Source of the DNA: Halococcus hamelinensis 100A6
GTDB lineage: Archaea; Halobacteriota; Halobacteria; Halobacteriales; Halococcaceae
Assembly (NCBI RefSeq): GCF_000336675.1
Contig: NZ_AOMB01000020.1
Span: 15,223-79,222, forward strand
DNA: 64,000 bases
Reading direction: 5' to 3'
The position numbers and the translations under genes are program-made. The notes under the pieces were generated by a model. That model saw nothing but the letters and a program-made list of their open reading frames with translations, was not told the origin of the DNA and made no database searches. The stretch's first letter is position 1; every line of letters begins with the position of its first letter. Positions 1-64,000 of this stretch are shown piece after piece.

Positions 1-8566: not shown

Positions 8567-9528
8567 CGGAGTTGCTCCCCGGTGACGTCGAGGAACACGT
8601 CCTCGAGCGTCGCCTCCTCGGTGTGGAGGGTCTCGACGGCACCCGAGGCGAGCAGGCGCTGGAACTCGGGGTCCTCCGCGAGGCCGTCGAGCGGGAAGGT
8701 CAGTGGTTCGAGCGAATCGGTTTGGCTCCCATCCCGACTGACTTCGACGCGGACCGTCCGCTTCCCGTGCCGGACCTTCAGCGCCTTCGGTGAGTCGACG
8801 ACGGGGAGTTCCCCGTCGACCATGAACGCGACGCGGTCGCAGAGTTGGTCGGCGACGTTCATGTCGTGGGTCGTCACGAACACCGTCGTCCCCGACGCCC
8901 GCAGCTCGCGGACGACGTCCTTGACGGTCTTCGCGTTCCCCGGGTCGAGACCGTTGGTCGGCTCGTCCAGAACGAGGAGGTCCGGATGGTTCAGCAGTGC
9001 TCGCACGAAGTTGAGACGCATCCGCATCCCCTTCGAGTAGGCGCTCACCGGTCGATCCGCGTCGTCGGCGAGCCCGACGAGCTCGAGCAGTTCGTCCGGG
9101 TCGCGCGGCTCCCGGTCATACAGCGAGGCGAACAGCGTGAGGTTCTCGCGACCGGTCAGTTTCAGGTAGTGGTTCGGTGCTTCGGCCGAGATGCCGATGC
9201 GCTCGTAGTAGTCACCGCCGTGATTCGCCACCTCCTCACCGAACACCCTCACCGACCCCTCGTAGCCATCGAGGAGGCCTGTCAGTACCTTCTGCGTCGT
9301 GCTCTTTCCCGCGCCGCTCGGCCCGAGAAAGCCGAATATCTCGCCCTCGCGGACCGTGAAGTCGATCCCCCTGACCGCCGGTTCGTCGCTCCCCGCGTAG
9401 GTGTAGGTCAGCCCGCGGATGCGGACGATGGGGTCGCTCGCCACCGGTGTGTCGGTTTCGGGCCCGCCGGCGGGTTCGACGTCGGTCGCGACCGCCGAGA
9501 CCGTTCTGGCCTGCTCGGGCTCGCTCAT
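8563..9528 (-). CDS. ABC transporter ATP-binding protein
   Basis: About 321 residues. Walker A GPSGAGKST, a Q-loop region, signature YSKGMRMRLNF (C-loop LSGGQ replaced by YSKGM, as in many ABC-2 drug/daunorubicin-type exporters), Walker B LLVLDEPTNGLD and the switch His in VTTHDM. It energises the permease encoded downstream. A Met codon at 9555 is also in frame. I prefer 9528 because gagggagg immediately precedes it and a TATA-like tract lies near 9556-9570. Cytoplasmic face of the membrane. Confidence 0.9.
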   Translation of the reverse strand: MSEPEQARTVSAVATDVEPAGGPETDTPVASDPIVRIRGLTYTYAGSDEPAVRGIDFTVREGEIFGFLGPSGAGKSTTQKVLTGLLDGYEGSVRVFGEEVANHGGDYYERIGISAEAPNHYLKLTGRENLTLFASLYDREPRDPDELLELVGLADDADRPVSAYSKGMRMRLNFVRALLNHPDLLVLDEPTNGLDPGNAKTVKDVVRELRASGTTVFVTTHDMNVADQLCDRVAFMVDGELPVVDSPKALKVRHGKRTVRVEVSRDGSQTDSLEPLTFPLDGLAEDPEFQRLLASGAVETLHTEEATLEDVFLDVTGEQLR

Positions 9529-9555
9529 ACCCTCCCTCACGGCTTGTGAAACCAT

Positions 9556-9570
9556 GAATATTACGTATTC
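9556..9570. promoter_or_regulatory. Inverted repeat in the ABC/TetR divergent promoter region
   Basis: gaata-ttacg-tattc has 5-bp arms and lies in the only AT-rich stretch between the divergent ABC operon and the TetR gene. It overlaps where the TATA box of the ABC operon should be, so it is a plausible repressor operator. Confidence 0.35.
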
Positions 9571-9657
9571 TCATTTTCACAACGTAGCGCTCTTCTCGAC
9601 GCCGATCGACTCCGTGAAAAACGAAAAACTATCCGTTCGGGAATTCGTCTATCGGAC

Positions 9658-10263
9658 GTGAGGGGGTTCAGTGATGCGGAGCGCGACCGGATTCGGGACG
9701 GGTTGGTGGAGACGGGTCGGGAGTTGTTCACCCAGTACGGCGTGCAGAAGACCACTATCGCCGAACTCACCGACCCGGTCGGGATCGCTCCGAGCACGTT
9801 CTACCAGTTCTTCGACACCAAAGACGACCTCTACGCTGAAGTCCTCGAGCGCGAGAGCGACGAGATCGTCGGGCCGCTCATGGCGAACTCCTTCGAGTCG
9901 ACGGACGACCCCGAGACGGCGATTCGACGGTTCCTGCGCTCCATCCTCGACGAGATCGAGACGAACCCGCTGATGCGACAGGTGCTGGTCGACGGGACCG
10001 CCCACGAGTACGTCACGCGCGGCACCGAGGGGGAGCGACGAGCGGAGCGCGACGAGGAACTGGCGTTCATCCTCCCGTACGTCGAACGGTGGCACGAACA
10101 GGGGGAGCTCGGCGACACGGACCCGAAGGTGGTCGCCAGCGTCATCCGCGCGGCCACGTTCATCACGCTCCACCAGGACGACATCGGCGAGGACCTCTAC
10201 CCCGACACGCGAAACCGCATGATAGACGCCGTCGCGGCCGGTCTCACTGAATCTTCGCGCTGA
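9658..10263 (+). CDS. TetR/AcrR family transcriptional regulator
   Basis: 201 residues, GTG start at the end of an AT-rich stretch, probably leaderless. The N-terminal helix-turn-helix is canonical for TetR (TTIAELTDPVGIAPSTFYQFFDTKDDLYAEVLE, about residues 31-63). The C-terminal helical domain would bind a ligand. It is divergent from the ABC exporter genes with 129 bp between starts, the usual arrangement of a repressor that controls its neighbouring exporter. Binding-site candidate at 9556-9570. Confidence 0.9.
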   Translation: MRGFSDAERDRIRDGLVETGRELFTQYGVQKTTIAELTDPVGIAPSTFYQFFDTKDDLYAEVLERESDEIVGPLMANSFESTDDPETAIRRFLRSILDEIETNPLMRQVLVDGTAHEYVTRGTEGERRAERDEELAFILPYVERWHEQGELGDTDPKVVASVIRAATFITLHQDDIGEDLYPDTRNRMIDAVAAGLTESSR

Positions 10264-10269
10264 TCGAAC

Positions 10270-10296
10270 TTCGACCACGCTTTTCACGCGGTCGAA
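10270..10296 (+). terminator. Inverted repeat after the TetR gene
   Basis: ttcgacc - 13 nt containing ttttc - ggtcgaa, starting 7 nt after the TetR stop. It has perfect 7-bp arms. It may mark the transcript end, although archaeal termination mostly depends on T-runs, and only four T occur here. Confidence 0.35.
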
Positions 10297-10476
10297 CCGC
10301 CACGAACGTCCGTCGCCGGTCCCGTTCCTCGCGACGAAAGACGAATCACGGGTCATCGACACCCATGCTCACCGGGGAGTTCCCGCACGACGCCGGGTAC
10401 CTCCCGGACGAGGGATGTGGGTCTATTGCTGGCGCTCGAGAGAAGCGTTTAGGGTTCCACATCGCGTTCCCCGGTT

Positions 10477-11229
10477 GTGCGCATCGAGAACAGCTTCCTC
10501 CCGGTTCGCGGCGTCGGCGAGAAGACCGAACGCCGGCTCTGGCGCGAGGGGATCACCCACTGGGACGCGTTCGAGGAGTCCGCGGTCGGCGAGGCCCAGG
10601 GACGGCGGATCCGCGCGTTCATCGAGCAGGGCCGCGAGCGCCTCGCGGCCGGCGACGCGGAGTTCTTCTACGAGGCCTTCCCCTCCGGAAGCCGATGGCG
10701 GCTCTACGAGAACTTCCGCCCGCGAACCTGCTTCTTCGATATCGAGACCACGGGACTGGACGCCCGCTCCAGCGACGTCACCACGGTGAGCTTCCATCGG
10801 GCCGGCGAGACCACCACCCTCGTCCGAGGTGAGGACCTCACGCGCGGGGCGCTGGCGACCGAGCTCCGTGCGGCCGATCTCCTCGTTTCGTTCAACGGCA
10901 AGCGGTTCGACGTGCCGTTTCTCGAGCAATCGTTCGACCTCGACATCGACCGTCCGCACCTCGACCTGATGTACGCCTGTCGCCAGCTCGACCTCACCGG
11001 CGGGCTGAAGACCATCGAGCGTGCGGTCGGTATCGAGCGTGACCGGCCCGACATCTCCGGGCGCGACGCGGTCCGGCTCTGGCGCGCCCACCAACGCGGG
11101 GACGAGGACGCGCTCGACACCCTCGTCTCGTACAACCGCGCCGATACGAGGAACCTCGAAACCCTCCTCGACATCGTCGCCGACCGTCTCCACGACGACG
11201 TGTTCGTCGCGGCCTGCGACGGCCGATAG
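10477..11229 (+). CDS. RNase H-fold 3'-5' exonuclease-like protein (YprB/RNase_H_2 family)
   Basis: 250 residues, GTG start. An N-terminal helix-hairpin-helix-like segment (LPVRGVGEKTERRLWREGIT) precedes a DEDD-type exonuclease domain. Exo I is CFFDIETTGLD (~residue 88), Exo II is LVSFNGKRFDVPFLEQ, and Exo III is the SYNRADTRNLETLL region. The domain resembles YprB/ExoX-like nucleases. A DNA repair or RNA processing role in the cytoplasm is likely, substrate unknown. Stands alone; the next gene is convergent. Confidence 0.82.
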   Translation: MRIENSFLPVRGVGEKTERRLWREGITHWDAFEESAVGEAQGRRIRAFIEQGRERLAAGDAEFFYEAFPSGSRWRLYENFRPRTCFFDIETTGLDARSSDVTTVSFHRAGETTTLVRGEDLTRGALATELRAADLLVSFNGKRFDVPFLEQSFDLDIDRPHLDLMYACRQLDLTGGLKTIERAVGIERDRPDISGRDAVRLWRAHQRGDEDALDTLVSYNRADTRNLETLLDIVADRLHDDVFVAACDGR

Positions 11230-11342
11230 GGCATCCGGTACGGAACACGTCCAGCCACTCGATAGCGACGGCGCTCGGTGCTGTGGTCGCGTTCGGAGAA
11301 CGGAAGGAGAGACGGACCGCGAGGAGAGAAGCAGTACCGAAC

Positions 11343-13064
11343 TCAGCGCCGGCGCACGGCGACCAGCGCGGCCGCGAGAAGCGCGACGACCGCGACCACG
11401 ACGCCGAAGCCGGGTCCGCCAGCCTCGGTGCCCTGCTCTTCGTCGCCGCTCGTGCCCGCACCGCCCGTCCCTGCGTCACCGCTCGTCGCCGCACCGCCGC
11501 TGGTGGTGCCCATCGCGGTCGTCTCGGCGGTTCCCGCGTCCGTTGTCGCGCTCGTCGTTCCCGCACCGGTCGTCCCGTTCGCGCCGGCCGACGACTCGGT
11601 GACGGCGAGGGTGGTGTTCTGGACGCTACCGTTGTTGACGACGACACCGACGGTGTAATCACCGGATTCTGGCGGGTTGGTGACGCCGGTGTAGTTCAGC
11701 GTGATACGGTCGCCCTCCTCGACGTCGAGCGTGCCGTCGAAGCCAACCGTGAGGTTACGGCCGTCGACGCCGATGTTCGACGTCGTGGTGTTGTTCACGA
11801 CCTGGTCGCCATCGAGGGTGGCGGAGGCGATGTTGCCGCCGACCAGCCCGATCGAGGCGTTGCTCTCGCCGTAGTTCACCGTCACCGCCGAGAGGTTGCC
11901 CTCGGCGTCCGGTCCGGCGACCACGGAGACGTTGTGGAACGCGCTCTCGTTACCCGCCGCCGACGGGCTCGCCACTATCGAGGCGTTGCCGGACGCGTCC
12001 GTCGCGTTGGCGGCCGATGCGTTGCTCGCGTTGTCCTCACCCGCCGTCGCGTTCGCGCTTCCGGGTTCCGAAACCGCGAGGGTGGTGTTCTGGACGCTAC
12101 CGTTGTTGACGCCGACCCCGGTGGTGTACTCGCCCGCTTCGGTGGGGTTGGTGACGCCGGTGTAGTTCAGCGTGATACGGTCGCCCTCCTCGACGTCGAG
12201 CGTGCCGTCGAAGCCGACCGTGAGGTTCCGGCCGTCGACGCCGATCGACGAGGTCGTGGTGTTGTTCACCACTTGGTCGCCGTCGAGGGTGGCGGAGGCG
12301 ATGTTGCCGCCGACCAGCCCGATCGAGGCGTTGCTCTCGCCGTAGTTCACCGTCACCGACGAGAGGTTGCCCTCCGCCTCGGGACCGGCCACGACCGAGA
12401 CGTTGTGGAACGCGCTCTCGTTGCCGGGCGTCGCGGGGTTCGCCACGATCGAGGCGTTACCCGACGTTTCGTCCGTCGCGTTGGCGGCCGATGCGTTGCT
12501 CGTGGTTTCGTTGCTCACCGACTCGTTGGCCGATTCGTCGGCCGTCTCGTTCGCCGCCGAGGCGTTCGTCTCGTTCGTCGCGCCCTCGTCGCCGGTGACC
12601 TCGATCGGGACCGTGGCCTCGCCCTCGCCGTCGGTCACGCTCACCGTGAACTCGTACTCGCCGGCGGGCACGCCGCTGAAGTCCATCCCGACGATGTCGG
12701 TCCGGTCGAGGTCGGTCGCGTCACTGCCCTCGTCGGTGAAGACTACCTCGTCGAGTTCGTCGTCACTGAGTCCCGACGCGGAGATGTCGAGGTCGTAGGC
12801 CCCGTCGAACAGCCCGTAGACGACGTTGAGGTTGAGCACGCCGTCGGCGACCGAGTCGACGGTGGTCCCACAGCAGTTACGGAATCGTACGTTCAGGGGG
12901 TCGTCCTCCGACGGGCTGTAGAAGCTCCCGTCGGTCGCGTTCGTGGCGTTCTCGCCGGACTCCTGGGCGGCGGCGGGGCCGGTGAGGGCGACCGCACCGA
13001 CCGCGGCCGACAGCACCACCAGCACGGCGAGACTCACGCTCCGATATACCTTGGTTCGTGTCAT
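11343..13064 (-). CDS. PGF-CTERM surface glycoprotein with duplicated BGTF-like module
   Basis: 573 residues from the Met at 13064; an upstream Met at 13133 would add an unlikely basic leader. A Sec signal peptide (VYRSVSLAVLVVLSAAVGAV) is followed by many N-glycosylation sequons (NAT, NET, NTT). Two copies of a ~140-residue beta-rich module contain SAFHNVSVVAGP, VTVNYGESNASIGLVGG, and DGTLDVEEGDRITLNYTGV. A Thr/Ser/Gly-rich stalk then ends in EAGGPGFGVVVAVVALLAAA plus an Arg tail, the PGF-CTERM signal processed by archaeosortase A. Likely a lipid-anchored cell-surface protein. The two modules are also near-identical in DNA. Confidence 0.88.
   Translation of the reverse strand: MTRTKVYRSVSLAVLVVLSAAVGAVALTGPAAAQESGENATNATDGSFYSPSEDDPLNVRFRNCCGTTVDSVADGVLNLNVVYGLFDGAYDLDISASGLSDDELDEVVFTDEGSDATDLDRTDIVGMDFSGVPAGEYEFTVSVTDGEGEATVPIEVTGDEGATNETNASAANETADESANESVSNETTSNASAANATDETSGNASIVANPATPGNESAFHNVSVVAGPEAEGNLSSVTVNYGESNASIGLVGGNIASATLDGDQVVNNTTTSSIGVDGRNLTVGFDGTLDVEEGDRITLNYTGVTNPTEAGEYTTGVGVNNGSVQNTTLAVSEPGSANATAGEDNASNASAANATDASGNASIVASPSAAGNESAFHNVSVVAGPDAEGNLSAVTVNYGESNASIGLVGGNIASATLDGDQVVNNTTTSNIGVDGRNLTVGFDGTLDVEEGDRITLNYTGVTNPPESGDYTVGVVVNNGSVQNTTLAVTESSAGANGTTGAGTTSATTDAGTAETTAMGTTSGGAATSGDAGTGGAGTSGDEEQGTEAGGPGFGVVVAVVALLAAALVAVRRR
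11605..12504. repeat. Tandem duplication (two ~425-bp copies) in the PGF-CTERM gene
   Basis: Bases 11605-12030 and 12076-12504 are direct repeats offset by 471-474 bp, with scattered synonymous and conservative differences. The first copy carries 3 bp less near its distal end. Each copy encodes one surface module, so the duplication is in frame. Confidence 0.85.
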
Positions 13065-13209
13065 TGTGTGTATAGCAACCGTGAAACGGCAACGTCGGCA
13101 CGGCAGCGCGGACCGCGGCGGCCGAAACCGCACTCGTCGCCGTATTCGGTATCGGTGGGAACGAAACGCCTGAATAGTATATTCTTTTTGGTATCAATTC
13201 GAGCGAAAC

Positions 13210-13662
13210 TCACTCGCGCGGTCGCTTCAACGATAACACGGTGCGGTCGAACCTACAGACGACCTCCTCGTCCTGGTTCAGCGCCTCGACGTGCATCGTC
13301 ACGACCCCGCGCTCGCCGTCGCTGGTCTCCCGTTTCTCGACCACCGTCGAACGCGCGTGGATGGTGTCGCCGTGGAAGACCGGTCGTGGATGCTCCACGT
13401 CGTCGTACGAGAGGTTGGCGACGATGGTGCCGTCGCTGGTCTCGGGGATCGTGAGCCCAACCGCGAGGCTGAGCGTGTAGAGCCCGTTGACGAGGCGCTC
13501 GCCGAACTCGGTCCCCGCGGCGAACTCGCTATCGAGGTGGAGGGGCTGCTGGTTCATCGTCATGTCACAGAAGCGCTGATTGTCGCCCTCGGAGATCGTT
13601 CGGTGTTTGTCGTGCTCGATGGTCTCCCCGACCTCGAACCCCTCGTAGTAGCGCCCGGTCAT
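13210..13662 (-). CDS. MaoC family (R)-hydratase/dehydratase
   Basis: 150 residues, single hot-dog fold. It carries EGFEVGETIEHDKHRTISEGD at the N-terminus, the hydratase-like PLHLDSEFA, and the VFHGDTIHARSTVVEKRE strand pair. Members hydrate enoyl-CoA or mesaconyl-CoA type substrates. It lies divergent from a glutamate dehydrogenase and close to a CitE-type lyase. That neighbourhood suggests work on C5 branched acyl-CoA intermediates (mesaconyl-CoA/beta-methylmalyl-CoA), but characterised mesaconyl-CoA hydratases are longer, so the substrate is open. Start chosen at the Met directly before TGRYYEGF. Confidence 0.85.
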   Translation of the reverse strand: MTGRYYEGFEVGETIEHDKHRTISEGDNQRFCDMTMNQQPLHLDSEFAAGTEFGERLVNGLYTLSLAVGLTIPETSDGTIVANLSYDDVEHPRPVFHGDTIHARSTVVEKRETSDGERGVVTMHVEALNQDEEVVCRFDRTVLSLKRPRE

Positions 13663-13733
13663 AGCAGGATCCGGCACGCCCGAGACGAAAACGCGTCGAT
13701 CGTGCGAGGATCTGGTATGATACACAACCACAC

Positions 13734-13750
13734 TGTAAAAATATATATGG
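13734..13750. promoter_or_regulatory. AT-rich promoter tract between MaoC and glutamate dehydrogenase
   Basis: tgtaaaaatatatatgg is the only A/T-dense run in this divergent spacer. It probably contains the TATA box of one or both genes, each ~75-100 nt away, which would imply 5' leaders rather than leaderless mRNAs. Confidence 0.35.
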
Positions 13751-13839
13751 CCTTGAGGTCGTGATACGGAACACGGACGCCGGCCAGTCATCGGCCCTGA
13801 CCAACGGTCGTGACCGGCGGGCATCGAACCCGACCCAGC

Positions 13840-15120
13840 ATGACCACGACAGCTCCACCCGAAACCGACGAACCGTTCGAGACCGCAGCCGACACCGCCC
13901 GCCGCCAGCTCGACCGTGCCGCGGCGTACATCGACGTCGACCCCGGCACCGTCGAGCGGCTCAAACACCCGAAATCCGTCCACCGGGTATCGGTCCCGAT
14001 CGAACGCGAGAACGGCGAAACCGAGGTCTACAGGGGGTATCGCGCCCAGCACGACAGCGCGCGCGGGCCGTTCAAGGGTGGGCTCCGCTACCATCCCGGC
14101 GTGACCGCCGAGGAGTGCATCGGCCTCTCGATGTGGATGACCTGGAAGTGCGCGGTGATGAACATCCCCTTCGGCGGTGGGAAGGGTGGCATCGTGGTCG
14201 ACCCCAAGGACCTCTCCGAGAGCGAGATCGAACAGCTCACCCGCCGGTTCGCCGAGGAGCTGCGCAACGTCATCGGACCGATGCGGGACATCCCCGCACC
14301 CGACATGGGCACCGGGAGCCGGGAGATGGCCTGGTTCATGGACGCCTACTCGATGCAGGAGGGCGAGACCATCCCCGGCGTCGTCACGGGCAAACCGCCG
14401 GTCGTCGGGGGGAGCTACGGTCGCGAGGAGGCCCCCGGTCGGAGCGCGGCGATCATCACCCGCGAGGTGCTCGGGTACTACGACCGGGACATCACCGAGA
14501 CGACGGTCGCGATCCAGGGGTTCGGGAGCGTGGGCGCGAACGCCGCCCGGCTGCTGGATTCGTACGGCGCGAACGTCGTGGCGGTCTCGGACGTCGACGG
14601 CGGGATCTACGACCCCGCCGGGCTCGACACCGAGGCGGTGATATCACACGAGGAACAGCCCGGCATGGTATCCGGTGACGCCGCGTCGGATACGCTCTCG
14701 AACGCCGAACTCCTCGAACTCGACGTCGACGTGGTGATCCCCGCCGCGATCGGCAACGTCCTCACCGCCGACAACGCCGACGACGTGCGCGCCGACATCG
14801 TGATCGAGGGCGCGAACGGGCCGACGACGACCCACGGCGACGAGATCCTCAACCGACGCGGTATCCCCGTGGTCCCCGACATCCTCGCCAACGCCGGCGG
14901 CGTGACGGTAAGCTACTTCGAGTGGCTTCAGGACATCAACCGGCGCGCGTGGTCGATCGAGGTGGTCAACGAGGAACTCGACGACGAGATGGTGTCGGCG
15001 TGGAACGACGTCCGCGAGGCGTTCGAGACCCACGACGGCGCGACGTGGCGTGAGGCCGCCTACATCGTCGGGCTCCGACGTGTCGGTGCGGCTCACAGCG
15101 CACGCGGCCTCTGGCCCTGA
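13840..15120 (+). CDS. Glutamate dehydrogenase (Glu/Leu/Phe/Val family), copy 1
   Basis: 426 residues. N-terminal catalytic domain with [13 protein letters not shown], the catalytic-Lys region [19 protein letters not shown] and [15 protein letters not shown]. Rossmann domain with [15 protein letters not shown] and a C-terminal [18 protein letters not shown]. Interconverts glutamate and 2-oxoglutarate plus ammonium with NAD(P). The start at 13840 is preferred to an in-frame GTG at 13810. The C-terminus ([10 protein letters not shown]) differs from copy 2. A CitE-like gene follows after 39 bp and a second glutamate dehydrogenase after that, so these genes may share a role in glutamate-linked carbon flow. 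Confidence 0.9.
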
Positions 15121-15159
15121 AGCCCGTAGATTAACGTCGTTCGTCCACCTCCCCCCGAC

Positions 15160-15999
15160 ATGGCTAGGCGAAGCGTGCTGTTCACGCCGGGTGACCGCCC
15201 CGAGATGCTTCGAAAGGCCCCGACGACCGGTGCCGACGTCGTCGTCTTCGACCTGGAGGACGCGGTCGCCCCCGAACGGATGGTCGAGGCCCGCGAGGCG
15301 GTCAACGACGTTCTGACGACGGATTTCGACCCGGACTGTGAGGTCTGCGTACGGGTCACCGCCGAGGCGGTCGAGGCGGACCTCGACGTCGTCCTTCGAG
15401 GTGACCCCCGCCTCGACGCGGTGATGTGCCCGAAAGTCGACTCCGTGGCGGACGTCGAGCGGGTCGCCGACGCGCTCTCGGACCGCGCCGTCGATCGCCC
15501 TATCTTCGCCTTGGTCGAGACCGCTCGGGGCGTACTGGAGGCTCCGGCGATCGCCGCGGCCGACCCGACGACGGCGGTCTGTTTCGGGGCCGAGGACCTC
15601 GCCGCCGATATCGGGGCGACCCGGACCTCCGAGGGAACCGAAGTGCTCTACGCCCGCGAGCGGGTCGTGCTCGCGGCGAGCGCCGCCGGGGTGGACGCGG
15701 TCGACATCGTCTTCACCGCGATCGAGGACGGCGAGGGATTGGCCGAGGAGACCGCGTTCGGGGCGGGGCTCGGCTACGACGGCAAGATGGTGATCCATCC
15801 GTCCCAGGTCGCCGTCGTCAACGATGCCTACACCCCGACGCCCGAGCGGGTCGAGTGGGCCGAACGCGTGCTCGACGCCCGCGACCGGGCCGCGAACGAG
15901 GGCCGCGGCGTGTTCCGGGTCGACGACGAGATGGTCGACGCGCCGCTCGTCGCGCAGGCCGAACGGGTAGTCGAACTCGCCCGTGCCGCCGACGCGTGA
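15160..15999 (+). CDS. CitE/HpcH-type lyase (malyl-CoA / beta-methylmalyl-CoA lyase-like)
   Basis: 279 residues, TIM-barrel of the HpcH/HpaI superfamily. It starts RRSVLFTPGDRPEMLRKA and has the Mg/phosphate motif VFDLEDAVAPE, FALVETARGV, CFGAEDLAADIG and the C-terminal DGKMVIHPSQVA. Family members cleave or form (S)-malyl-CoA, beta-methylmalyl-CoA or citryl-CoA. Haloarchaeal CitE homologues are known to act as beta-methylmalyl-CoA lyase in the methylaspartate cycle and as malyl-CoA thioesterase. Placement between two glutamate dehydrogenases makes one of these roles attractive, but the true substrate is inferred. Confidence 0.85.
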   Translation: MARRSVLFTPGDRPEMLRKAPTTGADVVVFDLEDAVAPERMVEAREAVNDVLTTDFDPDCEVCVRVTAEAVEADLDVVLRGDPRLDAVMCPKVDSVADVERVADALSDRAVDRPIFALVETARGVLEAPAIAAADPTTAVCFGAEDLAADIGATRTSEGTEVLYARERVVLAASAAGVDAVDIVFTAIEDGEGLAEETAFGAGLGYDGKMVIHPSQVAVVNDAYTPTPERVEWAERVLDARDRAANEGRGVFRVDDEMVDAPLVAQAERVVELARAADA

Positions 16000-16070
16000 T
16001 CAGATCATTATACTATATCCATGATATTCATTCGACGCCCTTAACAGGTGTCTCGACGATCGACTAGAGG

Positions 16071-17327
16071 ATGTCCGAGGACGTGAACCCTTTCGAGAGC
16101 CTCCACGAACAGATAGACGACGCCGCCGCGGTCCTCGACGTTGCCCCGGGGGTTCTCGACCGGTTCAAGCACCCAGAACGCGTGCTCGAAACCACGCTTT
16201 CGATAGAACGCGACGACGGCTCGCTCGCTACCTTCGACGCCTTCCGCTCGCAGTACAACGGCGACCGTGGCCCGTACAAGGGCGGGCTCCGGTATCACCC
16301 GAACGTCACGCGTGACGAGGTGAAGGCGCTCTCGGGGTGGATGGCCTACAAGTGCGCGATGGTCGACATCCCCTACGGTGGCGGGAAGGGCGGGATCACG
16401 GTCGACCCGGAGGATTTGTCGGAAAACGAACTCGAACGTCTCACCCGGGCGTTCGGGGCCGAACTTCGGCGGGTCATCGGACCCGACGTCGACGTTCCCG
16501 CGCCCGACGTCAACACCGGCCCGCGCGAGATGAACTGGCTGAAGGACACCTACGAGACGCTCGAAAACACCACCGCGCCGGGTGTCGTCACGGGCAAGGC
16601 GCTCGAATCCGGCGGGAGCGAGGGGCGGGTCGAGGCCACGGGTCGGTCGGTGATGTTCACCGCGCGCGAGGCGTTCGACTATCTCGACATCGACCTCGAC
16701 GGCGCGACGGTCGCGGTCGAGGGCTACGGCAACGTCGGCGCGATCGCGGCCCGGCTCCTCGAAGACGAGGGCGCGACCATCGTGGCGGTCTCCGATTCGA
16801 GCGGCGGGGTCCACAGCCCGGAGGGCCTCGACGCCCAAGCGGTCAGGGACCACAAGACCGAGACCGGGAGCGTCGAGGGCGCGCCCGACATCGAGGAACG
16901 GCTCACCGACGAGGAGCTCCTGACCCTCGACGTCGACCTCCTCATCCCCGCCGCACTCGAAAACGCGATCGACGGCGACCTCGCCGAGGAGGTCGAGGCC
17001 GACGTCATCGTGGAGGGCGCGAACGGGCCGCTCACGCCGCGGGCCGACGACGTGTTGAGCGACCGTGACGTCGCGGTCTTCCCCGACGTGCTCGCGAACG
17101 CCGGCGGGGTCACGGTGTCGTACTTCGAGTGGGTGCAGAACCGTCAGCGGTTCTACTGGGACGAGGAGCGGGTCAACGACGAGCTCGAGACGGTGATGGT
17201 CGAGGCGTTCGAGGACCTCGTCGAGACATACGAGGACCGCGGGCTGCCGAGCTTTCGGACGGCGGCCTACGTGGTCGGGCTCTCGCGACTCCTCGACGCC
17301 TACGACGAGGCCGGCACCTTCCCCTGA
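16071..17327 (+). CDS. Glutamate dehydrogenase, copy 2
   Basis: 418 residues, full-length Glu/Leu/Phe/Val dehydrogenase. Motifs are [62 protein letters not shown] and [18 protein letters not shown]. It is clearly paralogous to the copy at 13840 but diverged throughout, so not a recent duplication. Haloarchaea often carry several, used for assimilation or catabolism with different cofactors; which one this is cannot be told. A TATA-like ccttaac lies ~28 nt upstream of the ATG, suggesting its own leaderless transcript. Confidence 0.9.
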
Positions 17328-17379
17328 AGCGCCGGAGAGAGCGGATGTTTATGCCCCCACGCGTCCAACCGAGGGCGCG

Positions 17380-17580
17380 ATGGTCTACAAGAAGATCACG
17401 ATGATCGGTACCAGCGAGGAGAGCTTCGAGGCCGCAACCGACGCCGCGATCGACCGCGCCGAGGAGACCCTCAACGAAGTGACGTGGGCGACGGCCGAGA
17501 ACCTCGGGGTCGACATCGGGGACACGGGCGAGCGTGAGTACCAGGTCGAAGTCGAGATCGCGTTCGAACTCGACGAGTAA
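17380..17580 (+). CDS. Dodecin, flavin-binding protein
   Basis: 66 residues with the dodecin signature: [34 protein letters not shown] (the Trp that stacks on flavin) and the terminal [12 protein letters not shown] strand. Haloarchaeal dodecin forms a hollow dodecamer that stores or sequesters riboflavin/lumichrome and protects against photodamage. Cytoplasmic. Single gene. Confidence 0.92.
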
Positions 17581-17676
17581 CTCCGACGAGATCCGCCGGC
17601 CAGTCGTGCCGGCGGTGCGGTCGCGGTACGGTCGGCGGTCGCGGTGCGGACCTGGTGGATGAAGGGCGAGGTCGTT

Positions 17677-17699
17677 CGAAAGGCGCGGAGCGCCTTTCG
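17677..17699 (+). repeat. Perfect 10-bp palindrome, GGA loop
   Basis: cgaaaggcgc-gga-gcgcctttcg, inside intergenic element A. It matches the design of the palindromes found in fbp and at 60.2 kb. Confidence 0.85.
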
Positions 17700-17885
17700 T
17701 GATGACGAGAAAGCTTCGCTCTCTCGAACCAACGCGAAGCGTCCGAGGGCTTCGGCGGTGGCGGACGCGGTGTGGGAGGTCAGTGGTCGTACCGCGAGCG
17801 ACCGGCGGGAGCGAGCGGGCCAAGGAACCCCCGAGCGAAGCGAGTGGGGTGACGCGGTCTGCGTGAGTGGAACGAACGCAGGCTC

Positions 17886-17904
17886 GGCAGAGCTACGCTC
17901 TGCC
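17886..17904 (+). repeat. Perfect 8-bp palindrome, TAC loop
   Basis: ggcagagc-tac-gctctgcc within intergenic element A. Confidence 0.85.
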
Positions 17905-18046
17905 GGTGGCTTATCCACATTTTGCCAGGGGAGCGAACGGCGCGAGGTTCGACCGAAGGGAGAACCTCGGATGCGAACGGGGAACGGAGTGACCCGTGAG
18001 CGAAGTGAGCGACCGCAGCAAAAGGTGGGGCTTGAGGTGGGGGGTT

Positions 18047-18943
18047 CTAGAGTACTCGTTTCCCGAGCGCGCTCGCGAGGAGTTCGACACCGAGTTCGGC
18101 GGTCTCGTTGTGTGAGTCGAGGATCGGGTTGGCCTCGACGACTTCGAGCGAGCGGAGCATGGACTCGCGTTCGGCGACGGTCTCCAGCGCGGAGTGGGCC
18201 TCGCGGTAGGTCACGCCGCCCCTGACGGGCGTCCCGACGCCGGGGGCGTGGCGGGGGTCGAGCCAGTCGAGGTCGAGGCTCACGTGAACACCGTCGACGT
18301 CACGGGTGGCGATGTCGAGCGCGTCCTCGGTGACGTCGACCACGCCCCGCTCGTCGATGTCGGACATGGTGAAGGCGGTGACGTCGGACTCGCGGATGCG
18401 CTCGCGTTCGGGGTCGTCGACGCTTCGGAGGCCGACGAGGACGACGTTCTCCTCGCGGAGGGTCGGCGCGTTGGCCCACGGGGTGTCGGCGAACGAGCCC
18501 CAGCCGAGCGCGGCGGCGAGCGGCATCCCGTGAACGTTGCCCGAGGGGGTGGTCTCGGGCGTGTTGACGTCGCTGTGGGCGTCGAACCAGATCGCGCCGA
18601 GGCTTGCCTCGCGGGCGCTGCCGGCGAGCGAGCCGATGGCGATCGAGTGGTCGCCGCCGAGCACCAACGGGAGGTCGTTCGTGGCGACCGCGTCGGCGAC
18701 CTCGTCGGCGAGGCGGCCACAGACCGATTCGATCTCGTCGAGGTACTTCGCCCGGGGGTCGCGGGTCTCGGGGTCGCGCTCCTCGGCGTGGGAGACCGAG
18801 AGGTCGCCCGCGTCGGTGTACGACCGGCCGATAGAGTCGAGTGTGGCGGCGAGGCCCGCGTATCGGAGGGCGGAGGGACCCATGTCGACCCCGCGGCGGT
18901 CGGCCCCGAGGTCCATCGGTACCCCGATGGTTCTGATTGCCAT
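18047..18943 (-). CDS. rocF: Arginase
   Basis: 298 residues of the ureohydrolase fold. The N-terminus IRTIGVPMDLGADRRGVDMGPSALRYAG is diagnostic for arginase rather than agmatinase. Mn-binding motifs are VLGGDHSIAIG, WFDAHSDVNTPET and VSLDLDWLDP (usual DVDALDP/DxDGLDP form slightly altered), plus the catalytic His in GNVHGMPLA. It hydrolyses arginine to ornithine and urea. Start placed at MAIRTIG; an upstream in-frame Met would add a non-family leader. No ornithine pathway genes adjoin; intergenic element A abuts its 3' end. Confidence 0.9.
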   Translation of the reverse strand: MAIRTIGVPMDLGADRRGVDMGPSALRYAGLAATLDSIGRSYTDAGDLSVSHAEERDPETRDPRAKYLDEIESVCGRLADEVADAVATNDLPLVLGGDHSIAIGSLAGSAREASLGAIWFDAHSDVNTPETTPSGNVHGMPLAAALGWGSFADTPWANAPTLREENVVLVGLRSVDDPERERIRESDVTAFTMSDIDERGVVDVTEDALDIATRDVDGVHVSLDLDWLDPRHAPGVGTPVRGGVTYREAHSALETVAERESMLRSLEVVEANPILDSHNETAELGVELLASALGKRVL

Positions 18944-19163
18944 GGTCGTTCCAGTTCGACCCCCGACGGGCAAAAGTCGTCCCCATCGCCGTCCGTGTGG
19001 TGGTTGCATCGTCCCGGTACCGTCGACCGTCCCGGTGTTCGTCTTCAAATTTTTGGTTCGAGATTCGAATCCCGTGCAGGTTCGGGGCCCGAAACCCGAA
19101 AACCGTCGTGAGAAAGAGCTCCTCGTTTCCGTTCATCGATAATTACGCACACGGCCACCCGTC

Positions 19164-19174
19164 GGGTTTAAGGG
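19164..19174 (+). promoter_or_regulatory. TATA-like box of the HTH regulator gene
   Basis: gggtttaaggg is centred 28 nt upstream of the ATG at 19197, indicating a leaderless transcript. Confidence 0.45.
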
Positions 19175-19196
19175 ACCCTGTAACCAACACGGACTT

Positions 19197-19721
19197 ATGT
19201 CATCTATCGAACTCACGGACAGTCAGAAGAAGATCCTCCAGGAGCTCGTCGACCTCTACCGGGAGAGCGAAACCGCAGTGAAGGGGGAGGCGATCGCCGA
19301 GATGGTCGACCGGAACCCGGGCACGATACGCAACCAGATGCAGAGCCTGAAAGCCCTCCAGCTGGTCGAGGGGGTCCCGGGGCCGAAGGGTGGCTACAAG
19401 CCGACGGCGAACGCGTACAACGCGCTCGACATCGAGGAGATGGACGAGCCGGAGTCCGTCCCCCTCAGCCACAACGGCGAGCGCGTCGAGACGTTGATCG
19501 TCCAGGAGATCAACCTCCTCAGCGTTCATCACCCCGAGAAGTGCCGGGCCGAGATCCACATCCAGGGGTCGGTACGGGACTTCCACGAGGGTGACAAGGT
19601 AACCGTCGGCCCGACGCCGAAATCGAGGCTCGCGATCACGGGTACCGTCGACGGCACCGTCGACACCGACAACACCCTGATCATCAACACCGAGGGCATG
19701 GAAGCCCCGGCCGACGGCTAG
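19197..19721 (+). CDS. Winged-helix HTH regulator conserved in haloarchaea
   Basis: 174 residues. The N-terminal ~70 residues are a winged helix (QKKILQELVDLYRESETAVKG, MVDRNPGTIRNQMQSLKAL) ending in the wing VPGPKGGYKPT. The C-terminal half (EINLLSVHHPEKCRAEIHIQ through LIINTEGMEA) is a beta-rich domain that may sense a ligand. Similar proteins are variously labelled TrmB- or Rrf2-like. It carries no Fe-S cysteine cluster as in true Rrf2/IscR. DNA-binding regulator, target unknown. Confidence 0.75.
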   Translation: MSSIELTDSQKKILQELVDLYRESETAVKGEAIAEMVDRNPGTIRNQMQSLKALQLVEGVPGPKGGYKPTANAYNALDIEEMDEPESVPLSHNGERVETLIVQEINLLSVHHPEKCRAEIHIQGSVRDFHEGDKVTVGPTPKSRLAITGTVDGTVDTDNTLIINTEGMEAPADG

Positions 19722-19734
19722 TACACACGATTCG

Positions 19735-20076
19735 CCCGACGTATCGAGCGGTACGAGCGACGAACGGCGGTCGCGGTGCGGGTGCGGTGCGACCGCGGTG
19801 CGGTCGGCGGCCTGTGGTGGGTGCGGGCCTGGTGTCTCGGCGAACGAATGTGAGCCGAGGCTCAGGAGCGTGTGCTCTCCTGGTGGATGAAGGGCGAGCG
19901 AACGAAGTGAGCGAGGGCTTCGGCGGAGGCGATGCTGTGCCAGGGCGGTTGCGGAATTGTTAGTCGTTGTACCGCGAACGAGCGAAGCGAGTGAGCGGCG
20001 GTTTTTAGTCCAGGTTTTTGCGAGGAGTGGTTCGCGAGCGCAGCGAGCGAACCCGACGAGGAAAAAAGTGGGTGTG
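19735..20076. repeat. Intergenic repeat element B (non-coding)
   Basis: About 340 bp between the HTH regulator and the convergent GNAT gene with no credible frame. It shares ggtggatgaagggcgag and cgagggcttcggcgg with element A. Like A it ends with a T-run (gtttttgcg) and A-run (gaggaaaaaagtggg) facing each other as loose inverted arms, just before a gene's 3' end. Confidence 0.6.
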
Positions 20077-20077
20077 T

Positions 20078-20578
20078 TCAGCGCCCGCGAACGAAGGCGG
20101 AGAGCCGGTCGGCGAGCCCGGCGCGGTCGCCGAGTTTGAGGTAGTAGGCCGCGCCGCCGTCCTCGTAGTAGTGTTCGATGTGGCGCTCGACCTCGAAGCC
20201 GATGTGTTTGTAGAACGCGACGGCGGCCTCGTTGGTCGCGCGGGCGTGGCAGGTCACGGTGTCGTGTTCCTCGGCGACGGTGGCGATGAGGCGGCCGCCG
20301 AAGCCCTCGCCGCGGTGGTCGCCGTCGATGGCGAGAAAGAGAACGTAGCCGTCGCGTCGGACCGCCGCGAAGCCGATGAGCGAGTCGGCCGCGTCGGCGT
20401 CGTGGTCGCCGGCGAACAGGAGGTGGACGGTGGCGCGACGGTAGGCGTCGGTGAAGAAGCCGCGGCGCTGTTTGAGCACACCCTCCCGCTCGCGGATGCG
20501 CTCTTTCAGCTCCCACGCCGAACCGACGTGCTCGTCGCTGCCCGACTCGACGATACTGGTCGTGACATCGACGCTCAC
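20078..20578 (-). CDS. GNAT family N-acetyltransferase
   Basis: 166 residues with a GNAT core: YVLFLAIDGDHRGEGFGGRLI contains the acetyl-CoA pyrophosphate-binding (R/Q)xxGxG/A motif as HRGEGFGG. It is followed by NEAAVAFYKHIGFEVERHIEHYY, the RimI-like C-terminal strand. The FYKHIGF motif is typical of small-molecule or protein N-terminal acetylation; acceptor unknown. Starts divergently from the DUF502 gene with 109 bp between. Confidence 0.88.
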   Translation of the reverse strand: MSVDVTTSIVESGSDEHVGSAWELKERIREREGVLKQRRGFFTDAYRRATVHLLFAGDHDADAADSLIGFAAVRRDGYVLFLAIDGDHRGEGFGGRLIATVAEEHDTVTCHARATNEAAVAFYKHIGFEVERHIEHYYEDGGAAYYLKLGDRAGLADRLSAFVRGR

Positions 20579-20687
20579 TGGCTCCCGAATAACACATGGG
20601 GGACCATAACTCCACCGCCCAGTCGGCCATCACCCACCCGGCACGGGATTGCACAACGCTTTCGAGTGAAGCCCATCTTCGACGGAT

Positions 20688-21530
20688 ATGTCTACACCTC
20701 GCGACGCCGAGTCGGCCCAAAGCGGGATCGTCGGGCGGGTTCGAGAGTGGCTCATCAGCGGGGCCGCGCTCACGATCCCCTTCATCATCACGGTGATGGT
20801 GCTCGGGTTCGTGCTCAACTTCCTCAGCAACGTCCTCACACCGGTGGTCGAGGCCGCGGGGGTGGTGGGACTCAACGAACCCGTTCGGAGCCTCGCCCGG
20901 TCGATCGGACTCGGCCCCGCCTTCGGGTCGGTGTTCATCGAGTTCGGGACGGTACTCGCGTTGGTAGCACTGGTGCTCGTCGTGGGCTTCGCCGCGAACG
21001 CCACCTCCTCGAAACACGGCTTCTCGGAGTGGTTCCACACCGCGATGGAGGCCATCCCCGGCGTCGGGTCGGTCTACACGAGTTTTCGCCGGATGAGCGA
21101 CGTCCTGCTCGAGAGCGACACCAGCAGCTTCCAGGAGGTCAAACTCATCGAGTTCCCGAACGAGGGGACCTACTCGTTCGCGTTCGTGACCGCGACGCCG
21201 CCCGATACGATCAACGAGGCGGCGAACCACGACGACCTCCGGACGCTGTTCATGCCGCTCGCGCCGAACCCCGTGATGGGGGGGTTCCTGGTTCACGTCC
21301 CGAGCGCCCGGGTCTACGACGTCGATATGACCGTCGAGCAGGCCGTCAGCGCGATCGTCACCAGCGGCGTGGCGATCGGTGAAACCGACGAGGCGGCCGG
21401 ACTCTCGGCCGACGAACTCGCGGCGCTCGGGCAGTACGACACCGAACGGACCAACCTCGAAGAGGGGCTCGTCGGCGCGCCGGCGGAGCGGGGGTCGGCG
21501 AGCGAACGCGAGACGGACGACGACCGGTAA
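20688..21530 (+). CDS. DUF502 family membrane protein
   Basis: 280 residues. Two hydrophobic segments (LTIPFIITVMVLGFVLNFLS and VLALVALVLVVGFAANAT) are followed by the DUF502 core (AIPGVGSVYTSFRRMSDVLL, FVTATPPD, NPVMGGFLVHVPSARVYDVD). The C-terminal ~60 residues are acidic and disordered. The family is widespread in bacteria, plants (COV-like) and haloarchaea; function unknown, membrane-associated. Confidence 0.85.
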   Translation: MSTPRDAESAQSGIVGRVREWLISGAALTIPFIITVMVLGFVLNFLSNVLTPVVEAAGVVGLNEPVRSLARSIGLGPAFGSVFIEFGTVLALVALVLVVGFAANATSSKHGFSEWFHTAMEAIPGVGSVYTSFRRMSDVLLESDTSSFQEVKLIEFPNEGTYSFAFVTATPPDTINEAANHDDLRTLFMPLAPNPVMGGFLVHVPSARVYDVDMTVEQAVSAIVTSGVAIGETDEAAGLSADELAALGQYDTERTNLEEGLVGAPAERGSASERETDDDR

Positions 21531-21534
21531 CCGG

Positions 21535-21852
21535 CTACCGAAGGAAGTCGAACGAGACGTCGGCGGGCGTCGTCCGCGCCTCGACCGGGCTCCCGTCCTC
21601 GTACTTCACGAAGTTCAGATAGAACAGTTCGCCACAGCCCTCGCCGTCGGTCTCGCTCGCGCCGCAGACGATCTCGACGCCGTCGCTCTCCTCGAAATCG
21701 TCGTAGGGCGCAGCGTACTCCCAGCCGTCGAGCGCGAACGGCGTCACGGACTTGTCGGCGAGCGCGGCGTCGCGGTCGAGGGTGACGACGGCATCACACC
21801 GCGGGCAGGTGTACCGAACGGCGACCATATCCGACGAAGGGTCTCGCGGCAT
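21535..21852 (-). CDS. Zinc-ribbon protein, haloarchaeal hypothetical
   Basis: 105 residues from the Met at 21852; the alternative Met at 21828 gives 97. One Cys-x2-Cys pair near the N-terminus (RYTCPRCDAVV) and a second region (VCGASETDGEGCGELFYLNF) could chelate zinc. The start at 21852 has cgggag 6 nt upstream. It follows cysteine synthase by 23 bp on the same strand, so the two are probably co-transcribed. Function unknown. Confidence 0.7.
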   Translation of the reverse strand: MPRDPSSDMVAVRYTCPRCDAVVTLDRDAALADKSVTPFALDGWEYAAPYDDFEESDGVEIVCGASETDGEGCGELFYLNFVKYEDGSPVEARTTPADVSFDFLR

Positions 21853-21875
21853 ATAGCTCCCGCGTCGGGGGACGC

Positions 21876-22835
<960 letters not shown>

Positions 22836-22879
22836 TGGGTTCGGTTGGCTACCGACGCCTAAACCGGTGACGGGACCGG

Positions 22880-23059
22880 GTGAACGCGTCGTCGGAGTCC
22901 CCGAGGTCAGCCGCTCGGGAACGAGACGCGCACGAGGCGGTCTACCGATCGGCGTGTGTGGATCCGATTACCGTGACCGATTGTTACGACCTCGTGTGCT
23001 ACCCGCGCGAGGACCACGATCCCTCGCGCTCGCTCTCGGCGAAACCGACGACAGCCTGA
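22880..23059 (+). CDS. Candidate 59-residue Cys-containing small protein
   Basis: GTG-start frame between cysK (divergent) and the DUF998 gene. The protein reads from an Arg/Ser-rich N-terminus into VYRSACVDPITVTDCYDLVC and YPREDHDPSRSL. Three cysteines spaced C-x8-C-x4-C, good third-position GC and native-looking aromatic/acidic composition favour a real gene. I recognise no family. It ends 26 nt before the next ATG, so the two could be co-transcribed. Confidence 0.4.
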   Translation: MNASSESPRSAARERDAHEAVYRSACVDPITVTDCYDLVCYPREDHDPSRSLSAKPTTA

Positions 23060-23085
23060 AGCCGCCGCCGACCCGCGGTCGAACG

Positions 23086-23685
23086 ATGGCGACCACCGAA
23101 CCGGACCCGCTCGCGAACCCAGGCACCGCCGACCGGGTCGCGGCGGCGTTCGGGGTCTTCACCGTGGTCGTTTCGCTCGGCGGGATCGCGTCCGCGATCG
23201 CCCTCTCGACGCGCTTTTCGTTCGCCACGGACGCGCTCTCGGACCTCGGGCGGGCGACCTGGCGCTCCTCGACGGCCTTCAACACCGGGCTCCTCGTGTC
23301 CGGCCTGTGTGCGCTGGTTCCGGGGGTCGTACTCGTGAGGAACTCGCGGACCCTGCTCCACGTCGCCGGAAGCCTCGCGTTCTCGCTCTCGGCGGTCTGC
23401 CTCGCGCTGATCGGCGTCTTCGCGCTGCCCGCCCCCCAGCACGGCACCGTCGCGGTCGGCTTCTTCCTCGGGTTCACCGTCGCGTTCGTCTGCTACGGCG
23501 CGGGCGACGTGCGCTCGGGCGCGCGGCGCTGGGGACTCTTCGCCATCGGGCTCGCGGCGGTCCACGTCGGCGGCTGGGCGGTCTGGATCGCCGCGGGCAC
23601 GCCCGGCGGCCTCGCGCTCCCCGAAATCGTCGGGTCCGGCTGTGTCTCGGCGTGGATCCTCGGGACCGCCGTCAGACTGTGGTGA
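23086..23685 (+). CDS. DUF998-type membrane protein
   Basis: 199 residues with six predicted membrane helices (for example VAAAFGVFTVVVSLGGIASA, GLLVSGLCALVPGVVLV, VAVGFFLGFTVAFVCYGAGD). The DALSDLGRATWRSSTAFNTGL segment after helix 1 is characteristic of DUF998 (SDLG motif). Cytoplasmic membrane; function unknown. Confidence 0.8.
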   Translation: MATTEPDPLANPGTADRVAAAFGVFTVVVSLGGIASAIALSTRFSFATDALSDLGRATWRSSTAFNTGLLVSGLCALVPGVVLVRNSRTLLHVAGSLAFSLSAVCLALIGVFALPAPQHGTVAVGFFLGFTVAFVCYGAGDVRSGARRWGLFAIGLAAVHVGGWAVWIAAGTPGGLALPEIVGSGCVSAWILGTAVRLW

Positions 23686-23691
23686 GGTCCA

Positions 23692-24195
23692 CTACTCGAC
23701 CCGCTCGGACGAGCGCTCGTGGCGTTTCGCGAGTTCGACGTAGTGCTCGCCGGCGTGGGTCCACGGCGAGTCCTCGACCTCCGTCTTGGTCTCGGCTGGT
23801 GTGCCGGCGACCAGCGTACGTGGAGGAACCTCGGTCCCTTCGGTGACGACACTCCCGGCGGCCACGAGCGCCTCGCTCCCGACCTGTGCACCGTCGAGCA
23901 CTGTGGCACTCATCCCGACCATCGCGCGCTCGCCGACCGTCGCCGCGTGGACGATGGCGGTGTGGCCGATGGTTGCACCAGAACCGATCTCACAACCCTC
24001 GTGACAGACCGCGTTGTCCTGGACGTTCGCGCCCTCGCGGACCACGATCGCGCCCGAATCACCGCGGAGCGTGACGTGCGGCCAGACGCTCGCCTCGGCT
24101 TCGATCGTGACGTCGCCGATGACGACCGCGGTCTCGTCGACGCGGGCGGACTCGTGGACGTCGGGTGTGGTGCCCTCGAACGATCGGATGACCAT
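23692..24195 (-). CDS. Gamma-carbonic anhydrase/acetyltransferase-like hexapeptide protein
   Basis: 167 residues, left-handed beta-helix. Hexapeptide repeats run from VIGDVTIEAEASVWPHVTLRG through IGHTAIVHAATVGERAMVGM. Conserved gamma-CA features are present: RGD, QDNAVCH with the first His ligand, GHTAIVHA with two more. Zinc or iron coordination is therefore plausible (archaeal Cam/YrdA family). Activity could be CO2 hydration or CoA-linked acyl transfer. Start is the Met before VIRSFEG. Confidence 0.85.
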   Translation of the reverse strand: MVIRSFEGTTPDVHESARVDETAVVIGDVTIEAEASVWPHVTLRGDSGAIVVREGANVQDNAVCHEGCEIGSGATIGHTAIVHAATVGERAMVGMSATVLDGAQVGSEALVAAGSVVTEGTEVPPRTLVAGTPAETKTEVEDSPWTHAGEHYVELAKRHERSSERVE

Positions 24196-24312
24196 GGTAC
24201 GGACGCGGGTCCGACCGGGAATAAATCCGCGTGTCGGCACGTCGCGGGCCTGCGCCGGGCGGTGGTCGTGCGGACACCGAATCGGTTTATCCACGACGGC
24301 ACAACGGGGCGT

Positions 24313-25506
24313 ATGAACACCGACCGCGTGACACTGGCCGCGATGGTCTTCGCGGTGCTCTTCGGTCAGGTGGCGCTCTATCCGGGGGTTCCGGAGCTCG
24401 TGCGCGCGCTCGGCGCGACCACGACGCTCGACGCCGGGACGTGGTTTCTGGGGGCCGAGTACGCGGGCTTCGTGCTGTTCGCGGGCGTGTGGGGTGCGGC
24501 CAGCGACGCGGCGGGTCGGCGGGTCCCGTTCGTCGTCGCGGGCGCGCTCGGCGGGGTGGCGAGCTACCTCGCGCTGGTCGGCCTCGCAACGGTCACGGAC
24601 ATCGGGTTCGGCGCGATGCTCGTCCTCCGGTTCGTCGAGGGGAGCTTCACCATCGCGGCCTTCTCGCTCTCGATAACCATGCTGATGGACCTGGAGGGGG
24701 GCCACGGCCGCAACATGGGTGCGGCGGGGATCGCGATCGGCTCCGGGACGGCGCTCGGCGCGCCCCTCGGCGGCCAACTCTCCGAGGTCGGTCCCCTCGT
24801 GCCGATCGCCGTCGCCGCCGGTTTGCTGTGTGTCGTGGCGCTGCTCGCGACCCGACTCACGGATAGAGTGCCGGAAACCACGCGAGGTGGTCTCCGAGCG
24901 GCGCTCGATAGCCTCCGGGAGCGTCCCGCCCTCCGCCTCCCCTACGCCTTCGGGTTCGCGGACCGGTTCACGGCGGGCTTCTTCGCGCTCGTCGGCACCC
25001 TCTACTTCCGCCAGACCTTCGACCTCGACGCCGGTGCGGCGGGGCTGGTGCTCGCGCTCTTCTTCGCGCCGTTCGCGCTCGGGCAGTACCCCGCGGGCCG
25101 GCTCTCCGACCGGATCGGACGTCTCGTGCCCGTCGTCGCCGGATCAGTGCTCTACGGCGTGACGATCCTCGCGGTGTACCTCGCCCCGACGGTCGAACTC
25201 GCGAGCGCGACGATGCTCTTTCTGGGCGCGGCGGGCGCGCTGGTCGCCCCCGCCACGATGGCGCTCGTCACCGACCTCGCGACCGACGACCGGGGCACCG
25301 CGATGGGTGGGTTCAACATCGCGGGCAGCCTCGGCTTCCTGGTTGGAACCGTCGGCGGCGGTGCCATCGCCGATAGCTTGGGGTTCGGCGCGGCGTTTCT
25401 CGCCGCGGCGCTTCTCGAAGCCGGTATCGTCCTCGTGGCGCTCCCTGCACTCCTCCGCCTCGACGTGCCCCGTGCCGGTCCGTTCGGCGGCCGGGAATCC
25501 GCCTGA
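24313..25506 (+). CDS. MFS transporter
   Basis: 397 residues, 12 hydrophobic helices. MFS motif A-like loops occur after TM2 (GAASDAAGRRVPF) and TM8 (GRLSDRIGRLVP), and motif C-like AIGSGTALGAPLGG is in TM5. This layout is shared with small-molecule exporters of the DHA/multidrug type; substrate unknown. Stand-alone gene with a convergent dehalogenase-like gene downstream. Confidence 0.88.
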   Translation: MNTDRVTLAAMVFAVLFGQVALYPGVPELVRALGATTTLDAGTWFLGAEYAGFVLFAGVWGAASDAAGRRVPFVVAGALGGVASYLALVGLATVTDIGFGAMLVLRFVEGSFTIAAFSLSITMLMDLEGGHGRNMGAAGIAIGSGTALGAPLGGQLSEVGPLVPIAVAAGLLCVVALLATRLTDRVPETTRGGLRAALDSLRERPALRLPYAFGFADRFTAGFFALVGTLYFRQTFDLDAGAAGLVLALFFAPFALGQYPAGRLSDRIGRLVPVVAGSVLYGVTILAVYLAPTVELASATMLFLGAAGALVAPATMALVTDLATDDRGTAMGGFNIAGSLGFLVGTVGGGAIADSLGFGAAFLAAALLEAGIVLVALPALLRLDVPRAGPFGGRESA

Positions 25507-25533
25507 ACGGGTTGCCGTGAACTCGCGCCCGCC

Positions 25534-26421
25534 TCACCTCGTCCGCTCGACGAAGTCGACGATTCGCTCCGCTATCTCCTCGCCGGCGTCCTCTTGGAGG
25601 AAGTGACCCCCGCCCTCGATCCAGACGTCCGGTTGCTCGCTCGCCGTCGGAATGAGGTCGCGAAGCGGGTCGCGGTCGGGCGTCGTGATGGGGTCCGAAT
25701 CCGAGAACAGCACGAACGCCGGCTTCTCCCACGCCGAGAGGCGCTCCGCGGCGGGGCGGGTGATCTCGGTGCCCTCGCCGCCACCCTTTCGGGGAACCAT
25801 GTCGGGCCAGACCCGCGCACCGGCCTTGTACGACTCCTCGGGGAAGGGAGCCTCGTAGGCCGCGAGGACCTCCTCCGGGATGTCCGTCGAGGTGGCGTTC
25901 TCGACGAACAGCGAGACCGGGAGTTCGTCGGCGTCCTCGACGAACTGGCGGAAGGTCTCCCACGCCTCGGGCATCTCCTGGTCCCCGCTCGGGATCCCGG
26001 TGTTCATCGGGACGAGCCGTGCGAACCGTTCGGGGTGGTGACCCGCGACCGAGAGACCCAAGATCCCGCCCCAGTCCTGGCAGACGAGGGTGACGTCAGT
26101 GAGGTCGAGCGCCTCGACGAAATTCACCAACGAGTCGTAGTGCATGCGGAAGGAGTACTCGGCGGGGTCGTCGTACTTCTCCGACCGGCCGAACCCGACG
26201 AAGTCCGGGACCACGACCCGCCCCGCCTCCGCGAGGGTCGGCACTAGCTTTCGATAGAGGTAGCCCCACGTCGGCTCGCCGTGGAGACACAGAAACGTCT
26301 CGTCGCCGCTCCCTTCGTCGACGTAAGCCATCTCCGGTCCGCCGACGTCGACGAAGTTCGCCTCGTACGGATAGTCCGGCAAGTCCTCGAACCGGTCGTC
26401 GGGTGTGCGAACGAGCGCCAT
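25534..26421 (-). CDS. Haloalkane dehalogenase-like alpha/beta hydrolase
   Basis: 295 residues. LCLHGEPTWGYLYRKLVP carries the halide-binding Trp next to the oxyanion loop, VTLVCQDWGGILGLS the nucleophilic Asp (~residue 124), and GGGHFLQED the catalytic His. A second acidic residue is available in the DSDPITTPDRD region. The Asp nucleophile with EPTW is the signature of haloalkane dehalogenases (DhlA/DhmA type, HLD-I) rather than serine esterases. It would hydrolyse halogenated alkanes to alcohols. In a hypersaline organism natural halocarbons are plausible substrates, but epoxide-hydrolase-like or other activity cannot be excluded. Confidence 0.85.
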   Translation of the reverse strand: MALVRTPDDRFEDLPDYPYEANFVDVGGPEMAYVDEGSGDETFLCLHGEPTWGYLYRKLVPTLAEAGRVVVPDFVGFGRSEKYDDPAEYSFRMHYDSLVNFVEALDLTDVTLVCQDWGGILGLSVAGHHPERFARLVPMNTGIPSGDQEMPEAWETFRQFVEDADELPVSLFVENATSTDIPEEVLAAYEAPFPEESYKAGARVWPDMVPRKGGGEGTEITRPAAERLSAWEKPAFVLFSDSDPITTPDRDPLRDLIPTASEQPDVWIEGGGHFLQEDAGEEIAERIVDFVERTR

Positions 26422-26476
26422 TCTCGGTCGTACTCCCGGCGGTCACATGGCTGTTTTCCCGGCCGGTTCCGGTCGT

Positions 26477-26887
26477 TCAGGAGCCGTGGTCCCGATGCGC
26501 GGTCTCGACGCCCGCCGAGAGTCCGTCGCGGTCCTCGTGAAACGCCAGATGGGACTCACAGTCGCAGTCGGAGGCCCCGAACGCCGGGACCCGTTCGCCG
26601 GGAACCGCCCGGGCGATGGCGCACTCGGCGTCGACGGTAGTCGTCACGGCCCGGTCGAGCACCGTCGCGGGGCGGCCGAGCAGATAGTCGATGTGCCAGT
26701 GGCGGACGTCGCGCTCGCCGGCGGCGACCTCGCGGTGCCGATCGACCCGTGCGAAGCCGCCCGGGCCGAGCGCGCTGCCCGTGTAGGCGTACCACCCTGC
26801 TAGGAGGTCGCGTTCGCCGAGCGCGCCAACCTCGATGGTCGCCGGCGTCGGCAGCTCGATCAGGAGGGTGTAGGTGCCGCTCGTCAT
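26477..26887 (-). CDS. DUF123 (GIY-YIG-like) domain protein
   Basis: 136 residues. GTYTLLIELPTPATIEVGAL, WYAYTGSALGPGGFARVDRH (GxYxYxGSA-type core), RHWHIDYLL and the C-terminal GASDCDCESHLAFH follow the DUF123 pattern, a GIY-YIG-related domain sometimes fused to endonuclease III. Probably a DNA-processing enzyme, function unproven. Start at the Met after which TSGTYTLL begins. Confidence 0.8.
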   Translation of the reverse strand: MTSGTYTLLIELPTPATIEVGALGERDLLAGWYAYTGSALGPGGFARVDRHREVAAGERDVRHWHIDYLLGRPATVLDRAVTTTVDAECAIARAVPGERVPAFGASDCDCESHLAFHEDRDGLSAGVETAHRDHGS

Positions 26888-26924
26888 GCGGACACCAGCG
26901 TGCGGGGGAGGGTAAGTGTCCCGT

Positions 26925-27008
26925 GTGAGAAGGGAGAGATGTGAAACGAGGGGCGGGAAACGGGAGATGGGGAGAAACGGGAAGCGGAGAGTGAGAGAAA
27001 GGAGACCG
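26925..27008 (+). other. Purine-rich tract downstream of the CBS gene
   Basis: About 80 nt almost entirely G and A on this strand with few pyrimidines. It lies between the 3' end of the CBS gene and the 5' end of the DUF123 gene, both on the minus strand, so their transcripts would carry a pyrimidine-rich stretch there. Confidence 0.6.
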
Positions 27009-27009
27009 A

Positions 27010-27414
27010 CTACGACGGGCTCGGGGTCTGGACGTGCGAGAGGTACGAGGTGAGGTCGGCGGTGGTGATGATGCCGATGACGCCGTCGGTGTCGCTCACG
27101 ACCGGCATGTGGTGGAAGCCGTGTTCGAGCATCGTCTCGGCGACCTCGGTGATCGGGTCCTGGACCGTCGTGGTGATGACGTCCGTGCTCATGTACTTCG
27201 CGACCGTGGTCTCGGCCTTCGGGCTGCTCGCGGCGACGATCCCGACGAAGTCGGTTGTCGTGAGGATCCCCTGGAGGTCGTTGTTCCCGTCGACGACCAT
27301 CACGGAGCCGATCCCCTCTTCCAGCATCACGTTCGCGGCCTCCTCGACGAGCGTGTCCGGGCTCACCGTATGCAGGTCGCTCGACATCAGCCGACCGACG
27401 AAGATATCGTCCAT
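27010..27414 (-). CDS. Two-CBS-domain protein
   Basis: 134 residues, two CBS motifs in tandem (Bateman module): VGRLMSSDLHTVSPDTLVEE with GIGSVMVVDGNNDLQGILTT, then VAKYMSTDVITTTVQDPITE with FHHMPVVSDTDGVIGIITT. Such stand-alone modules bind adenine nucleotides or SAM and regulate partners. A TATA-like element (agtataaac, 27436-27444) is centred 26 nt upstream, so a leaderless mRNA is likely. Confidence 0.9.
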   Translation of the reverse strand: MDDIFVGRLMSSDLHTVSPDTLVEEAANVMLEEGIGSVMVVDGNNDLQGILTTTDFVGIVAASSPKAETTVAKYMSTDVITTTVQDPITEVAETMLEHGFHHMPVVSDTDGVIGIITTADLTSYLSHVQTPSPS

Positions 27415-27553
27415 GATCCTTCATCAATCGGGGGCAGTATAAACGTTCCCGCCGGGGCGAAACCTGTCGAGAGACCGGTCGCCCGGTTCGTGTGGCCGCT
27501 ATCCCGGGCGAGGAGGCGGTGGTTTCATGCGGGTCGGTCGGCACGGTGGTGGT

Positions 27554-27928
27554 ATGGACCTGCTCCACACCTGCCTCAACGTCGCCGACGCCGACCGCGC
27601 GGTCGAGTTCTACGTCGAGGAGCTCGGTTTCGAGGCGTCGTGGTCGTTCGAGACCGAGGACGGCGAAACCGAGAATCGCTACGTCGCCGCGGACAACGGC
27701 GTCGAACTCCAGCTCTCGGAGACGGCGGGCGAGACCGAGTTCGAGCAGGGTACCGCCTGGGACCACGTCGCGGTGGCCGTCGAGAGCGTCGACGAGGCGT
27801 TCGCGGAGATCGACCACCACGGCGTGGTTCAGGAGCCCGCCGACAACACCCCCGCCGGGGCGCGTACGGCCTTCGTCCGCGACCCGGACGGGCACGTGGT
27901 CGAACTCGTCGAATCGCTCGACGACTGA
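27554..27928 (+). CDS. VOC superfamily (glyoxalase-like) protein
   Basis: 124 residues, two beta-alpha-beta-beta-beta modules: LLHTCLNVADADRAVEFYVEELGF at the start, DHVAVAVESVDEAFAEI in the middle, and RTAFVRDPDGHVVELVE at the end. The metal-ligand pattern (H near residue 4, E/Q in mid, H, E at the end) matches lactoylglutathione-lyase-like enzymes. In haloarchaea, which lack glutathione, the thiol partner would differ. Substrate unknown. Confidence 0.87.
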   Translation: MDLLHTCLNVADADRAVEFYVEELGFEASWSFETEDGETENRYVAADNGVELQLSETAGETEFEQGTAWDHVAVAVESVDEAFAEIDHHGVVQEPADNTPAGARTAFVRDPDGHVVELVESLDD

Positions 27929-27992
27929 CCCCGCCGAACCCGCCGCTCGCCACCCGCAAGCCGTTTGACGACGGCCCCACACGGTTCTCGTA

Positions 27993-29840
27993 GTGACGAA
28001 CGAGCACGACGAGCCAGCCGACGGGACGCCCGCCCCCGACGACCAGCCCCTCTCGGCGACCGAGTTCCGGGCGGTCCTCGAAACCCTGGGCCGACCCGTA
28101 ACGACCGCGAGCGGGGTCGCGCGGGTTCGGGAGTGGTCACAGACGGCGGCAAGCGATGCGCTCGACGCGCTCGTCGACGCCGGCGACCTCGAACGTCTCG
28201 ACGTGAGCGACGACCCCCGGGTCTGGTACCCCCGCGAGTTCGCCGACCTCGTCTCCCCGGAGCACGTCGTCGTCTTCCCCGACCGCCGGGAGCTGGTGGT
28301 CGAACACCCCGAGCAGTTCACCCGCGCACAGCTGACACAGTTCGCCCACCTCGTCGACTCCTCGGGCGACGGCGCGTACATCTACGAGATCAGGGAGGAG
28401 GACGTCTGGTGGGCCCCCTACGACCACGTCGACGACCTCGTTCGGACGATGCGGAACGTGTTGCCCGAGCGCTCGCCGAAGCTGGAGGAGTGGGTCGAAT
28501 CCCAGTGGCGGCGCGCGCGCCGGTTCGCGCTCACCACCCATCCGGACGGCTACACGGTTCTGGAAGCCGAGAGCCCCGAACTCATGGGCAACGTCGCGCG
28601 TCAGAAGCTCGACGCCGACCACCTCCACGCCCCGATCTCCGATACCGAGGGGTGGGTCGTCGAGGGAAAGGAGGGTGAGATCAAGCGAACCCTCTACGAC
28701 GCGGGCTACCCGGTGCAGGACCTCCGCGACCTCGACGGCGGGGCCGACCTCGACGTCGACCTCGGGCTCGACCTCCGGGACTACCAGCGCGACTGGGTCG
28801 AGCGCTTCCTCGGGTCGGGTGCCGGCGTGTTGGTGGGGCCGCCGGGGAGCGGCAAGACGGTGGCCGCGATGGGGGCGATGAGCGAGGTCGGCGGCGAGAC
28901 CCTCGTGCTCGCGCCGAGCCGCGAACTCGCCGGCCAGTGGCGTGAAGCCCTCCTCACCCACACCGACCTCGACCCCGACCAAATAGGGGAGTACCACGGC
29001 GGCGAGAAACGGATCCGGCCGGTGACGATCGCGACCTACCGCACCGCCGGGATGGAGCGCCACCGGAAGCTCTTCGACGAGCGCCGGTGGGGACTGATAG
29101 TCTACGACGAGGTCCACCACATCCCGGCCGCCGTCTATCGCAAGAGCGTCGACCTCCAGGCCAAACACCGCCTCGGTCTCTCGGCCACACCCGTTCGGGA
29201 GGACGACAAGGGGGCCGAGATATTCACCCTCATCGGCCCGCCCATTGGTACTGATTGGGCCAAACTCTTCGAGGCTGGCTTCGTCGCCGAACCCGAAGTC
29301 GAGCTCCGGTTCGTGCCCTGGGGATCGGAGGCCGACCGCGACGAGTACGCGAGCGTGACGGGCCACGAGCGCCGCCGGGTCGCGGGGTCGAACCCCGCGA
29401 AGCTCGACGCCATCCGGTCGCTGCTTGACGAGCACGCCGACGCGAAGGCGCTCGTCTTCGTCGAGTGGCTCGACCAGGGCGAGAGCTACGCCGAGGCGCT
29501 GGGGATCCCGTTCATCAGCGGCGACACCCCCCATCCCGAACGCGAGCGGCTGTTCGACGAGTTCCGGCGCGGGGAGCGAGCGAGACTGGTCGTCTCGCGG
29601 GTCGGCGACGAGGGCATCGACCTCCCGAACGCCGAGGTCGCGGTCGTCGCCTCCGGCCTCGGCGGGTCGCGCCGCCAGGCCTCCCAGCGCGCCGGCCGAA
29701 CGATGCGTCCCGCGGGGAGTTCGCGGCTCTACGTCCTCGCGACCCGCGGCACCCGCGAGGAGGAGTTCGCGCGCCAACAGCTCCGTCACCTCGCGGGCAA
29801 GGGCATCAGGCTCACCGAGACGACGTTCGAGACCGAGTAG
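27993..29840 (+). CDS. XPB/Rad25-like DEAD/DEAH-box DNA helicase
   Basis: 615 residues, GTG start. An N-terminal ~230-residue region (HTH-like LGRPVTTASGVARVREWSQT, then a damage-recognition-like part) precedes the SF2 helicase core. Motifs are DYQRDWVERFLGSG (Q-like), GVLVGPPGSGKTVAAMGA (motif I), YDEVHHIP (motif II DEVH), LSATPVREDD (motif III SAT) and QRAGRTMRP (motif VI). Archaeal XPB homologues unwind DNA in excision repair or transcription. The DEVH box and RED-like VREDD favour XPB. Confidence 0.88.
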   Translation: MTNEHDEPADGTPAPDDQPLSATEFRAVLETLGRPVTTASGVARVREWSQTAASDALDALVDAGDLERLDVSDDPRVWYPREFADLVSPEHVVVFPDRRELVVEHPEQFTRAQLTQFAHLVDSSGDGAYIYEIREEDVWWAPYDHVDDLVRTMRNVLPERSPKLEEWVESQWRRARRFALTTHPDGYTVLEAESPELMGNVARQKLDADHLHAPISDTEGWVVEGKEGEIKRTLYDAGYPVQDLRDLDGGADLDVDLGLDLRDYQRDWVERFLGSGAGVLVGPPGSGKTVAAMGAMSEVGGETLVLAPSRELAGQWREALLTHTDLDPDQIGEYHGGEKRIRPVTIATYRTAGMERHRKLFDERRWGLIVYDEVHHIPAAVYRKSVDLQAKHRLGLSATPVREDDKGAEIFTLIGPPIGTDWAKLFEAGFVAEPEVELRFVPWGSEADRDEYASVTGHERRRVAGSNPAKLDAIRSLLDEHADAKALVFVEWLDQGESYAEALGIPFISGDTPHPERERLFDEFRRGERARLVVSRVGDEGIDLPNAEVAVVASGLGGSRRQASQRAGRTMRPAGSSRLYVLATRGTREEEFARQQLRHLAGKGIRLTETTFETE

Positions 29841-29913
29841 CGGTCCGCACCGACCACGGCCGCCTGTCGGTACCGAAGGGGCTATACCGACGGGTTGTTA
29901 GTAGAAAGATAGT

Positions 29914-29979
29914 ATGAGCTATATCGTCGAGGGACGGGCCTCGAACCCACACCTCGTTTCGGGAGGAGAACGGCTGTGA
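29914..29979 (+). CDS. Possible 21-residue upstream ORF in the leader of the surface-protein gene
   Basis: ATG at 29914 begins a short frame (starting MSYIVEGRAS) that ends 31 nt before the surface-protein ATG. A TATA-like ctatacc at 29882-29888 is ~29 nt before it, so transcription may start right at this ATG. An SD-like gggaggag sits near 29959-29966. Could be a leader peptide or chance. Confidence 0.25.
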   Translation: MSYIVEGRASNPHLVSGGERL

Positions 29980-30010
29980 CGTGCGAATTCGACGACCGGG
30001 TCGGGAAACG

Positions 30011-33000
30011 ATGAACCGGTCGGTACTCGCCGTGGTGCTCGTCGGTCTCGTCGTGATGCAGGGCACCGTCGGGGGCGTGCTCGTCGGCGAATCGAACACG
30101 GCCGCCAACGCGAACGACACGGGGAACGACTCGTCGGCGCTCTCGGAGCTGAGCAACGCGACGGGCTTCGCCACCGACGCGCTCGATGTGAGTGCGTCGA
30201 ACGCCGGCAATTCGTCGACCGAAACGGGCAGTTCGACCGATACGGCCGAATCAGCTGAGTCAGCCGAGTCGAACGACTCGACCGAAGCGAGTTCGGGCTC
30301 CGACGACGCGTCGGACTCGACATCGGCGACGGGCGGAACGTCGGCCGCCGAAACCTCGGACGGAACGACGGACGAAACCGGGTCCGACGACAGCACGTCC
30401 TCGGAAGCCGAATCGGGCGAGAGCGAGGATGCCGAGTCGTCGTCCGAGGCCGAATCGGGCGACGGTGAGGACGCGACGACGGCGGTCACGACGGACGGTG
30501 ACGCGTCGGCGAGCGAATCGGCTTCGGCCGAAAGCGGTGAGGAGGGGGATACCGGGTCCGCGGAGGGCACGTCGGCCGGATCGTCGAGCACGGCATCGGC
30601 CGCCGACGGAGCGGGTAGCGGGGCGGCATCGACGAGCGCGTCGGCCGGTTCCGCGAGCCCGACCAGCAGTGCAGAATCGGAGGGAGCCGCGAGCCAGAGT
30701 GCCGCAAGTCAGGGCGCTGCGGGCGGTTCGTCGAGCGCGGCACCGACCACGTCGGGAGCTGCGGGAGCGAGTAGCGGGGCGGCACCGGCCGCGGCGGCCG
30801 GTGGCTCGTCCCAGTCCGCACCGAGCGGCGCGAGTGCTGGTGGGGCACCCCAATCAGCGGGTGCAGCAGCACAGAGCCCGGCGGGGAGTGCGGGTGCACA
30901 GGGTCAGAGCGCCCAGGGTGCGCCGGGCGCGAGCGCGGCCGGCGGTAGCCAGGCTGCGGCCGGGAGTGGGGCGAGCGCGGTCTCGCCCGACGCCGAGTTC
31001 GACATCGTCTCGGTCGATTCCGACGTCGCGACCGGCGAGCCCGGCACCGTCTCGGTGACGATCGAGAACACCGGCGAGGACGCCACCGACGCCGTGGTGA
31101 ACTTCCAGTCGGGCTCCGGTGACCTCCTGTTCGGCCAGTCGGCGAGTACGAGCCGCTACATCGGCGACTGGGAGGAGGGCGAGAGCCGGACGGTCGACCT
31201 CTCGGTCCAGGCGGCCCCGGGCGCCGATAGCGCCGACTACCCGGTCGAGGCCTCGGTCTCCTACGAGGACGACGACGGCGAGGCCGCCCAGTCCGCGAGT
31301 TCGACCTTCGGCGTCACGGTCGACGAGGCGAGCGACGACCTCTCGGTGACGAGCGTCGACTCTGACGTCCCCGTCGGCGGCACCGGCAACGTCAGCGTCA
31401 CGCTCGAGAACACCGGCGAGGACGCGACCGATGCGGTGGTGAACCTCCAGACGCTCTCGGGCGACCTGCTGTTCGACCGGAGCGCGAACGCGACCCGGTA
31501 CGTCGGCGACTGGGACGCCGGCGAGTCGAGGACCATCGAGGTCACGATGCAGGCGACCCCGAGCGCCGACACCGACACCTACCCGGTTCAGGCCTCGGTC
31601 TCCTACGACGACTCGGACGGCGAGGCCGCCCAGCTCGGCCCCGCGACGTTCGGCGTTACCCCCGAGAGCCAACAGGAGTTCTCGCTCGACGACGTGTCGG
31701 GCGACCTCGAAGTCGGCTCCTCGGGCACGGTCACGGGCACGGTCACGAACGACGGCCCGAAGGACGCTACCGACGCGGTGTTGACGGTTTCGCCCAACAG
31801 CACGAGCGACGTGATACCGCGCCAGAGCCAGTACGTCCTCGGCGACCTCGACGTCGACGAGTCGACCTCGTTCGACCTCCCCGTGCTCGTCAACGACACG
31901 ACCGAGCCGGGCGAGCGCCAGGTCCAGTACTACGTCCAGTACTACGATTCGGACGGCGACCCGCTCCGGAGCGAGGCGTTGACGGCGACGGTCGACATCG
32001 ACGAGCAGGAGGACGACTTCGAGGTGGTCTCGACCAGCAGCGACGTCGAGACCGGCGAGGAGGGGAGCCTCACGGTGGTGATGAACAACACCGGCGAGAA
32101 CGTCACGGACGCGACGGTGTCGTTCCAGTCGCTCTCGGGCGGCGTGCTGTTCGGCGAGTCCGCCAACGCGAGCCAGTTCGTCGAGGACTGGGACACCGGC
32201 GAGGAACGGAGCTTCGAGTTCGACGTGACCGCGACGGGCAGCGCGGACACGACCTACCCGATGCAGGCCTCGCTTCAGTACACCGATTCGGAGGACGACG
32301 GGGCCCAGGCGGGGCCGTTCGCCTTCGGCGTCACCCCGGGCGAGAGCGAGGACGACTTCGAGGTGGTCTCGACCGACTCGAACGTCCAGGTCGGCGACGA
32401 GGGTCCGATCACGCTCACCCTCCAGAACAACGGCGAGAACGCGACCGAGACGACGGTCTCGCTCCAGTCGCTCACCGGCGACATCACGCTCGGCCAGACC
32501 GCGAACGCGACGGCGTTCGTCGGCGAGTGGCCGACGGGTGCCCAGCGGACGGTGAGCTTCAACGCCACCGCGACCAACACCACCGACGTCCGTGACTACC
32601 CGTTCCAGGCCTCGGTCTCGTACAACGACCCCGACGGCGACCAGGCCAGCGGCGGGCCGTTCACGGTCGGCGTGACGCCGGAGCCGGAGCAGAACTTCAA
32701 CCTCTCGAACGTCGAGAGCACCCTCCGGGTCGGCTCCGAGGGCAACGTCACCGCGCAGGTCACGAACCAGGGCCCACAGGCCATCGACAACGCGGTCGTC
32801 CAGCTGGAGAGCCAGAGCGAGTCGCTGAGTCCCCAGGAGACCGAGGCCGCCGTCGGAAGCCTCGCGCCGGGCGAGTCGGCCAACGTCTCCTTCCCGATCG
32901 AGGTGCCCGATAGCGCCGAATCCGGGGCGCGTCAGCTCTCGTTCGTCGTGGAGTACGACAACGAGAACGGCGACACCCGTCGGAGCGGGAGCCTCGACAC

Positions 33001-33451
33001 CCAGGTCGACGTCGCCGGCCAGCGCGACTCGTTCATCGTCGAGCGCGCCAACGCTTCGGTCGGGATCGGCTCCTCGGAGGCCGTGACGCTCAACGTCACC
33101 AACAACCGGGATACGGTCGTCACGAACCTCAACGCGAAGGCCTACGCCGACACCCCGCTCTCGCTCTCGAACGACGAGGCCTACATCGCCCGGCTCGCGC
33201 CCGGCGAGAGCGAGCAGATCAGCTTCGGCGTGAGCGTCACCGGAAGCGCGAGCGAGGGCCAGTACCCGCTCTCGGTCGACTTCCAGTACGACACGCCGAG
33301 CGACGCCGGCCAGCTCTCCCAGGAGTACAACGTCCCAGTCGAGGCGACCGAATCGAGCGGCGGCGGCCTACTGTCGTCGGCACCGGTGATGATCGGCCTC
33401 GCGGCGCTCCTCGTCGTGCTCGGCATCGGCGTCGTCTGGTCGCGACGGTGA
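30011..33451 (+). CDS. Giant surface protein with seven CARDB/COG1361-like repeats
   Basis: 1146 residues. A signal peptide (RSVLAVVLVGLVVMQGTVGG) is followed by ~300 residues of Ser/Thr/Asp/Glu-rich, then Ala/Gly/Ser-rich low complexity, probably O-glycosylated. From about residue 333 come seven ~110-residue Ig-like domains of the CARDB/COG1361 type, each opening with a D-x-Val-x-Gly core (SVDSDVATGEPGTVSVTIEN) and ending TFGV. One C-terminal helix (SAPVMIGLAALLVVLGIGVV) with an Arg end anchors it. It precedes an RND exporter by 10 bp, a common archaeal pairing, so it may act outside the cell with that exporter. No PGF motif. Confidence 0.87.
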   Translation: MNRSVLAVVLVGLVVMQGTVGGVLVGESNTAANANDTGNDSSALSELSNATGFATDALDVSASNAGNSSTETGSSTDTAESAESAESNDSTEASSGSDDASDSTSATGGTSAAETSDGTTDETGSDDSTSSEAESGESEDAESSSEAESGDGEDATTAVTTDGDASASESASAESGEEGDTGSAEGTSAGSSSTASAADGAGSGAASTSASAGSASPTSSAESEGAASQSAASQGAAGGSSSAAPTTSGAAGASSGAAPAAAAGGSSQSAPSGASAGGAPQSAGAAAQSPAGSAGAQGQSAQGAPGASAAGGSQAAAGSGASAVSPDAEFDIVSVDSDVATGEPGTVSVTIENTGEDATDAVVNFQSGSGDLLFGQSASTSRYIGDWEEGESRTVDLSVQAAPGADSADYPVEASVSYEDDDGEAAQSASSTFGVTVDEASDDLSVTSVDSDVPVGGTGNVSVTLENTGEDATDAVVNLQTLSGDLLFDRSANATRYVGDWDAGESRTIEVTMQATPSADTDTYPVQASVSYDDSDGEAAQLGPATFGVTPESQQEFSLDDVSGDLEVGSSGTVTGTVTNDGPKDATDAVLTVSPNSTSDVIPRQSQYVLGDLDVDESTSFDLPVLVNDTTEPGERQVQYYVQYYDSDGDPLRSEALTATVDIDEQEDDFEVVSTSSDVETGEEGSLTVVMNNTGENVTDATVSFQSLSGGVLFGESANASQFVEDWDTGEERSFEFDVTATGSADTTYPMQASLQYTDSEDDGAQAGPFAFGVTPGESEDDFEVVSTDSNVQVGDEGPITLTLQNNGENATETTVSLQSLTGDITLGQTANATAFVGEWPTGAQRTVSFNATATNTTDVRDYPFQASVSYNDPDGDQASGGPFTVGVTPEPEQNFNLSNVESTLRVGSEGNVTAQVTNQGPQAIDNAVVQLESQSESLSPQETEAAVGSLAPGESANVSFPIEVPDSAESGARQLSFVVEYDNENGDTRRSGSLDTQVDVAGQRDSFIVERANASVGIGSSEAVTLNVTNNRDTVVTNLNAKAYADTPLSLSNDEAYIARLAPGESEQISFGVSVTGSASEGQYPLSVDFQYDTPSDAGQLSQEYNVPVEATESSGGGLLSSAPVMIGLAALLVVLGIGVVWSRR

Positions 33452-33461
33452 GCCAGCACTG

Positions 33462-35915
33462 ATGGTCGACCTCGACTACCAGCGCCTCATCGACTGGGCG
33501 GACGAGTGGATCACCGAACGGCCGCGGACGGTCGTGCTCCTGTTCGTCGTGCTGACCGCGGTGTTCGCGGTCGGGATGACCAACATCTCGACGAGTTCGG
33601 GGACGAGCCAGTTCACCGACGACAGCCCGGCACAGACCGCCCTCGACAACGTCAACGAGGAGTTCTCGCCGACGTTCTCCGAGGCCAACGGCAGCACCCA
33701 GCTGATCCAACGCGGGTCGAACGTGCTCTCGAAGGAGGAGCTGCTCGCGATGTTGACCCTCCAACAACGGGCCGAGGAGGACCCGAGCCTCCGGATCGCC
33801 TCGACGTCGAGCGCGGCCGCGATCGTCGCACAGACGCTCGACCCGGAGGCCACGACCCTCGACGACCAGATCGACGCGATCGAGGACGCCACGCCCACGG
33901 AGATCGATTCGGCGATCGGGACCGCCGCCGAGAACGAGGGGTTCACGAGCCTCCTCAGCAACGACTTCAACGAGCAGTCCGCGTCGGCCTCGGCCACGAT
34001 CGGCACCATCACGCACGACGTGCCGGGCGGAGTCTCGTCGTCGTCGGCGGGCACCAGCGGCAGTAGCCCGCTGACCGGCTACCAGACCCGCGTGCGTACG
34101 ATGGCGGACAGCGTCGACAGCGACATCACGGTCTTCGGCAGCGGGATCGTCTCCGACGAGTTCACCAACATCATCTTCGACTCGCTGATCATCGTCGTCC
34201 CCGCGGCGGCACTCTTGATCCTGATATTCCTGATCTTCGCCTACCGGGACCCGATCGACCTGCTGCTCGGGGTGATCTCGTTGGTGTTCGCGGTGGTCTG
34301 GACCTTCGGCTTCACCGGCCTCGCCGGGCTGCCCTTCTCCCAGATGCTGATCGCGGTCCCGCCGCTCCTGCTCGCGGTGGGGATCGACTTCGGGATCCAC
34401 ACCATCAACCGCTACCGCGAGGAGCGGGTCCAGGAGTACTCGGTCACCAAGTCGATGCGGACCGCGACCGACCAGCTGTTCGTCGCCTTCTTCATCGTCA
34501 CCGGCACCACCGTGGTGGGCTTCGCCGCCAACGGCGTCAGCAGCCTCCAGCCGATCCGACAGTTCGGGCTGGTGGCGGCGGTCGGGATCGTCTTCACCTT
34601 CCTGATCTTCGGGATCTTCCTCCCCGCCGCGAAGGTCTGGGGCGACCACCTCCGGGTTCGATACGGGATCCCGGAGTTCGGGCTCACCCCGCTCGGGGCC
34701 GAGGGCTCCCTCCTCGGACGCGTGCTCACGGTGGGGGTTTCGGCCGCCAGGCGCGCACCCTACGCCGTGCTCGTCCTCACCCTGGTGACCTCGGTTGCCG
34801 CGGGGGGCTACGCGACGGGCGTCGACACCACCTTCTCACAGGACGACTTCCTGCCGCCGGAGGACCTGCCCGACTACGTTGAGGCGTTGCCGGAGCCGTT
34901 CGCGCCGGGCACGTACACGGTCACCGAGACCTCGAACTTCCTCGAAGACAACTTCGCCACCACGCAGGAGAGTTCGGTGACGGTCTATGCGGAAGGCGAC
35001 CTACGGACCGATTCCGCGCTCGAATCGATACAGCGCGCCAACGAGAACCCGCCGGACCCGGTCGTGACGAGCGGGCGGACGGCGAGCACCGACAGCATCA
35101 TCACCGTCATCCGGGACTACGCCAACCAGTCGTCGTCGTTCGCGGCGCTCGTGGACAGGAACGACGTCGACGGCGACGGCGTGCCCGACGACAACCTCGG
35201 CGAGGTCTACGACGCGCTGCTGGAGTCGCCCTACCGAGCACAGGCGCTGAACTACATCACCGAGGACTACCGGAGCACCCAGGTGGTCTACTCGATCGAG
35301 AGCGACGCCACGCAGGACGAGATATCGAACAGCGGCCGAACCCTCGCCAACCGGTATCGGCTCGACGCGACCGCAACGGGACAGACGATCGTGTTGCAGG
35401 CGGTGACGGACGCGATCTTCGTCTCGGCGATCCAGAGCCTCGTCGCCGCGCTCATCGTCACCGCGATATTCCTCGTGGTGATCTACTACATCATCGAAGG
35501 GCGGCCGTCGCTCGGGCTCGTGAACCTCGTGCCGATCGTGACCTCGGTCGCGCTGCTCGCGGGCTCGATGCGGCTGTTCGCCATCCCGCTCAACGCGCTC
35601 ACCGCGACGATCCTCTCGATCGCGATCGGGCTCGGAGTGGACTACTCCTCGCACTTCGTCCACCGGTTCGTCGACGAGTACCACGAGTCGGGCGAGGAGG
35701 TCTTCGTCGCGCTCGACGACACCGTCAGGGGCACGGGCGGGGCGCTCACCGGGAGCATGCTCACCACCACTACCGGCATCGGGGTGCTCGCGCTCGCGAT
35801 CACGCCGATCCTCGGCCAGTTCGGGGTGGTGGTGGCGCTCTCTATCTTCTTCGCCTACCTCACCTCGATGCTCCTCACGCCGTCGGTGATCGTGGTCTGG
35901 GAGCGGTGGACGTGA
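33462..35915 (+). CDS. RND superfamily exporter (MMPL/HAE3-like)
   Basis: 817 residues, two RND halves. Each has one leading helix (TVVLLFVVLTAVFAVGM; YAVLVLTLVTSVAAGGYAT), a large external domain of ~150-200 residues, and five clustered helices (IIVVPAAALLILIFLIFAYR onward; SLVAALIVTAIFLVVIYYII onward). Proton-relay-type motifs GIDFGIHTINRYREE and GLGVDYSSHFVHRFVDEY are conserved in the MMPL/HAE3 group. It exports lipids or hydrophobic compounds using the ion gradient; substrate unknown. Operon: surface protein - RND - TrmB regulator. Confidence 0.9.
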   Translation: MVDLDYQRLIDWADEWITERPRTVVLLFVVLTAVFAVGMTNISTSSGTSQFTDDSPAQTALDNVNEEFSPTFSEANGSTQLIQRGSNVLSKEELLAMLTLQQRAEEDPSLRIASTSSAAAIVAQTLDPEATTLDDQIDAIEDATPTEIDSAIGTAAENEGFTSLLSNDFNEQSASASATIGTITHDVPGGVSSSSAGTSGSSPLTGYQTRVRTMADSVDSDITVFGSGIVSDEFTNIIFDSLIIVVPAAALLILIFLIFAYRDPIDLLLGVISLVFAVVWTFGFTGLAGLPFSQMLIAVPPLLLAVGIDFGIHTINRYREERVQEYSVTKSMRTATDQLFVAFFIVTGTTVVGFAANGVSSLQPIRQFGLVAAVGIVFTFLIFGIFLPAAKVWGDHLRVRYGIPEFGLTPLGAEGSLLGRVLTVGVSAARRAPYAVLVLTLVTSVAAGGYATGVDTTFSQDDFLPPEDLPDYVEALPEPFAPGTYTVTETSNFLEDNFATTQESSVTVYAEGDLRTDSALESIQRANENPPDPVVTSGRTASTDSIITVIRDYANQSSSFAALVDRNDVDGDGVPDDNLGEVYDALLESPYRAQALNYITEDYRSTQVVYSIESDATQDEISNSGRTLANRYRLDATATGQTIVLQAVTDAIFVSAIQSLVAALIVTAIFLVVIYYIIEGRPSLGLVNLVPIVTSVALLAGSMRLFAIPLNALTATILSIAIGLGVDYSSHFVHRFVDEYHESGEEVFVALDDTVRGTGGALTGSMLTTTTGIGVLALAITPILGQFGVVVALSIFFAYLTSMLLTPSVIVVWERWT

Positions 35916-36676
35916 CCGACCACGACGACGCGGTGGCGGCGCTCAAACGCCTCGGGCTATCGAGCTACGAGGCGAAGGTGTTCGTCGCGCTCCAGCGGAT
36001 CGGTCGCGGGACGGCCCGCGAGATCGACGACGTCACCGACGTCCCGCGCTCGCAGGTCTACGGCGCGGCGGAGAACCTCGAAAAGCGCGGGCTGATCGAC
36101 GTCCAGCGCGCCGAGCCGATCCAGTACCGCGCGGTCGACCTCGACGAGGCGCGGCGTCGGCTCCGCGCCCGGATCGACGACGCCGAGGAACGCGCGTTCG
36201 GCTACCTCGAAACCGCCCGGAACGAACTCGTCGAGGACGACGAGGCCCGCGAGGAGGTCTGGACCGTCACGGGCCGGGAGGCGATCACCGACCGCGTGAT
36301 CCGGCTCGCGAGCGGGGCCGAACACCGCGTGGTGTTCGGCACCGACGACGAGCGGCTGGTCACCGACGAGGTCCTCGCAACGCTCGACGACTTCTCGGGC
36401 ACCATCATCGTGGTGAGCACGAACCCGGCGGTCCGCGAGCGATTCGGGGGGATCGGGGGGGTGGTGACGCCCTCGGCCACGACCCTGGCCGAGATGGGGC
36501 CCGACGACCGCAGCAGCCGGATCCTGATCGTCGACGGCGACACCGTCCTGATGAGCGTGCACGGGGAGGGGACCGGGGACTGTACCGAGACCGCGATCTG
36601 GAGCGCGAACACGGGGTTCGCGTCGGTGTTCGCCGGGCTGTTCGAGGAGTGGTTGACCGAGTTCTTCGACGGCTGA
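35912..36676 (+). CDS. TrmB family transcriptional regulator
   Basis: About 254 residues. The winged helix at the N-terminus (LKRLGLSSYEAKVFVALQRI, DVPRSQVYGAAENLEKRGLI, RAEPIQYRAVDLDEA) is the TrmB HTH, followed by a coiled segment and a PLD-like effector-binding domain. A GTG at 35912 overlaps the RND stop in a GTGA junction; another GTG at 35906 is possible. It likely regulates the surface protein/RND operon in which it lies. Ligand unknown, not necessarily a sugar. Confidence 0.88.
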   Translation: MTDHDDAVAALKRLGLSSYEAKVFVALQRIGRGTAREIDDVTDVPRSQVYGAAENLEKRGLIDVQRAEPIQYRAVDLDEARRRLRARIDDAEERAFGYLETARNELVEDDEAREEVWTVTGREAITDRVIRLASGAEHRVVFGTDDERLVTDEVLATLDDFSGTIIVVSTNPAVRERFGGIGGVVTPSATTLAEMGPDDRSSRILIVDGDTVLMSVHGEGTGDCTETAIWSANTGFASVFAGLFEEWLTEFFDG

Positions 36677-36698
36677 GGCGGGCGGGCCGTCGGGGCGG

Positions 36699-36824
36699 TT
36701 AGAACGAGAGGACGCCGTAGTACATCGCGCCGAAGAGAACCGTGAAGGCGAGCGCGAGCACCAACAGGAGTACCATCATGTACTGATACGCTCCACCGAC
36801 CGTCGTGAATCGCGGGAGGTTCAT
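36699..36824 (-). CDS. 41-residue small membrane protein
   Basis: A short frame on the minus strand between the TrmB gene and a class V aminotransferase gene. It begins MNLPRFTTVGGAYQY, continues into a single hydrophobic helix (VLLLVLALAFTVLFGAMYYG) and ends LSF. The clean N-terminal soluble/C-terminal membrane organisation and the use of GC-rich codons support translation. It is convergent with the RND/TrmB operon. Function unknown; could be a small subunit of a membrane complex. Confidence 0.6.
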   Translation of the reverse strand: MNLPRFTTVGGAYQYMMVLLLVLALAFTVLFGAMYYGVLSF

Positions 36825-36881
36825 GCCCGAATCGTTGAAGGCGATCCTTTTAGCACTACCGTCATCCGTCCACACCGCCCC

Positions 36882-37988
36882 TCACAGCGCGTCGAGCAGT
36901 GCATCGACGTCGTCGGCGGTGTTGAAGACGTGGACCGACGCCCGGAGCGCCGCCGGCGACGGCAGCGACCGGATCGCAACCTCCGCCTCCGAGAGGCGCT
37001 CGACGGCCGCTTCGGGGTCGTCGTCCGCGATAGTCACGAGGCCGGACTCGTACTCCTGCGGGCTCAGCAGGCGGTCGTCGTCGAGGCCGTCCTTCAGCCG
37101 GTCGGTCAGCCGCTCGATACGGTCCTCGACGGTCGACAGGCCGATGGATTCGAGCGCGTCGAGCGCGGCCCGGAGGCCGGCGTGCGGGGCGGGCGAGGTC
37201 GTACCGACTTCGAGCCGGCGGACGCCCGGTGCGAATTCGTACTCGTCGTCGTCCGGGGCGGCGACGCTACGATAGCCCACCCTGGTCGGTTCGAGTGCGT
37301 CGGTCGCGTCGTCGGCGACGTAGAGGAAGCCCGCGCCCCACGGCCCACAGCACCACTTGTGGCCCGCGCCGACCGCGAAGTCCGCACCCCAGTCGGTGAT
37401 ATCGAGGTCGACCTGCCCCGGCGACTGGACGGCGTCGACGAGGGTCAGCGCACCGGCGTCGTGGGCGATATCGGTCAGCTCACCCACCCGAAATCGGGTG
37501 CCGTAGTTCCAGGTGATCGAACTCAGACAGAGCAGGTCGGCCCCGTCGAGGACGGCCTTCGCGTCGTCGAGGTCGACCCGTCCCTCGTGGGTTTCGAGCA
37601 CCCGGACCTCGATCCCGTAGACGTCCCGGAGCCGTTCCCAGGGCAGGATCCCCGCCGAGTGCTCGCAGTCGGTTCTGACGACGACGTCGCCCGCCTGCCA
37701 GGGGAGCGCGGTCGCGATCCGGCTGATGCCGTCGGCGGTGGAGTTGGTGAGCGCGACCTCGTCGAGGTCGGCACCCAGAAACCCCGCGACGGCCTCGCGC
37801 GAGGTTTCGAGCGAGTCGAAGAGCGCGGGATACATCCCCTCGCCGGCGGGGGCGGCGTAGGACTGGTGTTCGATCTCGTCGGTCGCGGCCTCGACGACGG
37901 CGCGCGGCACGGGGCTCGCTGCGCCGGTGTTGAGGTAGGTCACGTCGTCGAGCGCCGGCATCTCCTCCCGGAGGTCGAGCGGCTCCAT
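36882..37988 (-). CDS. Class V aminotransferase (cysteine desulfurase-like)
   Basis: 368 residues, fold-type I PLP enzyme. DVTYLNTGAASPVPRAVVEA at the start, TNSTADGISRIA, DAVQSPGQVDLDI, and the PLP lysine in AVGAGHKWCCGPWGAGFLYV (~residue 213). The family includes cysteine desulfurases, isopenicillin-N epimerase-like and kynureninase-like enzymes. The usual desulfurase active-site Cys loop is not evident, so aminotransferase/epimerase activity is more likely. Starts divergently from the creatininase-family gene. Confidence 0.83.
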   Translation of the reverse strand: MEPLDLREEMPALDDVTYLNTGAASPVPRAVVEAATDEIEHQSYAAPAGEGMYPALFDSLETSREAVAGFLGADLDEVALTNSTADGISRIATALPWQAGDVVVRTDCEHSAGILPWERLRDVYGIEVRVLETHEGRVDLDDAKAVLDGADLLCLSSITWNYGTRFRVGELTDIAHDAGALTLVDAVQSPGQVDLDITDWGADFAVGAGHKWCCGPWGAGFLYVADDATDALEPTRVGYRSVAAPDDDEYEFAPGVRRLEVGTTSPAPHAGLRAALDALESIGLSTVEDRIERLTDRLKDGLDDDRLLSPQEYESGLVTIADDDPEAAVERLSEAEVAIRSLPSPAALRASVHVFNTADDVDALLDAL

Positions 37989-38084
37989 GGACGGACGAGG
38001 ACCGCCCCACATGAAGGGCGTTCGCTTGCATCCCGCCCGACTCGAAGTGGACACCGTTATGCGGGAGCCACCCGGCGTGCGAGT

Positions 38085-38879
38085 ATGTATCTCGCGGACC
38101 GGACGTGGCCCGAGCTGGGCGAGTACGTCGCGAACGAATCCCTCGCGGTCGTCCCACTGGGGTCGACCGAACAGCACGGCCCCCACCTCCCGCTCGCCAC
38201 CGATCACCTGATCGCCGAACACCTGGCGCGCGAGGCCGCCGACCGTGCCGAAGTGCTCTGCACACCGACGATAAACATCGGCGTCAGCCCCCACCACCGC
38301 CAGTTTCACGGGACCATGTGGGTCGACCCGCCCGCCTTCCGCGACTACGTCGAGAGCCTCTCGCGCAACCTCAGCTATCACGGGATCGACCGGATCGTCT
38401 TCGTCAACGCTCACGGAGGGAACATCGTCCACCTCCGGGAGGTGGGCCGTCGGCTCCGCGACGACGGGGTCGCCTACGCGCTCGAATGGATGTGGAACGA
38501 CTCGATCCCCGACCTCGTCGACGACCTCTTCGAGCACAACGGCCCCCACGGCGGGCCGAAGGAGACCGCGATGATCCAGCACATCGCGCCCGAGCTCGTC
38601 CACGAGGAGGAGTTCGAACGGGCGCGCGACGAGGGGGTCGTGGACCTCACCGAGATCGAGATGATGGTCCACGGCTCGCGGACGTTCTACGACGCGATCG
38701 ACAACACCGAGAGCGGCGTGCTCGGCGACCAGACCGACGCCACCGCCGAGAAGGGCGAACAGCTCTTCGAGGCCGCCGCCGACCAGTTGGTCCAGTTGAT
38801 CGACTGGGTGACCGACCAGCCGCTCGACGCGCTGCTGGCGAAGCCCCACGTCGACCCGCAACCGGGGAGCGGTCGATAG
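38085..38879 (+). CDS. Creatininase family metal-dependent amidohydrolase
   Basis: 264 residues. Metal-binding motifs are VVPLGSTEQHGPHLPLATDH, the catalytic FHGTMW, VFVNAHGGN and the DNGPHGGPKETA-like region (FEHNGPHGGPKETAMI). The family includes creatininase, mycofactocin MftE and the archaeal formamide hydrolase ArfB of flavin/F420 synthesis. In haloarchaea an ArfB role is a good possibility but cannot be told apart by sequence reading alone. Cytoplasmic. Confidence 0.83.
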   Translation: MYLADRTWPELGEYVANESLAVVPLGSTEQHGPHLPLATDHLIAEHLAREAADRAEVLCTPTINIGVSPHHRQFHGTMWVDPPAFRDYVESLSRNLSYHGIDRIVFVNAHGGNIVHLREVGRRLRDDGVAYALEWMWNDSIPDLVDDLFEHNGPHGGPKETAMIQHIAPELVHEEEFERARDEGVVDLTEIEMMVHGSRTFYDAIDNTESGVLGDQTDATAEKGEQLFEAAADQLVQLIDWVTDQPLDALLAKPHVDPQPGSGR

Positions 38880-39142
38880 CGCCACTGTACTCGACCGCGA
38901 AAGCGAATCCGAAACCCGTCGATGCTGATCTCACGACCCGGTTGGGACAACACTTTTGTTCGTGGTCCGTTAGTGACCGAGCAGAGGCGACCGATGACCA
39001 CTTCTCCCCGTTTCTGACCGGGCGACGCGTCCGCGGTAGTCACCGTTCGACAGCGTGGCCGCTCGATCCCAGGTCCAAGTGACTCGATAGCGCCGAGTCA
39101 GCGGCATCGCCGACGAACGAATACACACAACCACCACCACCA

Positions 39143-40429
39143 ATGTCAGAAACGGATACAGTGATCGCAGCGCGTGTCGACGGCGACTCGCTCGCCGCCG
39201 ACGAGATAACGTCACTCGCCGACGCCGCCGGCTACCGAGTCGTCGGCGAATGCACTCAGACTGGACCCGAGGATACGGGGACGTACCTCGGAACGGGGAA
39301 GGTCGACGAACTTACTGCTCTAGTCGAACGAACCGCGGCGGAGACGGTGATCGTCGACGGTGAACTCACGCCCGCACAGAACCACGCGCTTCGGACGGCG
39401 CTGCCGGACGGAACCCGATTGCTCGACCGCTACCGTCTGGTTCTCGAAATCTTCGACGACCAGGCGGCCACCCGCCGCGCCCAGTTGCAGGTCGAACTGG
39501 CTCAGCTCCGCTACGACCTGCCGCGGATGAAGGAATCAGCCGACGGAGGCGGGCTCAACAAACGCGTCGAGAAGGGTTCGCCGATCTACGATGCCCGCGA
39601 CCGGATTGATCGCCTCCAGCGGAAACTCGACGAGCTTCCGGACCCGGGGACCGAATTCAGACGGCGTCGACGCGAGGAGGGCTTCGACCTCGTGACCATC
39701 GCGGGGTATACGAACGCCGGCAAATCCACCCTGCTTCATCGGCTCGCGGACGAACTCGAACTCGGTGGGACGACCCATCCCGACCGAGACGAGACCGCGG
39801 CCGTCGAGGATGAGCTGTTCGAGACCCTCGAAACCACCACCCGCCGCGCCACCCTCGACGGTCGGCCGGTCCTGCTCACCGACACGGTCGGCTTCATCGA
39901 CGACCTTCCCCACTGGCTGGTCGAATCGTTCAGCGAGACGCTCTCGGAGGCCGCGGCCGCCGACTGTGTGGTGCTCGTCGCCGACGCGAGCGACTCGCCC
40001 GACGACCTCCGTGAGAAGCTCGCCGTCTCGCTCGACGTGCTCGATTCCCAGGGCGTTTCCACGGACGACGTCGTGACGGTCCTCAACAAAACCGACGTGC
40101 TCGACGCCGACGAGCGCGAACGCCGTCTCACGGCTGCGACGGACGTCGTTTCGTCGCCGCTTCCGGTGAGTATCGTCGAGGACGGGAACCTCGACGACCT
40201 CGTTACCCGCGTGCTGGCGCACCTGCCGAACGAATCAGCCGAGATCGTGATGCCGAACGGCGACGATGCGATGAGCCTCGTTTCGTGGCTCTACGACCAC
40301 GCCGATGTCGCGAACGTCGAGTACGTTGATGAGCGGGTCGTGGTTGCGTTCAGCGCTCGGCCCACGATCGTGGAGCGAGCCCGGGCGAAAGCCGAGACCA
40401 CCGCGAGCGAACGGACCGAACGGCCGTGA
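39143..40429 (+). CDS. hflX: GTPase HflX
   Basis: 428 residues. N-terminal HflX domain (TYLGTGKVDELTALV; QNHALRTALPDGTRLLDRYR; RAQLQVELAQLRYDLPRM), a Gly-rich linker and coiled coil, then a TRAFAC GTPase domain. G1 is AGYTNAGKSTLL, G3 DTVGFI, G4 NKTDV. HflX binds 50S/70S ribosomes and rescues or splits stalled ones. Stand-alone, with a ~260-bp upstream spacer in which I see no gene. Confidence 0.92.
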   Translation: MSETDTVIAARVDGDSLAADEITSLADAAGYRVVGECTQTGPEDTGTYLGTGKVDELTALVERTAAETVIVDGELTPAQNHALRTALPDGTRLLDRYRLVLEIFDDQAATRRAQLQVELAQLRYDLPRMKESADGGGLNKRVEKGSPIYDARDRIDRLQRKLDELPDPGTEFRRRRREEGFDLVTIAGYTNAGKSTLLHRLADELELGGTTHPDRDETAAVEDELFETLETTTRRATLDGRPVLLTDTVGFIDDLPHWLVESFSETLSEAAAADCVVLVADASDSPDDLREKLAVSLDVLDSQGVSTDDVVTVLNKTDVLDADERERRLTAATDVVSSPLPVSIVEDGNLDDLVTRVLAHLPNESAEIVMPNGDDAMSLVSWLYDHADVANVEYVDERVVVAFSARPTIVERARAKAETTASERTERP

Positions 40430-40476
40430 CGACGATGTGTGAGCACGCTTAAACCCCGCCGTCCGTTGGGTCCGGT

Positions 40477-41565
40477 ATGCAGCCACGCGACCTCTCGGCG
40501 CACGCCGTCTACGCGGCGGGCCGGGGGAGCGAGGAGGTCGCCCGCGAACTCGGGCTCGACCCCGAGAGGATCGTCAAACTCTCCTCGAACGAGAACCCGT
40601 TCGGACCCAGCCCGGCCGCCGTCGAGGCCATCCGCGAGGCCGCGGGTTCGATCCACACCTACCCGAAGTCCGTCCACACCGACCTCGTGGCCCGGATCGC
40701 CGACCGCTGGGACGTCACCTCCCCACAGGTCTGGCTCGCCAACGGCGGCGACGGGGCGCTGGATTACCTCTCGCGTGCGTTCCTCGACCCCGGCGACGGC
40801 GTGCTGGTCTCCGAACCCGGCTTCGCCTACTACGCGATGACCGCGCGGTACCACCACGGCGAGGTGCGGACCTACGCGCTCGAAAAGTCCGACGGGTTCG
40901 CCCAGACGCCCGAGACGGTCCTCGACTCGTACGACGGCGAGCGGATCGTCTACCTCACCAGCCCGCACAACCCCACAGGTACGGAAGCGGACCTCGCGGC
41001 GATCGAACGCATCGCCGACGAGACCGGTGAGGATACGCTGGTGGTCGTGGACGAAGCCTACGGCGAGTTCTCCGAGACGCCGAGCGCGCTCGCGCTCGTG
41101 GAGGGGCGAGAGGGATGGGACGCTCGCGACGACGTCGCCGTCCTCCGGACGTTCTCGAAGGCCTACGGCCTCGCGGGCATTCGGCTCGGCTACGCCCTGG
41201 TGCCCGACGAGTGGGCCGAGGCCTACACCCGCGTGAACACCCCGTTCGCGGCGAGTTCGCTCGCCTGCCGGGCAGGACTGGCCGCACTCGACGACCGCGA
41301 GCACGTCGAGAGGACCACCGAGACCGTCGAGTGGTCGCGCGAGTACATGCACGCCGAGCTCGACGCCCACACCTACCCAAGCGCAGGGAACTTCGTGCTG
41401 GTCGACGTCGAGGACGCGAGCGCGGTCGCCGAGGCCGCCAAACGCGAGGGCGTCGTCGTCCGGGACTGTTCGAGCTTCGGTCTGCCCGAGTGCGTTCGAG
41501 TGACGTGTGGCACCCGCGAATCGACCGAGCGCGCCGTCTCGGTCCTGAACGAGGTCACGGGATGA
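40477..41565 (+). CDS. hisC: Histidinol-phosphate aminotransferase
   Basis: 362 residues, fold-type I PLP. KLSSNENPFGPSPAAVEAIR at the N-terminus, LTSPHNPTGTEA, and the PLP lysine in RTFSKAYGLAGIRLGYALV (~residue 227). The C-terminal CSSFGLPECVRVTCGTR completes the HisC pattern. Converts imidazole acetol phosphate to histidinol phosphate. Its stop overlaps the next ATG (ATGA), so it is translationally coupled to an adenylate-kinase-family gene. Confidence 0.9.
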   Translation: MQPRDLSAHAVYAAGRGSEEVARELGLDPERIVKLSSNENPFGPSPAAVEAIREAAGSIHTYPKSVHTDLVARIADRWDVTSPQVWLANGGDGALDYLSRAFLDPGDGVLVSEPGFAYYAMTARYHHGEVRTYALEKSDGFAQTPETVLDSYDGERIVYLTSPHNPTGTEADLAAIERIADETGEDTLVVVDEAYGEFSETPSALALVEGREGWDARDDVAVLRTFSKAYGLAGIRLGYALVPDEWAEAYTRVNTPFAASSLACRAGLAALDDREHVERTTETVEWSREYMHAELDAHTYPSAGNFVLVDVEDASAVAEAAKREGVVVRDCSSFGLPECVRVTCGTRESTERAVSVLNEVTG

Positions 41566-42101
41566 GGGTCGCGGTCACCGGGACCCCTGGGACGGGCAAG
41601 ACGACCGCGACGCGCCGCCTCGAAGCCGATTCTGAGGGCGCGCTCGACGTGGTCCACCTCAACGACGTCGTCCGCGAGGCGGGCTTTTCGACCGGCACCG
41701 ACGAGGCGCGCGACAGCCTCGTCGCCGACCTCGACGCGGTCGAGGGGTGGCTCGACGAGCGCGATGCGGGCGATGTCGAACTCCTCGAATCCCACCTCGC
41801 CCACCTCCTGCCCGCCGACCGGGTGGTGGTGCTCCGCTGTCACCCCGACGAACTCGGGGACCGGCTCACCGAGCGCGGCGAGTCCGAGGCCAGCGTGGCC
41901 GAGAATCGCGAGAGCGAAGCCCTCGACGTGGTGCTCGCCGAGGCGGTCGAGCGACACGGTCTCGACTCGGTCTACGAGGTCGACGCCACCGAGCGCTCGC
42001 CCGAGGCGGTCGCAGCCGCCATCGAGGCGGTCGTCGCGGGCGAGCGCGAGCCGAGCGCTGGCACCGTCTCGTTCGTGGATTCGCTCGCCGACCATCCCTG
42101 A
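41562..42101 (+). CDS. AK6/Fap7-type adenylate kinase
   Basis: 179 residues. P-loop VAVTGTPGTGKTTATRRLE at the extreme N-terminus, LNDVVREAGFSTG, and the LID-type CHPDELGDRLTERG region identify the AK6/Fap7 family of archaeal-eukaryotic nucleoside monophosphate kinases. They phosphorylate AMP and assist small-subunit ribosome maturation. Overlaps hisC by 4 nt and precedes the CDP-alcohol transferase gene by 22 bp, all one operon. Confidence 0.88.
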   Translation: MRVAVTGTPGTGKTTATRRLEADSEGALDVVHLNDVVREAGFSTGTDEARDSLVADLDAVEGWLDERDAGDVELLESHLAHLLPADRVVVLRCHPDELGDRLTERGESEASVAENRESEALDVVLAEAVERHGLDSVYEVDATERSPEAVAAAIEAVVAGEREPSAGTVSFVDSLADHP

Positions 42102-42123
42102 TCCTCACAGCCATGACCTACCG

Positions 42124-42744
42124 ATGACCCTCGACCAGTACCGTTCGACCGCCGACCGGCTCCTGAACCCGTTCGTCGGGCTCGCCGCGAGAGCGGGGCT
42201 GACCCCGAACGGCGTGAGCGCCATCGCGTTCGTGCTCGCCGCCATGGCGGCCGTCGCCTACTGGCTCGCCGGCGGCGACGCGTGGTGGTACCTCGTCGGC
42301 GCGGTGTTGGTGGGGCTCAATGGCGCGCTCGACCTCCTCGACGGTGCGCTCGCCCGACGGCTCGGCACCGCCTCGCCCGCCGGCGACTTCCTCGACCACG
42401 TTCTCGACCGGTACGCGGACATCGTGCTCGTGATCGGCCTCGCGCTCGGGGTCGACCGACCGGTACTGGGTCTCGTGGCGGTCTCGGGCGTGTTCATGAC
42501 CTCGTATCTCGGCACCCAGGCCCAGGCCGTCGGGCTCGACCGGGTCTACGGTGGCCTCCTCGGGCGCGCCGACCGCCTCGTCCTCATTGGCCTCGTCACG
42601 CTCGTTTCGGGGGTCGTCGACCTCTCGGTGGCGGGGGTCACGCTCGTCGGCGCGCTGCTCGCGGTGCTCGCGGTCGTCGGCCACGTCACCGCGCTCCAGC
42701 GGTGTTACCACGCGCTCTCGGCGCTCTCGACCGGGAGTCGGTGA
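42124..42744 (+). CDS. CDP-alcohol phosphatidyltransferase (archaetidylinositol phosphate synthase-like)
   Basis: 206 residues, about six membrane helices. The family motif D-x2-D-G-x2-A-R-x8-G-x3-D-x3-D is intact in LDLLDGALARRLGTASPAGD followed by FLDHVLD. It joins a polar alcohol phosphate to CDP-archaeol during phospholipid synthesis at the membrane. Haloarchaeal homologues in this hisC-kinase neighbourhood are usually called archaetidylinositol phosphate synthase; the head group here is inferred. Confidence 0.85.
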   Translation: MTLDQYRSTADRLLNPFVGLAARAGLTPNGVSAIAFVLAAMAAVAYWLAGGDAWWYLVGAVLVGLNGALDLLDGALARRLGTASPAGDFLDHVLDRYADIVLVIGLALGVDRPVLGLVAVSGVFMTSYLGTQAQAVGLDRVYGGLLGRADRLVLIGLVTLVSGVVDLSVAGVTLVGALLAVLAVVGHVTALQRCYHALSALSTGSR

Positions 42745-42794
42745 ACCGGGGCGGCGACGGACGGTTTATACACGCGGGCTTCCTTTGACGGGGT

Positions 42795-43322
42795 ATGGTC
42801 CAGTGTGAGATGTGCGGTACGGAGACATCTTCCCCGAAGACGGTGAAGATCGAGGGCGCGGAGCTCGACGTCTGTGGGGACTGTGCGGACTTCGGCACCG
42901 AGGTCGAACAGCAGTCCACGAGCGGGACCTCCACGAAGTACTCGACCGATTCGAGCGGGTCGTCGGACGCGGGCGGGTCGGGCTCGACCGCCAGCTCCGG
43001 CGGGTCGGGCGGCGGCCGGCGACGCGACATGTTCGACGACATGGACGAGATCGTCCAGGACTACGACGAGCAGATCCGGACGGCGCGCGAGAGTGCCGGA
43101 CTCTCCCAGGAGGAGCTCGCAAAGGAACTCAACGAGAAGGCGAGCCTCATCCGGAAGCTCGAACGCGGCGCGAGCCTCCCGAGCGACTCGGTCCAGACCA
43201 AACTCGAACGCCGGCTCGAGATCACCCTCACCGAGGGCGGCGTCGACGACACCGAGTGGGAGGGCGGCGCTTCGACGGGTGCGTACACCCTCGGCGACGT
43301 GGTCCAGCGAAAGGACTCCTGA
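42795..43322 (+). CDS. Multiprotein bridging factor 1 homologue
   Basis: 175 residues. An N-terminal zinc ribbon ([22 protein letters not shown]) and a Ser/Gly-rich linker (residues ~48-75) precede a Cro/C1-type HTH ([37 protein letters not shown]). This is the architecture of archaeal MBF1, which binds the ribosomal small subunit and contributes to transcription/translation under stress. Single gene. Confidence 0.92.
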
Positions 43323-43386
43323 GGTCGCGAACGAACCCCGAACCGCATCGGCAAACACCTTTATCGACGGCCCGACTCCTTCGAGC

Positions 43387-44034
43387 ATGTTCGTTCTCGT
43401 CAACCTGAAAGCCTACGCCGCCGACCCGGTCGAGATCGCCACCGTCGCTCACGACGTCGCCGACGAGTCGGGCGTTCGCATCGCGGTCGCACCCCAGACC
43501 GCCCACCTCGAACGCGTGGCCGAGACGGGCGTCGAAACCTGGGCCCAGCACGTCTCCCCTGTGGAACACGGTAGCCACACCGGGAGCGCGCTCGCCGAGG
43601 CGGTCGCCGACGCCGGCGTGGTCGGCACACTGATCAACCACTCCGAGAAACGGCTGAAGCTCGCCGACGTCGACGGCGCGGTGAACGCGGCCGAGCGCGC
43701 GGGCCTCGAAACCGTCGTCTGTGCCAACAACCCGGACCAGGTCGGGGCGGCGGCGGCACTCGGCCCGGACGCGGTGGCGGTCGAACCGCCCGAACTCATC
43801 GGCGGCGACGTCTCGGTGAGCCAGGCCGACCCGGACATCGTGGAGGACGCCGTCGCGGCGGCCGAAGCGGTCGACGACTCCGTGGACGTGCTCTGCGGTG
43901 CGGGGGTCTCGACGGGCGAGGACCTCGACGCCGCCGGCGACCTGGGTGCCGAGGGCGTCCTGCTCGCGAGCGGCGTCGCGAAGGCCGACGACCCGCGGGC
44001 GGCGCTCACGTCTCTCGTCGAACCCCTCTCGTGA
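43387..44034 (+). CDS. tpiA: Triosephosphate isomerase, archaeal type
   Basis: 215 residues, the short archaeal form. N-terminal [12 protein letters not shown] with the catalytic Lys, VAPQTAHL, the His region INHSEKRLK, catalytic Glu in [10 protein letters not shown] (~residue 136), and the phosphate loop [12 protein letters not shown] / [12 protein letters not shown]. Interconverts dihydroxyacetone phosphate and glyceraldehyde-3-phosphate. A separate transcript from the aldolase/fbp operon at 3.3 kb, but the same pathway. Confidence 0.93.
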
Positions 44035-44101
44035 TTTAGGGGTGCGGGTACGAGTTACACGATAGATACACCTAATTAGCACGCCGACTCACTTCGAGGG
44101 G

Positions 44102-45778
44102 ATGGCGACGCACAACCTCCCCGACTACGAGGCCGCGCGCGAGTCGTTCTCGTGGACCGATATCTACGACGAAGCCGACTGGGACGCCCCCGACGAACTC
44201 AACATCGCACACGAGGTCTGTGACCGCCACGCCGACGGGTCGGGCCGGGTCGCGCTGGAGTACGCCGGCGTCGAGGGCGAGCGCGAGACGCTGACGTTCG
44301 ACGACCTCGCCGAGCGGTCGAACCGGTTCGCGAACCTGCTGGAGAACCAAGACGTCGAGCGCGGCGACCGGGTGTTCACCTACCTCCCCCGGATCCCCGC
44401 CCACTACGTCGCGCTCGTCGGGACCCTCAAACGCGGCGCGGTCTTCGGCGGGGTCAACGAGCGCTTCGGGCCGGAGGGGATCGCCTACCGGCTCGTCGAC
44501 TGTGACGCGACGGCGGTCGTGACGACCTCGGCGAACCGCGAGACGGTCGAGCGCGCGCTCGCCGACGTCCCCACGGTGGAGACGGTCGTCACCATCGACC
44601 GCGGCGACGGCATTGAGGAGGGCGACGTCGACTACGAACGTGCGATGGCCGACGCGGGGACCGACTACGACCTCGTGCGGACCGGGAGTGAGGACGACGC
44701 GCTGCTGTACTACACCTCGGGGACGACGGGGCTGGCGAAGGGCGTGCTCCACAGACACCGCTGGGTTGCGGGGGTCGCCGCCACTCAACGGTATGCGGTC
44801 GACCTCCGCGACGACGACCTCTACTGGTCGACCGCCGACCTCGGCTGGCTGACGGGCCCGATCAACACCCTCGGAGCGTGGTTCTGGGGCACCAGCCAGT
44901 TCGCCTACGAGGGCGAGTTCAGTCCTCAAGAGTGGGCCAGCCTGCTCTCGGAGTACCCGATCACCGTCCTCTTCTCGGTGCCGACGGCCTATCGGATGCT
45001 CCGGGCCAACGAGGACGTCCTCGACGCGGACCTCGACCTGCGCCACGCGCTCTCGATCGGCGAACCGCTCTCGGCGGGAGTCGTCGAGTGGGCCGAGGAC
45101 GCGCTCGGGGTCACGGTGCTCGACACCTACGGCCAGACCGAGACCGGGAACATGGTGATCAACAACTACCCGACGATGGAGCTCCGGCCGGGGAGCATGG
45201 GCAAACCCCTGCCCGGGATCGAATCCGCCATCGTCGACCCCGAGACCGGGGAGGTGCTGCCACCTGGCGAGACGGGCGAGATCGCCCACCGCGGCGACTT
45301 TCCCTGCTTTTTCGCCGAGTACTGGAACAACCCCGGGAAGACCGCGGCGTGTTTCGTCGAGGGTTCGGACGGGCGGTGGTACCGCTCGGGCGACCTCGCG
45401 CATCGGGACGAGGACGGCTACTTCTGGTTCGAGGGCCGTGCCGACGACGTCATCCTCTCGTCGGGCTATCGCATCGGCCCGTTCGAGGTCGAATCCTCGC
45501 TCGGCGAGCACCCCGCGGTGGCCGAGGCCGCCGTGGTACCCAAACCCCACCCCGAGCGCGGCAACATCGTGAAGGCCTACGTCGTGCTCGCCGGGGGTTA
45601 CGATCCGAGCGACGACCTCGCCGAAGGGATCAGGACCCACGTCCGCGAGGAGCTCTCGGCCCACGAGTACCCCCGCGAGGTCGAGTTCGTCGACGACCTC
45701 CCGAAGACGGTCACCGGAAAGATCCGACGGACCGAACTCCGCGACCGCACGGCCGAGACCGATTCGACCGCCGACTGA
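44102..45778 (+). CDS. Acyl-CoA synthetase (AMP-forming, ACS/MACS-like)
   Basis: 558 residues of the ANL superfamily. ATP-binding P-loop YYTSGTTGLAKGVLHRH (~residue 200), aromatic motif DTYGQTETGNMV, YRSGDLAHRDEDGYFWFEGR, and the catalytic Lys in KTVTGKIRRTEL near the C-terminus. It activates acetate or a short/medium acyl group to acyl-CoA. Shorter than true acetyl-CoA synthetase (~650), closer to the AcsM medium-chain group. AT-rich cacctaattagc upstream (44068-44080) can serve as TATA. Substrate inferred. Confidence 0.87.
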   Translation: MATHNLPDYEAARESFSWTDIYDEADWDAPDELNIAHEVCDRHADGSGRVALEYAGVEGERETLTFDDLAERSNRFANLLENQDVERGDRVFTYLPRIPAHYVALVGTLKRGAVFGGVNERFGPEGIAYRLVDCDATAVVTTSANRETVERALADVPTVETVVTIDRGDGIEEGDVDYERAMADAGTDYDLVRTGSEDDALLYYTSGTTGLAKGVLHRHRWVAGVAATQRYAVDLRDDDLYWSTADLGWLTGPINTLGAWFWGTSQFAYEGEFSPQEWASLLSEYPITVLFSVPTAYRMLRANEDVLDADLDLRHALSIGEPLSAGVVEWAEDALGVTVLDTYGQTETGNMVINNYPTMELRPGSMGKPLPGIESAIVDPETGEVLPPGETGEIAHRGDFPCFFAEYWNNPGKTAACFVEGSDGRWYRSGDLAHRDEDGYFWFEGRADDVILSSGYRIGPFEVESSLGEHPAVAEAAVVPKPHPERGNIVKAYVVLAGGYDPSDDLAEGIRTHVREELSAHEYPREVEFVDDLPKTVTGKIRRTELRDRTAETDSTAD

Positions 45779-45791
45779 CCGCCACCTTCCG

Positions 45792-46418
45792 CTACCGGAC
45801 GAAGTAGGTGTCCTCGTCGGGGAGGAACCGGCCGAGGTCGGTCTCGCGGCGGTAGTCGGTCGCGAGCAGGGTTTCGAGCGCCTCCCGAAGTCGCTCGGCC
45901 TCGTCGCCGTCCCACTCGCTCGGGTCCTCGATGGGGATCACGAGCCAGCCACTCCCGCGGATCTCGGTCGCGTGGAGGGCCCCCATCTCGAACGGCTCGA
46001 TGGTCCGGGCGGTGTAGTTCCGGATCACGTACCGCGTCGCGCGCTCGCCGACCGGCAGGAGGACGTGCGCCCCGATGGCGCGGAGTTCCGCGTCGAAGAA
46101 GCGTTCGTTGTCGACGTAGGAGTCGGCCGAGGGCTCGCCGTCGGCCACACAGAGGTGGAGATACGAACAGAACAGGTTCTCGACCTCGGGCGCGTCCGAC
46201 TCGGGGTCGGAGAGCAGGCCGACGCCCGCGAGCACCCCGAGCAGGCGGCGACCGGCGGCGTTCGTGAACGGCACGCCCGTCTCGACGCCGCCGTGGCTCT
46301 CGGGATGGTCGCCGACGAGATGGAAGTCCGCGTTGGCGTCGCCGTAGCCCGGCACGAACCGCTCGCAGGGCGGGCGCATCCCGAACGGGTTGCTGATGCG
46401 GTCGGTGACGTTTTCCAC
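45792..46418 (-). CDS. Uracil-DNA glycosylase family protein
   Basis: 208 residues. Features of the UDG fold are HLVGDHPESHGGVETGVPFT (motif A-like GD-P-E-x-G, PFTNAAGRRLL), LFCSYLHLC and the C-terminal beta strand with GSGWLVIPIEDPS (motif B-like). The family is haloarchaeal and related to type 4/5 UDG, which removes uracil or other deaminated bases. Catalytic residues deviate from classic types, so the precise substrate is uncertain. Its 5' side abuts intergenic element C. Confidence 0.78.
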   Translation of the reverse strand: MENVTDRISNPFGMRPPCERFVPGYGDANADFHLVGDHPESHGGVETGVPFTNAAGRRLLGVLAGVGLLSDPESDAPEVENLFCSYLHLCVADGEPSADSYVDNERFFDAELRAIGAHVLLPVGERATRYVIRNYTARTIEPFEMGALHATEIRGSGWLVIPIEDPSEWDGDEAERLREALETLLATDYRRETDLGRFLPDEDTYFVR

Positions 46419-46429
46419 GCGGGGTCTGG

Positions 46430-46870
46430 GCGGGCGGGGGTCAAAACCCCCACCTTTTGCTGCGGTCGCTCACTTCGTTCGCTCCCTAGCAAAATGTGGA
46501 TCAAAAGCCTCCTCCTTCCTTGCAGTCAGTCGTCGGCCCGCTCACTCGGCTACGGCCTCGTTCGCGGTACGATCACTCCTCACTCCGCTACCGCCCCGCA
46601 CAACACCGCCCCACGACAGCCACACGCCTCCCCAGCCGACTGTGCTCCTCGTTCGCATCGCTTCGCTCGCTCTCTGTGGTGCTCATCCCTCGCACAGTGT
46701 CCGCGGCCGGCCCTCACTGTCGTTCGGACCGGCCGCGAGCGCGCGCCAACGGCACCGGACCACACCCACACCGCAACTGCACCGCACCGCGACCGCCCCC
46801 AGAAACCGGGCCGTCGAGGTCGAGGGCGACCGGATGGACGGGGGCGACCACCGCTTACGGGTCGTGTGGC
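46430..46870. repeat. Intergenic repeat element C (non-coding)
   Basis: About 440 bp, no convincing gene. It contains the inverted arms ccaccttttgc (46450-46460) and gcaaaatgtgg (46489-46499) around tgcggtcgctcacttcgttc-type sequence, matching element A in reverse orientation. The phrases cgcctccccagccgactg and ggtgctcatccctcgcac are shared with element D. The remaining ~240 nt up to 47112 hold no gene I can support. Confidence 0.65.
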
Positions 46871-47112
46871 CCAATCTCACAGAACGTTTATGATTGTATC
46901 AACGGTATTGATGGTATGGACGTCGCCAGTCCGCTCAGTGTGTGCCGCGTCGGTCGGACGACCTTCGATGCCGAGCCCCTCGCGAAGTTTACCACCACCG
47001 CACACACTATTTTCACCACGGCGACGCGAGTCACCGACGCCTGGCACGGCCGGGCTTCCTTGCGACGTGACTCACACCACCCGTCGGTCCCGGGACAGGG
47101 CCATCGCTCCCC

Positions 47113-47952
47113 GTGAGCCACTCCCAACACCCGGTCGCGCTCCGCCTCGAGCGACAGGTCGGCGGCGCGGCCCGTCTCCTCGCGACCGTCCTCGCGCTCC
47201 CGCTCGTCGACGGGATCTTCCCCGCGCTCGTGCTCGCGGGCACGCTCACGACGGCCACGGGGATCCTCGAGGTCGGCTTGCTCGTCTTCGGCGGGAGCGC
47301 CACGGTCGCGGTCGTCCTCGCCGAGATGGAGGGCTCGCGCCGTGAACGAGCAAAGACCACGCTCGTCGTCGGGATTCCGGTCATCGCCCTCGCGGCGGTC
47401 GAGACCGCGCTCGCACCCACAATCGGGAGCCTGATCGACCTCGCGGTCTTCGAGCGCTTCGCCGCGCTGGTGATCCTCGCGGTCGCGGCCAAGACCGCGA
47501 GCGCGCAGGTCGGCGAGTATCTCCCCCGACCGGCCGTGATCGTCGGCCTCGGCATGGTCGCGAGCGTCGACCCCGCGAACGCCCAGCTCGTGGTGACGCC
47601 CGACCTCGAACTCGTGGCCCGCGGCGCGCTCGCGGCGACCGTCGGGGTCGCCTTCGCGCTCTCGGTCGCCCTCGCCAGCCCGTGGCTCCACGACACCGTA
47701 CACATCGACCGCTTCCGCTTCGGGAGCGCGGTCGCGCTCGGCGTGCTCGGCCTCTCGGTGCTCGGGCTCGTCCCCAGCGACGCGCCGCTCGCGCTCGCCG
47801 TGCTCGCGGTCACGACACTGCTCGCGTTCGACCCCGGTCGCAGCCGCGACGAGCCGGACGAGGACCCCTCGGACGACGACGCAGCGGCGGACCCGGCGGA
47901 CCCGGCGGCGGACGATTCCGACGTCGGTCCCGACCGCGCGCCGTGGCTGTAA
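47113..47952 (+). CDS. DUF5794-like haloarchaeal membrane protein
   Basis: 279 residues, GTG start. It starts SHSQHPVALRLERQVGG and has about seven to eight hydrophobic helices (LLATVLALPLVDGIFPALVL, TTLVVGIPVIALAAVETALA and others), ending in an acidic disordered tail rich in Asp/Ala/Pro. I match it to a haloarchaea-restricted uncharacterised membrane family, probably DUF5794, from memory. The following small gene belongs to a neighbouring family (DUF5795-like), supporting conserved linkage. Confidence 0.72.
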   Translation: MSHSQHPVALRLERQVGGAARLLATVLALPLVDGIFPALVLAGTLTTATGILEVGLLVFGGSATVAVVLAEMEGSRRERAKTTLVVGIPVIALAAVETALAPTIGSLIDLAVFERFAALVILAVAAKTASAQVGEYLPRPAVIVGLGMVASVDPANAQLVVTPDLELVARGALAATVGVAFALSVALASPWLHDTVHIDRFRFGSAVALGVLGLSVLGLVPSDAPLALAVLAVTTLLAFDPGRSRDEPDEDPSDDDAAADPADPAADDSDVGPDRAPWL

Positions 47953-47984
47953 GGGTTTAGGGCCGCAGCCCCTCAGCCCTTCAC

Positions 47985-48212
47985 ATGGCCGAAAACCGCG
48001 TCGTGGAAGGACGGATGGTCACCCCCAAACGCCTCGCCGCCATCATCGAGGGCGACGACGTGATGGACGCCGAACCGATCGCGGACGCCGACCGGGACTG
48101 CCCCGAGTGCGGTAGCAACGTCCTCGAAGTCGGCTACATGCCCTCGGTGGCGGAGTTCGTCACCGGGCAGAAGTGCCAGGAATGCGAGTGGCACGACACC
48201 GACCGCGAGTAG
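47985..48212 (+). CDS. DUF5795-like small zinc-finger protein
   Basis: 75 residues. DRDCPECGSNVLEVGYMPSV and TGQKCQECEWHD provide two Cys-x2-Cys pairs (about residues 39-42 and 64-67) for one zinc. The N-terminal RVVEGRMVTPKRLAAIIEGD is conserved in haloarchaeal homologues. Only 32 bp after the membrane protein, so likely co-transcribed. Function unknown. Confidence 0.8.
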   Translation: MAENRVVEGRMVTPKRLAAIIEGDDVMDAEPIADADRDCPECGSNVLEVGYMPSVAEFVTGQKCQECEWHDTDRE

Positions 48213-48260
48213 CCGGACTATCGACCTCTAGGCCGATATCGGACGCGAGTCCGAACGACC

Positions 48261-48413
48261 GTGCCGATCACCGAACGCGAGTGGGACGACGGTAAGTTCG
48301 ACACCGACGAGGACGCCCCGCGAACGGATTCCGTCGGCGACCTACTACCGCCTCGATCGGGTCGAATGGCTTCCGACTGCGGCGGCCCCGGTCCGGTCCG
48401 GTTGGAACGGTCG
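48261..48413 (+). pseudogene. Possible remnant of a small haloarchaeal gene
   Basis: GTG at 48261 begins a protein-like N-terminus (PITEREWDDGKFDTDEDAP). Soon after, the coding character moves to the +1 frame, which reads TYYRLDRVEWLPTA at about 48341-48385 before running into the convergent GNAT gene. This looks like a frameshifted or internally deleted gene. I do not recognise the family with certainty. Confidence 0.25.
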
Positions 48414-48815
48414 TCACTCCGAGGGGCGGTCCATCCCGACGAGGGTGGGCGCACAGGTCTCGAACCCGAACCGTTCGTAGAATTCCGGCTCGCTCGCGAT
48501 GAGGTTGACGTAGGCGGTGGGCGGCGCGTTGGCGTCGAGCCACGAGACGAGGCGCTCCATGACCCGCCGCCCGAGGCCGCGGCTCTGATGATCCGGGTCG
48601 ACCGCGATATCGACGACCTGGAAGACGGTCGCGCCGTCGCCGACCACCCGGCCCATCCCCACGAGGTCGCCGTCCGCACGGACCGAGACCGCGACGCACT
48701 CGTTGCCGAGGCCCGTTTCGGCGGCCTCGATAGTCCGATCCCCCATCCCGGCGGCCCGTCGAAGCGCGACGAACTCGCGCGGCGTCGGCGGCTCCTCGGT
48801 GAGTTCGTAGTCCAT
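48414..48815 (-). CDS. GNAT family N-acetyltransferase
   Basis: 133 residues. The core strand VFQVVDIAVDPDHQSRGLGRRVMERL contains the acetyl-CoA motif QSRGLG, followed by AYVNLIASEPEFYERFGFET, the YERFGF type C-terminal motif. Start at the Met preceding DYELTEEPPTP; upstream in-frame sequence is not protein-like. Typical small GNAT; acceptor unknown. Confidence 0.86.
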   Translation of the reverse strand: MDYELTEEPPTPREFVALRRAAGMGDRTIEAAETGLGNECVAVSVRADGDLVGMGRVVGDGATVFQVVDIAVDPDHQSRGLGRRVMERLVSWLDANAPPTAYVNLIASEPEFYERFGFETCAPTLVGMDRPSE

Positions 48816-48930
48816 GCCGTTCGCACGCCCGAATCCCGTATAAGCCGCACGTCGTGGGGCGATTTCGCGCGCTCGCCGTCCGGCGAGAGACCGAAATGGG
48901 TTTACCTGCGCCGGCATTGCCTTCGCCTGC

Positions 48931-49109
48931 GGGGTCGTGGCCAAGCCAGGCATGGCGACTGACTCCAGAGGCAACGCGCTCGGTGACGAAACTCCAGACT
49001 GATATACAGAGCGGGCGGCTGATCACCACCCGCCGTGACGACCCTCTGGAGGACCGAGGCGCACACCGGAGATATCAGTCGATCGGGGGTTCAAATCCCT
49101 CCGACCCCA
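48931..49109 (+). tRNA. tRNA-Trp (anticodon CCA) with 105-nt intron
   Basis: Acceptor stem ggggtcg (48931-48937) pairs with cgacccc (49102-49108), followed by discriminator A at 49109; no CCA is encoded. The anticodon stem is actga (48958-48962) with tcagt (49075-49079), loop C-U-CCA-G plus A38, anticodon at 48965-48967. T arm ggggg-ttcaaat-ccctc. The intron lies after position 37 (48969-49073), the canonical archaeal site. Spliced length is 74 nt before CCA addition. Confidence 0.95.
48969..49073 (+). ncRNA. Box C/D guide RNA within the tRNA-Trp intron
   Basis: Box C gtgacga (48983-48989), guide gactgatat (48997-49005) and a D'-like caga (49007-49010). Box C' gtgacga (49035-49041), guide cctctggag (49043-49051) and a D-like ccga (49054-49057). 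By the N+5 rule the first guide targets U39 (49075) and the second C34 (48965) of the same tRNA. These are the two sites known to be methylated this way in haloarchaeal tRNA-Trp. The D and D' boxes are non-canonical. Confidence 0.88.
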
Positions 49110-49203
49110 CTTCTTCGCGGCGAGCAATTCCGCGACCCATTCGCTTTCCGACTCGAATCATCACCGAAAACTCACCCCCAGCAGTGCCGTCGTTTCGCGA
49201 GCG

Positions 49204-49314
49204 TTACGGCCTATCGATACGACCGGTGTTGCTCTCCTCGGGCGTGTAGGCCAGCGAGAGCGCACGGCGGATCCGTCGGAAGGGGCGGGACTGGACTGAA
49301 ACGGCGTCAGACAT
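49204..49314 (-). CDS. 36-residue basic small protein, probably leaderless
   Basis: ATG at 49314, stop at 49204-49206. The protein begins MSDAVSVQSRPFRRIRRALS and continues LAYTPEESNTGRIDRP. A TATA-like element (ttattacg on the minus strand, 49336-49343) is centred ~26 nt upstream of the ATG, exactly the leaderless spacing. Composition is plausible for a small amphipathic basic peptide. Lies between tRNA-Trp and dinB; function unknown. Confidence 0.5.
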   Translation of the reverse strand: MSDAVSVQSRPFRRIRRALSLAYTPEESNTGRIDRP

Positions 49315-49442
49315 AGTTCAACGTAGTTAATTATTCGTAATAAGTTTTGTGTCGGTGACTCCCACGGAGGGGGACCGTTCCGAGCAGTGACATACGGAAC
49401 GAGGGTGCCAAAGCTCATGGTGTCGAGCGGCGTCGGTTCGGT

Positions 49443-50738
49443 ATGGCCGAGCGCGGGGAGGCGCGCCTGCCGGGCGTCGCCGACGGTGATGCCTCGATCG
49501 TCTTCCACGTCGATATGGACTGTTTCTACGCTGCCTGCGAGCGCCGCCGCGAGCCCGCACTCGACGGGAAACCTGTCGTGGTCGGGATGGGCTACGAGGA
49601 CGGCGAGACCCACGGTGCGGTCGCCACCGCGAGCTACGAGGCCCGATCCCACGGGGTCGAGAGCGCCCAGCCCATCTCGACCGCGCTCGAACGCCTCCCG
49701 CGCTCCGTGGAATCGGCCGACCCGGACGAGGTCGTCGGCCACTACCGACCGGTCGACATGGACTACTACCAGTCGGTGAGCGAGGAAGTCAGGGGGATCC
49801 TCCACGACTGCGCCGACGTCGTCCGGGAGGTGAGCATCGACGAGGCGGCCCTCGACGTCACCGAACGGACCTCGTGGCAGCGCGTCGACGGGCGGGCGCT
49901 CGCGACGGGTTACGCCCGGCACGTCAAACAGCGGATCCAGCGGGAGGTCGGGGTGGTCGCGAGCGTCGGCGTCGCGCCGAACATGAGCGCGGCGAAGGTC
50001 GCCGCCGACCACGAGAAACCCGATGGGCTCGTGCCGATTCCCCCGGGTGAGGTCGCGGACTTCCTCGCGCCGCTCGACGTCGAGACGGTCTACGGCGTGG
50101 GACCGGTGACGGCGCGCGAACTCCACGACATGGGGATCGAGACCGCGGGCGACCTCGCGGCGACACCACTCCGAAAACTCGACGCGGAGTTCGGCGAGCG
50201 CGGTCGGGAGATACGGCGGTTCGCCCGCGGCGACGACACGCGGTCGGTGACGCCGGTCGGCCGGCCGAAGAGCCTCTCGCGCGAGTCGGCGTTCACCGAG
50301 GCCACCGACGGGGTGGAGGCGAAACGCGAGCGGGTGCGGCGGCTCGCGGCCGCCGTCGCCGAGCGCGCCGAGCGCGAGAACGCGCTCTATCGCACTATCG
50401 GGATCAAGGTCGTGACGCCGCCGTTCGACGTCAACACCCGGGCGCGCTCGCTGCCCGGCCCCGTGGCGGACGCCGACCTCGTTCGTGAGGTCGCGCTCGA
50501 CCTTCTCGGCGAGTTCCGCGAGGCCGAAGTCAGGAAAGTGGGGGTTCGGGTCTCGAACCTCTCGTTCGAATCCGGTGAGCAGGCGAGCCTCGACGGGTTC
50601 GAAGCCCAGGGGACGGACCGCGGTCGCGCCGACGGTGGCGTCGACCGCGACCCCGCTACGGATCCCGAAGCCACGACCGGGACGCGAGCACGCCGCGACG
50701 GCCAGACGGAGTTCGGCGATTTCGTGCGGGATGAGTAG
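49443..50738 (+). CDS. dinB: DNA polymerase IV (Y family)
   Basis: 431 residues. Catalytic motifs are VFHVDMDCFYAACERRREPA (metal Asp and steric-gate region), VATASYEARSHGV and EVSIDEAALDVTER with the DE pair. Thumb helix-hairpin-helix PLDVETVYGVGPVTARELHD and a little-finger domain follow. Near the C-terminus two PCNA-interaction-like peptides occur: QASLDGFE (~residue 380) and the terminal QTEFGDFV. Translesion DNA synthesis. Stand-alone. Confidence 0.92.
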   Translation: MAERGEARLPGVADGDASIVFHVDMDCFYAACERRREPALDGKPVVVGMGYEDGETHGAVATASYEARSHGVESAQPISTALERLPRSVESADPDEVVGHYRPVDMDYYQSVSEEVRGILHDCADVVREVSIDEAALDVTERTSWQRVDGRALATGYARHVKQRIQREVGVVASVGVAPNMSAAKVAADHEKPDGLVPIPPGEVADFLAPLDVETVYGVGPVTARELHDMGIETAGDLAATPLRKLDAEFGERGREIRRFARGDDTRSVTPVGRPKSLSRESAFTEATDGVEAKRERVRRLAAAVAERAERENALYRTIGIKVVTPPFDVNTRARSLPGPVADADLVREVALDLLGEFREAEVRKVGVRVSNLSFESGEQASLDGFEAQGTDRGRADGGVDRDPATDPEATTGTRARRDGQTEFGDFVRDE

Positions 50739-50768
50739 CTACAAACCCTCCCGACCGTTGTAGCCGAC

Positions 50769-51326
50769 ATGGCGTTTCGAACCCGCGACCACGTTCCGGC
50801 GGTGACGGGCGTTCTCTCGGTGATATCGCTCGCCCTGGTCTTCGGGGCGGTCCTCGGCGTGTTCGAGACCGTCGCCCCGACCGCGCCCGAGGCGGTCATC
50901 GACGCGATTCCACACGTGAACGCCGTCCTCAGCGCGGTCGCCATCGGCACCATCGTCGTCGGCTGGCGCGCGATCCGGCGCGGCGCAGTCGACCGACACC
51001 GACGATCGATGCTGGTCACGGTCGGGCTGTTCGTCGCGTTCCTCGTGCTCTACCTCTATCGAGTCTCGCTCGTCGGCCCGTCGCCGTTCCCCGGCCCCGA
51101 CTCGGTGTACCAGTTCGTCTACCTCCCGGTGCTCGGGATCCACATCCTGCTCGCCATCGTCTGTATCCCGCTGCTCTACTACGTCCTCCTGCTCGCGCTG
51201 ACCCACGAGGTGGCCGAACTCCCGGCGACGAACCACCCCCGCGTGGGTCGCGTCGCCGCCTCGCTCTGGCTGGTCTCGTTCACGCTCGGGATCGTGGTCT
51301 ACCTGCTCCTCTACGCCGTCTACTGA
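50769..51326 (+). CDS. DUF420 family membrane protein
   Basis: 185 residues, five hydrophobic helices. The DUF420 core is seen as [20 protein letters not shown] with [15 protein letters not shown], and [20 protein letters not shown]. Related proteins (CtaM-like) assist cytochrome oxidase assembly in some bacteria; a respiratory role here is inference. Follows dinB by 30 bp. Confidence 0.85.
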
Positions 51327-51399
51327 CGGTCTCGACCCCGAACGCCGATTGGGGGCCCGAGAGCGCCACCGTTTAGCGCTCGGCGGGTGGAGGGGCGGT

Positions 51400-51948
51400 A
51401 TGAACGACCCCGCGGACTCGGCCCACGACTGGCGCGTCATCGAGTCGGTCGCCGAGTACGAGACGGGCTGGTACACCGGGGGCTACGACCTGGTCGAACA
51501 GCCCGACGGCAGCGAGAAGAAGTACTACTGGGCCGAGCTCCCGGCGGCGGTCGTGGTGGTGGCGCTCGCCGACGACGAACTGGTGATGGTCGACCAGTAC
51601 CGGCCCGCGATCGGCGAGCAGTGTCTCGAACTCCCCGCCGGCATCGTCGAGGACGGCGAATCCGCGACGACGGCCGGCGCGCGCGAACTCCGCGAGGAGA
51701 CGGGCTACGAGCCCTCGGGTGTCTCGCTGCTCGAGGATTACTGGGTCGCCACCGGCGTGCTCCGCCACCGCCGCGCGGTGGTGTTCGCCGAGGGGCTCAC
51801 GCCGACCGACCGCGACCTCGACGAGAACGAGTTCCTGACCGTGACGTCGCTTCCGGTCGCGGAGGCGCTCGACGTCGCCCGAACCGAACCCGCGAACGAC
51901 GCCACGATCGAGGGGCTGTTGCTGGCGAGCGAGGAGGGGCTGCTGTAA
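51400..51948 (+). CDS. NUDIX hydrolase (ADP-ribose pyrophosphatase-like)
   Basis: 182 residues. The Nudix box G-x5-E-x7-RELREETGY is complete ([20 protein letters not shown] then TGY, about residues 86-108). The preceding [18 protein letters not shown] is typical for the ADP-ribose/nucleoside-diphosphate-sugar pyrophosphatase group. Probably housekeeping removal of ADP-ribose or related compounds. The AT-rich island begins ~40 bp after its stop. Confidence 0.9.
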
Positions 51949-52118
51949 CGCGCGAGGACGGTTCCACCCCGTCTAAAGCGGTAGCATGAACGACTTCTAA
52001 TGGCCGACAACGCTTATCACTCCGACGAGGTCCGCAAGGTATTGCCTGCTTATCCAAACTATGTGAGATAGTGAACGCTGATAATCCAGGGTATCGCGGG
52101 TATCACCCGGCCCCTTCA

Positions 52119-52128
52119 ACTTAATATG
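52119..52128 (+). promoter_or_regulatory. TATA-like box of the HEPN-like gene
   Basis: acttaatatg is centred about 28 nt before the ATG at 52153, consistent with a leaderless mRNA. The Met at 52153 is therefore favoured as the start. Confidence 0.5.
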
Positions 52129-52152
52129 CGTCTCTTTGTTAATCTTATGTGA

Positions 52153-53478
52153 ATGGAACTCTACGAGATGGTTCAACTCGCGGTTGAGCAAATTGACACT
52201 GCTGACCAGAATCGTTTTGTTGACGGTCCTGACGCAAATCTCAATATCATTATCGACGCTATCATAGAGGAAGTCACAGAAGACCATGATGACTTTAACA
52301 TATCGCATGAAGGATTGCGGTCTCGTGTTCGCGGTATTCTCTCAGAAATTGACGAATCGAACCAAAATCCAGTTTCATCGTTTCATGAGAACTTCGAAAC
52401 GATGCTGGGAAATATCGAATCCGATCAGTCCGACATCACAGTCTACTTCCCCGTGAATTTTATGTACCGTGAAGGGAGTGTTTTTTCACTTCCGACAACG
52501 ACATTCAATGTGACATTTGAGAAAGTATCAGACGAAGAATGGGATCAATACGTAGAATATACTGATGAAGACTCGTTTTATCAGAATTTTGTAGAGGATC
52601 TTCCTATCCGTCCACCTCATACAAGTCCTTTCAGCACACAGCAGTTCTGGAAATCGACGATTTCTGCCGTTGATGAGCAGTTTGCAGTCGATACTGTCAG
52701 TAGTGCTTTATCTATTCTGCTTGGGAAAATCACATTAGCTTCAAATCTTCAGCAGCTCACAGCGACGATCAATTCGTCCTCTTGGAATCAAGGTCAAGCT
52801 CTCTTGAGGGAGCCTCTTGGTTACTTCACAATGGTTGGCGGGGTTCCAAGTGGTGTGTTTTCTGACGGAGACTATGATCCTCGGGAAGCGTATCGGCTTG
52901 GTCCAGGGCGTCGTAGTCGATTCAACGATGTGTACCTTGACTTACCTGACTTCAATTCACCAAATAGCGAAATTGAGACACATTTGATGACAGGCTTCTC
53001 GGCTTTCTTTTCGGCTATGACCGAACCCAGCAATAATCAGGCACTGTTGAACTACTGGCGGTGCCTAGAGGCGATCACTTTCACTGCTGACCAGAATTAT
53101 GCCTCTGATGAGGCTCTCTGGCGCGCTCAATCCGTTGCTTGGTCAGAACCACACGAAATAGCAGATGTAACCATTGAAAGACTATCTAAAAAGAGAAATC
53201 GCTTAGTCCATCGTGGAGGACCAGTGAGTGTTGAGGAGAATGATCTGATTATTCTCAAGCGATTCGCGGAAGGCGCGCTCATATTTGTTGTTGAGCGAAA
53301 AGACGAACTTCCGCTCGAAGATTTGAACTTTATATTTGAGTACGCTAGTAAGACGGAGGATAGCCTCTCTCAAGCCAAGTCTTACCGCGAGGGAGAGATT
53401 CAGAATTCCGCCTCAAAGATCGAGAAATGGGAACACGAGATCACACTCATAAATAACATTATCAACCGAGATGTATAG
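52153..53478 (+). CDS. Apea-like HEPN domain protein (putative)
   Basis: 441 residues, soluble, no membrane segment. The C-terminal ~150 residues are helical: NNQALLNYWRCLEAITF, then TIERLSKKRNRLVHRGG, with the HEPN R-N-x3-H catalytic-type motif at about residues 348-353, and EENDLIILKRFAEGALIFVV. This matches the Apea/HEPN pattern of RNases in abortive-infection and toxin systems. The N-terminal ~200 residues are unrecognised. Codon use is AT-rich, unlike the flanking genome. A 7-T run follows the stop. Defence function is inference. Confidence 0.72.
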   Translation: MELYEMVQLAVEQIDTADQNRFVDGPDANLNIIIDAIIEEVTEDHDDFNISHEGLRSRVRGILSEIDESNQNPVSSFHENFETMLGNIESDQSDITVYFPVNFMYREGSVFSLPTTTFNVTFEKVSDEEWDQYVEYTDEDSFYQNFVEDLPIRPPHTSPFSTQQFWKSTISAVDEQFAVDTVSSALSILLGKITLASNLQQLTATINSSSWNQGQALLREPLGYFTMVGGVPSGVFSDGDYDPREAYRLGPGRRSRFNDVYLDLPDFNSPNSEIETHLMTGFSAFFSAMTEPSNNQALLNYWRCLEAITFTADQNYASDEALWRAQSVAWSEPHEIADVTIERLSKKRNRLVHRGGPVSVEENDLIILKRFAEGALIFVVERKDELPLEDLNFIFEYASKTEDSLSQAKSYREGEIQNSASKIEKWEHEITLINNIINRDV

Positions 53479-53487
53479 GGAAAAATG

Positions 53488-53494
53488 TTTTTTT
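53488..53494 (+). terminator. T-run terminator after the HEPN-like gene
   Basis: Seven consecutive T residues begin 10 nt after the stop codon, the usual signal for intrinsic archaeal termination. Confidence 0.55.
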
Positions 53495-53614
53495 ACCCTC
53501 TAAAGGAGGATATGTACCCCTACTTGCTCGCCCCATTATCCGGGCAATTACACTACATCTACGTAGTATTCGGCTATATAGAATAATAACATCCTCACAC
53601 CAAATGACTAGAAG

Positions 53615-53632
53615 AAACAATTACAATTGTTT
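53615..53632 (+). promoter_or_regulatory. Palindromic promoter/operator of the DUF3892-like gene
   Basis: aaacaat-taca-attgttt: perfect 7-bp arms. Its centre is ~29 nt upstream of the ATG at 53653, so the palindrome coincides with the TATA position. A protein bound here would block initiation. Confidence 0.5.
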
Positions 53633-53652
53633 GGCAAGTACTGTTTACTGCG

Positions 53653-53931
53653 ATGGCATATCAATTGAAATGCGTCAACACGGAAGGCAGCGATCCCGAT
53701 GACTGCACAGAGATCACGACGATAGGAATTCCAGCACAAGGGGGTGGGACTAACACCTATACGCCGGAACGGATTCACGACAGGATCAAAAACGGCGAGG
53801 TGTTCTATGTGAAACACAACGGCAGTAGGACTGATGTAGACGCTGTCACGGAATCAGATGGGACAAAATACGTCCGGACGGCAGCGAACGATACGAAGGA
53901 CGACAATCTTCTGAAGCAGGACAGTTGCTAA
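53653..53931 (+). CDS. DUF3892-like small protein
   Basis: 92 residues. QLKCVNTEGSDPDDCTEITT, then YTPERIHDRIKNGEVFYVKH and TKYVRTAANDTKDDNLLKQD resemble DUF3892 (basic/polar small domain ending in D(N)LL). Function unknown. It belongs to the AT-rich island and has a palindromic promoter. It is separated from the HEPN-like gene by 174 bp containing a T-run, so it is probably transcribed independently. Confidence 0.6.
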   Translation: MAYQLKCVNTEGSDPDDCTEITTIGIPAQGGGTNTYTPERIHDRIKNGEVFYVKHNGSRTDVDAVTESDGTKYVRTAANDTKDDNLLKQDSC

Positions 53932-54010
53932 CAGAGATGTCGTCCATTCAAACCATTCCCGGCTAATGCTGCCGAGAAGTACATAGGGGACGAGACGAAA
54001 GGCCCGCCAG

Positions 54011-54238
54011 ATGAAACCCTCTCCCGCGATAGTCGGCATAGCGACCGTCGTCGTGATCGCCGTCGCCGTCACGAACGTAGAGCTGGCCGCTTCGCTCCAC
54101 GTGGCGGCCGGTGTGGAGGCCACCGTCCTGCAGCTCGACTGGCTGAACGGCCTCATCCGCAGCATCGACAACACCCTCGAAAACATCCTCGACCTGGTGC
54201 GAACCTTCCGGGCGCTGTTCGGCGGCGGTGGCGACTGA
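54011..54238 (+). CDS. Small membrane-anchored hypothetical protein
   Basis: 75 residues. The N-terminal hydrophobic segment (AIVGIATVVVIAVAVTNVEL) could be a signal anchor. A second amphipathic helix (LDWLNGLIRSIDNTLENILD) is followed by a short hydrophobic end with GGGGD. GC-rich codons mark the return to native composition after the island. No family recognised. Confidence 0.6.
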   Translation: MKPSPAIVGIATVVVIAVAVTNVELAASLHVAAGVEATVLQLDWLNGLIRSIDNTLENILDLVRTFRALFGGGGD

Positions 54239-54322
54239 GTCCGGTAACTCGACGGAGCGGTTGACAGGAACAGCTCCGGCACCGAACACCGGGTTTATTC
54301 ACACGAGACCGCTAGTCGGGAC

Positions 54323-54706
54323 GTGAACGCCGACGACGACGAGATCACGCCCGCGGAGCTCGACGACCTGCTCGGAACCGACGACGAGGTTCGCGTCGTC
54401 GACATCCGTTCCCCGAGCGCGTTCGACCGCGGCCACATCCCGGACAGCGAGAACGTGCCGTTCGACCAGATCCCGCGGCGGGCCGAGGAGTTCGCCGACG
54501 CCGAGCGCGTCGTGACCGTCTGCCCGAAGGGGATCTCCAGCCGCCAGGCGATGCAGTTGCTCCGATCCTCGGAAGCCGTCGATGGCGAAGTCGAGAGCCT
54601 CGCCGGCGGCCTCACCGCGTGGCACGACGAGCGCTCGCTCGAAGCCACCGAAACGAGCGACGGGACGGCCAGCGACGAGACGACGACCAGCGACGCCCCG
54701 TTCTAG
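54323..54706 (+). CDS. Rhodanese-like domain protein
   Basis: 127 residues, GTG start. Single rhodanese domain: VRVVDIRSPSAFDRGHIPDS (CH2A-type), ENVPFDQIP, and the active-site loop TVCPKGISSRQAMQLL with Cys at ~residue 71. The C-terminal ~25 residues are a Thr/Ser/Glu tail. Sulfur transfer or sulfur-carrier role. Converges on the broken Mut7-C gene with a 4-nt overlap. Confidence 0.9.
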   Translation: MNADDDEITPAELDDLLGTDDEVRVVDIRSPSAFDRGHIPDSENVPFDQIPRRAEEFADAERVVTVCPKGISSRQAMQLLRSSEAVDGEVESLAGGLTAWHDERSLEATETSDGTASDETTTSDAPF

Positions 54707-54987
54707 CCGCGTTCCCCCGAGACGGCCGCGAGCGTGTCCCGCATCTCGCGCCAGTGGCTCCCCTTCCAGAAACGCTGGCCACAGTCGACACATCGCCACA
54801 CCCGCTGGTCCGTGGGATCGGGTGCGTACGCCGGCGTGGGATCGGTCTCCGCGACCACGTCGAGCGAGGGCGCGGAGGCGGTCGTCGTCCTCGACGCCGC
54901 GGTCGAGGGGATAGGAGATATCGAGACCATACAGCCGGAGGTAGGCCCGTACCCCCCCCCGCACATCGCGTCGAGCAGGAGCTTCAC
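54703..54987 (-). pseudogene. Mut7-C RNase family gene, frameshifted and internally deleted
   Basis: GTG start at 54987 overlaps the PolX stop (GTGA). The family N-terminus KLLLDAMCGG is followed by a run of nine G (minus strand, 54952-54960), after which the true continuation YLRLYGLDISYPLDRGVEDD lies in another frame. The C-terminal part ETDPTPAYAPDPTD, VWRCVDCGQRFWKGSHW is back in the first frame. Relative to intact relatives (~150 residues), roughly 60-80 residues of the middle, including the first zinc Cys pair, are missing. Either a pseudogene or (for the G-run) a sequencing error. Confidence 0.75.
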
Positions 54988-56771
54988 TCGGCGAGGAACG
55001 CCCGCAGTCCCTCGACGTCCCGCGCGTTGAGCACGTCGTCCGCCTCGGCCCAGCCGCGTCGGGCGGTGTGGACGCCGTAGCGCACGAGGTCGTAGCTCGC
55101 CGGCCGGTGGGCGTCGGTGTCGATGACGACCGTCGCGCCGGCCTCGATGGCGGTTCCGACCGCCCCGCCCGAGAGGTCGAGCCGGCGGGGGTTCGCGTTG
55201 ACTTCGAGCGCGACCCCGTTGGTCGCAGCGGCCTCGGCGACGGCCTCGAAGTCGAGTTCGAGCCCCGCACGCTGGTTGAGGTAGCGCCCGGTCGGGTGGC
55301 CGACGATGTCCACCTCGGGGTGTTCGATCGCCGCGATGATCCGCTGGGTGCCGTCGCCGTCAAGCCCGCTGTGGGGCGAGGCGACCACGATGTCGAGGCG
55401 TTCGAGCACGTCGTCGCGCACCGAGACTCCGCCCTCGGCGTCGATGTTGGCTTCCACACCCGCGAACACGTCGATGTCCGCCGATTCCCCGACCTCGTGG
55501 ATCGCCTCGGAGTGGTCGAGGAGGTCGTCGTCCTCGACGCCGGTGTCGGCGACGACCCCCGGCCCGCTGGCGTGGTCGGTTATCGCGAGGTAATCGTGAC
55601 CGAACTCGGCCGCCCCTGCGACCATCTCCTCGATGGTCGCCTTCCCGTCCGAGGCGTCGGTGTGGGTGTGGAGGTCCCCGCGAACCTCGGACTCGTCGAG
55701 GAGGTCCGGCAGGTCGCCGTCCGCGGCGGCGGCGAGTTCGCCGCTGTCCTCACGGAGTTCGGGTGGAACCCATGGGAGGCCGACCGCCTCGTAAACTCCG
55801 GACTCGGTCTCGCCCGCGACCCGCTCGCCGACGCGCTGACCCGCTTCGATGTCCTCGACCTCGCTGACGCCGTCGGACACGTCCGACGAGCCGTCCGAGC
55901 CGAGCTCGGAGACGTCGAACACGCCGTACTCGTTGACCTTCAGGTCCCGGTCGATCGCGCGGTTCCGGAAGCCGATGTTGTGGTCGCGGCTCCCGGTGAA
56001 GTACTGGAGCGCGCCGCCGAACTCCTCGGGAACCACCACGCGAAGGTCCACCCGAACCCCGTTGGCCCGGAGGCTCGCCTTCGTCGTCCCCGACTCGATG
56101 ACGCGCTCGGCGCGCTCCCAGTCGACGAACCGCTCGATCACGGGTTCGGGGTCCTCGCTCGCCACGAGGAGGTCGACGTCGCCGATGGTCTCGCGCCACC
56201 GCCGGAGCGACCCCGCGAGTTCGCACTCCGCCACGGCCTCCGACCCCACAATGTACCTCCGGAGGTCCTCGCCGACCGGCCGTGCGTCGCCGAGCAGCGA
56301 CCGCTGGCTCGCCTGCCGCGCGAACTCGATGCCCGAGAGAACGTTCTCCTCGGTCTTCGCGCCGAACCCCTTGACCTCCCGAATTCGCTCCGCCTCCGCG
56401 GCGGCTTCGAGGTCGTCGAGGTCCTCGACCCCGAGTTCGTCGTAGAGCGTCCCCACCGTCTTCGGCCCGACACCCTCGACGCGAGTCAGCGCCGCCATAT
56501 CGACCGGGAGCTCCGCCCGCAGCTCCTCCAGCTCCTCGATCTCGCCGGTCTCGACGTACTCGACCACCTTCGAGGAGAGCGCGTCGCCGACGCCCTCGAT
56601 CCCCTCGACCGCGTCCTGGCCCTCGGCGGCGAGCGACTCGATCGCTCCGGGGTGGGCCCGGATGTTCTCGGCCGCCCGGCGGTAGGACTGGGGTTTGTAC
56701 TCCACTCCCGTGGCTTCGAGCCGGTCGGCGAACTCCTCGAAGCGGTCGGCGACCTCGTCGTTGCGGCTCAT
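54984..56771 (-). CDS. polX: DNA polymerase/3'-5' exonuclease PolX
   Basis: 595 residues. N-terminal helix-hairpin-helix domains (IEGVGDALSSKVVEYVETGE; RVEGVGPKTVGTLYDEL; VKGFGAKTEENVL), a family X polymerase domain with CELAGSLRRWRETIGDVDLL (GS-motif and catalytic DxD) and the ALQYFTGSRDHNI region. The C-terminal PHP domain holds the metal ligands DLHTHTDASDG, AITDHASG, VEANID, SPHSG, VDIVGHP and VIDTDAHRP. Base-excision repair gap filling with PHP exonuclease. An acidic insertion (SDGSSDVSDGVSEVED) sits between the two domains. Operon with DUF5788 upstream and the broken Mut7-C gene downstream. Confidence 0.93.
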   Translation of the reverse strand: MSRNDEVADRFEEFADRLEATGVEYKPQSYRRAAENIRAHPGAIESLAAEGQDAVEGIEGVGDALSSKVVEYVETGEIEELEELRAELPVDMAALTRVEGVGPKTVGTLYDELGVEDLDDLEAAAEAERIREVKGFGAKTEENVLSGIEFARQASQRSLLGDARPVGEDLRRYIVGSEAVAECELAGSLRRWRETIGDVDLLVASEDPEPVIERFVDWERAERVIESGTTKASLRANGVRVDLRVVVPEEFGGALQYFTGSRDHNIGFRNRAIDRDLKVNEYGVFDVSELGSDGSSDVSDGVSEVEDIEAGQRVGERVAGETESGVYEAVGLPWVPPELREDSGELAAAADGDLPDLLDESEVRGDLHTHTDASDGKATIEEMVAGAAEFGHDYLAITDHASGPGVVADTGVEDDDLLDHSEAIHEVGESADIDVFAGVEANIDAEGGVSVRDDVLERLDIVVASPHSGLDGDGTQRIIAAIEHPEVDIVGHPTGRYLNQRAGLELDFEAVAEAAATNGVALEVNANPRRLDLSGGAVGTAIEAGATVVIDTDAHRPASYDLVRYGVHTARRGWAEADDVLNARDVEGLRAFLAE

Positions 56772-56784
56772 CGACCTCCCCCGG

Positions 56785-57228
56785 TCATCGGCGGCCTCCG
56801 GCGCGCCGCCCGCCCGACTCGTTCCCGAGCGCCTGCTGGAGGAACGACACCCAGCGCTTCCGGTCGGCGCGTTCCTGGGCCTCGGCCTCGGCCTCGACGT
56901 CGGCGGTTCCGAGGTCCGAGAGCGCGTGGAGCGCGCGGTCGATCCCGATGATGCTCTCGGCGAGCTCCTCGCCACGGTCACGACCGACGTCGCCCTCCTC
57001 GATCCGCTCGCGCCGGGCGATCCGCTCGCGTCGGAGGTTTCGCTTCGCCATCTCGATCTCCTCGCGGTCCTCGGCGGGGACCGACTCGCGCGAGCGCGCC
57101 TCGAAGACGAACGCCCGGAGTTCGAGCGGCTCCCCTTCGACGGTGATGGTCTCCGGGATCGACGCCCCGATCGTCGCGCCCTCGCGGTCGATCCGCGCGA
57201 GGAGCTGTTTTCGTTCGTAGGACTTCAT
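56785..57228 (-). CDS. DUF5788-like haloarchaeal protein
   Basis: 147 residues. It begins KSYERKQLLARIDREGATIG and contains a long charged helical region (EEIEMAKRNLRRERIARRER) likely coiled-coil, then AESIIGIDRALHALSDLG. Haloarchaea-restricted family, probably DUF5788. Only 13 bp before polX on the same strand, so likely co-expressed with this repair polymerase. Function unknown. Confidence 0.72.
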   Translation of the reverse strand: MKSYERKQLLARIDREGATIGASIPETITVEGEPLELRAFVFEARSRESVPAEDREEIEMAKRNLRRERIARRERIEEGDVGRDRGEELAESIIGIDRALHALSDLGTADVEAEAEAQERADRKRWVSFLQQALGNESGGRRAGGRR

Positions 57229-57247
57229 CGCTGACCCCCGTTCGACG

Positions 57248-57262
57248 GACGGCGGAGCCGTC
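57248..57262 (+). repeat. Perfect 6-bp palindrome, GGA loop
   Basis: gacggc-gga-gccgtc, in the spacer upstream of DUF5788. Same architecture as the palindromes in fbp and the intergenic elements. Confidence 0.7.
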
Positions 57263-57466
57263 GTCCGGGTCTCGGTTCGGGGAACATCGTCTGTCCGGCG
57301 GTTGGATTCACCGGGCGAAAGGCGTTTCGACGGTCGGGCCGGCCACGCGGTCCCGTCCCATCCTTCGACGGGCGCGGGGTGTTCTGTGTGCCGGAGCGAG
57401 CGGCGCGCCGTCGGTTCCGCTCGGGAACCCAAAACCGACTTGAGGCATCGACCCCCATCACGACCA

Positions 57467-58381
57467 ATGGCGACGTGTGACGCGTGTGGGCGAAGCGAGA
57501 ACATGCCGTACCACTGCCGACACTGCGGCGGCACGTTCTGCGGCGAACACCGGCTCCCGGAAGCCCACGACTGCACGGGGCTCGACGACTGGAACGACCC
57601 GTCGGGCATCTTCGACAGCGACTTCGACGAGAGCGTCGACGACCCCGGGACGCGCTCGGGCGGGTTCCTCTCGGACCTCTCGGCCACCGGTGGCCCGCTC
57701 GGTTACTTCCGCGGGAACATGACCTACGTCTTCCTCGGGCTGATGTTCATCACGTTCGGGTTCCAGTATCTCGTCTTCCCGGTTCTCGGGATCCCCGTCA
57801 ACTCGAGCCTCTGGAACGCGGTGTTCACCGTCTCGCCGCAGCATCCCTTCTACGTCTGGACCTGGGTCACCTCGGTCTTCGCCCACTCCGGGCTCACCCA
57901 CGTCCTCTTCAACGGGATAGTGATCTACTTCTTCGGCCGGCTGGTCGAGGAGTACATCGGCTCGCGGGACTTCACGCTCCTCTTCCTCGGGAGCGGGGTC
58001 CTCGCCGGGCTGGGCTATCTGGGGCTGGCGATCCTCCAAGGAAACCCGACCCCCGCCCTCGGCGCGAGCGGGGCCGCGCTCGCGATCATGGGCGTGCTCA
58101 CGGTGCTCAACCCCGGTCTCCGGGTCTACCTCTACTTCCTGCTTCCCGTCCCGATCTGGGTGCTCACCGGGGCCTACGTCCTCATCTCGGTCTCCGGGAT
58201 CCTCGGGGTCCCGCTCTTCCCCGGCGTCGCCGACGCCGCCCACCTCGTCGGACTGCTGGTGGGGCTCGCCTACGGCCAGCGGGTCAAGAACCAGTATCGC
58301 CTCCCCAACCAGCTCCAGTTCGGCGGCGGCCGCGGCGGCGGTGGCATGGGTGGACCCGGCCGCGGGCGCGGGCCGTTCTGA
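57467..58381 (+). CDS. Rhomboid protease with N-terminal AN1-type zinc finger
   Basis: 304 residues. The N-terminal zinc finger (CDACGRSENMPYHCRHCGGT, CGEHRLPEAHDC) is AN1-like. It is followed by a rhomboid membrane core of six helices: HVLFNGIVIYFFGRLVEEYIG (Asn), GASGAALAIMG (catalytic Ser, ~residue 205), and DAAHLVGLLVGLAYG (catalytic His). It cleaves membrane-embedded substrates. The C-terminus is Gly/Arg-rich. Its stop shares a base with the next start (TGATG), so it is coupled to endonuclease V. Confidence 0.9.
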   Translation: MATCDACGRSENMPYHCRHCGGTFCGEHRLPEAHDCTGLDDWNDPSGIFDSDFDESVDDPGTRSGGFLSDLSATGGPLGYFRGNMTYVFLGLMFITFGFQYLVFPVLGIPVNSSLWNAVFTVSPQHPFYVWTWVTSVFAHSGLTHVLFNGIVIYFFGRLVEEYIGSRDFTLLFLGSGVLAGLGYLGLAILQGNPTPALGASGAALAIMGVLTVLNPGLRVYLYFLLPVPIWVLTGAYVLISVSGILGVPLFPGVADAAHLVGLLVGLAYGQRVKNQYRLPNQLQFGGGRGGGGMGGPGRGRGPF

Positions 58382-59151
58382 TGGAACCCGTCAACACACG
58401 CTTTCTCCCCGACCCGGCCGACTCCCGCGAGGTGATGGAGGACCTCCAGCGCGGGGTCGCCGCCACCGCGCGGTTCACCGACGACTTCGAGTTCGACCTC
58501 GATACTGTGTCGGCCACCCCGACGCTCACGAATCATGCCATGGATCCTCCGATCATCGTCGGCGTCGACCAGGCGTTCCTCGACGACCGCGCGGTCGGGG
58601 CGGTGGTCGCCCTCCGCGGCGGGGAGGTTGTCGAGCGCGCGAGCGCGGTGGTCGACTGTGACTTCCCCTACATCCCCGGCCTGCTCTCCTTCCGGGAGGC
58701 GGGTGCCATCGTCGCGGCGTTCGCGGACCTCGACGTCGAGCCGGACCTCGCGGTCTTCGACGGTAGCGGCCGGATCCACTTCCGTGAAGCGGGCCTCGCG
58801 ACCCACCTCGGCCTCCTCTTCGACCTGCCGAGCATCGGCGTCGCGAAGGGGTTGCTCTGCGGGACGCCCGACTCGTCGCTCGACGACCTCCCCGAGGGCT
58901 CGCGGGTCGCTATCAGGGCCGACGACCGTGTGGAGACCACCGATGGACTCATCGGCTACGCCGTCCAGACCCGCCAGTACGACTCGGGGAGTCGAACCAT
59001 CAACCCGGTCTACGTGAGTCCCGGCCACCGCGTCGGCCCTCCGACCGCAGCGGACCTCGCCGAACGGCTTTGTGCCGGCTACAAACTCCCCGAACCGACG
59101 CGGCTCGCCGACGCCTACGCCGACGAGGTCAAGCGGGATCTCGAGGTGTGA
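58381..59151 (+). CDS. nfi: Endonuclease V
   Basis: 256 residues. Metal/catalytic motifs are VGVDQAFLDDRAVGAVV (first Asp), PYIPGLLSFREAGAIVAAF, and DGSGRIHFREAGLATHLG with GVAKGLLCG. The wedge motif PYIPG that reads deaminated bases is intact. It cuts one nucleotide 3' of deoxyinosine in DNA (or inosine in RNA). Full length versus the family (~220-260). The start overlaps the rhomboid stop by one base. Confidence 0.92.
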   Translation: MEPVNTRFLPDPADSREVMEDLQRGVAATARFTDDFEFDLDTVSATPTLTNHAMDPPIIVGVDQAFLDDRAVGAVVALRGGEVVERASAVVDCDFPYIPGLLSFREAGAIVAAFADLDVEPDLAVFDGSGRIHFREAGLATHLGLLFDLPSIGVAKGLLCGTPDSSLDDLPEGSRVAIRADDRVETTDGLIGYAVQTRQYDSGSRTINPVYVSPGHRVGPPTAADLAERLCAGYKLPEPTRLADAYADEVKRDLEV

Positions 59152-59201
59152 GGCCGATGCGGAACGCCGGAAGTTAACTACCCGCGACGAGAGGTGTCTG
59201 C

Positions 59202-60023
59202 ATGGCGAAGACAGTTCTCATCACCGGCTGTTCGTCGGGGATCGGCCGCGCGACCGCCGAGGCGTTCCTCGAAGCCGAGTGGACGGTCTACGCGACCGCG
59301 CGCGACGAATCGGACGTCGCGGACCTCGAAACCGCGGGCTGTGCGACCGCCCCGCTCGACGTCACCGACCCCGACGCCATCGAGGCGGTCGTCGAGCGGG
59401 TCGTCGACGAGACCGGTCGGATCGACTGTCTCGTGAACAACGCGGGCTACGGTCAGTTCGGGACCGTCGAGGACGTCCCCACCGAACGGGTTCACCACCA
59501 GTTCGACACCAACCTCTACGGTCCGCACCGCCTGATCCGGGCCGTCCTGCCCCACATGCGCGACCGCGGCGTCGGCCGGATCGTGAACGTCTCCAGCACC
59601 GCGGGCCGGTTCGCGACGCCCGGCAACGGGGTCTACGCGGGCTCGAAGTTCGCGCTCGAAGCCATCAGCGACGCGCTCCGGGCCGAGGTCTCGGACTACG
59701 GCATCCACGTCTCCGTGGTCGCGCCCGGCCCGGTCGCCACGGCCTTCGACGACCGTGCCGCCGACGAACTGGACGGGCTCGACCACACCGGGGCCTACGA
59801 GTCGTTCTACGCGATGTTCGAGGACGCCCGAACCGTCCTCAACGGCGGCGTCGGTACCGTCCAGCCCGAGAAGGTCGCCGACGCGGTCCTCGACGCGGCA
59901 GTCTCGCCCGAGCCGCCGGCGCGCTACCCCGTCGGCCCGCTCGCGAGCGCCGCCGACTACGCCCGTTTCCTGCCCGCCGGGGTTCAAAACACGCTCTACG
60001 GGCTGGTTCGACGGGTTACCTAA
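59202..60023 (+). CDS. Short-chain dehydrogenase/reductase
   Basis: 273 residues. Cofactor motif TGCSSGIGRATAEAF, NNAGYGQFG, catalytic Ser in VNVSSTAGR and the YxxxK motif in VYAGSKFALEAI. Arg near the cofactor pocket (TARDESD) suits NADP. Classical SDR; substrate unknown. Upstream element D separates it from cinA. Confidence 0.9.
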   Translation: MAKTVLITGCSSGIGRATAEAFLEAEWTVYATARDESDVADLETAGCATAPLDVTDPDAIEAVVERVVDETGRIDCLVNNAGYGQFGTVEDVPTERVHHQFDTNLYGPHRLIRAVLPHMRDRGVGRIVNVSSTAGRFATPGNGVYAGSKFALEAISDALRAEVSDYGIHVSVVAPGPVATAFDDRAADELDGLDHTGAYESFYAMFEDARTVLNGGVGTVQPEKVADAVLDAAVSPEPPARYPVGPLASAADYARFLPAGVQNTLYGLVRRVT

Positions 60024-60164
60024 AATACACCCTCCGCTCTTTTAGACGAGGGAATCGCGCTCGCGCGGATGCAACTTGCACCGTTACACCGCACCCCATC
60101 CGCCACGCGCCTCCCCAACCGACTGCGCTCCTCGTTCGCTCGTTTCACTCGCTTCACTGTCGTT

Positions 60165-60185
60165 CGAAACGGCGAAGCCGTTTCG
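60165..60185 (+). repeat. Perfect 9-bp palindrome, GAA loop
   Basis: cgaaacggc-gaa-gccgtttcg inside element D. Confidence 0.85.
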
Positions 60186-60191
60186 TGATGA

Positions 60192-60212
60192 CGAGAGAGC
60201 GAAGCTCTCTCG
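60192..60212 (+). repeat. Perfect 9-bp palindrome, GAA loop
   Basis: cgagagagc-gaa-gctctctcg inside element D, 6 nt after the previous palindrome. Confidence 0.85.
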
Positions 60213-60341
60213 AACCACGGTGCTCATCCCTCGCACGAGTCGGCCGTCTCCGACGGCCTCCCGCGCGCCACAGCACCGCACCGTGACAGCTACCCATCCC
60301 CGTACCCCGCATCTCATGGCGATCCGGTTCGACGGTCCCAT

Positions 60342-60857
60342 ATGGCCGCAGCCGACGACCCGATCGAAGCCCGACTCGGCGACGCGCTTCGCGAGACCGA
60401 GGCGACCATCGCGGCCGCCGAATCCTGCACCGGCGGCCTCGTCGGGTCGTTGCTCACCGACGTCCCGGGGTCGAGCGACTACTTCGACCGCGCGCTCGTG
60501 ACCTACTCCTCGCGCGCGAAGCGCAACCTGCTGGGGGTGAGCCGCGAATCCCTCGACGCCCACGGCGCGGTGAGCGCCGAGGTGGCCATCGGGATGGCCC
60601 GCGGCGCGCGCGACACCGCCGACACCACCTGGGGCGTCTCCACGACCGGGATCGCCGGCCCGGATGGGGGAACCGACGAGAAACCCGTTGGAACGGTGTA
60701 CATCGGTGTAGCCTACGCCGGCCCGTGGGGAACGGGCGAGACGACGGCGAGCGCCGAGCACTACGTCTTCGACGGCGACCGGGGCGCGATCAAGGAGGAG
60801 AGCGCGCACCGCGCGCTCGCCACGACCCTCGACGCGCTCGATTCGCGCCGGAGCTGA
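60342..60857 (+). CDS. CinA C-terminal domain family nicotinamide-nucleotide amidase
   Basis: 171 residues. ATIAAAESCTGGLVGSLLTD holds the catalytic Ser/Thr motif; TYSSRAKRNLLGV, STTGIAGPDGGT and PVGTVYIGVAYAG complete the PncC/CinA pattern. Deamidates NMN to nicotinate mononucleotide for NAD recycling. A stand-alone C-terminal-type unit without the COG1058 half. The next gene starts 50 bp downstream. Confidence 0.9.
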   Translation: MAAADDPIEARLGDALRETEATIAAAESCTGGLVGSLLTDVPGSSDYFDRALVTYSSRAKRNLLGVSRESLDAHGAVSAEVAIGMARGARDTADTTWGVSTTGIAGPDGGTDEKPVGTVYIGVAYAGPWGTGETTASAEHYVFDGDRGAIKEESAHRALATTLDALDSRRS

Positions 60858-60907
60858 CCCGACACGATTTACTATTCCCGCCACGTCGGGCGATTCGAGG
60901 CGAACGG

Positions 60908-61396
60908 ATGAACAAGAAAGGTCACGTGCTCAACGCGGTGGTGTTGAGCATCGGGCTCGCGGTCCTGACCTACCCCGCCGGCGACCTCACGACGGTTCGG
61001 GCCGTCCTCGCCATCGCGGTGCCCGTCACCCTCGGGGCGCTCTTTCCCGACGTCGACACCGCCTTCGGCACCCACCGCAAGACGTTCCACAACCTCCCGG
61101 TTCTCCTGCTCTTCTTCGTCTATCCGATCTACTTCGGCAACCTCCAGTACGTCTGGATCGGGGTCGCGACCCACTACGCGCTCGACCTCCTGGGTTCGAA
61201 ACGCGGGATCGCGCTCTTCTACCCGTTCGACAGCGGCGAGTTCGACGTCCCCGTCGGCGTCTCGACCAGAAGCCGCTTCGCGGGCGGGGTGATCCTCGTC
61301 GTCACCGCGCTCGAACTCGCGGTCGCCGCCGCGCTCGTCACCGAGTACCCGCGCCGGCTCTTCGAGTACGGGCTCCGGGCGAGCGGGCTGTTCTGA
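60908..61396 (+). CDS. Membrane-bound metal-dependent hydrolase (DUF457/YdjM-like)
   Basis: 162 residues, four hydrophobic helices. His/Asp-rich conserved segments are KKGHVLNAVVLSIGLA, GALFPDVDTAFGTHRKTFHN and WIGVATHYALDLLGSKRG. These give the H...DxD...HR..H...H pattern of the family, which likely binds metal in the membrane. Substrate unknown. Confidence 0.83.
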   Translation: MNKKGHVLNAVVLSIGLAVLTYPAGDLTTVRAVLAIAVPVTLGALFPDVDTAFGTHRKTFHNLPVLLLFFVYPIYFGNLQYVWIGVATHYALDLLGSKRGIALFYPFDSGEFDVPVGVSTRSRFAGGVILVVTALELAVAAALVTEYPRRLFEYGLRASGLF

Positions 61397-61471
61397 GCGG
61401 CCCGGCCCATCGATGCCGCCGCCGGGACCGAGCCGACAGCTATTACGACCCGGCGATCCGACGCGGATACG

Positions 61472-62518
61472 ATGCATCACGGCAGACGTGTCGGTCTCGT
61501 TGTTTGTCTCCTCGTGGTCGCGGTTGGGGTCGCCGGCGTCGGCGGGCTCGCGAGCGCACAGTCGACGAACGACACGACGACCATCGACTCGTGTCGTACG
61601 ATCGCCAACGACGGCGAGTACGCTCTAACCGCCGACATCGAGGACAGCAACCGAACGGTCTGCGTCCAGATCCTCTCCGACGACGTCGTCTTCGACGGCA
61701 ACGGCCACACGATCGACGGGGTGAACGCCAGCGAGAGCGTCGGCGTGAAGGTCAATAACTCCCTGACCGGGCTCTCGAACGTCACCGTGCGGAACGTCAC
61801 GACGACGGGCTGGACCGCGGGCGTCTACTATCAGGGCGTCGCGAACGGCTCGCTCGAAGCGGTGAACGCGAGCGCGAACGCCCGCAACGGCGTGCTCCTG
61901 CGCGACGCGCCGGAGACGGAGTTACGGAACGTCACCGCCGTCGACAACGACCGCTGGAGCCTCTATACCATCAACTCCTCGGGAGTTTCGGCCGAGCGCT
62001 TCGAGACGAGCACCTCGACGCTCTCGTTCGTCGCGACCGACGCCGCGCTGACGGGCGTCGAGAGTGTCCCCGGCGGCCTCCCGAACCGGACGGCCATCGA
62101 CCAGCACGTCGGGATGGCGGGCACGGGGCAGAACGCCACGATCCGGCTGACCGTCGGATACGACGACGCGAGCGTCGCGGACGCGAACGTCACCGAGAAC
62201 AGCCTCCGGCTCTGGGGCTACGACCGGAACTGGTCGCAGGTGCCCGGCGTGAACTACGTCAACACCGACCGGAACGTGGTGATCGCGAACGTCTCGGCGC
62301 TCGGGAACACGAGCACGTTCGCCCCCGCGGGACAGACCACGACGCCAACGCCGACGGCGACCCGAACCGCAACGGCGACCGCGACCGACGGGCCCGGAGC
62401 CGCCGCGACGGGCGGTACCGCCGAAACCACGACCTCGGACGACGGCCCCGGATTCGGCCTCGTGGTCGCGGTCGTCGCCCTCCTCGCGACGGCGCTGATC
62501 GCCCGCCGACGGGATTGA
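61472..62518 (+). CDS. PGF-CTERM surface protein with NosD-like beta-helix
   Basis: 348 residues. Signal peptide (GLVVCLLVVAVGVAGVGGLA). Right-handed parallel beta-helix repeats of the NosD/CASH type occupy about residues 45-190 (CVQILSDDVVFDGNGHTIDG, VTVRNVTTTGWTAGVYYQGV, AVNASANARNGVLLRDAPET). A PGF-pre-PGF-like beta domain follows (IRLTVGYDDASVADANVTEN), then a Thr-rich stalk and DGPGFGLVVAVVALLATALI with a basic tail. Likely a glycosylated, archaeosortase-processed, lipid-anchored surface protein. Many N-x-S/T sequons. Confidence 0.88.
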   Translation: MHHGRRVGLVVCLLVVAVGVAGVGGLASAQSTNDTTTIDSCRTIANDGEYALTADIEDSNRTVCVQILSDDVVFDGNGHTIDGVNASESVGVKVNNSLTGLSNVTVRNVTTTGWTAGVYYQGVANGSLEAVNASANARNGVLLRDAPETELRNVTAVDNDRWSLYTINSSGVSAERFETSTSTLSFVATDAALTGVESVPGGLPNRTAIDQHVGMAGTGQNATIRLTVGYDDASVADANVTENSLRLWGYDRNWSQVPGVNYVNTDRNVVIANVSALGNTSTFAPAGQTTTPTPTATRTATATATDGPGAAATGGTAETTTSDDGPGFGLVVAVVALLATALIARRRD

Positions 62519-62560
62519 CCGCACACGAACGATTTTGTCGGTGGCGTGACCAGCGGTAGC

Positions 62561-64000
62561 ATGACACTCCATCGACGGACCGTGGAGCGGGACGTCCGGG
62601 AACTCGGCGCGCTGCTCGGCGACGTGATCGAAGCCCAGGCGTCGACGGCGGCCTACGAGGTAGTTGAAGACCTCCGAACCGCGGCGATCGACTACCGGCG
62701 TGGCGACGCCGACTCGCGCGACCCCCTCCGTGAGACGGTGGAGGACCTCGATCCGGCGACCGAGAGCGCCGTCGCACGCGCGTTCACGAGCTACTTCGAA
62801 CTCGTCAACCTCGCCGAGGAGCGCGAGCGCATCCGCGCGATCCGGTCGGCCTCCCAAGAGGGGTCGCTGGCCGACAGCCTCGGCGCGGCGGTCGACGAAC
62901 TCGCCGCGGCCGACGTCGACGCCGCCACCGTCGAGTCCCTCCTCGACGACGTCCTGATCGAACCGACTTTTACTGCCCATCCCACCGAAGCCCGCCGGAA
63001 GACGGTGAAATCGAAGCTCCGTGCGGTCACGCGTCACCTCGAAACCCTCGACGAGCGCCTCCTCACGGACACCGAGGAAGCCCAGGTGAAACGCGACATC
63101 GACGCCGAGGTCACGAGCCTCTGGCAGACCGCCCAGGTCCGCGACCGTCGGCCGGAACCGGGTGACGAGGCGCGGAACGTCCAGTGGTACCTCGAGAACA
63201 CCCTGTTCGACGTCACGGGAGAAGTCTACGCCGAGTTCGAGGAAGCGCTGGGCGAACGGTTCGAGGACGTCTCGATCCCCCAGTTGTTCCAGTTCCGGTC
63301 GTGGGCGGGCAGCGACGCCGACGGGAACCCCTACGTCACCCCCGAGGTGACGGCGGAGACCCTCGACCGACAGCGCTCGGTGGTGGTCGAGCGCTACCGC
63401 GACGAACTCAAACGCCTCTCGGGGGTGGTGAGCCAGGACGGACGGCGGATCGAAGTCGACGAAACCTTCGAGGAACGCCTCGCCGCCGACCGCGAGCGAT
63501 TTCCCTCGATCGCCGAGACCGCCGCCGAGCGCTACCCGAACGAGCCCTACCGCCAGAAGCTCCGCCTGATGCGCGAACGCCTCGTCCGGGTCGGTGACGT
63601 CCGGCCCGGTGGGTACGGGGAAGCCGACGAACTCGTCGCCGACCTCGACGCGCTCGCGGCCAGCCTCCGGGCGAACGACGCGGGAACCGTCGCGACCGCC
63701 CACGTCGACCCGCTGCGCCGCCAGGTCGCGACCTTCGAGTTTCAGCTCGCGAGCCTCGACCTGCGCGACCACCGCGAGAACCACACGACAGCGGTGGCGG
63801 AGACCCTCGACCGCCAGGAGGTCGAGTACGGGGAGATGGACGAGGACGAACGGGTCGCGACCCTCACCGACGCGGTCCTGCAGGAGGAGTCAGTGATCGA
63901 CGTCGACGACCGGGACGGGGTTTCCGATACGACGGGGACGGTCCTCGAACGGTTCGCGAGCCTCGCCGACTGGCAGCGCGAGTACGGCTCCGACGCCATC
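62561..64000 (+). CDS. ppc: Phosphoenolpyruvate carboxylase, 3' truncated by window edge
   Basis: 480 residues visible of an expected ~900; no stop before the window end. The N-terminal region contains the catalytic His motif PTFTAHPTEARRKTVKSKL (~residue 140) and the FRSWAGSDADGNPYVT motif, both diagnostic for bacterial-type PEPC, and FEFQLASLDLRDHRENHT. Carboxylates PEP to oxaloacetate, refilling the citric acid cycle. Start at the ATG 42 nt after the PGF-CTERM gene. Regulation not visible. Confidence 0.93.
   Translation, partial: MTLHRRTVERDVRELGALLGDVIEAQASTAAYEVVEDLRTAAIDYRRGDADSRDPLRETVEDLDPATESAVARAFTSYFELVNLAEERERIRAIRSASQEGSLADSLGAAVDELAAADVDAATVESLLDDVLIEPTFTAHPTEARRKTVKSKLRAVTRHLETLDERLLTDTEEAQVKRDIDAEVTSLWQTAQVRDRRPEPGDEARNVQWYLENTLFDVTGEVYAEFEEALGERFEDVSIPQLFQFRSWAGSDADGNPYVTPEVTAETLDRQRSVVVERYRDELKRLSGVVSQDGRRIEVDETFEERLAADRERFPSIAETAAERYPNEPYRQKLRLMRERLVRVGDVRPGGYGEADELVADLDALAASLRANDAGTVATAHVDPLRRQVATFEFQLASLDLRDHRENHTTAVAETLDRQEVEYGEMDEDERVATLTDAVLQEESVIDVDDRDGVSDTTGTVLERFASLADWQREYGSDAI

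Follow-up and report, generated by a model that had tools for sequence, protein, structure and literature searches.

The window analysed here, a 64,000-nucleotide stretch of the Halococcus hamelinensis 100A6 genome (3.42 Mb in 46 contigs), contains an AT-rich island of ~2 kb (51966..53951). Its GC content falls from ~0.69 to 0.41–0.49 between ~51950 and ~53950, and GC3 is 0.446 in the larger and 0.591 in the smaller of its two ORFs, against 0.855–0.930 in six flanking ORFs, bearing out the sharp ~2 kb change in base composition and codon use reported in a preliminary description of this DNA. Both ORFs lie on the plus strand where that description had placed them, at 52153–53478 (441 aa) and 53653–53931 (92 aa). 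The extent it gave for the island, 51985–53940, was right as to place but slightly too narrow, as the edges, read from the unoccupied site of the nearest relative, G250 (L034), fall at ~51966 and ~53951. On one side the island borders a nudix-like gene, and on the other a small gene that precedes a rhodanese-like one; these flank labels come from reading of the sequence, not from a family search. Elsewhere in the window, an Rfam tRNA match of 179 bases (48931–49109, plus strand, 45.6 bits) coincides with no ARAGORN call and is therefore probably an intron-containing tRNA, while a tRNA-SeC with anticodon tca reported by ARAGORN on the minus strand (23000–23090) is absent from Rfam at gathering score and is likely a false call.

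Comparison with other genomes of the genus indicates how the island came to lie here. The sequence of G250 matches the window at ~90–92 percent on both sides, stopping at 51965 and resuming at 53952; its flanks are joined, with 36 bp between the two matching blocks. At four further same-genus loci (L035–L038) the nudix-like match is followed within ~45 bp or less by the rhodanese-like match, and three others (L039–L041) have ~0.6 kb with a second nudix-like match between the flank genes. None of these eight loci (L034–L041, from all other genomes of the genus but the tenth, G391) contains a match to island sequence at E≤1e-3, and a whole-genome search found no match to the 441-aa protein in eight same-genus genomes. 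Rather than being present with native composition at the same place in relatives, the outcome that would have spoken against a foreign origin, the island is missing from all eight and, judged by these alignments, is an insertion acquired by horizontal transfer. Distant relatives do occur in the genus, since the family profile gives HEPN-only matches elsewhere in three of the nine other genomes, in open frames of 609–708 aa that are possible longer relatives (G250:C11:21920, G044:C29:85451 and G209:C6:57760). As for the island's edges, an exact-repeat search found neither a target-site duplication nor a terminal inverted repeat, with just four 8-base matches common to both edge regions, and the left non-coding edge and the right part of the island are single-copy in the genome. 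A mobile-element origin was considered and rejected on the lack of terminal repeats and the single-copy state of the island pieces tested.

The larger gene (52153..53478, plus strand) encodes an ApeA-like HEPN protein, as judged from the ORF, a family search, its motif, a structural model and a profile match. The motif, R-N-R-L-V-H (R348–H353; 53194..53211, plus strand), lies at the residue given in the preliminary description and supplies the hallmark of the HEPN superfamily, R-x4-6-H, as R348-x4-H353. It is well conserved: 29 of 30 family rows have R-[N/H]-x3-H, only a 116-aa truncated fragment lacking it, and so do all seven aligned members from outside the class, so that loss of the motif among homologues, which would have counted against the assignment, is not what we see. 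E306, R348 and H353 are invariant in alignment A12 (29 rows). The E-x3-[KR] motif, typical of HEPN domains but not universal (wording from PMC3710099), is absent, with F310 at position +4 of the invariant E306.

The family is sparse and divergent. Whole-genome searches place it in 30 of the 391 genomes of the class, including that of the window, and in 20 of 86 genera, and tblastn finds it on 8 of 72,556 plasmid records; the nearest relative of the 441-aa protein, L002, is just 31 percent identical. A profile search across the phylum matched 14 of 383 genomes, five in the window's order and nine outside the class; of the latter only G400 matched over the whole length, the others mainly over the C-terminal half. 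The outside-class alignment aligns with the haloarchaeal one over 391 columns (hhalign probability 100 percent, E 2e-38), a score due in part to the full-length G400 protein that heads it. By tblastn neither island protein matched phages, and contig scans found no relative of the family in viral contigs; genome-contig scans gave no loci with the single protein and three with profile A4. Six members (L014, L015, L017, L025, L027 and L028) are left out of alignment A1, and A12 leaves out L005 and L024 in addition; a second G079 match (contig C2) is not in the alignments.

Two observations on individual members may be recorded here. A 460-aa member is identical in G079, G233 and G302 (L013, L014 and L015), which belong to three genera, pointing to recent transfer. 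The truncated 116-aa fragment, a relative of L002, is found in G010 (L069:9508-9858); beside and into it L043 and L069 share ~2.3 kb at 81 percent, with 0.6 kb more at 78 percent, and these shared stretches suggest decay of the same region.

Standard libraries recognise little of this. The 441-aa protein has no match at E≤1 to any Pfam, PADLOC or NCBIfam model, and none of 29 family members matches NCBIfam at E≤0.01. Among 24 members, the Pfam HEPN model PF18735 gives weak matches to five (best 0.0016) and PADLOC likewise gives weak ones, the best being to a CARF-HEPN Csx20 model in a single member (0.0024); PHROGs gives one weak match (0.0066).

Structural modelling assigns the HEPN domain to residues 266–387 (52948..53313, plus strand). 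The AlphaFold2 model of the whole protein, built from a four-row alignment, has a modest pLDDT of 61 and no Foldseek match at E<0.001. When residues 266–387 were compared by VIA-align, the ten best rows were HEPN proteins throughout, including 4nqf (Z 10.4, rmsd 3.8, 117 aligned), Csm6 5fsh (Z 9.0, rmsd 3.7, 109 aligned), 2hsb (Z 8.2, rmsd 3.0, 99 aligned) and AbiV 9bj6 (Z 8.1, rmsd 3.9, 110 aligned), values to be read with the caution that Z below 8, or below ~13 for helical bundles, may reflect a common arrangement. The 441-aa protein is a HEPN protein with a predicted helical-bundle fold at residues 266–387, as had been proposed from the motif; by sequence profile, its closest kin of solved structure are ApeA proteins. 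The structure list used by VIA-align contains no ApeA structures, and an ApeA likeness is not excluded by the fold search. The AbiV, Csm6 and HepT proteins have a fold similar to that predicted for residues 266–387, but the profile did not match them at E≤1.

The N-terminal region (residues 1–265; 52153..52947, plus strand) is a candidate sensor. Modelled separately (pTM 0.68, pLDDT 67), it is predicted to begin with helices followed by an alpha/beta part at residues ~91–231. Searched alone, it stays as unrecognised as first described, with no Foldseek match at E<0.001 and a best VIA-align row (Z 4.7) that we do not trust.

The closest solved relatives of the family are two E. coli proteins, Ec3ApeA (PDB 9hxj) and Ec4ApeA (9hxm), whose entries are titled as bacterial antiviral defence proteins (putative for Ec4ApeA). 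Against the PDB, profile A12 finds them at whole-sequence E values of 9.5e-8 and 1.2e-7, respectively; the best single stretches score 5.5e-4 for Ec3ApeA (profile 153–332) and 5.9e-5 for Ec4ApeA (232–317), and in both matches the RN..VH part forms a separate stretch that is non-significant alone. The next chains are DltD 6o93 (0.0041), a designed protein (0.47) and syncytin (0.88), so that among the five chains at E≤1 only Ec3ApeA and Ec4ApeA carry HEPN or ApeA names. A 24-row profile retrieves a single chain at E≤1, Ec4ApeA (3.6e-5). Both proteins share with the family the WxxLExLT and RNxxVH elements in the same order, and Ec3ApeA also shares part of the region preceding WxxLExLT; they differ in having ~85–90 more residues between the two HEPN motif regions. 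As for a common N-terminus, the Ec3ApeA match starts only at profile position 153, and the N-terminal model yields nothing better than the low-scoring VIA-align row given above. A homologue of Ec4ApeA, encoded on an E. coli plasmid beside a gene annotated as anti-phage protein Ppl, resembles the window protein in lacking PF18739 and PF18862 at E≤1, but is bacterial, longer (609 aa versus 441) and different at its N-terminus. A four-row Ec4ApeA alignment matches the family with an hhalign probability of only 48 percent over 47 columns, and a plasmid search with an Ec3ApeA fragment found nothing.

The "Apea" label of the preliminary description thus holds for these solved proteins but not for the Pfam definition of ApeA. 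Neither PF18739 (HEPN_Apea) nor PF18862 (ApeA_NTD1) matches the window protein at E≤1, and PF18739 matches only one of 24 members, at 0.092. Canonical ApeA, which combines both domains, likewise has a C-terminal HEPN domain with R-x4-H in one large protein, but it has no convincing profile link to the window protein; hhalign probabilities of 4.5 and 8.2 percent leave the link to canonical PF18739 ApeA undetectable. On these profile comparisons, haloarchaeal ApeA of the Pfam type and the 441-aa family belong to different branches. The table of a review places ApeA under PF18735 HEPN (PMC10952713), the model that five of 24 members match weakly. A canonical ApeA is encoded elsewhere in the window's own genome (L094, G000:C5:58737-59150; PF18862 7.3e-45, PF18739 4.6e-30), which therefore has two ApeA-like proteins.

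Some relatives adjoin restriction genes. An Eco57I/type IIG (PF07669) restriction-methylase gene of 1043–1245 aa is the immediate neighbour of the HEPN gene in 8 of 28 homologue-bearing genomes and absent from that position in the other 20, whereas random placement of the 75 Eco57I genes of these genomes predicts 0.04, a null that is too generous because defence genes cluster. In this count the three genomes with the identical protein (G079, G233 and G302) are taken as three, and G010, with its truncated copy, and three PF07669 matches below the cut-off are left out. At five loci (L051, L053, L057, L061 and L064) the HEPN and Eco57I genes overlap by 1–53 bp on the same strand, lengths that depend on the starts picked by the ORF caller; at L050 and L058 they lie on one strand 106 and 67 bp apart, and at L071 they are divergent, 112 bp apart. 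In a midpoint-rooted tree, which has long branches for L030 and several non-haloarchaeal rows and leaves out L014 and L015 (identical to L013), L017 (294 aa as read) and L028 (a fragment), the window protein and L002 (100/98) adjoin (92/87) a clade of six (100/98), all of them R-M-adjacent. Since six cases share that one clade, L009 lies elsewhere on the tree and L017 is unplaced, at least two independent cases of adjacency are secure; under the random-placement null the chance of two or more is ~9e-4.

PADLOC scans of three loci matched the partners to type IIG restriction-methylase and DrmMI models and other genes there to HmaB, BrxH, DrmD, DrmA or HKD+Snf2 models. A wider scan of 20 loci (19 yielding proteins of ≥200 aa) compared 71 neighbour proteins with 72 from 20 control regions on the same contigs. 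DrmMI/type IIG families accounted for up to six neighbours and were not among the 25 commonest of 73 control families; PLD/SNF2-helicase families were found in three neighbours versus two controls. On the question of whether homologues sit in defence islands, general defence-gene enrichment is only modest relative to controls, and the Eco57I adjacency of some homologues is the stronger evidence. Anantharaman et al. (2013; PMC3710099) discuss the coupling of HEPN proteins to restriction and, for epsilonproteobacteria, list ApeA as lying within R-M operons, so the theme itself is already known.

Such adjacency and overlap in neighbouring lineages fit either a guard or a second-line role beside restriction, and one may ask whether the window protein, instead of acting alone, guards a restriction system encoded elsewhere in the genome. 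PrrC offers a precedent: like RloC it is an anticodon nuclease with a HEPN effector, it is encoded with a restriction system, much as some members of the present family adjoin restriction-type genes, and it is kept inactive by the PrrI R-M system (PMC3710099). The clade next to the window protein is R-M-adjacent, and two PF07669 matches occur on other contigs of the genome. The window copy itself, however, has no adjoining restriction gene, no PF07669 match occurs on the 10.9-kb contig of its closest relative, L002, and the N-terminal ABC-ATPase that PrrC and RloC carry (PMC3710099) was not found by Pfam at E≤1. We regard a guard of this kind as improbable.

Little credence can likewise be given to a HEPN protein engaged in RNA processing or regulation and carried as a neutral passenger, a reading consistent with the absence of a known partner and with the roles of other HEPN domains in RNA processing (PMC3710099). 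The retention of the motif residues across very divergent members argues against it, as do the patchy and partly plasmid-borne distribution of the family and the restriction-type genes that abut some relatives.

The smaller gene (53653..53931, plus strand) encodes a DUF3892 protein, as first described (PF13031, E=1.1e-10; 42.2 bits against a gathering cut-off of 22.3). Its relatives occur on five plasmid records, all haloarchaeal by name, at 39–67 percent, and four of these matches have no annotated gene beneath them. Of 31 genomes searched for PF13031 (that of the window, 29 more bearing a homologue, and G250), three contain it, and it adjoins the HEPN gene in the window alone: the copy in G171 is ~12 kb from the HEPN homologue on the same contig, and that in G296 is on another contig. 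With no adjoining homologue in the 29 other homologue-bearing genomes, the DUF3892 gene is probably a separate passenger. A nucleotidyltransferase or CRISPR-sensor Pfam domain is found in neither island protein at E≤1, and the MNT nucleotidyltransferase that adjoins HepT in MntA-HepT has no counterpart here, the adjoining ORF matching DUF3892 alone when the two island proteins were scanned. Upstream of the small gene lies a perfect palindrome, AAACAATT-AC-AATTGTTT (53615..53632; 8-bp arms, 2-bp spacer), a possible operator. The palindrome of the "palindromic promoter" described earlier is therefore real, but its role is suggestive only, because dinucleotide shuffling of the 174-bp gap gave an equal or better palindrome (spacer up to 6) in 60 of 3000 trials. 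A two-gene toxin-antitoxin or defence pair, with the HEPN protein as toxin and DUF3892 as antitoxin or sensor, would account for two genes on one strand of one acquired island, 174 bp apart with a palindrome ahead of the second, and for the same-contig copy in G171, but it is very improbable given how seldom the two co-occur or adjoin, their differing GC3 (0.45 versus 0.59), and the setting of the best DUF3892 plasmid relative (67 percent), which has an IS6 transposase and a protease but no annotated HEPN gene nearby.

Single-protein HEPN effectors are an established kind. We favour the view, with a probability of roughly 0.64, that horizontal transfer brought in an orphan HEPN ribonuclease of an ApeA-like archaeal family, a defence effector encoded by a single gene. 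In such an effector, the N-terminal region would keep the HEPN RNase at the C-terminus switched off until it detects some infection product, possibly one arising from DNA breakdown. Once triggered, a HEPN dimer would cut RNA through R348 and H353, a dimerization and RNase activity that we infer from the HEPN family, and the cutting would stop growth, giving a second-line (abortive) antiviral effect.

A further proposal, tentative and with the odds against it, is that in archaea the whole family works together with restriction as a second line of immunity, its N-terminus sensing small DNA breakdown products. Such products, released by a restriction enzyme or by a virus, would switch on the HEPN RNase, and the R-M-linked and solo members, the window's among them, would be two deployments of one sensor. 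Sensing of this kind would give a reason for the family's association with restriction enzymes.

In conclusion, the orphan effector proposed for this island belongs to a family undescribed by the Pfam, NCBIfam, PADLOC and PHROGs libraries searched. In the titles and abstract openings of the literature consulted, neither this archaeal family nor its kinship with Ec3ApeA and Ec4ApeA nor its Eco57I linkage was found described. The family is tied to ApeA proteins with solved structures, and part of it is linked to Eco57I-type genes. Its definition, together with that linkage, makes the coupling of restriction to HEPN RNases in archaea directly testable in laboratory haloarchaea.
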